A stretch of 29,661 nucleotides of DNA, taken from positions 1 through 29,661 of IMG/VR virus record IMGVR_UViG_3300013137_000075; one strand, 5' to 3'. Positions 1 to 29,661 of this stretch are shown here, one piece after another (the first letter of the stretch is position 1; every line of letters begins with the position of its first letter). Below the pieces are notes generated by a model that saw only the letters and a program-made list of their open reading frames with translations, was not told the DNA's origin and made no database searches. The position numbers and the translations under genes are program-made. Source of the stretch: a virus.

Positions 1-38
1 CCCCTCCGCGTGTTCAAAACGGTAGAACGGGACTTTCT

Positions 39-290
39 TTAATGTCCACTTTTAATGGGGGCACGGGGGTCCGTGTCGCGCCGCCCTGGCCCCAGTATCT
101 GTTGCATCTCAGCAAGCGAGTCCTCAATGCGCCCGAGCGAGAGCACAGCCAGCGTCAATGCCACAGCCTGCTCACGTGGCCCCTGCGCCTTGAGCGCCTG
201 CTCGATCCGCTTCCGTGTCTCCTGTGCCTCTCTCTGAGCTGCAGCCAAGCTGCGTCTAAACGCGTACCCTCCCACCTTTGGCTTAGGCAT
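39..290 (-). CDS. Small charged helical protein, unknown function
   Basis: An 83-residue protein beginning MPKPKVGGYAF. I chose the ATG at 290 because GGAG lies about 8 nt upstream and this start overlaps the stop of the upstream membrane-protein gene by 8 nt (ATGCCTAA); a farther in-frame ATG at 353 would lie deep inside that gene. The middle (SLAAAQREAQETRKRIEQAL) is charged and heptad-like, so an amphipathic helix or short coiled coil is likely. I see no signal peptide, membrane segment or catalytic motif, and I do not recognise a family. Translational coupling to the membrane protein suggests they act together, but the role is unknown. Confidence 0.6.
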   Translation of the reverse strand: MPKPKVGGYAFRRSLAAAQREAQETRKRIEQALKAQGPREQAVALTLAVLSLGRIEDSLAEMQQILGPGRRDTDPRAPIKSGH

Positions 291-612
291 CGCGGTGCTC
301 CAGTTGCTCCAACGTGATCTCCTGCAATCGCTGCGCATCACGATCCCGCGCATCCATATACCGTTGCACGCTGCCGATGATCATCGGCAGTCCGCTGCAG
401 AGAAACGCCACCACGATGTGATTGAACGCATCAACCCCGATCACCGGGATCATCAACGCTACTGTGATTGCCACACCTGCCACCACCAGGAATGCCGTAT
501 AACCACGGTGCCCCTCCGGGCGCCGTTCAATGGCTGTTACATACCTGTCATACAGCAGCCCAAACACAACCAACGCGCCTAATGCGCCAGCCTCATACGC
601 ACTCACTTCCAT
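283..612 (-). CDS. Small membrane protein with about three TM segments
   Basis: A 109-residue protein with hydrophobic stretches near residues 9-25, 40-60 and 65-85 and a charged C-terminal tail (RDRDAQRLQEITLEQLEHRDA). A good ribosome site (GGAGG, about 7 nt before ATG) supports the start at 612. Size, TM count and charged tail would suit a holin-like or membrane-anchoring phage protein, but no family is recognised, and a second better-placed lysis-type pair lies at 25.5-26.3 kb. It is the first gene after a structured non-coding stretch and overlaps the next small gene. The call as a membrane protein is firm; the function is a guess. Confidence 0.65.
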   Translation of the reverse strand: MEVSAYEAGALGALVVFGLLYDRYVTAIERRPEGHRGYTAFLVVAGVAITVALMIPVIGVDAFNHIVVAFLCSGLPMIIGSVQRYMDARDRDAQRLQEITLEQLEHRDA

Positions 613-733
613 TTCGCCTCCATTTTCCAGCCTGAATTCTCTGATCCCGCCATAACGTGCTAAGCTGTAACCAGCACGTTAAAAACAAAAAACGCACGGT
701 TCGATCCCACCACCGTACGCTCAGGAGGTCTTG

Positions 734-775
734 ATGACAATAGCACTGGAACCCCGTCCGCCGCCGTTCCCTTGA
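734..775 (+). other. Possible 13-residue leader peptide before a hairpin
   Basis: AGGAGG followed five bases later by ATG gives MTIALEPRPPPFP and then TGA. The hairpin at 779-811 starts three bases after the stop, and a second purine-rich AAGGAGGAG follows it. The Pro-Pro-Pro run is a known ribosome-slowing motif, so coupling of translation to hairpin formation is conceivable. Against it, the neighbouring genes are on the other strand and no gene follows downstream on this strand. Confidence 0.2.
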
Positions 776-846
776 GGAGCAGGGACCGTCGTCCCCCACA
801 ACGGTCCCTGCCAAGGAGGAGAACGCTGGACGCCCAAATCCAGCAA

Positions 847-904
847 AACCGGGTTCAGGAATCGAACCTGAGCGTAACAGCTCTCCCACAGAGCGCGCCC
901 GGTT
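847..904 (-). pseudogene. tRNA-like sequence lacking the anticodon arm
   Basis: On the minus strand AACCGGG (904-898) pairs with CCCGGTT (853-847) as a 7-bp acceptor-type stem. A D-arm follows (GCTC, loop TGTGGGA, GAGC), and a canonical T-arm (TCAGG, loop TTCGATT, CCTGA, 871-855). Between D-arm and T-arm there are only 8 nt (TGTTACGC), where a working tRNA has an anticodon arm and variable loop. No CCA is encoded. It is either a tRNA that lost its anticodon arm by deletion or a deliberate tRNA mimic; its amino acid identity cannot be told. Confidence 0.6.
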
Positions 905-912
905 GTAAATTT

Positions 913-1119
913 TCACCCCTGGCTCCCCATAACCGTCAAAACGACCGCTAAACTCGCCAGATCCTGATTATTCAGCTTCTCCGCCCAGGTCTGGACCCGC
1001 AGCAGCAGCCATTCCCTGGTATAACGTGCTCCCAGCGCCTCCGGTGATTCATGCGCGATCTCCGTCGCCATCCGCCCCAACTGCTTCCGCACTGGCGCAA
1101 CAGGCTTCACTTTATCCAT
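913..1119 (-). CDS. Small helical protein, unknown function
   Basis: A 68-residue protein beginning MDKVKPVAPVRKQ. Its ATG overlaps the stop of the upstream ribbon-helix-helix gene by 8 nt (ATGGATAA), with GGAGG about 6-7 nt upstream inside that gene, so the two are translationally coupled. The sequence is mostly helical with a Trp- and Leu-rich middle (REWLLLRVQTWAEKL). No family is recognised. Its place as second gene of the leftward transcript facing the repressor makes an early regulatory or accessory role plausible, but that is inference. Confidence 0.55.
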   Translation of the reverse strand: MDKVKPVAPVRKQLGRMATEIAHESPEALGARYTREWLLLRVQTWAEKLNNQDLASLAVVLTVMGSQG

Positions 1120-1291
1120 TGATCGCCTCCGTCACAGGGCAGGGAATGGTAACCTCACCCATCCCTAGCGCCTTCTCCAGCAGCAGCACCACCATATTGC
1201 TGAAACTCCGCCGCTCTGCCTCTGCCAGCTCACTCACCCGCCGGTCCAGATCCCCCGGCATGTACACCGACCTTGTTATCCCCTCGTTCAT
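1112..1291 (-). CDS. Ribbon-helix-helix (Arc/CopG-type) DNA-binding protein
   Basis: A 59-residue protein too short for many gene callers. The N-terminal strand ITRSVYMPGDLDRRV leads into helix A (DRRVSELAEAERRSFS) and helix B (SNMVVLLLEKALGMG), the standard ribbon-helix-helix order with the SFS turn between helices. Such proteins bind DNA as dimers through the N-terminal strand. The start at 1291 has a strong CGGAGG site, and a consensus promoter plus a perfect inverted repeat lie directly upstream. It is divergent from the Xre-type gene, so it likely plays a Cro- or Arc-like part in the lysis-lysogeny switch and may bind the same control region. Confidence 0.75.
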   Translation of the reverse strand: MNEGITRSVYMPGDLDRRVSELAEAERRSFSNMVVLLLEKALGMGEVTIPCPVTEAING

Positions 1292-1307
1292 TTGTCCTCC
1301 GTTTAAT

Positions 1308-1328
1308 TTACGAACGTATCATTCGTAA
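1308..1328. promoter_or_regulatory. Operator candidate, 7-bp inverted repeat
   Basis: TTACGAA-N7-TTCGTAA is perfect over 7 bp per arm. It sits just downstream of the minus-strand -10 box, between promoter and the ribbon-helix-helix start, where a bound repressor would block leftward transcription. The half-site core CGAA/TTCG recurs at 1374-1388 and 1464-1473. Confidence 0.55.
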
Positions 1329-1336
1329 CATGAACT

Positions 1337-1365
1337 ATATTATCATAGGATATATTAGATGTCAA
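1337..1365 (-). promoter_or_regulatory. Leftward sigma-70 type promoter
   Basis: On the minus strand TTGACA (1365-1360) is followed after exactly 17 bp by TAATAT (1342-1337). This is close to the bacterial housekeeping consensus and lies in AT-rich DNA that contrasts with the GC-rich surroundings. It would drive the ribbon-helix-helix gene and the leftward early genes. Confidence 0.65.
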
Positions 1366-1373
1366 TAGATACG

Positions 1374-1388
1374 CGAACTAAATGTTCG
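1374..1388. promoter_or_regulatory. Operator candidate CGAAC-N5-GTTCG
   Basis: A perfect 5-bp inverted repeat (CGAAC, TAAAT, GTTCG), followed at 1391-1399 by another CGAAC half-site. It lies upstream of both divergent genes, next to a possible rightward -10 box (TATAGA) preceding the Xre-type gene. A third palindrome GTTCGCGAAC lies inside the repressor reading frame at 1464-1473, which would allow autoregulation. Confidence 0.45.
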
Positions 1389-1445
1389 AAGCGCGAACGA
1401 TTATTGTTATAGAATTAGTACAAAACGTACATACGGGGAACATTG

Positions 1446-1808
1446 ATGGGTTTTATAACGTGGGTTCGCGAACTGATGAACGAATACGAAATGGGCAATA
1501 ACGAATTTGCTAGAAAAGGGGGTTTGCCAAAAAGCACGGCCTCAGAAACACTAAATGAGAATAGAGAGGTTGATTATGAATTCTGCGTTGGTGTATCAAA
1601 AGCTTTTGATATCCCCCTAGAATTCGTTCAGCGTAAAGCTGGTCTTCTACCACAAAAAAACGAGAGCTTCACTTACCAAGAACTTGTGGCTCACCTAAGC
1701 GAAATGTCTGTGGCTGAGCAGAATGAGGTCCTGCGTTATGTTCTGTTTCAAAAAACCAAAACCGCTCGCACCTCTGGCAAATCGGCGACCTCCGACGCAA
1801 CCAATTAA
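1446..1808 (+). CDS. Xre-type helix-turn-helix repressor, probable lysogeny regulator
   Basis: A 120-residue protein and the only confident plus-strand gene. Residues about 5-65 form a Cro/CI-type helix-turn-helix domain: MNEYEMGNNEFARKGGL is followed by the recognition-helix region (PKSTASETLNENREVD) and the typical last helix KAFDIPLEFVQRKAGLLP. The C-terminal half is a short helical region and a Ser/Thr-rich tail; there is no LexA-type self-cleavage domain. ATG at 1446 has GGGGAA 5 nt upstream and is preferred over the adjoining TTG at 1443. It faces the ribbon-helix-helix gene across a 150-bp operator region. The gene is clearly less GC-rich than its neighbours. Likely the phage repressor. 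Confidence 0.75.
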   Translation: MGFITWVRELMNEYEMGNNEFARKGGLPKSTASETLNENREVDYEFCVGVSKAFDIPLEFVQRKAGLLPQKNESFTYQELVAHLSEMSVAEQNEVLRYVLFQKTKTARTSGKSATSDATN

Positions 1809-2098
1809 CAAACCCTGGAGGCCACCTGTGGCGATACAAACACAGCACGGCAGCGACAAAATAAGCGTGTAGTTTTTTGATCATAGCATGACTCCCATGG
1901 ATATTATAGAACAAGTGTTCCATCATTGCAATAGGTAAAACGCACAAAATGACAAACCCTCAATTGCCTGGTGGGCACAAAATCAGCCGCTTATCACCGG
2001 CGCGATCGCCGTCTTTGTGCTGTGCTGCGCTCTCCCGGTCGGATCCGCCGTGGTCAATTCCGCCCTGCGTGGGGTAGGGATCCTGCCTACCTACACCC
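1809..2098 (+). other. Intergenic region with a possible decayed membrane-protein gene
   Basis: Between the repressor and the end of the peptidase gene nothing is clearly intact. On the plus strand ATG at 1949 reads MTNPQLPGG, while the next frame, entered near 1966, reads WWAQNQPLITGAIAVFVL and then a hydrophobic TM-like segment and a Pro-rich tail ending at 2214, inside the antisense of the peptidase gene. One base of frameshift would join the two. This looks like a remnant of a small single-TM protein. An imperfect promoter-like sequence and the palindrome GAACAAGTGTTC (1909-1920) lie upstream. No good ribosome site is seen. Confidence 0.3.
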
Positions 2099-2755
2099 TC
2101 ACGCCCACGATCCCTGCGCGCACATCCGTTTTACCACATCCGCATCCAACATCTTCCCCAACACCCCCACCGGATCCACCCACCGGATTCCCGGATCCAG
2201 CCACTCCCGCGTAAACGGATCCAGCGCCATGTCAAAATGCAAATGGTCTCCGCCGCTGTTCCCGGTCCAGTTCGCAAACAACCCCAGGTCCTGCCCCGCC
2301 TTCACCCGGTCGCCCGCTTCCACCACCGGCACAATATGCGCGTACCGCACCCAAAGCGGCTCGCCTTCATATTCCACCCTGATCACGATCATCGGCACGC
2401 CCGACCAGTTCTGCGTCGCATACTCCACCAACCCGTCCGCCACCGCATACACATGCAGCCCCAGCGTCCGCTCGATATCCCCCCGCGGCGCCAGGTCCAG
2501 ATTCAGGTCCAACCCGCTGTGCTTGTACCCGTCATTCAGCGCGCCGGTCAGATCGTGCACGCTGGCGGCATACCATTGCTCTGGAGGGTACTTCGCATCC
2601 CCCACCGGATATGCCCACTGCGCCTCCACAGGAGGCCCTTCAGTGATTCGCCGCGCACCGTATACCCCGCAGTCCAGGATAATCGTCGATTTCCCATCCA
2701 CAATGTTCAGCGTAAACTGATCATTCAACAAATTGGCTAAATCGTCACCCGCCAT
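2099..2755 (-). CDS. M23 (LytM-type) metallo-endopeptidase
   Basis: A 218-residue protein with the complete M23 signature. HSGLD supplies zinc ligands His79 and Asp83, HLH supplies His171 and His173, and His140 (in RYAHIVP) fits the remaining catalytic position. M23 enzymes cut peptide cross-links of peptidoglycan. The N-terminal 45 residues are not part of the fold and may dock to the virion; no signal peptide is present. ATG at 2755 has GGGGAG upstream and overlaps the glycosidase stop by 11 nt. As last gene of the tail operon it may be a tail-tip lysin used at entry, the endolysin for lysis, or both; the lysis-type membrane genes are far away. Confidence 0.85.
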   Translation of the reverse strand: MAGDDLANLLNDQFTLNIVDGKSTIILDCGVYGARRITEGPPVEAQWAYPVGDAKYPPEQWYAASVHDLTGALNDGYKHSGLDLNLDLAPRGDIERTLGLHVYAVADGLVEYATQNWSGVPMIVIRVEYEGEPLWVRYAHIVPVVEAGDRVKAGQDLGLFANWTGNSGGDHLHFDMALDPFTREWLDPGIRWVDPVGVLGKMLDADVVKRMCAQGSWA

Positions 2756-4574
2756 TTCGTCTCCCCTTCACACTGTTTACATAATCGATATACCGCCCAT
2801 ACAGCCGCACCCACCGGTCGCGCATCGGCTGCCAGCCGCCCACCGCCCCGCCCACCGTGAACACATGCGCCCCCACCACATACGGATCGAGCGCCAGCTG
2901 CTGGTCATACGCGATCAACTGCGCCATCATCTCATCATCCGACAGATGCTCAAACGTCCACGCGTCTGGACCGTACTCCGTGATAAACAGCGGGATGTTC
3001 AGCCCCTGGCCCACGATGTGCATCTCGTAGACGTACCGGTAGCGCGTCAGCAGGCTCACCTGATCCCGGGGCCATAGCCCGTATTCGTGCAGCGCGATCG
3101 CGTGCCCTCCTGCCGCGCACCACTCAAAAACGGTGCTGCCCGCCATAAAGTCCCACTCCCACGGCTCCGGCACCCCCGTGCTGTATGAGAAAATCGCTAA
3201 CTTCTTCCCCCACGTCTCCGCGATCCGCATCGCCTCGATGTAAAACAGGCACAACTGCCAGTGACCGATCTCATTGGCAAAATCCTGCTCATTGATGATC
3301 TCCCAATAATCCACTGCGGGGTTAGCTCCCATCGTCGTGGCGAGTGCGTTCATCCGGTTCTGCGCCTGCCCGATCGGGTCCTGATTCGCGTCAAACCATT
3401 CCATGTTGATGCCCTTCAGGTCGATCACCCTGCCCACCGTCCGCGTTTTTGGATCCGCCGTCTTGATTATCGTCATCCAGCCCAGATCCACGCAGCCCTT
3501 CGCCGTCGCCATTGACCCGCCCAGCGCCATCACGTGCTGCTGGATGCTGGTCTGCCCGTCATCCCCCACGCCGTGCCACCACACCTTGCAACCGAACGGC
3601 GTATAATTCACCGGCACAAACCCCGCCGGTGGCTCCACGGGAGGCGGTTCTGCTGGCGCATCGTTATAGAGCGCTGCGTGATTTACTACAGTACCCGGGT
3701 AGTTCTCGACATAAAATGTATCCAGCGCCGTTTTATCCCAACTCCCCGTGTTGGGATACAGCACCGTCACCCGCCTTGAATCTAGGTCACCGATTCCCCC
3801 GTCATCCGCCGAAAACAGGACCGTCCCCCGCGTCGGGTATGCCAGCGCGCATGCCGCATTCATATCCTCCAGCGTCGCATCCTGCGGCAGCAAATACACA
3901 TGCCTGGCATACTGCATGCGCGGCGCCCCCCTGCATGCGGCAGGCTGCGTTGACTCACTCTCAAAACGCACGCCATCAATGAAAAAATCCACCGCCGCCA
4001 CCGTATGGCTCTCGAACTCCAGAACAATGTCCACCACGCCGTAAAGCGCCGTAAATGCCGGCGAATACACCATCCATGTCCGGTCTTGAAAATCGTTGCC
4101 GAACGTAAACCACTTCCCGGCTTGCCCGTTGATCGTCAGCCGCCAGTACGCGGCCCCCACATCCACGTTATACGGCGTCCCATCTTCCTTCAGCTTGCCG
4201 TGCACCTGCACCGGCACCGTTAACCGGCATTCCGCCCCCGGCGTCACCATAAACTGCTGCGCCAGCGTTGTCCGGAAAGCAGCCTCCCCGAACACCTTAT
4301 ACACCCTGTCCCCGTCCCGGATCAACGCATCCTCGCCCCCCAACTGCTCATCCTCCGGCAGCTGGATGCTCAGTTTATGCACACACTCCGGCGTCCGGAT
4401 CACCTTGCGTTCCGTGTCCCCGTTGCCCGCCTTCGGCGCCAGCAGCGGATCGCCCGGCATCGCCCATGCCAGCGTCCACCCCTCAGGCTCCTGATTCCCG
4501 CCGGGCAGCGTCCGCCACCCGCCCTCAAACCCCCCATTGATCAACGTATTACCTCCGCCTCCATCATTTCCCAT
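2745..4574 (-). CDS. Tail-associated clan GH-A type glycosidase with N-terminal beta-rich module
   Basis: About 609 residues from the ATG at 4574, preferred because AAGGGAG lies just upstream; an ATG at 4595 sits within a palindromic repeat and lacks a ribosome site. N-terminal residues about 10-210 look like a carbohydrate-binding jelly-roll (NGGFEGGW opening). A linker region rich in Pro (PAEPPPVEPPAG) leads to a TIM-barrel-like domain with WEIINEQD (acid/base Glu about 429) and LFITEYG (nucleophile Glu about 533). The Asn-Glu motif and spacing of about 100 residues fit clan GH-A retaining glycosidases. No signal peptide. Coupling to the M23 gene and tail position suggest a polysaccharide depolymerase on the virion; the substrate and exact GH family are not determinable by eye. 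Confidence 0.75.
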   Translation of the reverse strand: MGNDGGGGNTLINGGFEGGWRTLPGGNQEPEGWTLAWAMPGDPLLAPKAGNGDTERKVIRTPECVHKLSIQLPEDEQLGGEDALIRDGDRVYKVFGEAAFRTTLAQQFMVTPGAECRLTVPVQVHGKLKEDGTPYNVDVGAAYWRLTINGQAGKWFTFGNDFQDRTWMVYSPAFTALYGVVDIVLEFESHTVAAVDFFIDGVRFESESTQPAACRGAPRMQYARHVYLLPQDATLEDMNAACALAYPTRGTVLFSADDGGIGDLDSRRVTVLYPNTGSWDKTALDTFYVENYPGTVVNHAALYNDAPAEPPPVEPPAGFVPVNYTPFGCKVWWHGVGDDGQTSIQQHVMALGGSMATAKGCVDLGWMTIIKTADPKTRTVGRVIDLKGINMEWFDANQDPIGQAQNRMNALATTMGANPAVDYWEIINEQDFANEIGHWQLCLFYIEAMRIAETWGKKLAIFSYSTGVPEPWEWDFMAGSTVFEWCAAGGHAIALHEYGLWPRDQVSLLTRYRYVYEMHIVGQGLNIPLFITEYGPDAWTFEHLSDDEMMAQLIAYDQQLALDPYVVGAHVFTVGGAVGGWQPMRDRWVRLYGRYIDYVNSVKGRRNGG

Positions 4575-4581
4575 CCCTCTC

Positions 4582-4633
4582 CCTTCCTCCCCCATTGAGG
4601 GAGGTTAGGTGGGGGCTTACTCATTACGTTTTA
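4582..4633. repeat. 52-bp direct repeat copy 1 (palindromic family C)
   Basis: The 52 bp here, from CCTTCCTCCCCCATTGAGG to ATTACGTTTTA, recur exactly at 13364-13415. The core CTCCCNCATTGAGGGAG is palindromic. This copy lies between the stop at 4638 and the start of the glycosidase gene, and supplies purine-rich sequence near that gene's ribosome site. Confidence 0.8.
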
Positions 4634-4637
4634 CTTA

Positions 4638-4943
4638 TTACGTTGCCTTCGTCCCCGCCGCATACCACCAATTCTGCCCATCGCTCCACACCACATACTC
4701 CGCCGTGCCCGCCCCGCCATCATTCACCAGCGCCGTGAACCCTGCCCCTACCTCGTCCGGATCCCCGAAGATCGCATCCAGCTCCGCATCCGTCGGCGGG
4801 CTGCTCACATCACCCATATCCATCGCAATCGTCAACGCCGTTCCCGTCCTGGCATACCGCTCCAGATCCGCCACCCGCGCCCGCAGCGCTTTAGCCGCAT
4901 CGATAAAATTCTCCGGATTGTGGTCCAGCTCCAGCAAACTCAT
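4638..4943 (-). CDS. Small virion-type protein of unknown function
   Basis: 101 residues from the ATG at 4943, which overlaps the upstream stop as ATGA and has GGAGG seven bases before it. The N-terminus (ENFIDAAKALRARVADLERYA) is a helical, coiled-coil-like segment that could trimerise. The rest contains AIFGDPDEVGAGFTALVNDG followed by YVVWSDGQNWWYA, a compact Trp/Tyr-rich beta segment often seen in small phage structural proteins. No catalytic residues are evident. Its place between the Gp37-like tail protein and the glycosidase suggests a tail-tip or baseplate component, perhaps an adaptor for the enzyme. Confidence 0.6.
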   Translation of the reverse strand: MSLLELDHNPENFIDAAKALRARVADLERYARTGTALTIAMDMGDVSSPPTDAELDAIFGDPDEVGAGFTALVNDGGAGTAEYVVWSDGQNWWYAAGTKAT

Positions 4944-5956
4944 ACCACCTCCAACCGGCATGCCCCATCCGGCTGCCACTCCCGCGCGATGATCCGCACC
5001 GTCGTATCCACCGGCTGCCACGCGCCCGACCGCAGCAGCGCCTTCAACCCCACCGTGTCTCCCACATCATACGCGCTGTACATCGCCGGTGCCCGGTTCA
5101 ACGCCTTCCCGACCGTATAGCGCATCGCAGGCGCCCTCATCGACGCCAGGAGCTGCGCCGCATTCGCATCCAGCGTTGCCTGTTCGCTCACTCCCGTCTG
5201 TACCTCTGCATACTCCCGGTACCCATATGCGCTCTGGCTCTCCGTGTCCTCCGCCTCGCTCGTAATCCGGCTTGATCCCCACCCATCCCCGGCGCCCGCC
5301 AGCCGGATCGCGTTCGCTATCGTGCCCTGCTCATCCAGCACCACCTCAGTGCAATTGTGCCCCTCAATCAAATGCACCCGGGATGATCTATCGCTCCCGC
5401 GCGCCTGGTACCAGTTCGCGTTAAACGTCAGCACGCCGTTTACATAGCTCGGGACCACCGCAAAATCCATCCCCGTCAGCGTCGCCAGATCGCCATACCG
5501 CGCCAGCAGGTCGTGATAGTGGTACTCCAGCGTCCGTGCATCCCCGCCCATATACACGCTGCCCACACTCACCCCCACCGGCATGATAGCAGACTCCTCC
5601 AGCAGCAGCGTGGAGAATATATACCCCGGCTCTTGCGATCTGAAATATCTGGATTTCGCCGTCACCCGCCAGTCAATCAGCTTCTCTGCCGTATACGCGT
5701 TCACCGTCACATTGTGCCACGTCCGCTGCCGCGGCGTATCGATCACACCGCCCCAGTCCGGCAGCCCATTATTAAACCGGATCAGCACCCGGTTCCCGAA
5801 CGCCAGATTTGTCGGAGTGCACTTCACATCGCTGTACGACATCGAAAATACGGCCTTGCCCGTATTGTTCAACCGCCAGTTCACAAACTCCAGATTTGGC
5901 TCCACCTCCGCCAGCAGCGTATTGGATTTATTGAAAATCAACACCTGAACAGCCAT
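4940..5956 (-). CDS. Tail protein resembling siphovirus ReqiPepy6 Gp37-like (tail-hub) family
   Basis: 338 residues from MAVQVLIFNKSN, chosen because AGGAGG lies directly upstream; an earlier in-frame ATG at 5995 falls within a palindromic repeat. The opening (a short strand, then NLEFVNWRLNNTGKAVFSM) and later RVLIRFNNGLPDWGGVIDTP match the beta-barrel start of tail-hub/Tal-type proteins that define their own coordinate frame. Later features are the AYTAEKLIDWRV helix region and a C-terminal DVGDTVGLKALL plus TVRIIAREWQPDG barrel. Position after the Dit-like gene supports a baseplate hub role. It probably forms the ring to which the glycosidase and peptidase attach. Confidence 0.7.
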   Translation of the reverse strand: MAVQVLIFNKSNTLLAEVEPNLEFVNWRLNNTGKAVFSMSYSDVKCTPTNLAFGNRVLIRFNNGLPDWGGVIDTPRQRTWHNVTVNAYTAEKLIDWRVTAKSRYFRSQEPGYIFSTLLLEESAIMPVGVSVGSVYMGGDARTLEYHYHDLLARYGDLATLTGMDFAVVPSYVNGVLTFNANWYQARGSDRSSRVHLIEGHNCTEVVLDEQGTIANAIRLAGAGDGWGSSRITSEAEDTESQSAYGYREYAEVQTGVSEQATLDANAAQLLASMRAPAMRYTVGKALNRAPAMYSAYDVGDTVGLKALLRSGAWQPVDTTVRIIAREWQPDGACRLEVV

Positions 5957-5984
5957 CCCGCCTCCTAAACGTCTATACAAACTT

Positions 5985-6020
5985 CCCTCTCCCATTGGGA
6001 GAGGGGCCGGGGGTGAGGTC
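5985..6020. repeat. Palindromic repeat family C
   Basis: CCCTCTCCC-ATT-GGGAGAGGG is a perfect 9-bp stem, followed by GCCGGGGGTGAGGTCTCCC. Related copies lie at 4582-4633, 13364-13415, 18355-18382 (half copy), 28293-28325 and 28912-28946. Confidence 0.75.
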
Positions 6021-6048
6021 TCCCAAACGTTTCAACGTTCCAACGTCC

Positions 6049-9000
6049 TTAAAACATCCGCCTCTCCATCACGATCTCCACATCCAGCTCCACCGTATCT
6101 GCATCCGAGAAACTGATCACATTCTCCCCCTCGCCCAGCGGCAGCCAGTCCTGCCGCGTTCCGCCCACCTCCACCAGCGCCTGCTGCTGCGATTCCGTTT
6201 TATACGTCACCGTCTTGTTCACCGTATCCACAATCAACACCTGGTCCAGCTCCATATCCAGCGTTAGCACAATCGCCGCATCCTCCGCCTCATTCTCGAT
6301 CGTCAGCGCCAGCGGATAGTTGCCCACCTCGCTCCCGATGGCCACCACCGGCGTGTAGCTGCTGTTCAGCGTGATGACACAATCCGCCGCCTCTAGTTTT
6401 CCATTTTGTGCGTTCAGTGTCAGCGCAACATATTTCGATCCAGCGGTAATTGCCTCGTTATCGCTCCAGGCCTCCCACGTATCATCTGCAGACGGGTCAG
6501 CAATAGTGTCCTCGGTAGTCCAGGTGTATCCGTTTGGACTGGACTGGATTTCTGCGGTGTATGCTGTTGTTGTTGTGATGTTCCATTTTTCGCCATTTGT
6601 AAAATTGGCATTGGTAATAAAACACGGGTTAAATAATGCCTCTCGAATCCATGTAGAGAATTGGTTATACAATCCGAGTTCTACCCACGGATCCGCGTCG
6701 GCTCCCTCCGTTCCGCCATAATACACCTCAGAGAAATTCGGGCGGTCCCAATGCCCGGACTGCAACCCGGTACTCTCCCCAAACTCCTGATATGTCCAAC
6801 TGGTATTTGTGCTGGTTAGTTCGATGATGGGTTTGTAGTCATCATAATGTGAGTCTGTTGGGTCGGTAGCTGCCGCGTTCCCGTACACAATCCACACATC
6901 GTGCTGAATCCAGAACACATCCGCGTCTGCCAGATGCGCCGCGGCGCTGGTTGATTTTGCCGCCCGCGTAATGCCGGTAAACTGGCAACTGGCGTTCACC
7001 TTGCCTGTATACGTGAACGCCTCAGTTCCGATATAGAGAATACCAGACGTGGGTAAAAATGTGATGCTCCCGTTTACGTCAATTGTCGTCACGTCCCCGG
7101 AATCCGCAATTGCAGTTGCCAGCGTCATCGGTCTATCTGCCAGAAAATCCAGGTTTACCCACACCTGGGTTGTGGCGTGGTTCATGTTTTGCAGCCAGCG
7201 GTTTACCTCAATGCCGTCCACCATCACCCGCAGGTCGTCACCATCCGCCTGCATTTTGCTTGCGGTAACGAGTGTTGCGGTATCAAATCCATCGTTGACA
7301 ATATCCACCGGATACCGGGTATAATTGTTTTCCGCCCGCCATTTTACGGGTATCCAGCGTTTGTAATCATAGCCGGAGCTTTTGCCCGTCCGTGGCGTGA
7401 TATGCAGCACCGGATAGGCATCCACATCCCCCTGGTTATCGATCACGCAGCTGTACGCGCCCGCTCGTATCACGTGCCGGAAATAATCCCCATCCCTCAT
7501 CCGCCAGCGCGCGTCCTCGTCCACCACCAGGCTGCTCACCAACCCCTTATCGCTCTCCCGGCCCTTCACCCGCCACGGCTCCGCCGCCACGCACCGCACG
7601 TCCACATGCCGCGCTTCGTTCTGACGCCCGTTGGCATAGTCCAGTGCCACATCAGCGGCAGACATTGCACTGTCCAGTACCAGCACGCCGTCAATGAATC
7701 CAGATATCGCATCGCTATCCGCAATTGCCAGCCCGGCGTCCGTCGGAGCGGGATAGTAATATGTTTTCGTATCGCCGAATTTCGCCCCGTCCAGGTACAA
7801 TATCTGGCCCACTAAAATATCCCACACAAAATGGATACAGTGCCACGTATCAACCGCAAAATTTACATCTGTCAGCGCGCCAAATCCGGAATAAGTGCTT
7901 GCCATCGCTGTAGCTAGTGAATCGTTGGTGGCGATATAAACGCCAACCCCCGCCGCAGTGCCCCAACGGAAAACCCATCTGTTATTGCTGTTATCGTCTA
8001 CAGCTGATGTAGACTTGACCCAGAAACGCACTGTCCCGGTGCGTTTTGGCAAATCTGCGGCAGACAGGGTGATGGTATTATTGCTCGCTGCCCAGGTGCT
8101 GGTGGAGGCGTGCGCCGTCCCCGCCCAACTGCACCCCGGCATATCGCCGTGCGCGGTGGGCAGTTTATACTGTGTCCCCGTCAACTGGAGACCATCAAAA
8201 ATCACATCCGCATTGGCTGTTTTAACAAAAACGTTCAGCGTCCAGGTCTCCTCCTCTACCAATCCGGTGGCATTGTCTGAAATGCGCGTCCACACGCCAA
8301 TATGCGCGTCCGTCAGCGTCAATTCGGCAGAGAGAGCCGCAGCTCCAGTGTCAGACCCATCGCCGGTTAATCCGACCTTCGCGCCTGTCGTATAACTGAC
8401 CACGTAGACCCACACTGACAGATTTGCAACATCGATGTCGGTTGCCCCTGCGGTCTCGGTCACGCCGTAGTTATCCGCCCCGCCGTCCGTTTTTGCGATC
8501 CGCTGCGCCTGGTTGCCGTATTTTGCAATACCGCTCTCGCTGCGCGTCCCTGCCCCGGTGCCGGTCGCGTATGCAGCATACCCCGCGCATAAACCCGACG
8601 TGTACGTCCCGCAAAAAATAGGGTTGGGAATGTAATTGATAAACGCCTCCCCGCACTGCAAGCCCTCGCCCGGCGCCGTGTACCAGCTGCCCGCCATATC
8701 CATCACCAGGTCATCCCCGCGCAGCACATCCCGCGCGTGCCAATCCCCGTCGCCGTCCCCGTACACATCCCACGGCCCCAGGCTCAGCAGCACATTCCCC
8801 GCTCCGGCGCCGGGCCACACGTGCTCTGCCATCGTCAGCCTGCGGCTCACATCCTTCTCCGGATCCAGCATCTGCATCAGCGCCCTGCGGCTCAATTTCC
8901 GCGTCGTGTGGCTCGCCACATCCCAGATCGTGCGCAGTGTCATCTGCCCCGCCAGCAGCTCCATCCCCGCCGCCACCGGCCTGCGGCCCACCCGTGACGC

Positions 9001-9111
9001 CATCAACGCCTGCGCCCCCGGCAGCCCGTACGCCCCATCGATAAACTGGCTCTGCCACGTTGCCCCGTCATTGATTACCAACCCATCTATTGCCAACGGT
9101 TTCCCAACCAT
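6049..9111 (-). CDS. Large distal tail (Dit)-like protein with inserted sugar-binding-type domains
   Basis: 1020 residues. The N-terminal part (GLPGAQALMASRVGRRPVAAG, then RALMQMLDPEKD) and the C-terminal part (LTLDMELDQVLIVDTVNKTV, LPLGEGENVISFSD, VEIVMERRMF) match the two ends of siphophage Dit/tail-family proteins, which are usually 250-500 residues. Between them lie a jelly-roll-like segment (about 165-325), a concanavalin/LamG-like segment (about 350-490, with TVRFWVKS, YLDGAKFGD and FIDGVLVLDSAMSAADV) and a GILYIGTEAFTYTGK beta motif near 695-720. GAGGAGG precedes the ATG. The inserts are visibly less GC-rich than the ends. This is an evolved Dit that probably binds host surface glycans. 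Confidence 0.7.
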   Translation of the reverse strand: MVGKPLAIDGLVINDGATWQSQFIDGAYGLPGAQALMASRVGRRPVAAGMELLAGQMTLRTIWDVASHTTRKLSRRALMQMLDPEKDVSRRLTMAEHVWPGAGAGNVLLSLGPWDVYGDGDGDWHARDVLRGDDLVMDMAGSWYTAPGEGLQCGEAFINYIPNPIFCGTYTSGLCAGYAAYATGTGAGTRSESGIAKYGNQAQRIAKTDGGADNYGVTETAGATDIDVANLSVWVYVVSYTTGAKVGLTGDGSDTGAAALSAELTLTDAHIGVWTRISDNATGLVEEETWTLNVFVKTANADVIFDGLQLTGTQYKLPTAHGDMPGCSWAGTAHASTSTWAASNNTITLSAADLPKRTGTVRFWVKSTSAVDDNSNNRWVFRWGTAAGVGVYIATNDSLATAMASTYSGFGALTDVNFAVDTWHCIHFVWDILVGQILYLDGAKFGDTKTYYYPAPTDAGLAIADSDAISGFIDGVLVLDSAMSAADVALDYANGRQNEARHVDVRCVAAEPWRVKGRESDKGLVSSLVVDEDARWRMRDGDYFRHVIRAGAYSCVIDNQGDVDAYPVLHITPRTGKSSGYDYKRWIPVKWRAENNYTRYPVDIVNDGFDTATLVTASKMQADGDDLRVMVDGIEVNRWLQNMNHATTQVWVNLDFLADRPMTLATAIADSGDVTTIDVNGSITFLPTSGILYIGTEAFTYTGKVNASCQFTGITRAAKSTSAAAHLADADVFWIQHDVWIVYGNAAATDPTDSHYDDYKPIIELTSTNTSWTYQEFGESTGLQSGHWDRPNFSEVYYGGTEGADADPWVELGLYNQFSTWIREALFNPCFITNANFTNGEKWNITTTTAYTAEIQSSPNGYTWTTEDTIADPSADDTWEAWSDNEAITAGSKYVALTLNAQNGKLEAADCVITLNSSYTPVVAIGSEVGNYPLALTIENEAEDAAIVLTLDMELDQVLIVDTVNKTVTYKTESQQQALVEVGGTRQDWLPLGEGENVISFSDADTVELDVEIVMERRMF

Positions 9112-9122
9112 TCACCCTCCTC

Positions 9123-9194
9123 ACGTTCCAACGTTCCAACGTTCTAACGTTCCAACGTTCCAACGTTCTAACGTTCTAACGTTGTAACGTTGTA
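9123..9194. repeat. Tandem array of nine 8-bp units (family B)
   Basis: Nine head-to-tail units of ACGTTNNA (ACGTTCCA, ACGTTCTA, ACGTTGTA) fill the gap between tape measure and Dit-like gene, followed by ACGCAACACGCAATAC, a piece of family E. Shorter arrays of the same unit lie at 6028-6048, 17139-17163 and 24718-24745. No unique spacers are present, so this is not a CRISPR. Confidence 0.9.
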
Positions 9195-9213
9195 ACGCAA
9201 CACGCAATACTTT

Positions 9214-11109
9214 TCACGTCCCCATCGCCGCCACCTGCTGCAGCAAACTCTTCCCATCCTTCGCTTCCCGCACATGCAGCCCCCCGTAAATCGTCACACT
9301 CTGGTCCCGGCTGTCACTCGCCATCCCTGCCTGGATCACCCCGCTCACCAATCCCCCCGCCATCCGCGCCGGCATATCTGCCAACTGGGCAATCCCCTCC
9401 GCCAGCCCCATGCTCACATTCTGCCCGATCTCCGCAAACACCTTCGACGGCGATGAAATCCCCAGCAGCCGCTTTGCCGCGTCAATTGCCCCCTGCACCA
9501 CGCCGGTCACCGCATTGATCAGCTGCCCCGCCATCTGCTTCGCACCGTTAATCAACCCCTGAATCAACCCCTTACCGGCTGCCTCCAGGCTGAAATTAGC
9601 GATAAACGTCTTCACATCATCCAGGATTTTCGACGTGATTGTTTTCAACATATCGAAGTTATTCTGCCACGTGCTCACAAACTCATCCGTGCTGCTCCCG
9701 ATAAAGCCCAGCACCGTCTCCAGAAACTCGCTGGCGTACTTTTTAATCGCGTCCCATATTCCGGCGGCCGTGTTTTTGATGGTGTTCCACGCGCCTTCCC
9801 AATCTCCCTGCACCACCTGCATAGTCAGCGTGATAAACCCCAGCACCGCCTGGATAGCCGCGTCCACAATCCCCTTGATCACCACCCACACGGCTGCCAC
9901 AAACAACTGGATGGCTGGCCATACCGCTTCCCACACCGCCTGGATGCGGCCCATCACGGCCTCGATCGTCTGCTGGATCAGCGGCATATTCGCCTGCACC
10001 CACGCCACGATCACCCCGATCTGCTCGCTCACAAACGCCACCACAGGGGGCAGGATGGTATTGATTACGGTCTGCACCGCGGCCCAGATGCTCTCCCACA
10101 CCCCGCGAAGCGTTTCCAGCGCGCCTGGGCCTTCATTCGTCAGCCACCCCACCACCAGGGCAAATATCCCCTGCAGTATGGGCCACACCGTCTCCACCGC
10201 TGCCTGAATCTGTGGCCACGCCGTCTCCCACATCGCCTGCAGCCGCGCGATCGCCCCAGGCAGGTTATCCGCCAGCCATCCGCCAAATTCGGTTGCCCAC
10301 GCCACCAGAGCCGGGCCGTACTCCTGCGCCAATCCCGCCAACGGTGTGATCAATGCCCCCAGGGCTGGCAGCAGCGCCGTGGCGATACCGTCCTTGGTGT
10401 TCTCCAGCGCCACCCGCATCTGCGCCAGCGATTGCGCAGTCCCACCCGTGTTTTCGCCCAACCGCTCGATAAATTCGCCGCCCTGCGCGATCACCGCATT
10501 CAGCAGCGCCTCCTGCTGTTGCTCCTTCGTCATCTCATTGGTCGTGATCCCCAGCGTGTCCGCGTACGCCTGGTACGCCTCCGCCTGGTTGATCGTCAGT
10601 CCCAGGTTGTCCAGGATCATTGGGCTTGCACGCCCGATGCCTTTCACCAGGCTGTCCAGCATAAAGCCCACGTCCTGCCCTGTCGCCGCCGCGCTCGCCT
10701 GCGCGATCTGCAGCAGCACCGGGAACTTCGTCGCCATGCTTTCGCCCACCAGCAGCATCGCCTCGTTATATGAGGTCATCAGATCCGCGTCCGTCACCAT
10801 CCCGTTGGACGCCTCACGCATAGAGGCCAGCACCGCATCGGCGCTGGCCCCTGCACTTGCTGCCAGATTCTCAAACGATCGCCGGATCTGATCCAGCGCC
10901 GGGGCTTCGTTCAGCAGCGTGTCCCCGATCGCCCTGCCCAGCTCCCCGATCTTCTGAATTGCCCCCGTGATCAGGCTCCCTGCCAGCGCCCCCAGCGCCC
11001 CACCGGCTGCCGCGCCCAGCGTCGTCAACCCGCTGCTCGCATTCCCCAGCACGCTGGAAACGCCCTGCTCCGTCCCTCTCAGAATTAGCTCAATCGTATT
11101 TCGGCTCAA
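9214..11109 (-). CDS. Tail tape measure protein
   Basis: 631 residues, rich in Ala, Gly, Ile and Trp and almost entirely helical. The N-terminal region has a Gly/Ala-rich hydrophobic stretch (LGAAAGGALGALAGSLITGAI), the middle repeats hydrophobic helices around WETAWPQIQAAVETVWPIL and WEAVWPAIQLFVAAVW, and the C-terminus carries the family hallmark KRLLGISSPSKVFAEIGQNVSMGLAEGI. Tape measures set tail length at roughly 0.15 nm per residue, so the tail tube would be about 95 nm. Translation appears to start at TTG (11109), because an in-frame stop lies two codons upstream; the four-codon frame MPDT ends on that TTG. It follows the tail assembly chaperones, the expected order. Confidence 0.9.
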   Translation of the reverse strand: MSRNTIELILRGTEQGVSSVLGNASSGLTTLGAAAGGALGALAGSLITGAIQKIGELGRAIGDTLLNEAPALDQIRRSFENLAASAGASADAVLASMREASNGMVTDADLMTSYNEAMLLVGESMATKFPVLLQIAQASAAATGQDVGFMLDSLVKGIGRASPMILDNLGLTINQAEAYQAYADTLGITTNEMTKEQQQEALLNAVIAQGGEFIERLGENTGGTAQSLAQMRVALENTKDGIATALLPALGALITPLAGLAQEYGPALVAWATEFGGWLADNLPGAIARLQAMWETAWPQIQAAVETVWPILQGIFALVVGWLTNEGPGALETLRGVWESIWAAVQTVINTILPPVVAFVSEQIGVIVAWVQANMPLIQQTIEAVMGRIQAVWEAVWPAIQLFVAAVWVVIKGIVDAAIQAVLGFITLTMQVVQGDWEGAWNTIKNTAAGIWDAIKKYASEFLETVLGFIGSSTDEFVSTWQNNFDMLKTITSKILDDVKTFIANFSLEAAGKGLIQGLINGAKQMAGQLINAVTGVVQGAIDAAKRLLGISSPSKVFAEIGQNVSMGLAEGIAQLADMPARMAGGLVSGVIQAGMASDSRDQSVTIYGGLHVREAKDGKSLLQQVAAMGT

Positions 11110-11235
11110 GTATCAGGCATACGTCACCCCGACTCGTCTCCTACCTCAAAATATTGACCGGCAGGGCTGAGGTATTAGCCTCTTCAACAAGGTTGATCAG
11201 ACCCCATCTATCCGGTCATCACATCTATCATTCTA

Positions 11236-11284
11236 CCGTTCGTAGTAGAGACTTCAGACTTCCGACTTCAGACTTCCGACTTCC
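11236..11284. repeat. Composite repeat: family D tail plus 14-bp tandem units
   Basis: CCGTTCGTAGTAGAG, the outer half of family D, is followed by two exact units ACTTCAGACTTCCG (11251-11264, 11265-11278) and a partial third. On the minus strand the unit supplies the last codons KSEV and the stop of the chaperone frameshift product. A related GGAAGTTTGAAGTT sequence ends the gp7-like gene with KAEV. Confidence 0.7.
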
Positions 11285-11486
11285 ACCGCCTTATCTCTTC
11301 CGCCTTATTCCTCATCGCCAGATCCAGCAAACAGCGTCTCACGTCCATCTTGTCCAGTTCCTCGTGCGTGCAGTGATACAGCTCAATCAACTGCAGCTCC
11401 ACCCACGCCCACGGCGCCGGATGCGCCTCCGAACCTGTATGCAAATGCATCGCGAGCTGATCTAAAATCAGCTCGCTGGAACTGCT
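11268..11486 (-). CDS. Tail assembly chaperone, gpT-like part made by -1 frameshift
   Basis: This frame is entered from the upstream chaperone by slipping back one base at CCCAAAA (11486-11492) and then reads SSSSELILDQLAMHLHTG and continues to KSEV. The fusion would be about 199 residues (127 from gpG plus 72). An independent start at the ATG at 11450 is possible but has no ribosome site. In lambda and most siphophages gpG and gpG-T are made by such frameshifts and coat the tape measure during assembly. The segment ELYHCTHEELDKMDVRRCLLDLAMR with helical character and position directly before the tape measure fits gpT. Confidence 0.75.
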   Translation of the reverse strand, partial: SSSSELILDQLAMHLHTGSEAHPAPWAWVELQLIELYHCTHEELDKMDVRRCLLDLAMRNKAEEIRRWKSEV

Positions 11487-11492
11487 TTTGGG
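11452..11492 (-). promoter_or_regulatory. Programmed -1 ribosomal frameshift signal
   Basis: Read on the minus strand, the zero frame GGC CCA AAA GCA contains the heptamer C-CCA-AAA (11492-11486). Nine bases later begins a perfect 10-bp stem GCGAGCTGAT / ATCAGCTCGC (11476-11467 and 11461-11452) with loop TTTAG. The zero-frame stop TGA lies within the stem. Heptamer, spacer and stem all match known -1 signals. Confidence 0.85.
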
Positions 11493-11866
11493 CCTACATC
11501 GGCTCCTAACTGCGAAATCAACCAGTTCAACTCCGGAAAGGTCAGCTCCTCGAACACCTCCGCATTATCGCGCGGCTGCGCCAGCGGCTCGCCTTCCTCA
11601 TCCGTCCAGTTCCACGCGAGCACCAGGCTGCTCATCACCGCCCCGATCCTGCCGAAAGCGTCTAGCGCCTCCTGCTGATTCGTGCCGAAGTCCACACTCG
11701 CAAACGTCGCCATCTCCGCCACCGCCCGCAAATGCTTCAACCGCAAACTAGCGCGGAACTCCACCCACGTTCCCGGTCCTTGCGTCTCAACATCGTCGCT
11801 TGCCACCCGGTTCGTTGCCACCGGTCTGCCCTTTTCATCCAACGGAACCCGCTTCGCCTCTTCCAT
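11468..11866 (-). CDS. Tail assembly chaperone, gpG-like
   Basis: 132 residues from the second of two adjacent ATGs, which sits 5 nt from AGGAGG. The body (TWVEFRASLRLKHLRAVAEMA, then AFGRIGAVMSSLVLAWNWTDEEG and FEELTFPELNWLISQL) resembles tail assembly chaperones of siphophages: a small acidic protein that interacts with the tape measure. The last codons contain the frameshift heptamer, after which the zero frame reads only GCA GTT CCA GCG AGC and stops. The gene follows two tail-tube-like genes and precedes the tape measure, which is the canonical location. Confidence 0.85.
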   Translation of the reverse strand: MEEAKRVPLDEKGRPVATNRVASDDVETQGPGTWVEFRASLRLKHLRAVAEMATFASVDFGTNQQEALDAFGRIGAVMSSLVLAWNWTDEEGEPLAQPRDNAEVFEELTFPELNWLISQLGADVGPKAVPAS

Positions 11867-11891
11867 CATCGCCTCCTACACTGATTATCAA

Positions 11892-11957
11892 CCTGGGAGC
11901 GCCGCCTGGGAGCGCCGCCTGGGAGCGCCGCACCCCAGTGCGGCACATTGCGGCATC
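11892..11957. repeat. Palindromic repeat family A, tandem copy
   Basis: CTGGGAGCGCCGC is repeated three times in tandem, the last leading into the hairpin GCCGCAC-CCCA-GTGCGGC (11927-11944) and CATTGCGGCATCT. It separates the second tube-like gene from the chaperone gene. Family A copies recur at 12388, 12879, 20207, 23018, 24659 and 26346. Confidence 0.85.
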
Positions 11958-11964
11958 TCAACGC

Positions 11965-12369
11965 TTAATCGCCTCCAGGCACAACCCCTACCGTCACCGT
12001 CGACGTGATCTGAAACTCAATCTTCAGCGCTACCTTATCCCGGATCTTGAACCCGACGCTGCGCTTCGTCACAATCGCCTCCGCGCTATAGGCCGGCAGC
12101 CCTGCAACATAGCCTTGCGGATACCAAGCCAGAGTATTGCTTGCTCCGGGTGGGCACGCATTATACACATCCCCCCCGCTGTCATCAAAACCGTCAAACA
12201 CAGCCTTCCGGTCCGTCACCCCGCCGGGAATATACGTGCCGTCATTGTCCCCAAACGCCGTCACGTCCGGAGCCGCGTGCTCCTCATCCACATCCAGCGA
12301 CGCCCCGTGATCTGAAATCGTCGTTGCGTCGAATGTCACAAACAAATCCGATCCAGAATATTTCGTCAT
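11965..12369 (-). CDS. Tail tube-like protein, second paralogue
   Basis: 134 residues from ATG at 12369 (TTG at 12372 is adjacent; GGAGGG lies upstream). By hand alignment it is about two-thirds identical to the protein encoded at 12462-12854, sharing HGASLDVDEEH, GGVTDRKA, FDGFDD, AIVTKRSVG and KIRDKVALK. The alternating strand pattern, small size and position before the chaperones fit a major tail tube protein. Extra residues include VYNACPP with a Cys and a C-terminal VVPGGD. Which of the two builds the tube, or whether both do, cannot be told from sequence. Confidence 0.65.
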   Translation of the reverse strand: MTKYSGSDLFVTFDATTISDHGASLDVDEEHAAPDVTAFGDNDGTYIPGGVTDRKAVFDGFDDSGGDVYNACPPGASNTLAWYPQGYVAGLPAYSAEAIVTKRSVGFKIRDKVALKIEFQITSTVTVGVVPGGD

Positions 12370-12387
12370 CAATCCCTCCTATGGATT

Positions 12388-12461
12388 GCCGCCTGGGAGC
12401 GCCGCACCCCAGTGAGGCACAATGCACCCCAATGCGGCATATAAACCCCAGTGCGGAATGT
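12388..12461. repeat. Palindromic repeat family A between the tube paralogues
   Basis: CCTGGGAGCGCCGCACCCCA is followed by three degenerate units (AGTGAGGCAC, CAATGCGGCAT, CCAGTGCGGAAT) and fills the whole gap from one tube gene's start region to the stop of the other. The adjoining ATCCCTCCTATGGAT also matches the flank of the next copy at 12879. Confidence 0.85.
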
Positions 12462-12854
12462 TTATACCGTCCCTGCCGTCAGCGTCCCGCTCAACTGAAA
12501 CTCCACCTTCAGCGCCACCTTGTCCCTGATTTTCAATCCAACGCTGCGCTTCGTCACAATCGCCGTTACGCTGCGAGACGGCTTCCCGGCTGAATTCCCC
12601 TGTGGATACCACAACAACGTCGAACTTGTCCCCGGCGCCACGCCCGCGAAAATCGTGCCTGCTGTGTCGTCGAAACCGTCAAACGTAGCCTTCCGGTCCG
12701 TCACCCCGCCGCCCACATACGTGCCGTCATCGTCTCCAAAGGACGTCACATCTGGAGCCGGGTGCTCCTCATCCACGTCCAGCGACGCCCCGTGAACCCC
12801 GATATTCACGCTGTTGAACGTAATCGCCAAATCACTCCCCGCATATTTCGTCAT
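12462..12854 (-). CDS. Tail tube-like protein, first paralogue
   Basis: 130 residues with GGAGGG upstream of the ATG. It is the near-duplicate of the next gene (about 87 of 128 aligned positions identical by my count). The protein is beta-rich with an acidic loop (FGDDDGTYVGGG) and a conserved C-terminal strand pair KRSVGLKIRDKVALKVEFQL. Its place after a tail-terminator-like gene and before the chaperones suggests major tail protein. The two genes and their repeat-containing gaps form a tandem unit of about 485 bp, pointing to an unequal recombination event. Confidence 0.65.
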   Translation of the reverse strand: MTKYAGSDLAITFNSVNIGVHGASLDVDEEHPAPDVTSFGDDDGTYVGGGVTDRKATFDGFDDTAGTIFAGVAPGTSSTLLWYPQGNSAGKPSRSVTAIVTKRSVGLKIRDKVALKVEFQLSGTLTAGTV

Positions 12855-12878
12855 CTCTCAATCCCTCCTATGGATAAC

Positions 12879-12930
12879 CGCCTGGGAGCGCCGCACCCCA
12901 GTGCGGCACAATGCACCCTAATGCGGCACT
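12879..12930. repeat. Palindromic repeat family A before the first tube gene
   Basis: CCTGGGAGCGCCGCACC, hairpin partner GTGCGGC, and a second degenerate unit CCTAATGCGGCACTA. On the minus strand the element begins immediately after the stop TAG of the tail-terminator-like gene. Confidence 0.85.
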
Positions 12931-13348
12931 ACGCATACACCGTAAACACCAACGTCACCTCATCACTCCGGTACTGCTCCCCATCCACAATCACATAATC
13001 CGGCTGCGCCCGCTCCAGGTGCAGCTCCTGCCAGTTTCCCTGGCTGTCCACCCGGTTAGCCGCCACCACCTGCCCCACCGCCTGCAGCAAATCGTCCAGC
13101 GTATCCTCCGCCGCATCCGCGTTATCCCGCTTCACAAAATTTGTGTGCAGCAACCGCACCGTCACATCCTGCGTGGCCCCGCCAAACGTATCGATCTCCT
13201 GCTCGTACAAATCCCCGTGCACCGTCGCCACCGGCGTCTTCCCGTCGAACGTCTTCGGCTGGTGGTCATACACCGCCTGCCAACTCCCCTTCGTCGTGCA
13301 CAGCGCTACCCACCTCGTTCGTATCGCCCCTCTATCCGGAATCGTCAT
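12929..13348 (-). CDS. Tail terminator/tail completion-like protein
   Basis: 139 residues, AGGAG six bases before the ATG. The N-terminal helix region (GAIRTRWVALCTTKGSW), the middle TVHGDLYEQEIDTFGGATQDVTVRLLHTN and the helix DAAEDTLDDLLQAVGQVV followed by strands (WQELHLERAQPDYVIVDGEQY, DEVTLVFTVYA) resemble the alpha/beta layout of small siphophage tail terminators. Location between the neck genes and the tail tube matches. Sequence identity to a named family is not obvious to me, so the role rests mostly on context. Confidence 0.55.
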   Translation of the reverse strand: MTIPDRGAIRTRWVALCTTKGSWQAVYDHQPKTFDGKTPVATVHGDLYEQEIDTFGGATQDVTVRLLHTNFVKRDNADAAEDTLDDLLQAVGQVVAANRVDSQGNWQELHLERAQPDYVIVDGEQYRSDEVTLVFTVYA

Positions 13349-13363
13349 TCATGTCTCCTGTTT

Positions 13364-13415
13364 CCTTCCTCCCCCATTGAGGGAGGTTAGGTGGGGGCTT
13401 ACTCATTACGTTTTA
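13364..13415. repeat. 52-bp direct repeat copy 2 (palindromic family C)
   Basis: Exact second copy of the sequence at 4582-4633, placed between the phosphoesterase stop and the tail-terminator-like gene. The last 10 bases of the copy reach into the phosphoesterase 3' end, so the last codons (YKT and stop) are encoded by repeat-derived sequence. Confidence 0.8.
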
Positions 13416-14443
13416 TACATCCGCCCCATATAATCCGCGCACGTCGCCAGATCCCCGAATCCCGTCAGCGACCGCCGTTTCTCATCGATCACCACCGCCA
13501 CCGCCGTGCTCGTATTCGGATGCGCGAACCCCTGCTTTTGCGCGAACTCGCTCACCTCTAGATAACTCCCTGCCAGCATCGCCATCCCGGTTTCCCCCGC
13601 GTTATTGAACTCCCGTACCAGCCCGCTGGCGTGCGTGTGCGCCCCCATCCCGATCACGAAATTCTTGTCGAACTTTGCTGCGCGCTCAATCCCGTGCGTA
13701 TCGTTATAAATCGAGCTCCCCCGCCATTTATGCCGCGCCCGCAGCGGTACCGTCCATTCACCTATCGTTACATTAATCAGCACGTCATACGGCTCATAGA
13801 GAACTGTGGGAGACAGACCTTCCAGCACCGCCTCAAAATAACTGATCCCCACCAGCGTCTCCAGCCAGTTATCGTGATTCCCCAGCACCAGCGCCACCAG
13901 CGAATCACCCAACATCCCCAACACAATCCGCAGCAGCGCCCACTCATCCGGAATATTCAATCGCGTTTTGTTTCTGTAGTCCTTGAGCTTGCCCACAATA
14001 TACTGATTCACCCAGTCTCCGACGCCCACCACAAACATCCCCGGCGTGCTCCCGATCAGCGCCGCCTCTGCCTCAATCCGCGGATAATTCACCCCCTGCT
14101 CGCCCAGGTGCAGGTCCGCCATATTCACCAGCGCGATCGGACCGTGATCGAACACCAACCCCTGATACTGCTTATACCGCACCAGCTGCTTCGTCCGCTC
14201 CCACTCCGCGCATGCCCGGTTAAAAACATCCTCCGGATCCGGCGCACTGTCACCTGGCTGCGTGCCCTCTACCGCCAATACCTGGGGTGGGGTGGGTGTA
14301 ACCACCAATCCAGGATTTAGCTGCTTATAGCGCCGCGCCGCCGACCTGACCTTCTCCTTGGGCTCCTTCAGGATCTCCGTGATCTCATTCCACGTCCTCC
14401 CCTCCACCCACGCCATCCGCGCCGCTCGCTCTCCTAAATCCAT
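13406..14443 (-). CDS. Calcineurin-like metallophosphoesterase with N-terminal helix-turn-helix-like region
   Basis: 345 residues from ATG at 14443 (GTG at 14446 is adjacent; AAGGGAG upstream). All metal-binding motifs are present: DLH (Asp110, His112), GD (Asp143), GNHD (Asn189, His190), a later His in RARHKWRG (about 238) and GAHTH (His269, His271). The first 45 residues (RTWNEITEILKEPKEKVRSAARRYKQL) look like a helix-turn-helix. Such enzymes hydrolyse phosphomono- or diesters, including nucleic acids and nucleotides. Placement inside the neck/tail operon is unusual. It might process DNA, RNA or a nucleotide signal; the substrate cannot be inferred from sequence. Confidence 0.85.
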   Translation of the reverse strand: MDLGERAARMAWVEGRTWNEITEILKEPKEKVRSAARRYKQLNPGLVVTPTPPQVLAVEGTQPGDSAPDPEDVFNRACAEWERTKQLVRYKQYQGLVFDHGPIALVNMADLHLGEQGVNYPRIEAEAALIGSTPGMFVVGVGDWVNQYIVGKLKDYRNKTRLNIPDEWALLRIVLGMLGDSLVALVLGNHDNWLETLVGISYFEAVLEGLSPTVLYEPYDVLINVTIGEWTVPLRARHKWRGSSIYNDTHGIERAAKFDKNFVIGMGAHTHASGLVREFNNAGETGMAMLAGSYLEVSEFAQKQGFAHPNTSTAVAVVIDEKRRSLTGFGDLATCADYMGRMYKT

Positions 14444-14452
14444 CACACTCCC

Positions 14453-14480
14453 TTACGAAATACGCAACACGCAATTCGCT
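14453..14480. repeat. Repeat family E upstream of the phosphoesterase gene
   Basis: On the minus strand ATTGCGTGTTGCGTATTTCG is followed by TAAGGGAG, which serves as the ribosome site for the phosphoesterase start. The same 20-base core precedes the ribosome sites at 17483-17505 and 20771-20793. Family E thus recurs immediately 5' of three genes. Confidence 0.75.
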
Positions 14481-14494
14481 TTACGCATTACGCT

Positions 14495-14863
14495 TTATGC
14501 TCCCGCTCTCCGCACCATCCCCGCAATATCCGCCTCCGCCTGCGCCACAATCCCCGGACCATCCTCCGCCACAACCCTGTCATAAAATGCGTGGCTCCCG
14601 CCCCGATCGTGCTCCGCCTTTGCGTAGGCCACATTCGTGCCCACCACACCATAAATTTCATTTCCCCGTACCCTCACCCGTGGAAAATGGCTGTTTTTCA
14701 ACCGCCCCGTAATCACATGCGTGATCCCCGTCGCATACCGGTGCGCCCGCAGCGTCATCCCCGCAAACACAGCCCGCAGCCCGTCCCCCGGATCAACGTC
14801 CGTCAGCAACCGCTCCAACCGCGCCTGCGTCTCCGCCAGTCCCTGAATCTCAACGTCAATCAT
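14495..14863 (-). CDS. HK97 gp10-like neck/tail protein
   Basis: 122 residues. The sequence order is a short strand (MIDVEIQGLAETQARLERLL), a helix with AVFAGMTLRAHRYATGITHVITGRLKNS, a strand region GNEIYGVVGTNVAYAKAEHDRGG and a C-terminal helix. The middle GRLKNS and NVAYAKAEH elements are hallmarks of the HK97 gp10 family, which lies between head and tail and joins or completes the connector. The start overlaps the preceding 35-codon reading frame by 8 nt (ATGATTGA). Placement after the connector genes and before tail terminator agrees. Confidence 0.75.
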   Translation of the reverse strand: MIDVEIQGLAETQARLERLLTDVDPGDGLRAVFAGMTLRAHRYATGITHVITGRLKNSHFPRVRVRGNEIYGVVGTNVAYAKAEHDRGGSHAFYDRVVAEDGPGIVAQAEADIAGMVRRAGA

Positions 14864-14963
14864 GCAACTGATCCCCTATATCTACGGACCGCCGCACACT
14901 GGGAGTGGCGGCGAAGAAATCGGTGACAAATAATTCCCCCACTGCGACGATGCGTGCCGCCAC
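14856..14963 (-). CDS. Possible 35-residue protein coupled to the gp10-like gene
   Basis: GTG at 14963 preceded by GAGGGGGG opens a frame reading MAARIVAVGELFVTDFFAATPS and ending DIGDQLHD. Its stop overlaps the start of the gp10-like gene as ATGATTGA, the same 8-nt overlap seen at three other gene pairs here. The gap is otherwise unexplained, and the frame has no rare-codon or composition oddity. It may be real, or a leader that couples translation. No family is recognised. Confidence 0.4.
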   Translation of the reverse strand: MAARIVAVGELFVTDFFAATPSVRRSVDIGDQLHD

Positions 14964-14998
14964 TATTCCCCCCTCAGTTCATCCACCATATTGTGTCC

Positions 14999-15727
14999 TC
15001 ATAATGGCAACCATAGCGCCAGCACAACAGGTGGCGACCAGCCGGCTTGTGAAGTGTGACTTTGCCGACATTGATATGTCTGGCCTTGATATGTCACTAT
15101 GTCACCAACTTTGTATGCAATTGGATACGACCATTCAGCCGTAGGTGCAACCACCGCAGCCCATAGTGCCGGTACTACGGGTGGCGTCCAGTCTGACTGC
15201 GTAACGTGCGCTTGTATGCACTCATACTCAGTGCCGGCATACATCCTATGCCAGCCAACCTCTACCCGCTCACTGGCTATCCAGTCCAGTGTTGTATCAG
15301 CGTCTTTGCGGTACACGCGGTACAATGCCAGCACGCTAGGCGGTTGCCAGTCGGCTTGCGCGGAGTGCGCCTGCCTGACCACGTAAAGGTCATCACCGTA
15401 GGTCACAATATCATCAACGCTGTATGCTGTACCAGACTCCCACGCAGGGTATAACTCTGCAACTGTAATCGCTTCTGTTGCCGTGACTTTTTCGGTCGCT
15501 ACCAGCTTGTCCAGATACCCGTCCCTCTCAGTAATTACAATCGCTACGTCCACACCGTCCGGTAGCGTCTCGACGTGTTCCGGGTCTGGCTCTGCCGGTC
15601 GTTCCTGCACGCCGTACAGAAACTCGGTCACATCTTCAGGATTTTTTTTCCTTACGAGCACCGTTTCCCACATTTCTTTGCTGCGTGCCAGTGCTTGCTT
15701 TTTATCGTCGAATTTAATGTATGTCAT
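14999..15727 (-). CDS. Virion-type protein with three CBM5/12-like sugar-binding repeats
   Basis: 242 residues. Residues about 95-242 hold three similar repeats, each with the pattern W-x-Y-x(2)-G/D-x-V-x-Y-x-G-x(2)-Y-x-C/V-x(2)-AH-x(2)-Q-x-W-x-PP: GTAYSVDDIVTYGDDLYVV, then HRMYAGTEYECIQAHVTQ, then IAYKVGDIVTYQGQTYQC. This is the carbohydrate-binding module 5/12 (chitin-binding type 3) motif, with the closing WxPP. The N-terminal 95 residues are a separate domain (KFDDKKQALARSKEMWETVL) that may attach to the virion. The gene is less GC-rich than its neighbours, hinting at transfer. Likely a head or neck decoration that binds host polysaccharides. Confidence 0.75.
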   Translation of the reverse strand: MTYIKFDDKKQALARSKEMWETVLVRKKNPEDVTEFLYGVQERPAEPDPEHVETLPDGVDVAIVITERDGYLDKLVATEKVTATEAITVAELYPAWESGTAYSVDDIVTYGDDLYVVRQAHSAQADWQPPSVLALYRVYRKDADTTLDWIASERVEVGWHRMYAGTEYECIQAHVTQSDWTPPVVPALWAAVVAPTAEWSYPIAYKVGDIVTYQGQTYQCRQSHTSQAGWSPPVVLALWLPL

Positions 15728-15739
15728 TTTACGTTATCC

Positions 15740-16591
15740 CTACGTTATCCCGTAGTAATCCATCAGCGCCGCCTCCGCCACCTGCCGGTCTCCCGTTGAT
15801 AGTGCCGAATCGAAGACGGCGACCGTACCGATGTAGCCTGACCAGAATTTAGTAGTGAGATTCTGAGCGCCAATCGTGATACCGTCTGCATTTTGCGTGC
15901 CGGCATCACCCGCGGCGTTTTGCACTCCATCCACCCACAATACGCTGGATGCGGCGTTAAATAGCATCGTGAAAAGATGGGTGGCATCATCTGATGCGCC
16001 GCCTTCGAGTGTGGCGCCTGCATAAAGTGCCCAGCAATCCGGAGTTGTAGCTACCCGTTTGTAAATCTCTGACCTATTTGTCCCGTCGTCTCCGTCTATA
16101 AGGTAATACGCCTTATCATCATTCCCCACTCCATCTACCAGGTCAGCCAATACTACAATTGTAAACGGCTGTGATAGCGCCCCGCCATTAGTATATGCGC
16201 CTTGCAGGCAATGCGATGTGCCGTCATACTCGCCCACACCATGCCCGTTAATAACATCGTCACTAAAAATTGGCTGGTTATTAGCAGTCGCCTGGGTGAC
16301 ATTATCGCCGCCTATCTGGTCGTAGAGCGTGACAATGCGCACCTCGCCGCCAGCCCACGCTGCCACCGCAGCATAATCAATCTCGCCTGTGGCGGTATAG
16401 CTGAAGTTCGCTTCAGCATCGTCGCTGGTCCTCCGCAGACGCACCAGATCACCGGTATACGACGTGAGTACCCGGCACGTCGGGGACCACACATGTACCA
16501 GGCTGCTTTCCACGGCGTCAAACATGCCGGCAAACGCCGCCGTCGCCGCTCGTCTGCTCAGCAACGCCCGCCTTGTACCGAATAACATCAT
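15740..16591 (-). CDS. Virion-type protein with concanavalin/LamG-like fold
   Basis: 283 residues. The segment RVLTSYTGDLVRLRRTSDDAEANF followed by VRIVTLYDQIGG and QPIFSDDVINGHGVGEYDGTSHCL is a recurrent motif of phage-associated beta-sandwich proteins, also shared with the sandwich of GH54-type arabinofuranosidases. The C-terminal half shows a LamG/concanavalin pattern (FTMLFNAASSVLWVDGVQNA, WSGYIGTVAVFDSALSTGDRQ). No catalytic pair is apparent, so binding rather than hydrolysis is preferred. It starts one base after the upstream stop. The middle is visibly AT-richer than neighbouring connector genes. Confidence 0.65.
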   Translation of the reverse strand: MMLFGTRRALLSRRAATAAFAGMFDAVESSLVHVWSPTCRVLTSYTGDLVRLRRTSDDAEANFSYTATGEIDYAAVAAWAGGEVRIVTLYDQIGGDNVTQATANNQPIFSDDVINGHGVGEYDGTSHCLQGAYTNGGALSQPFTIVVLADLVDGVGNDDKAYYLIDGDDGTNRSEIYKRVATTPDCWALYAGATLEGGASDDATHLFTMLFNAASSVLWVDGVQNAAGDAGTQNADGITIGAQNLTTKFWSGYIGTVAVFDSALSTGDRQVAEAALMDYYGIT

Positions 16592-16592
16592 C

Positions 16593-17111
16593 TCAGTCCT
16601 GCATCGGCGATAGCACGATGGTCGCCACCTCTGCCGACTCCGGAGTATACGCCCCGCGCAGCTCGATCACCGGGTACAAACTCGCATCCCCTGCCGCGCA
16701 CTTGATCGTCCGCGTCTTCTCGAACACATACACGATCCCTCCCGCGGTCACAAACGAATTCGCATTCGCGCTGTCCAGGAGCGTCACCAGCGTCTGCAAC
16801 TCCGCATACGTCGGCGAGAATGCCGCGTTGTCGTTGTCGATCGTGACTGCCTCCCTGAACAGATACAGCCAGAACGCCCGTGCGGTCGTCCCGCTGAACA
16901 TCACCATCAGATCCGTCAGCGCCCCACTCAGCCCCGCGATCCGCGCCACATTCTCCAGCTCCGGCGTTGTCGGTGTCGACGTGCTGTCCGACCAGATATC
17001 CCCCGACGCATAATCCGTTGTATTTGCCGGTCGTGTAATCGCGCAGCTACTCCGTCCGATCACCCCGCCGATCACATTTCGTTGACTTGGCATACTCGGT
17101 TCAATACCCAT
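16593..17111 (-). CDS. Probable virion structural protein, unknown function
   Basis: 172 residues with GGAGG thirteen bases before the ATG at 17111. The N-terminus (MPSQRNVIGGVIGRSSCAITRPANTTDYASGDIWSD split around an SCAIT strand) and later ELENVARIAGLSGALTDLMVMFS and RAFWLYLFREAVTIDNDNAA suggest an alpha/beta structural protein with a beta-sandwich-like C-terminus (IVYVFEKTRTIKCAAGDASLY). The TDYASGDIWSD element is typical of small phage decoration or baseplate-type proteins. Located between the head-closure-like gene and the concanavalin-like gene. No family name can be given safely. Confidence 0.55.
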   Translation of the reverse strand: MGIEPSMPSQRNVIGGVIGRSSCAITRPANTTDYASGDIWSDSTSTPTTPELENVARIAGLSGALTDLMVMFSGTTARAFWLYLFREAVTIDNDNAAFSPTYAELQTLVTLLDSANANSFVTAGGIVYVFEKTRTIKCAAGDASLYPVIELRGAYTPESAEVATIVLSPMQD

Positions 17112-17138
17112 TTACCCAACCTCCTCATATGTAACGTT

Positions 17139-17163
17139 TCAACGTTTTAACGTTTATACGTTT
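17139..17163. repeat. Family B array at a stop codon
   Basis: Units AACGTTTC, AACGTTTT, AACGTTTA lie directly at the 3' end of the head-closure-like gene, whose last codons AAC GTA TAA (Asn-Val-stop) are part of the array. Confidence 0.7.
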
Positions 17164-17462
17164 TCTTCCACCACCAAATGCATAAACCCGGAGCTGCCAT
17201 CCCACGGCCAACTGCCCCTAAACCGCACCACATACGCCGTTCCACCCACAATCAACTGGTCCCCTTCCTCCACGTCCGCATCCTGGCAATACGTCTCCAG
17301 CGCCTTCCGTGGCGAATTCAGCCCCAGCGTCTGCACGATCTCCTCACTGGCTGGCATCAGCGGCAGGATCGCCAGCGACGCCAATTTCGCCGTCATCCCC
17401 GTCCCTGTCGAATTCCTCTTCGTTGACACCGTAACCGTCAAGCTATCCTCAAACGCACTCAT
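17154..17462 (-). CDS. Head closure/head-tail joining-like protein
   Basis: 102 residues with AAGGAG before the ATG. Beta-rich small protein: an N-terminal strand (SLTVTVSTKRNSTGTGMTAK), an acidic loop LETYCQDADVEEGDQLIVGGTAYVVRF and a terminal strand FMHLVVEENV. The GDxLxVxGxxYxV pattern with following WPW is typical of head-closure proteins that stopper the connector (gp16/FII-like group). The position after the connector-type gene and before the tail genes matches. The assignment is by pattern and context. Confidence 0.55.
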   Translation of the reverse strand: MSAFEDSLTVTVSTKRNSTGTGMTAKLASLAILPLMPASEEIVQTLGLNSPRKALETYCQDADVEEGDQLIVGGTAYVVRFRGSWPWDGSSGFMHLVVEENV

Positions 17463-17482
17463 TACTCCTTACTCCTTACTCC

Positions 17483-17510
17483 TTACGAAATACGCAACAC
17501 GCAATACGTT
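17483..17510. repeat. Repeat family E plus tandem TAAGGAG
   Basis: On the minus strand the family E core ATTGCGTGTTGCGTATTTCG runs into three copies of TAAGGAG (17462-17482 region), the last of which is the ribosome site of the head-closure-like gene. Confidence 0.75.
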
Positions 17511-18329
17511 TCACCCCATCTCATAATCGTCAGCCCTATGCCGCATCTTCCGCACCGTCGCCTTCCCCCCGCCTGCCGCCTGCGTCGCCTTCGCCAGCAT
17601 CTCCGCCGTCTGCGACCTGGCTTCCCGCCTGGGTCCTATTGTCAAATCGGTCACGGTCGCATAATCACGTTCCAGCCGCCTCAGCATCTCCAGCTCCACC
17701 GCATCCAGCAACCCCGCGATCATCCCCGGGTCAACATAGCGCACATCAGGCTCCCCCGTTTCCGGATTCACCGCGCCAGTGTTCCGCAGTCCCGCATCCA
17801 CCGCATACGTATAATCCCCCTCGGTCAATGCGCCCACCGCTGTCGTGCTCAAACTGCGGTCCGTCGCCAGTTGGCCCAGATGCGCGTGCACCCGCGCCGC
17901 AATCTCTGCCCGGGTCAGCGGCACAAACCACAGCCACACGTCATCCACGCTCACATCCGCCCCGGAATCATTGCTGATCGTCAGCGTAAACGTGGTCCCT
18001 GGCGCCAGCCCGACCTCATCCGTATTCTCAGTCCAGGTCGCCGCCGTCCCCTCCAGGGAGAGCGCCACCAGCGTGTTGCCGTCGCCATCCGTCAGCGTCG
18101 CCAGCACCTCATTCGTAATCAGCGTATTCGTCGGCTTCACCGCGCTATGCAGCGAATAGCTCCGCGCATATGCCACCCCGAACGTCTGCGAAATCGACCC
18201 GCCATCCTCCAGCAGCGCCACGCCATAGTGATCATCACCGGCGCCCGCGTTGTAGGCCGCGTCCACCGCCGTCCACCCGTTCAGATTGTGCAAAAACCGC
18301 CCATTCACCAGGTGATTCCGTTCCGCCAT
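17511..18329 (-). CDS. Connector-type protein fused to an N-terminal jelly-roll module
   Basis: 272 residues from ATG at 18329 (AGGAG five bases upstream). Residues about 1-135 open with LVNGRFLHNLNGWTA and end with ISNDSGADVSVDDVWLWFVP, the beginning and end of CBM4/9- or CBM22-type carbohydrate-binding jelly-rolls. Residues about 137-272 are helical (LTRAEIAARVHAHLGQLATD, then DAGLRNTGAVNPETGEPD, MIAGLLDAVELEMLRRLERDYA), resembling the head-tail connector Ad1/gp6-type proteins found after the capsid gene. A sugar-binding domain on a connector subunit would be placed twelve times around the neck. The fusion is seen in the sequence; the ring and count are inferred from the family. Confidence 0.6.
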   Translation of the reverse strand: MAERNHLVNGRFLHNLNGWTAVDAAYNAGAGDDHYGVALLEDGGSISQTFGVAYARSYSLHSAVKPTNTLITNEVLATLTDGDGNTLVALSLEGTAATWTENTDEVGLAPGTTFTLTISNDSGADVSVDDVWLWFVPLTRAEIAARVHAHLGQLATDRSLSTTAVGALTEGDYTYAVDAGLRNTGAVNPETGEPDVRYVDPGMIAGLLDAVELEMLRRLERDYATVTDLTIGPRREARSQTAEMLAKATQAAGGGKATVRKMRHRADDYEMG

Positions 18330-18354
18330 CCCCACTCCTCGCTGTACTCAGGAA

Positions 18355-18382
18355 GGGAAGGGGCCGGGGGTTAGGTCTCCCA
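18355..18382. repeat. Half copy of palindromic family C
   Basis: GGAAGGGGCCGGGGGTTAGG with TCTCCC matches the right half of the copy at 5985-6020. The left half of the palindrome is missing or degenerate (ACTCAGGAAGGG). It occupies the gap upstream of the connector-type gene's start. Confidence 0.55.
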
Positions 18383-18400
18383 GCCCCTACCTATGACTCG

Positions 18401-18637
18401 TTACTCGTTACTCGTTACCTCTGCCTCGACCGCCTGCGGCTCCGGATTCCACGGCTCCGCGATGGGATCATCAAACCGCTGCTCCGTGCGCTTTTCATAC
18501 TCCGCGATCTCCGCCGCCGTCGCCACCCGCCAACCCACCGTTCGCAGCCGTGCCGCCGCATGCTCCCGCGTCACCCCGTGCACCGCCCCGGCAGGATTCA
18601 CCACATAGTACCTCACCATTCCACCCTTCTTCGCCAT
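18401..18637 (-). CDS. Small protein of unknown function between capsid and connector
   Basis: 78 residues, GGAGG upstream of ATG. The N-terminal part (MVRYYVVNPAGAVHGVTREHAAARLRTVGWRVAT) has a strand then a helix with RLRTVGWR, resembling the small basic proteins often encoded next to phage capsid genes; the C-terminus is acidic and Pro-rich. It might be a decoration or scaffold-helper protein. No known family is claimed. Confidence 0.6.
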   Translation of the reverse strand: MAKKGGMVRYYVVNPAGAVHGVTREHAAARLRTVGWRVATAAEIAEYEKRTEQRFDDPIAEPWNPEPQAVEAEVTSNE

Positions 18638-18661
18638 ACCGCCTCCTCGAGCGTTTTAACG

Positions 18662-19114
18662 TTATTTATAAACCACCTTAATCGTCGGTGTGACCGCATT
18701 CGTGTTCGCCACAGTTGCCCGGATCCGGAAATACCGCCCCACAATCGTGGCTGACGTGTAACTCGTAGCATCTGCCGCATTCGCGCTCACCACCGTCGCG
18801 TAGGCCGTCTTCCACATCACATTGTCCGGGCTCGCATCCAGGTACAGCGTCATCGTATTGGTCGTACCCTGATCAATGCTGTACCACACCTCTGCCGTGG
18901 TCTTGTCGTTGCCGTCCCAGGTCCACTGCCGGGCTGAAAACGTGGTATTTGCCGCGATCGACGCCGAATTGATCGTGATCGGGAACCCCGCCCCGGCTGC
19001 CTCAACAACTGCAGGCTCTGGCTGCAGTGCAACCATCACCCCGCCAACCATCACCATTACCAGCATAACCGCCAGCAATATCTTCCATCCTCGTTTGATA
19101 AATACTCGTGTCAT
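18662..19114 (-). CDS. Secreted or membrane-anchored protein after the capsid gene
   Basis: 150 residues. Residues about 8-32 (ILLAVMLVMVMVGGVMVAL) preceded by RVFIKRGWK form a clear signal peptide or signal anchor; a signal-peptidase type end (VEAAGAGF) lies near residues 37-44. The mature part is beta-rich and Thr/Ala-rich (NSASIAANTTFSARQWTWDG, TNTMTLYLDASPDNV, YFRIRATVANTNAVTPTIKVVYK), like an Ig- or decoration-type sandwich. No lipobox Cys. A signal peptide on a gene in the capsid cluster is unexpected because virion proteins assemble in the cytoplasm. It could be displayed on the cell surface during infection or on the virion; unknown. Confidence 0.6.
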   Translation of the reverse strand: MTRVFIKRGWKILLAVMLVMVMVGGVMVALQPEPAVVEAAGAGFPITINSASIAANTTFSARQWTWDGNDKTTAEVWYSIDQGTTNTMTLYLDASPDNVMWKTAYATVVSANAADATSYTSATIVGRYFRIRATVANTNAVTPTIKVVYK

Positions 19115-19175
19115 CGCTCCCTCCTGCTCTTTTTAGGGACCCGGTCTCCCGGATCCCTTACTTAACACATCAACC

Positions 19176-19205
19176 GTTCGTAGTAGAGGTTTTAACCTCT
19201 ATCCG
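19176..19205. repeat. Palindromic repeat family D downstream of the capsid gene
   Basis: GTTCGTAGTAGAGGTTTTAA plus CCTCTATCCGC; core AGAGGTT-TT-AACCTCT. It starts 2 bases after the major capsid stop. Related copies at 20691-20717 and 28833-28862 are inside coding sequence. Confidence 0.8.
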
Positions 19206-19206
19206 C

Positions 19207-20112
19207 CTAAATTTCTGTGGTTCTTACCACAACGCCGTGGCTGTCCCGCAGCTCAGCGACCCCGTACAACACATCGATCGTGCACTGCACGCCTAGATAA
19301 TTCGCGCTGTAGCTCATCGTCACCCGCAGCCCAAACCCGTCCTCGCTCATCACTTTCTGGATCACTCCCATGCCCGCCGGTGCCGGTGGCAGGGGCCGTG
19401 TCGCCAGGACCAGCGCGTTCCGGTGCATAAACAGGTTCTTGCACTCACTGGTCGCTACGGTCACCTTCTGATCCACATACACATCGAACCCCACGAACCG
19501 GCCCGAGAACGCATTGATCAGCCCCTGCGGCGCCCCCTGCAGTCCCTGGTAATTCTGGTTGACGAACTTCTCAATTCCCAGCAGAGCATACTCCGCATCC
19601 TCGTGCAGGACTGCCACCCGGTTGCCCAGGGGGGCCTTCGCGGCATTCAACAGCCTGCGAGCTGCCCGGAAATCGTCCTCGCCCAGACCGCCGGTGGCAT
19701 CAACCGACTGGCTCAAACCGCTGTACAACGCGGCGAGATCCTCATCGATCTGCTCGGCGATCACCGCCATCCCGTCCATCACATACCCGTTGATATAATC
19801 GGGCCTCGCCAGCGCCTTCGCCAGGTCCTCGATCAGGAAGCTGACTTCCTTGTGCTTGTTCAGCGTCACGCTGCCAGCCGTGTCGCTGACCTGCTGCAGC
19901 GTCACCACACTGCCCTGGGTTTTGTCATTCGCCGACAACGCGCCTCGGAACGGAATCGTCACCGTCTGCCCGTACTGCGCCACCTCATCATCCCAGTCGC
20001 GTGCCACCAACTGGGCCAATACCGTGTTGGCCTTCAGATAACCCAGCGCCTGTGCCGCCACAATTGTCGGGATACTGTTGCTCAACTGCGTAGTCGTAAT
20101 ATTCCCTGCCAT
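19207..20112 (-). CDS. Major capsid protein, HK97 fold (P22 coat-like)
   Basis: 301 residues from the second ATG (20112), which is 7 nt from GGAGG; the first ATG at 20118 is too close. The opening MAGNITTTQLSNSIPTIVAAQ is an N-arm, followed by a strand-rich E-loop region (GQTVTIPFRGALSANDKTQG), a spine-like helix (ADYINGYVMDGMAVIAEQIDEDLAALYSG with YVMDG), the P-domain helices and the A-domain end (FGLRVTMSYSANYLGVQCTIDVLYG). Length (about 300) and location after the scaffold gene fit HK97-fold capsid proteins of the P22 coat-like type. AT-rich leader DNA and a possible promoter lie directly upstream, which would suit a highly expressed protein. Confidence 0.8.
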   Translation of the reverse strand: MAGNITTTQLSNSIPTIVAAQALGYLKANTVLAQLVARDWDDEVAQYGQTVTIPFRGALSANDKTQGSVVTLQQVSDTAGSVTLNKHKEVSFLIEDLAKALARPDYINGYVMDGMAVIAEQIDEDLAALYSGLSQSVDATGGLGEDDFRAARRLLNAAKAPLGNRVAVLHEDAEYALLGIEKFVNQNYQGLQGAPQGLINAFSGRFVGFDVYVDQKVTVATSECKNLFMHRNALVLATRPLPPAPAGMGVIQKVMSEDGFGLRVTMSYSANYLGVQCTIDVLYGVAELRDSHGVVVRTTEI

Positions 20113-20117
20113 CTCCA

Positions 20118-20162
20118 TACCTCCATAGTGATATAAATTTTAATAGTCCCGACTACGTGTTT
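20118..20162 (-). promoter_or_regulatory. Possible promoter in the AT-rich leader of the capsid gene
   Basis: On the minus strand TTAAAC is followed after 16 bp by TAAAAT, a weak -35 and fair -10, in an AT-rich leader ending with GGAGG. The palindrome TAGTC-GG-GACTA (20155-20144) lies within the spacer. Low confidence. Confidence 0.25.
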
Positions 20163-20206
20163 AACGTGCTACGCCACGTGGAACTCAATACACACTCTCC
20201 ATAACC

Positions 20207-20250
20207 CCCCTGGGAGCGCCGCACCCCAGTGCGGCACATTGAGGCATCTT
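20207..20250. repeat. Palindromic repeat family A between scaffold and capsid genes
   Basis: CCTGGGAGCGCCGCACC, hairpin partner GTGCGGC and a degenerate second unit ATTGAGGCATC. The GC stem might act as an RNA processing or pausing element before the capsid leader. Confidence 0.8.
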
Positions 20251-20254
20251 TCGC

Positions 20255-20755
20255 CTATGAATGCCCCCACAACCTCCCCGCATTCTTCCGGATCTCCTCC
20301 GGGCTCATTGCCTCAATATCCAGCGGCGTCCCATTTCCCCCACCTGGTGGGGGAGGATTCCCCGGTCCCGTGGGTGGCTTCAAAAATGCCGCCAACCCCT
20401 TCGCATCCTGCAGCATCTCCTCCCGCGTGGTTCCCTGCAGCCGCCCCGCCATCCCCAGCGGGATCTTCGCCTCTACTGCCACCTGCATCCGCATCCGCTC
20501 AGTCCGCTCTGTCTGTAACTCAGCCTGCGCCTTCTCGTACAACTGCTGAAATTTCTGCTGTTCTTTCAGCTTCTCTTCCTCAGCCGTCGCCTGCGCATCC
20601 GTCAGCGCCTTCAACGTCTCCTGGGCCTGCCGCAGCTCATCATTGATCTCCTTGAACCGCTCATACGGCACCGGTCCCGGTTGTACGTTGTTTGTAGTAG
20701 AGGTTTCAACCTCTATCTTTTTTCCGTTTCCACCACCATCATTTTCCTCCGCCAT
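20255..20755 (-). CDS. Scaffolding protein
   Basis: 166 residues, acidic and glutamine-rich with a long coiled coil at residues about 30-90 (RFKEINDELRQAQETLKALT, then AEEEKLKEQQKFQQLYEKAQAELQ), followed by LQGTTREEMLQDAKGLAAFLKPP, the C-terminal region typical of phage scaffolds. Scaffold proteins sit just before the capsid gene and are lost from the mature head. Residues 14-22 (IEVETSTTN) are encoded by a palindromic repeat of family D inserted in frame; the identical peptide is in an unrelated protein at 28802-29266. The insertion lies in the disordered N-terminal tail. AAGGAGG upstream supports the start. Confidence 0.8.
   Translation of the reverse strand: MAEENDGGGNGKKIEVETSTTNNVQPGPVPYERFKEINDELRQAQETLKALTDAQATAEEEKLKEQQKFQQLYEKAQAELQTERTERMRMQVAVEAKIPLGMAGRLQGTTREEMLQDAKGLAAFLKPPTGPGNPPPPGGGNGTPLDIEAMSPEEIRKNAGRLWGHS
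20691..20717. repeat. Palindromic repeat family D inside the scaffold gene
   Basis: TTTGTAGTAGAGGTTTCAAC with CTCTATC; core AGAGGTT-TC-AACCTCT. It is translated on the minus strand as IEVETSTTN without breaking the reading frame. Confidence 0.85.
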
Positions 20756-20770
20756 CGTCGCCTCGCCTCC

Positions 20771-20793
20771 TTACGAAATACGCAACACGCAAT
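20771..20793. repeat. Repeat family E upstream of the scaffold gene
   Basis: TTACGAAATACGCAACACGC followed by AAT; on the minus strand it leads directly into TAAGGAGG, the ribosome site for the scaffold start. Confidence 0.75.
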
Positions 20794-20803
20794 TTCCCCA
20801 ACT

Positions 20804-21736
20804 TCAAACTTCCGCCTTCCGCCTCTCCGCTTCCTTCCTCGCTGCCTCCCGCATCCCCTCCGTCGTCATCGCCGACCCCTCCTCAAACTTCGGATGGTAC
20901 GCCACGCTGCTCGTCCTGCAGTTCCAGTGGAATCCCGGATACATCATCCGCGGCTGGAACGCCTTCCTCCCCGTCAACTCATACGGCTCATTCAATCGTC
21001 GTATCTGCCCGTGTACCGCCAGACACGTGTCCGTCGTCTCCGGCGTGATCGCCGCCACCGCCTGCTTCATCAACCCCGGGATGCTCTGCTCCCACTCCCG
21101 GTAATACAGGTCGCGCGCGCCGTTGTTCGCCTCGATCACCCCCCGCCGCGCCGCGCGTACCGCGCTCACTTCCCCGTTCACAAACACGCTCGAATCTTTC
21201 GCCAGCAATCTCCGCACAATATCGTCAAACGGATCGCCCCGGATCAGTCCACCCCGCAGCTCGCTGATCAGCACCGCGCCCAATTTCCCCTGATCCGCGC
21301 TCAATGCCGCCAGCGCGTCCTGCAGTCCGATCTCAACCGACGTGAAATCCACCATCGTGAACTGCAGATCGAAATACCGCGCAAATATCAGCGCTTCATC
21401 CTTGGCCCGGTCGGTCGCGCCGTCATACGCCTCATCGAACGCCCCGCTTGCAATCCTGCCCACTTGCCCCTGCAGCGCCATCAACCGCAGCTCAATCTGT
21501 GCAAACAGAGACTGGTCCCGCGCCAGATCCTGAATAACCAGGCGTTTTTGCTCCGCATCCAGCCCCGGCATTTTTAACGTCGCCTGCCGTTCTGTGATCG
21601 CCCCCAGGATTTCCAGCCGCGCTGCCTGATATGCCCGCGAGATCTCCCGCACCACCTTCCTGTCCAGCCGGTCCAGGAAAAGCAGGTCCTGCGCGTTAAT
21701 TTTCAGTAACTGATCTCTGGGCCCCGGGTTCGCCAT
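20804..21736 (-). CDS. Minor head protein, SPP1 gp7/MuF-like
   Basis: 310 residues. The long helical N-terminal half includes LFLDRLDRKVVREISRAYQA and FDEAYDGATDRAKDEALIF. The C-terminal half has the family motif: TTDTCLAVHGQ with its Cys, and YPGFHWNCRTSSV (His-x-Asn-Cys-Arg). In related proteins this motif-containing domain is often preceded by a membrane- or head-binding part and the protein is injected or packaged as a minor capsid component. ATG at 21736 lies within the portal 3' end (41-nt overlap) and AAGGAG is upstream. The last codons (KAEV and stop) lie in a short repeated sequence. Confidence 0.8.
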   Translation of the reverse strand: MANPGPRDQLLKINAQDLLFLDRLDRKVVREISRAYQAARLEILGAITERQATLKMPGLDAEQKRLVIQDLARDQSLFAQIELRLMALQGQVGRIASGAFDEAYDGATDRAKDEALIFARYFDLQFTMVDFTSVEIGLQDALAALSADQGKLGAVLISELRGGLIRGDPFDDIVRRLLAKDSSVFVNGEVSAVRAARRGVIEANNGARDLYYREWEQSIPGLMKQAVAAITPETTDTCLAVHGQIRRLNEPYELTGRKAFQPRMMYPGFHWNCRTSSVAYHPKFEEGSAMTTEGMREAARKEAERRKAEV

Positions 21737-23003
21737 TCAATAGCTCCTTCTGCATTTCCAGATTCTGCCGCTGCGCTTCCACCGTCAGCGCCAGGCTCTC
21801 GATCCGCAGCGCCGTCTCCGTATCCAGGGGCAGCACCCGCCGCCCGTTGTCCAGCTCTAGACCATCATCCGCCAACGCAGCAACCTCTGGGATCCCCATC
21901 TGGCTTCCTGCCAATCCTGCAATTTTCATCGCCGCCGCCAGTCCCGCGTCATAATTCGGCCTTGCGCGCAGCATCTTCAGCGTCAGCTCCAGCATTTGCA
22001 TTTCCAACGTCGCCGTCGCCACCCGCTCCCGCTTCCGCAGCTCCGTGAAACTCAGCTCCGGCAGCGCGTCCAGCACATTCTCACGCACCGCCTTCACGAA
22101 ATTCAGCACACCCTCGATATCCAGATTCGCCACCAGGGCATCCGCCTTCCCGCCCTCTGGCAGGAACCACGCGTTATCCCCGCTTTTCTCCAGTTCTGTC
22201 GGCTCTACGCCGGATAACGCCCATTGCGGCTCCACGTGCTTTTTGATGATGTCCGCCAGGTAACTTGCCAGCTCGTTCACCTCATCCAGCATCTCGATTG
22301 CCCGTTGGTACGTGCACGCCCCGAGCTGCGATCCGTCCTCAATATGCCGCACTTCCACATACGGCACCACGCCCAATGGATTAGCATACGCCGCTTCACG
22401 TCCCCCAATACCCTGAGGCAGCCCATTCACGAACGTCCGCACCCATTCCGCTGTGGTCACCTCAGCGTACTCGTATGGATCACCTCCTGCCGCATTATTC
22501 CATGCAACGTCTTGTCTCCGCTCTACATAGAGCGCCTGAGCCGGTGCGTCGGCGTACGGGCCGTTGCCCGTCAGCATCAATCGCGTGGGATTGATCGGCG
22601 CCAGCATCACCCGCATCGAGCTGCGGTCGTCCACTACCTTCAAACAGCTCACCCCGTGAACCGCGCCGTAATGCACAAACAACACTCCGCGCATCGCCCA
22701 CCGGCTGACCCTGAATAACTGTTCCATCCCAATCCGCCAGGCTGCCGGTGCATCATCCGCCAGCGCCCAACCGCCTGGGATCAATCCCGCATCCACATCC
22801 ACCGCACGCGCAAAAGGCAGAAACAGCGGCTTGATCCCCTTGTACAGCCGCTTCCACAGCGGCCCCAGGATCGCCTGCAAGCTGCGGTATACCGTCCCAT
22901 CGTAATACGCCCCGCGTGCCTGCAGCTCCATCGTCCGAACCTGCCACGCCTGCGTCAATGGCTTGAACTCATCTGTCTCAAAAATACTGCTTACCTTCGC
23001 CAT
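21696..23003 (-). CDS. Portal protein
   Basis: 435 residues, within the usual range for siphophage portals. After the N-terminal region come WAMRGVLFVHYGAVHGVSCLKVV and RSSMRVMLAPINPTRL, then the helix-rich stem area with TYQRAIEMLDEVNELASYLADIIKKH and SFTELRKRERVATATLEMQMLELTLKMLRAR near the clip/crown end. NPLGVVPYVEVRHIEDGSQLG is the typical portal segment (NPxGxxP followed by strand and loop). Order terminase-portal-MuF-scaffold-capsid supports the call. AAGGGG upstream of the ATG. Confidence 0.85.
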   Translation of the reverse strand: MAKVSSIFETDEFKPLTQAWQVRTMELQARGAYYDGTVYRSLQAILGPLWKRLYKGIKPLFLPFARAVDVDAGLIPGGWALADDAPAAWRIGMEQLFRVSRWAMRGVLFVHYGAVHGVSCLKVVDDRSSMRVMLAPINPTRLMLTGNGPYADAPAQALYVERRQDVAWNNAAGGDPYEYAEVTTAEWVRTFVNGLPQGIGGREAAYANPLGVVPYVEVRHIEDGSQLGACTYQRAIEMLDEVNELASYLADIIKKHVEPQWALSGVEPTELEKSGDNAWFLPEGGKADALVANLDIEGVLNFVKAVRENVLDALPELSFTELRKRERVATATLEMQMLELTLKMLRARPNYDAGLAAAMKIAGLAGSQMGIPEVAALADDGLELDNGRRVLPLDTETALRIESLALTVEAQRQNLEMQKELLNGEPGAQRSVTEN

Positions 23004-23017
23004 TCATACCCCTTATG

Positions 23018-23090
23018 GGAGCGCCGCATGAGAGCGCCGCACCCAAGTGCGGCACAATGCACCCCAATCCGGCACATTCTAACGTTCATA
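23018..23090. repeat. Palindromic repeat families A and B between terminase and portal
   Basis: Two tandem GGGAGCGCCGC-type units and GCACCCAAGTGCGGCA, then a degenerate unit ending CATTCTAACGTTCA. On the minus strand the array begins at GAACGTTAG, whose first codons encode the last Glu-Arg and stop of the large terminase. Confidence 0.8.
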
Positions 23091-24632
23091 AAAATTCACC
23101 GTCCCCGTCACCATCTTCCGCCGCTTATTCCCCAGCATCTGCACCCCGCCGCTCACCGCGTCCACCTGATCATCATGCGCCCCCAGCGGGAACGCAATGC
23201 ACTCGCTCAAAAAAGACCCCACATCCCAACCGTTCCCCGTCACCAGGTGCACCAGCCCGTCCTGGATGCGGCTCGCCCACACATTTGCCCGGACCGTTTT
23301 ATCTCCCACCTGCTGTGGATTCACCCCCACGATCGAGATCCCCGCCAGCTGCGGGTCGCGCTGCAGCTCCTGGAAATAACCGCCCTGCTGACCAGAGATC
23401 TCAATCCCCTGCGTCACCGCTGGACCGTCGCGCAGCATCACCTCGACCATCCGCTTCCGCGCATCCGCCCACGGTCCCGGAATGCGCGCAATATGCTCAA
23501 TATAAATTTTCCCCTCATCGCAGCTCAGCCGTCCGCCGCTGATAAAATCTGCGCGCTTGTTCCGGCTCACTGCCAGATCCCAATAGCGCACCGCCCACAG
23601 GCCCTTCGGCAGCTCATCCAAACGGATCTGCAAAATGCTATACGCCTTGATCAGCGCGCCCTCCAGCCGTTGTGGTCGCTGCTGGTACATCGCTTCCCAC
23701 TCATAGGCGCCCACATTCGCCTCAATCCCGTGCAGTGCTGGCAATGGATATTTCCCGGGCCATAATGGCTCCCCTGGATTCCGCCCCAGCGGATCAATCC
23801 CCTTCCAATAACCCTGCTTTGCCGCGTCAATCACGTCCGCGCCGTCTACATGCTGCGCCCAGGGCTCCGCGATCGCTGGCAAATTCAGCACCGTCCACTG
23901 GTCAGCGGCCTCATCTTCCACCATCCGCTGCAGGAGCCGTCCCGCCAGATCGTCAAAATGCCACCGCTGGTGCATCAGCACCACCGCGCCGCCCTGCTCC
24001 AGCCGCGTGTAAAATGTGGACCGGAACCACGCATCGATCTCATTCCGGGTCGTCTCGGATTCAGCTTCCTGCCGGTTTTTGAACGGGTCATCCACCACGC
24101 CCAGGTGCATCCCGCGTCCGATAATGCTGCCGCCCACACCCGCAGCCACCAACCCGCCTGCGTGCCCCTCGATCTCCCACGCATCTGCTGCACGGCTGTC
24201 ATCGCTCATCTGCACCTGCGCATCCTCCGGCATCCCCGATTTCAAACCGAAGGCAGCCTGGAATGGCACATCCTGGATTACATTCCGCACCTGGCGGCTG
24301 AAACCCACTGCCAAACCGGCTGTGCAGCTCACCAGGATCACCCGCTTATCCGGATTGCGTCCCAGGAACCACGCCGGAAAACGCACGCTCACCAGCTCCG
24401 ATTTCCCGTGTCGGGGAGGCATAAACACCATCAGCCTGCCAATCCCCTCAGTGCCCCCGCTGGTAATGTACCGCTCCACATCCATCAACTTCTCGGCCAA
24501 TAACTGGTGGACCGCTGCCGCCCGGTACTGCCGGAACGTGTACCACGCGAACGCCGTCAAATCCGTCCGCGCCAGCTCCCGCCGTGCCAGCTCCTGCCTG
24601 ACCGTCTCAGTCCTGACCGCTGTCCCCATCAT
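23079..24632 (-). CDS. terL: Terminase large subunit
   Basis: 517 residues from the first of two ATGs following the repeat; an earlier ATG at 24698 would add residues translated from family A, so it is less likely. The ATPase has the Walker A variant PPRHGKS (about residue 72-78) and Walker B LGVVDD (about 177-182), then the nuclease domain with YWDLAVSR as first catalytic Asp and HDDQVDAVSG near the C-terminus. It packages phage DNA into the prohead and makes the cut. FMPPRHGKS and TGSQQGGYFQEL-like surroundings resemble lambdoid/T4-related large terminases. The end codons fall in repeat B. Confidence 0.9.
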   Translation of the reverse strand: MMGTAVRTETVRQELARRELARTDLTAFAWYTFRQYRAAAVHQLLAEKLMDVERYITSGGTEGIGRLMVFMPPRHGKSELVSVRFPAWFLGRNPDKRVILVSCTAGLAVGFSRQVRNVIQDVPFQAAFGLKSGMPEDAQVQMSDDSRAADAWEIEGHAGGLVAAGVGGSIIGRGMHLGVVDDPFKNRQEAESETTRNEIDAWFRSTFYTRLEQGGAVVLMHQRWHFDDLAGRLLQRMVEDEAADQWTVLNLPAIAEPWAQHVDGADVIDAAKQGYWKGIDPLGRNPGEPLWPGKYPLPALHGIEANVGAYEWEAMYQQRPQRLEGALIKAYSILQIRLDELPKGLWAVRYWDLAVSRNKRADFISGGRLSCDEGKIYIEHIARIPGPWADARKRMVEVMLRDGPAVTQGIEISGQQGGYFQELQRDPQLAGISIVGVNPQQVGDKTVRANVWASRIQDGLVHLVTGNGWDVGSFLSECIAFPLGAHDDQVDAVSGGVQMLGNKRRKMVTGTVNFYER

Positions 24633-24658
24633 CTGTTTGTCTCTATCCCCACACGTCC

Positions 24659-24745
24659 GCCTGGGAGCGCCGCACCCCAGTGCGGCACATTGCGGCATCT
24701 AAACCCCAGTTCGGCATGTTCCAACGTTCCAACGTTTTAACGTTC
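24659..24745. repeat. Composite repeat: family A then B between the terminase subunits
   Basis: CCTGGGAGCGCCGCACC, GTGCGGC, two degenerate units (CATTGCGGCAT and CCAGTTCGGCAT), then GTTCCAACGTTCCAACGTTT of family B. On the minus strand the B units begin at codons GAA CGT TAA, the end of the small terminase. Confidence 0.85.
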
Positions 24746-25387
24746 CCCATCCACCGGAATCTGCGCCAGTGCCGCCAGCTCATTAGCATCCATCGCCGCC
24801 AGCTCCCCGGCATCCGCCGTCCCCACATCCACCCGCTCCCGTGGGACATAATCCCCCGTAATCTTCAAAAACAACTCCCGGTCCCGGTAATTCCGGTACG
24901 ACGGCGTCGTTGCGCTCTCGATCAGCGCATCCAGTACCTCCGCCCGCGCCTTCCCCAGCGTCGTAATCTGCAGCTTCCGGATAATGGTTTCCATCGCCGG
25001 ATTATCCTGCTTCCACTGCCGGATCAACCGCGCACTCGCCAGGCCCAGCACCTCCGTCGCCAATTCCAGCTCCGTTTTCGGCTGCCGGATCGCCTTCGGC
25101 TGGCTCGCCCACAGCATATACACCGCCTGCCGCCAGCTCCAACCCTCCGCCAATAGCTGAACATAATCATCCAGCCACAGGCCCGCGTCCTCCGCGTTCT
25201 CGAAAATCCGACGCGCCACCTCGCTCCGCAGCTGCGCCTCATCCAGAGCATTTAGCGCCGCGTCCTCCATGCCTGGAAGCGGCAGAGCTTGAGGCGCCGG
25301 TGCGGACGGCGATGATGGAGTGTGCGAAGGCAAATCCGCTCCCGGTGCCCCAAGTTCTGCTGTTTCCAAAATCCCATCAACGATCAT
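24737..25387 (-). CDS. terS: Terminase small subunit-like protein
   Basis: 216 residues from the second ATG (5 nt after GGGAG). The first 40 residues are Pro/Ala-rich and likely disordered. A helical core follows: LRSEVARRIFENAEDAGLWL, WSWRQAVYMLWASQPKAIRQPKTELELATEVLGLASARLIRQWKQ, in which the WRQAVYMLWASQPKA to LIRQWKQ stretch looks like a helix-turn-helix that would recognise pac/cos DNA. It is directly before the large subunit, and the coiled Leu/Ala-rich end (LAAMDANELAALAQIPV) could oligomerise. Small terminases are highly divergent, so position carries much of the weight. Confidence 0.65.
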   Translation of the reverse strand: MIVDGILETAELGAPGADLPSHTPSSPSAPAPQALPLPGMEDAALNALDEAQLRSEVARRIFENAEDAGLWLDDYVQLLAEGWSWRQAVYMLWASQPKAIRQPKTELELATEVLGLASARLIRQWKQDNPAMETIIRKLQITTLGKARAEVLDALIESATTPSYRNYRDRELFLKITGDYVPRERVDVGTADAGELAAMDANELAALAQIPVDGER

Positions 25388-25410
25388 CATAACTCCCGAC
25401 TTCAGACTAA

Positions 25411-25512
25411 CCGTTTGTAGTGACCACTTTAGTGGTTGTTCCGACCGTTTGTAGTGACCACTTTAGTGGTTGTTCCGACCGTTTGTAGTGACCACTTTAG
25501 TGGTTGTTCCGA
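25411..25512. repeat. Three tandem 34-bp palindromic units (family D')
   Basis: Units start at 25411, 25445 and 25479, each CCGTTTGTAGTGACCACTTT followed by AGTGGTTGTTCCGA; core ACCACT-TT-AGTGGT. On the minus strand the two right-hand units encode the last 15 residues and stop of the spanin-like gene. The layout resembles family D (GTTCGTAGTAG plus a palindrome). Confidence 0.9.
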
Positions 25513-25882
25513 CTTCATCATACGGCTCCCATTTCGGTTCAATTCCATATTCGCGTAACTGGCTGACCAAAATCACAACCCCCATCCGCAGCCGGTTCAT
25601 CTCAATCTCCCTGCTGCTCTCCCGCGCCTTCAAACCATCCAGATCCTCCCGCAGCGCCTTGTTATCCGCGCGCAGCATTTGGTTGTCTGCCTGGATATCC
25701 GCCACCAGGTCTCGTAACCGGTTCCACTCATCCGCGTCCACCCGGATCCGGTTGTCGATCTCCTGCGCCTGCACCTGCGCCTGTAGTTTTCGCGCCTGCA
25801 CCCTGGCATTCCACAAACCAAGACCCTCGCGCCCGGCAAGGGTCAACATAACCGTGATCACAATATCTAACCACTCAGGCAT
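25463..25882 (-). CDS. Rz-like spanin candidate, TM plus coiled coil
   Basis: 139 residues. A TM helix (IVITVMLTLAGREGLGL) is near residues 6-23. A long charged region follows (RVQARKLQAQVQAQEIDNRI, then RLRDLVADIQADNQMLRADNKALREDLDGL), a coiled coil of the sort found in inner-membrane spanins and other phage lysis proteins. It overlaps the upstream membrane gene by 8 nt. Residues 125-139 (GTTTKVVTTNGRNNH) come entirely from the 34-bp palindromic array. I could not identify an outer-membrane spanin, and a host lacking a typical outer membrane would not need one, so another role such as a lysis cofactor is possible. Confidence 0.55.
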   Translation of the reverse strand: MPEWLDIVITVMLTLAGREGLGLWNARVQARKLQAQVQAQEIDNRIRVDADEWNRLRDLVADIQADNQMLRADNKALREDLDGLKARESSREIEMNRLRMGVVILVSQLREYGIEPKWEPYDEVGTTTKVVTTNGRNNH

Positions 25883-26336
25883 ACGGTATCCTATCGTTAA
25901 AATAGCCTTCCCTCATCCGTGGTAGCGCCCGTGCCTTTTTCAACGCGGTCCAGATCAGCCACGCCCCACCCAGGAATGCCAGCCACGTATTGATCGCCGT
26001 CCCGATCACCGGCCACCCGAACGCCCCGATCTCCAGGTCAAACGCCCCTGCGTAGTGCAGCCCCACCAGCGCGATCACCACCACCAGGCCAAAACCCGCG
26101 ATGGACTCATATTTGTATTTGAAAACATCCCACCAATCCCGGAACCCCGGCACATACTCCATCAGCACCAGCAGGAACACATACACAAACCCCGCCACCC
26201 AACCTCCCGACAACTCCGGCTGCGCGATCGGCCCGATCCCGCCCACGACCGGCTCATCCGCCGCCTGCGCCCCCACACGGCCCGCCGCCAGCACCAGCAA
26301 AACAACCACCACCATCAACACCATCGCCTTCCGCAT
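25875..26336 (-). CDS. Membrane protein with signal peptide and about three TM segments, holin-like
   Basis: 153 residues from ATG at 26336 with perfect AGGAGG and 5-nt spacing. The N-terminus MRKAMVLMVVVVLLVLAAGRVGAQA is a classic cleavable signal peptide (AQA cut). Three further hydrophobic segments follow (GGWVAGFVYVFLLVLMEYV, FGLVVVIALVGLHYAGAF, NTWLAFLGGAWLIWTALK). Signal-peptide holins are known in some phages. It is translationally coupled to the coiled-coil gene, forming a two-gene unit like a holin/spanin. An alternative is a superinfection-immunity membrane protein. No pore-forming family is recognised with certainty. Confidence 0.55.
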   Translation of the reverse strand: MRKAMVLMVVVVLLVLAAGRVGAQAADEPVVGGIGPIAQPELSGGWVAGFVYVFLLVLMEYVPGFRDWWDVFKYKYESIAGFGLVVVIALVGLHYAGAFDLEIGAFGWPVIGTAINTWLAFLGGAWLIWTALKKARALPRMREGYFNDRIPYA

Positions 26337-26345
26337 ATCTTCCTC

Positions 26346-26376
26346 CTGGGAGCGCCGCACCCCAGTGCGGCATCTC
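26346..26376. repeat. Palindromic repeat family A upstream of the holin-like gene
   Basis: CCTGGGAGCGCCGCACC with GTGCGGCATCTCC, a single short copy directly upstream of AGGAGG of the membrane-protein gene. Confidence 0.8.
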
Positions 26377-26399
26377 CAGATGTTAGACTCCCTCACACA

Positions 26400-26450
26400 A
26401 AAACGCGCTGAACAGCCGAACAATAGCCTCCCGTCTATTCAGCGCGTTTT
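26400..26450 (-). terminator. Probable bidirectional terminator
   Basis: AAAACGCGCTGAA pairs perfectly over 13 bp with TTCAGCGCGTTTT across a 25-nt loop. On the minus strand the stem is followed by TTTTTG, on the plus strand by TTTTCC, so it resembles a terminator in either direction and could stop transcription leaving the integrase gene. Confidence 0.6.
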
Positions 26451-26847
26451 CCGCATTTGAGCCTGATGTTAGGGACCAGACTCCATCATATAAAATTTGT
26501 GGTGGATACTATATTATGGCCTGCCCTAACCGCCCCACCACCTGCCTCTGGCCCACCGAGACGGTATCTAAATTACGCTTTACGCATTACGGACTGATCC
26601 CCCGACAGCCCACACGCCCCATTCAAAAACTATTTCACACCATTTACATCTCCATATTACCAAAAATAATTCCCGATGTTAAGACCTGCCAAATAAACAT
26701 CCCAAACCACTCCCTCTCACGTTTACATTTATTATGGTATTGTGGTGTACCCACTCACAAATAGCCCAACTGCCACCCCATACCATCCCGAAAATTACCT
26801 ATAATCACGCCTGAAACCCTCCAATTTGCCTCCCGTTTCCCTCCCAT

Positions 26848-27900
26848 CTAACCGCGCTTTAACTCTGCCAGCAACTTCTCCAACTGCGCGATCACCTCCG
26901 CATTCCCCGTCTCCGCCCCCGCTCCACCCATCCGCGCAATCCGCGCCGCCACATCCCCATCCTGCAGCACCCCATAAATCCCGTCCGTCGTCGCCAGATT
27001 CGAGTGCATCACATTCTGACTGATCGCCTTCAAATCTGCCGGATTCCGGGCATGGTCGATTGCGTGCACCACATGCCCGTGACGTAATTTATGTGGCGTC
27101 ATATACGGCACATGGGCCATCTCGCACAACCACATCAGATCCCCCCGCAGCGCGTGCGCCCGTTCCGGATTCTGCGTGAACACCGGCCCCAATGCCTGTC
27201 GCCACAACACCTCACTGAGCGCCGGATACCACATCGCATTCCCAGGCATCTCGGACCGCAAGCGCGTGTCCCATGCCTCCACCACTGCCAGCAGAGACGG
27301 GATCTCCAGCAAAAACGTTGTCGCAGATTTCCGGAACTTCGTCTTAATCCCCAGATTCGTCCACTGCCGGATCTCCCGGCCCTGCACATTCACCGCCCGC
27401 AGGGGCATCGTCACAAATGCGCCCACCCGCATCCCGCTCAAAAACAGCATGGCCGCTGCCGCCCGGATCCGGTCTCCCCGCAGCCCTCCGCCCGTTGTCC
27501 CCACCAGCAGCTCCATATCCAGCAGCGTATAAATCTCCCGGTGTTCCACCCCCGATGGCTGCGCAATTGGCTGCAGCGAGTCCAGCCACATCAACGTAAT
27601 TTTTCGGTACCGCCTGGGATACGCGATCACCGCCCAGCGGAAAAACGTCCGCGCATCACTCACCAGCTTCGCCTGCGTCGCCGCCGCCAGTGGCTCCCCA
27701 TCGCGCAGCTCCCTGGATATATACACCGGCCATGTCGGACGGATTGCCGGTGCATCCGACAGCAGCGCAGCATCTGCCCATGCCAGCAGCAGCCGCAGCG
27801 ACGAATGCCGTGTCGCCTGTGTCTTCGCCGCATCCCTCTTCACATCTCGGCGATAAACCAGGTGCGCCTCAACATCCTTGAAATTCTGTCTGTCAATCAC
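26848..27900 (-). CDS. int: Tyrosine recombinase/phage integrase
   Basis: 350 residues starting at GTG, which overlaps the stop of the upstream HTH gene by 8 nt; a GTG at 27927 is an alternative. The catalytic domain shows all key residues: Arg158 in SGMRVGAF, Lys near 186-188 in TKFRK, HKLRH (His270, Arg273), His299 in NVMHSN and Tyr309 in TTDGIYGVL. The N-terminal part (RATRHSSLRLLLAWADAALL, AATQAKLVSDARTFFRWAV) resembles an SAM-like/core-binding domain. It catalyses site-specific integration or excision. The DNA beyond its 3' end is a candidate attP. C-terminal helix after the Tyr is as expected. Confidence 0.85.
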   Translation of the reverse strand: MIDRQNFKDVEAHLVYRRDVKRDAAKTQATRHSSLRLLLAWADAALLSDAPAIRPTWPVYISRELRDGEPLAAATQAKLVSDARTFFRWAVIAYPRRYRKITLMWLDSLQPIAQPSGVEHREIYTLLDMELLVGTTGGGLRGDRIRAAAAMLFLSGMRVGAFVTMPLRAVNVQGREIRQWTNLGIKTKFRKSATTFLLEIPSLLAVVEAWDTRLRSEMPGNAMWYPALSEVLWRQALGPVFTQNPERAHALRGDLMWLCEMAHVPYMTPHKLRHGHVVHAIDHARNPADLKAISQNVMHSNLATTDGIYGVLQDGDVAARIARMGGAGAETGNAEVIAQLEKLLAELKRG

Positions 27901-28273
27901 GCACAAACCTGCACACCGTGCCCCCACAAATCGAACACGTGCCTCGCAGTATATATTTACGCATATTGGGCTCCTTCCTGATAGACCCTGCCATAGTCAC
28001 CGCCCGTTGGCACTTCACGCAAAACGCTTCCCCTTCCGCCAGCCGCACCCGCTCCCGTTTCAGCCCATCCATCCACTGTGCCAGCTGGCTTCCCACAATC
28101 CATAGATAACCGTTATCTTCTCGCCGGTGGGGAGCGCCCGCCGCGCACCAACGCCTGACCGATTTCGCACTCACCCCCAGTACACTCGCAATCTCAAAGG
28201 ACCGGTACTCCATCTCCAGCAACTGCCGCATCCCCTTCCGCGCCCGCGTACTAATCCGTGGCTTTCTCTCCAT
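27893..28273 (-). CDS. Helix-turn-helix plus zinc-ribbon protein coupled to the integrase
   Basis: 126 residues from the second ATG (GGAGA 8 nt upstream). Residues about 10-65 form a helix-turn-helix (MRQLLEMEYRSFEIASVLGVSAKSVRRWCAAGAPHRR reading: FEIASVLGVSAKSVRRWC is the DNA-reading part), and the C-terminus has two Cys pairs, CVKC and CSIC (with a trailing GTVC), a zinc-ribbon-type arrangement. The stop overlaps the integrase start (GTGATTGA), so the two are made together. It may guide or regulate recombination like an excisionase/RDF, or be a transcription factor; the HTH is MerR-like in style. The zinc-finger arrangement is seen, the function is inferred. Confidence 0.65.
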   Translation of the reverse strand: MERKPRISTRARKGMRQLLEMEYRSFEIASVLGVSAKSVRRWCAAGAPHRREDNGYLWIVGSQLAQWMDGLKRERVRLAEGEAFCVKCQRAVTMAGSIRKEPNMRKYILRGTCSICGGTVCRFVRD

Positions 28274-28292
28274 CTGCATTCTCCATTTTGAT

Positions 28293-28325
28293 CCCCCTCT
28301 TTACAAGTGGAGAGGGGGTGAGGTC
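28293..28325. repeat. Palindromic family C copy at the end of the DUF4326 gene
   Basis: CCCCCTCT-N10-AGAGGGGG with the trailing GTGAGGTCTCC common to family C. Its minus-strand reading supplies the last residues TSPPLHL and the stop of the DUF4326 gene. Confidence 0.7.
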
Positions 28326-28609
28326 TCCTCCAGCAGCTTCAACAACACATCCGCGTGGCACAAATTATCCAGATCGCACCAGCATGCCAGGTTCATCCCC
28401 CGCAGCGGCGCAATCCACACCTCAAACCCATCTGGATCGCTCTGCTTGAAACGCCGCGCACGTCGCTCAAACGCCTCAACCCGTTCCCGCTTGTTCAAAA
28501 ACCCATCCGGTCCCCACGGATTACCCCACTGCGTGGGCCTCCCTACGTAGATCGTATCGGGAGGCATCCGCCAGCCCGCCTCCCGTTTCCGCTGCACCCT
28601 ATGCGGCAT
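28301..28609 (-). CDS. DUF4326-domain protein
   Basis: 102 residues from the ATG at 28609 (GGAGG about 9-10 nt upstream; overlaps the upstream stop by 11 nt). The hallmark elements are IYVGRPTQWGNPW, an acidic/basic helix (RERVEAFERRARRFKQ), LRGMNLACWCD and CHADVLLKLLEE. DUF4326 domains occur singly in many phages and bacteria; biochemical function is unknown to me, although the CWC and CHAD-type Cys/His suggest metal or small-molecule binding. Residues 96-102 come from a palindromic repeat. Confidence 0.75.
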   Translation of the reverse strand: MPHRVQRKREAGWRMPPDTIYVGRPTQWGNPWGPDGFLNKRERVEAFERRARRFKQSDPDGFEVWIAPLRGMNLACWCDLDNLCHADVLLKLLEETSPPLHL

Positions 28610-28817
28610 CGAAATCCCCCTCCGCTGGACAACCCGCCTGCACATTTTCCAGCACATCCGTCAGCTCATGCTCGATCCATGCCGCGATCTGCGCATCCGT
28701 GATGACCTCACCGCCTTTCAACACCATCACCCTCGGATTCACCGCCGTGCTGCAGGCGCTGACCTCCACCGGCGTCCGCTGCCCTCCCCTGATTTTCACA
28801 TTCAGATTGAATTCCAT
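28599..28817 (-). CDS. Small protein of unknown function
   Basis: 72 residues. Its ATG overlaps the stop of the upstream gene by 16 nt (ATGGAATTCAATCTGA). Sequence: a beta-type N-terminus (MEFNLNVKIRGGQRTPVEV), then ACSTAVNPRVMVLKGGEVITDAQIAAWIEHELTDVLENV with a helical end and an acidic tail. No family is recognised. The upstream ribosome site is weak, so translation probably depends on coupling. The small gene is part of a tightly packed early cluster leading to the integrase. Confidence 0.6.
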   Translation of the reverse strand: MEFNLNVKIRGGQRTPVEVSACSTAVNPRVMVLKGGEVITDAQIAAWIEHELTDVLENVQAGCPAEGDFDAA

Positions 28818-29266
28818 TTTGACTTTTCCCTGTTCGTAGTAGAGGTTTCAACCTCTATCCGCTTCATTGCCACCGGTCGCCATTCACCCTGTATGGACTC
28901 GATCTGCCTCACCCTCCCCCATTGGGGGAGGGATGGGGTGAGGGTCTTGCCTATCTCCCGCCGCGCATAAACCACCACCCCCAACCCGAACCCCAGCACC
29001 AGCGCCAGCGCCATCCCCGCCACCCCGACCACACCCACTATATTCACCGTCTGTTCTGCATCCGCCCTCTGCAGCGCCTGAATCAGATATTCCTGCATCT
29101 CCAGCGCCCCCCGCGCCTGCAGCGCACTCGCCTCCGCCTCCAACCGCCGCACCTCAACCTTCTGCAGCGCCAGCTCGCGCGAATTCTGCAGCTCCAGCGC
29201 CCCCGCGGCTACCACCCCAGCGAACAGCATCAGCAGCATCACCATTACAATTCCATCGCCCTTCAT
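28802..29266 (-). CDS. Membrane protein with TM-coiled coil-TM layout and repeat-derived C-terminus
   Basis: 154 residues. A TM helix or signal anchor (IVMVMLLMLFAGVVAAGAL) is followed by a charged coiled coil (LQKVEVRRLEAEASALQARG, 34-65) and a second TM (VGVVGVAGMALALVLGFGLGVVVY, about 77-100). After residue 107 the chain is largely made of translated repeats: LTPSLPQWGR (109-118, from family C) and IEVETSTTN (137-145, from family D). The parental gene thus likely ended soon after the second TM. The start is within the end of the upstream gene (113-nt overlap), an unusually long overlap. Role unknown; possibly a membrane scaffold or lysis-related factor. Confidence 0.6.
   Translation of the reverse strand: MKGDGIVMVMLLMLFAGVVAAGALELQNSRELALQKVEVRRLEAEASALQARGALEMQEYLIQALQRADAEQTVNIVGVVGVAGMALALVLGFGLGVVVYARREIGKTLTPSLPQWGRVRQIESIQGEWRPVAMKRIEVETSTTNREKSKWNSI
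28833..28862. repeat. Palindromic repeat family D inside a coding gene
   Basis: TTCGTAGTAGAGGTTTCAAC with CTCTATCCGC. Translated on the minus strand as IEVETSTTN in frame, as in the scaffold gene. Confidence 0.85.
28912..28946. repeat. Palindromic repeat family C inside a coding gene
   Basis: CCCTCCCCC-ATT-GGGGGAGGG plus ATGGGGTGAGGG. Translated on the minus strand as LTPSLPQWGR. The element remains in frame with the gene at 28802-29266. Confidence 0.8.
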
Positions 29267-29636
29267 ACGTCACCTCCACATCCAGCTCCATCGCCGTGAC
29301 CTCGATCGCCAGATCCAGCACCCCGCGCCAATAATTAGCCACGTTATTGAGATCCACACGCCAGCGTATCCCCCCCGGACGGTTCTGCCGGACCCCCGCC
29401 ACCATCTCAAACAACCCATTCCATAACCGGATCCGTGATCGATCATCGCCCTCATCCAGCACCAGGGTCATGGATCCCCCGGGTCGCGGCTCTGTACCGG
29501 CCTCGCCCTTTACATTCCGGTTAAATGGCAGGTAACACACCTCCGTCTTGAATTTCACACCCCCGCCCTTCCTCGTCACCGCCGTCGTTGTGATCTCCGC
29601 CCAGTATGTCAAAAAAGCCCGCGTTGATCCTGACAT
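29154..29636 (-). CDS. Protein of unknown function, first gene of the visible cluster
   Basis: 160 residues, with GGGGGG just before ATG at 29636. Residues about 1-125 have a beta-rich appearance (RAFLTYWAEITTTAVTRKGGG, MTLVLDEGDDRSRIRLWNGLF, IRWRVDLNNVANYWRGVLDLAIEV), with a Cys (TEVCYLPFN). The last ~36 residues (RWNCNGDAADAVRWGGSRGGAGAAEFARAG) look like a shifted-frame reading over the next gene, so the natural end may be earlier and a stop may have been lost. No family is recognised. A conserved Trp-rich beta protein might be a phage early or structural factor. Confidence 0.5.
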   Translation of the reverse strand: MSGSTRAFLTYWAEITTTAVTRKGGGVKFKTEVCYLPFNRNVKGEAGTEPRPGGSMTLVLDEGDDRSRIRLWNGLFEMVAGVRQNRPGGIRWRVDLNNVANYWRGVLDLAIEVTAMELDVEVTYEGRWNCNGDAADAVRWGGSRGGAGAAEFARAGAAEG

Positions 29637-29661
29637 ATACCCCCCTACTCTGCTAATAGCA

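Follow-up and report, generated by a model that had tools for sequence, protein, structure and literature searches.

A tandem array of putative GTAG-type REP elements at the 3′ end of a phage coiled-coil protein gene

REP elements have been described inside ORFs and in tandem clusters, their termini can supply stop codons, and the ends of coding regions hold slightly more than 10% of intragenic REPs; GTAG REPs are known in Chloroflexi, and head-to-tail REP dimers are absent or rare in most genomes (PMC3733652). Tandem REP arrays have also been published (PMC3116915). REP stems of 5 bp were reported by Di Nocera in 2013 (PMC3733652), and the REP rule of Quentin (2018) demands seven stem pairs (PMC6006769). 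In vitro, the transposase TnpA-REP acts strand-specifically on single-stranded REP DNA, and how REPs spread inside a genome or from one genome to another is still presented as an unsolved question (PMC8266576). In the part of the literature covered here, no paper on REPs within phage genomes was found. The DNA analyzed is bp 1-29,661 of IMG/VR virus record IMGVR_UViG_3300013137_000075 (the "window").

The three-unit array and the end of the 139-aa gene

A head-to-tail run of three identical 34-bp units occupies bp 25411-25512 of the + strand (Table 1), as an initial annotation of the sequence had proposed. The repeat listing and a 34-mer search agree with Tandem Repeats Finder (25410-25513, period 34, copy number 3.1, 100% match, 0 indels), and the exact 34-mer occurs three times in the window versus zero expected from dinucleotide shuffles. 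The unit has the layout GTAG-TG-ACCAC-TTTA-GTGGT, an imperfect palindrome with five Watson-Crick pairs (ACCAC/GTGGT), a TTTA loop and two further wobble pairs. A second set of repeats in the window, family D, reads GTAG-TAGAGGT-TTYA-ACCTCTA and has a perfect 7-bp stem. The suggestion that the two are variants of one design holds well, as both have a common GTTYGTAGTRR head, a variable paired stem and a TTYA loop. In GTAG-type REPs a GTAG or GTGG tetranucleotide precedes a hairpin by 0-2 nt and the loop measures 2-5 nt; both the 34-bp unit and family D are built in this way. With respect to the Quentin rule (a fully paired stem of ≥7), the seven pairs of family D are perfect and those of the 34-bp unit are five Watson-Crick plus two wobble pairs. 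We conclude that the array almost certainly consists of GTAG-type REP elements, with the GTTYGTAGTRR head followed by a hairpin with a TTYA loop.

Table 1. Coordinates of the REP copies of the window and of nearby phage genes
Feature	Position (bp)	Strand	Basis
Degenerate REP, head intact, stem mismatched, 2 nt past stop of 60-aa ORF, runs into GACTTCAGACTTCC repeats	11238..11265	+	
Solo REP, family D (different 7-bp stem), directly adjoining stop of major capsid protein	19176..19206	+	
Solo REP, family D, inside N-terminal coding part of scaffold-like ORF, read as KKIEVETSTTN	20690..20720	+	
Terminase small subunit gene, begins 20 nt past REP array	24737..25390	-	Position and relatives
REP core GTTTGTAGTGACCACTTTAGTGGT, unit past stop codon of 139-aa ORF	25413..25436	+	Family pattern
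REP core GTTTGTAGTGACCACTTTAGTGGT, middle unit, loop gives TAA stop	25447..25470	+	ORF reading
139-aa coiled-coil phage protein, hydrophobic N-terminus	25463..25882	-	ORF; residues 8-124 homologous, 125-139 REP-encoded
REP core GTTTGTAGTGACCACTTTAGTGGT, unit wholly translated on minus strand inside GTTTKVVTTNG	25481..25504	+	ORF reading
Tyrosine integrase (Phage_integrase)	26848..27927	-	Family match
Solo REP, family D, encodes C-terminal region KRIEVETSTTN of 154-aa ORF	28832..28862	+	

On the minus strand the 139-aa ORF ends ...KWEPYDEV-GTTTKVVTTNGRNNH*, where GTTTKVVTTNGRNNH is residues 125-139 and is encoded by the REP units. The first unit that the ORF reaches encodes G125 onward, the TAA stop (bp 25463-25465) lies in the hairpin loop of the middle unit, and the last unit (25411-25444) lies beyond the stop, so that the initial description of how the repeats furnish this protein end is confirmed. 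Since 34 is not a multiple of three and the frame therefore shifts from unit to unit, any number of units ≥2 should give the identical C-terminus.

Hydrophobic at its N-terminus, the protein also contains a coiled coil, and its gene follows a membrane-protein gene. It matched no Pfam or PHROG family above cutoff, no protein in phage records and, by peptide patterns, none in viral contigs; the spanin-like character proposed in the initial annotation is at most putative. One homologue was found, a 132-aa protein (L126:1598-1996) encoded after a membrane-protein gene in an Anaerolineae prophage (genome G273). This single, weak match (28% identity, pairwise E 2e-7) aligns with residues 8-124 and stops at ...WEPYDEV in the window and ...WTPDDEM in the prophage, whose remaining tail, MHNGSGQVAGA, is unrelated to GTTTKVVTTNGRNNH and lacks a REP. 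Judged from this one clear but weak homologue, the conserved protein appears to end near residue 124, in line with the check put forward in the initial annotation (a natural end near residue 123), and the unrelated, repeat-free tail of the homologue indicates that the C-terminus of the 139-aa protein is captured REP sequence, in agreement with the earlier idea of repeat capture by a gene end. The ORF and the homologue together show that the REP has replaced a nonconserved tail and supplied 15 residues and the stop codon. An "empty site" reading based on the 9-bp direct repeat CCGACTTCA that flanks the array was also considered; deletion of the stretch between the two copies would give ...YDEVGSYDDR* running into the start of the terminase small subunit gene. 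It was not counted as evidence because half of CCGACTTCA is unit sequence and GACTTCAGACT is itself repeated in the window.

The phage, its relatives and its other repeats

The window contains matches to terminase, portal, P22-like coat and integrase genes, and the integrase together with the structural matches indicates that the phage is probably temperate. The closest TerL relative among 298 Anaerolineae-class genomes is 64% identical (G220), and the gene order on its contig is membrane protein, terS and terL, without the 139-aa gene. Host candidates are split between a genome that has a near-exact REP core and no TerL relative (G001) and one that has the TerL relative and no REPs (G220). 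No second record of this phage came to light, and both the GTTYGTAGTRR hairpins and the 139-aa protein are absent from 15 viral terminase relatives. In viral contigs, the exact core and the flanking 23-mer gave no other match and the NCAC-stem and D-stem patterns none at all; the CGR-stem pattern was present in four of 2.9 million, which are the four other contigs that the scanned patterns reached. In one 10-kb putative viral contig the same REP family occurs in several copies that resemble REPINs (L112:374-436 and 5099-5169).

All five REP loci of the window lie at or overlap gene boundaries, and the peptide read in frame from the REP in the scaffold-like ORF recurs at the end of the 154-aa ORF. 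The window also has a second hairpin family, CTGGGAGCGCCGCACCCCAGTGCGGCA, whose layout (GGAG, a perfect 7-bp stem and a CCCA loop) resembles that of a REP; it occupies seven loci (11894-11962, 12389, 12878, 20206, 23016, 24657 and 26342). By the pattern used, it is absent from the 298 Anaerolineae genomes, and two inverted copies some 130 bp from each other were seen in another viral contig (L137:2908 and 3035), which otherwise does not match the window at the DNA level. Two adjacent paralogous genes at 11965-12372 and 12462-12854 encode related ∼130-aa proteins and form a tandem duplication (repeats D4/D5).

All five repeat families that were checked (REP, the GGAG hairpin, TACGCAACACGC, the AACGTTCC octamer and GACTTCAGACT) are found only on the + strand, which is opposite to nearly all genes of the window. 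Such one-strand placement may result from strand-specific insertion or from selection that acts on gene ends.

The REP family and RAYT genes in Anaerolineae

The near-exact core GTTYGTAGTGACCACTTYAGTGGT was found in only one Anaerolineae MAG of the genome collection (CH7, on two contigs), where its copies are arranged as REP, spacer and inverted REP, as in REPINs. The family pattern (GTTYGTAGTRR head, free stem and TTYA loop) matches this MAG 28 times versus 0 for the control, in which the pattern is read backwards. The pattern is present in 58 of the 298 sampled genomes of the class Anaerolineae (Chloroflexota) in up to 146 copies (backwards control, 0-1), so that the family is dispersed and multicopy as GTAG-type REPs are; most host copies that were read form REPIN-like inverted pairs, and one genome (G093) has tandem REPs. 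The family-D stem was absent from the 298 genomes searched. Three stem pairs are free to vary; across 60 different host copies they remain paired in 94% of cells versus 57% after the arms are shuffled, and none of 2000 arm shuffles reached the observed pairing; such compensatory stem changes mark what is, by covariation, a recognised hairpin.

Members of this family flank, on both sides, two genes for REP-associated tyrosine transposases (RAYTs). The first (L063:1339-1956 in G093) scores 96 bits against model NF047646 (cutoff 80), and the second (L079), a relative, lies just under that cutoff at 73.8. The 21 closest RAYT relatives (identity of about 42% and above) have 30 REPs around them versus 0.48 expected from genome averages, present in 9 of the 21 loci, and in one of the loci read (L083) head-to-tail solo REPs lie beside the host RAYT. 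REPs are carried by 16 of 21 genomes with a close RAYT versus 42 of 277 others (Fisher p = 6e-9); the p-values for this association overstate its significance as related species are not independent, but the effect is nonetheless very large. The distant RAYT loci that were fetched (L095-L109) have no REPs of this family. By genomic association, then, the REP family is linked to one RAYT lineage in Anaerolineae hosts, and it has the design that the 34-bp unit and family D share.

Origin of the array and comparison with known systems

The window has no RAYT gene. The reading preferred here, with a probability of roughly 0.7, is that a RAYT-linked REP of Anaerolineae entered a temperate phage in trans, came to lie at the end of the 139-aa gene and expanded in tandem. 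A solo REP would have entered during a stay of the phage in a REP-bearing host and landed at the 3′ end of the gene, and slippage or unequal recombination would then have multiplied the single copy to three, head-to-tail, a mode of growth that is suggested by the perfect identity of the units. Taken by itself, the proposal that a host RAYT acting in trans was the source of the REP seems reasonably likely.

The REP might instead have arrived within a block of host DNA through homologous or illegitimate recombination rather than RAYT transposition, and the other short repeat families of the window (D2, octamer and heptamers) are what a general uptake of intergenic DNA might leave; this is unlikely, however, as the REPs are single ∼31-34 bp units located precisely at gene ends, nothing else around them is recognisable as host sequence, and several independent copies have different stems. 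It is still less probable that the array has been retained for a benefit to the phage, in ending transcripts, stabilising mRNA or providing a functional protein tail. The position of all five REP loci relative to genes would suit such a role, and mRNA stabilisation has been proposed for REPs (PMC3733652), but there is no terminator-like T run at the array, its fold is weak (z between -1.6 and -2.4 for a single unit, and between -0.15 and -1.4 for the whole array), relatives are without REPs and the tail of the homologous protein is unrelated; the REP-encoded tail has most likely been tolerated and not selected for. Finally, identical tandem palindromic units could also make up an iteron, a recombination site or a CRISPR-like array that is specific to the phage and has no relation to host REPs, but this is very improbable, as the units are contiguous at period 34 without unique spacers (a CRISPR array was rejected for this reason), the window has no Rfam match, and the same family is absent from the 15 terminase relatives and dispersed beside RAYT genes in Anaerolineae.

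A broader and rather doubtful extension of RAYT-mediated entry is that the RAYTs of hosts place REPs into phage DNA in a strand-specific way and that temperate phages thus ferry REPs between hosts. If so, the + orientation of the REPs (5 loci) and GGAG hairpins (7 loci) would trace back to insertion into a single strand that was exposed, and REPs would accumulate at the ends of phage genes as new protein tails. In a phage that bears REPs of a host-linked family, insertion can be studied in a compact and datable setting, and such a phage could be a vehicle between hosts.

The closest described systems are the GTAG-type REP/RAYT (TnpA-REP) systems (Nunvar 2010, PMC2817692; Di Nocera 2013, PMC3733652; Quentin 2018, PMC6006769; Corneloup 2021, PMC8266576). 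As in those, a GTAG stands 0-2 nt away from a short hairpin whose loop has 4 nt, the stem exists in many variants, and the copies are dispersed; some flank RAYT genes, some lie in ORFs or at ORF ends, and some form tandem clusters. Unlike those systems, the REPs of the window are in a phage genome without a RAYT, the array is head-to-tail (a dimer type rare in most genomes, according to Di Nocera) and the stem of the 34-bp unit is short. The REPINs of Bertels and Rainey (2011; PMC3116915) are two inverted REPs with a short spacer, like most of the host copies read, whereas those in the window are solo or in direct tandem, all on the + strand. Rickettsia palindromic elements (PMC10969869, PMC3733652) are likewise palindromic mobile repeats that are read in frame within proteins, but they are unrelated in sequence, and their place is within genes of bacteria and not at the end of a phage gene. 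The parts of this arrangement are each known separately, REPs in genes and REP tandems having been published, and such elements are rarely found in phages; what is less usual here is that a phage carries them and that all the repeats lie on one strand. To the known tendency of REPs to become protein ends, the array contributes an example from a phage.
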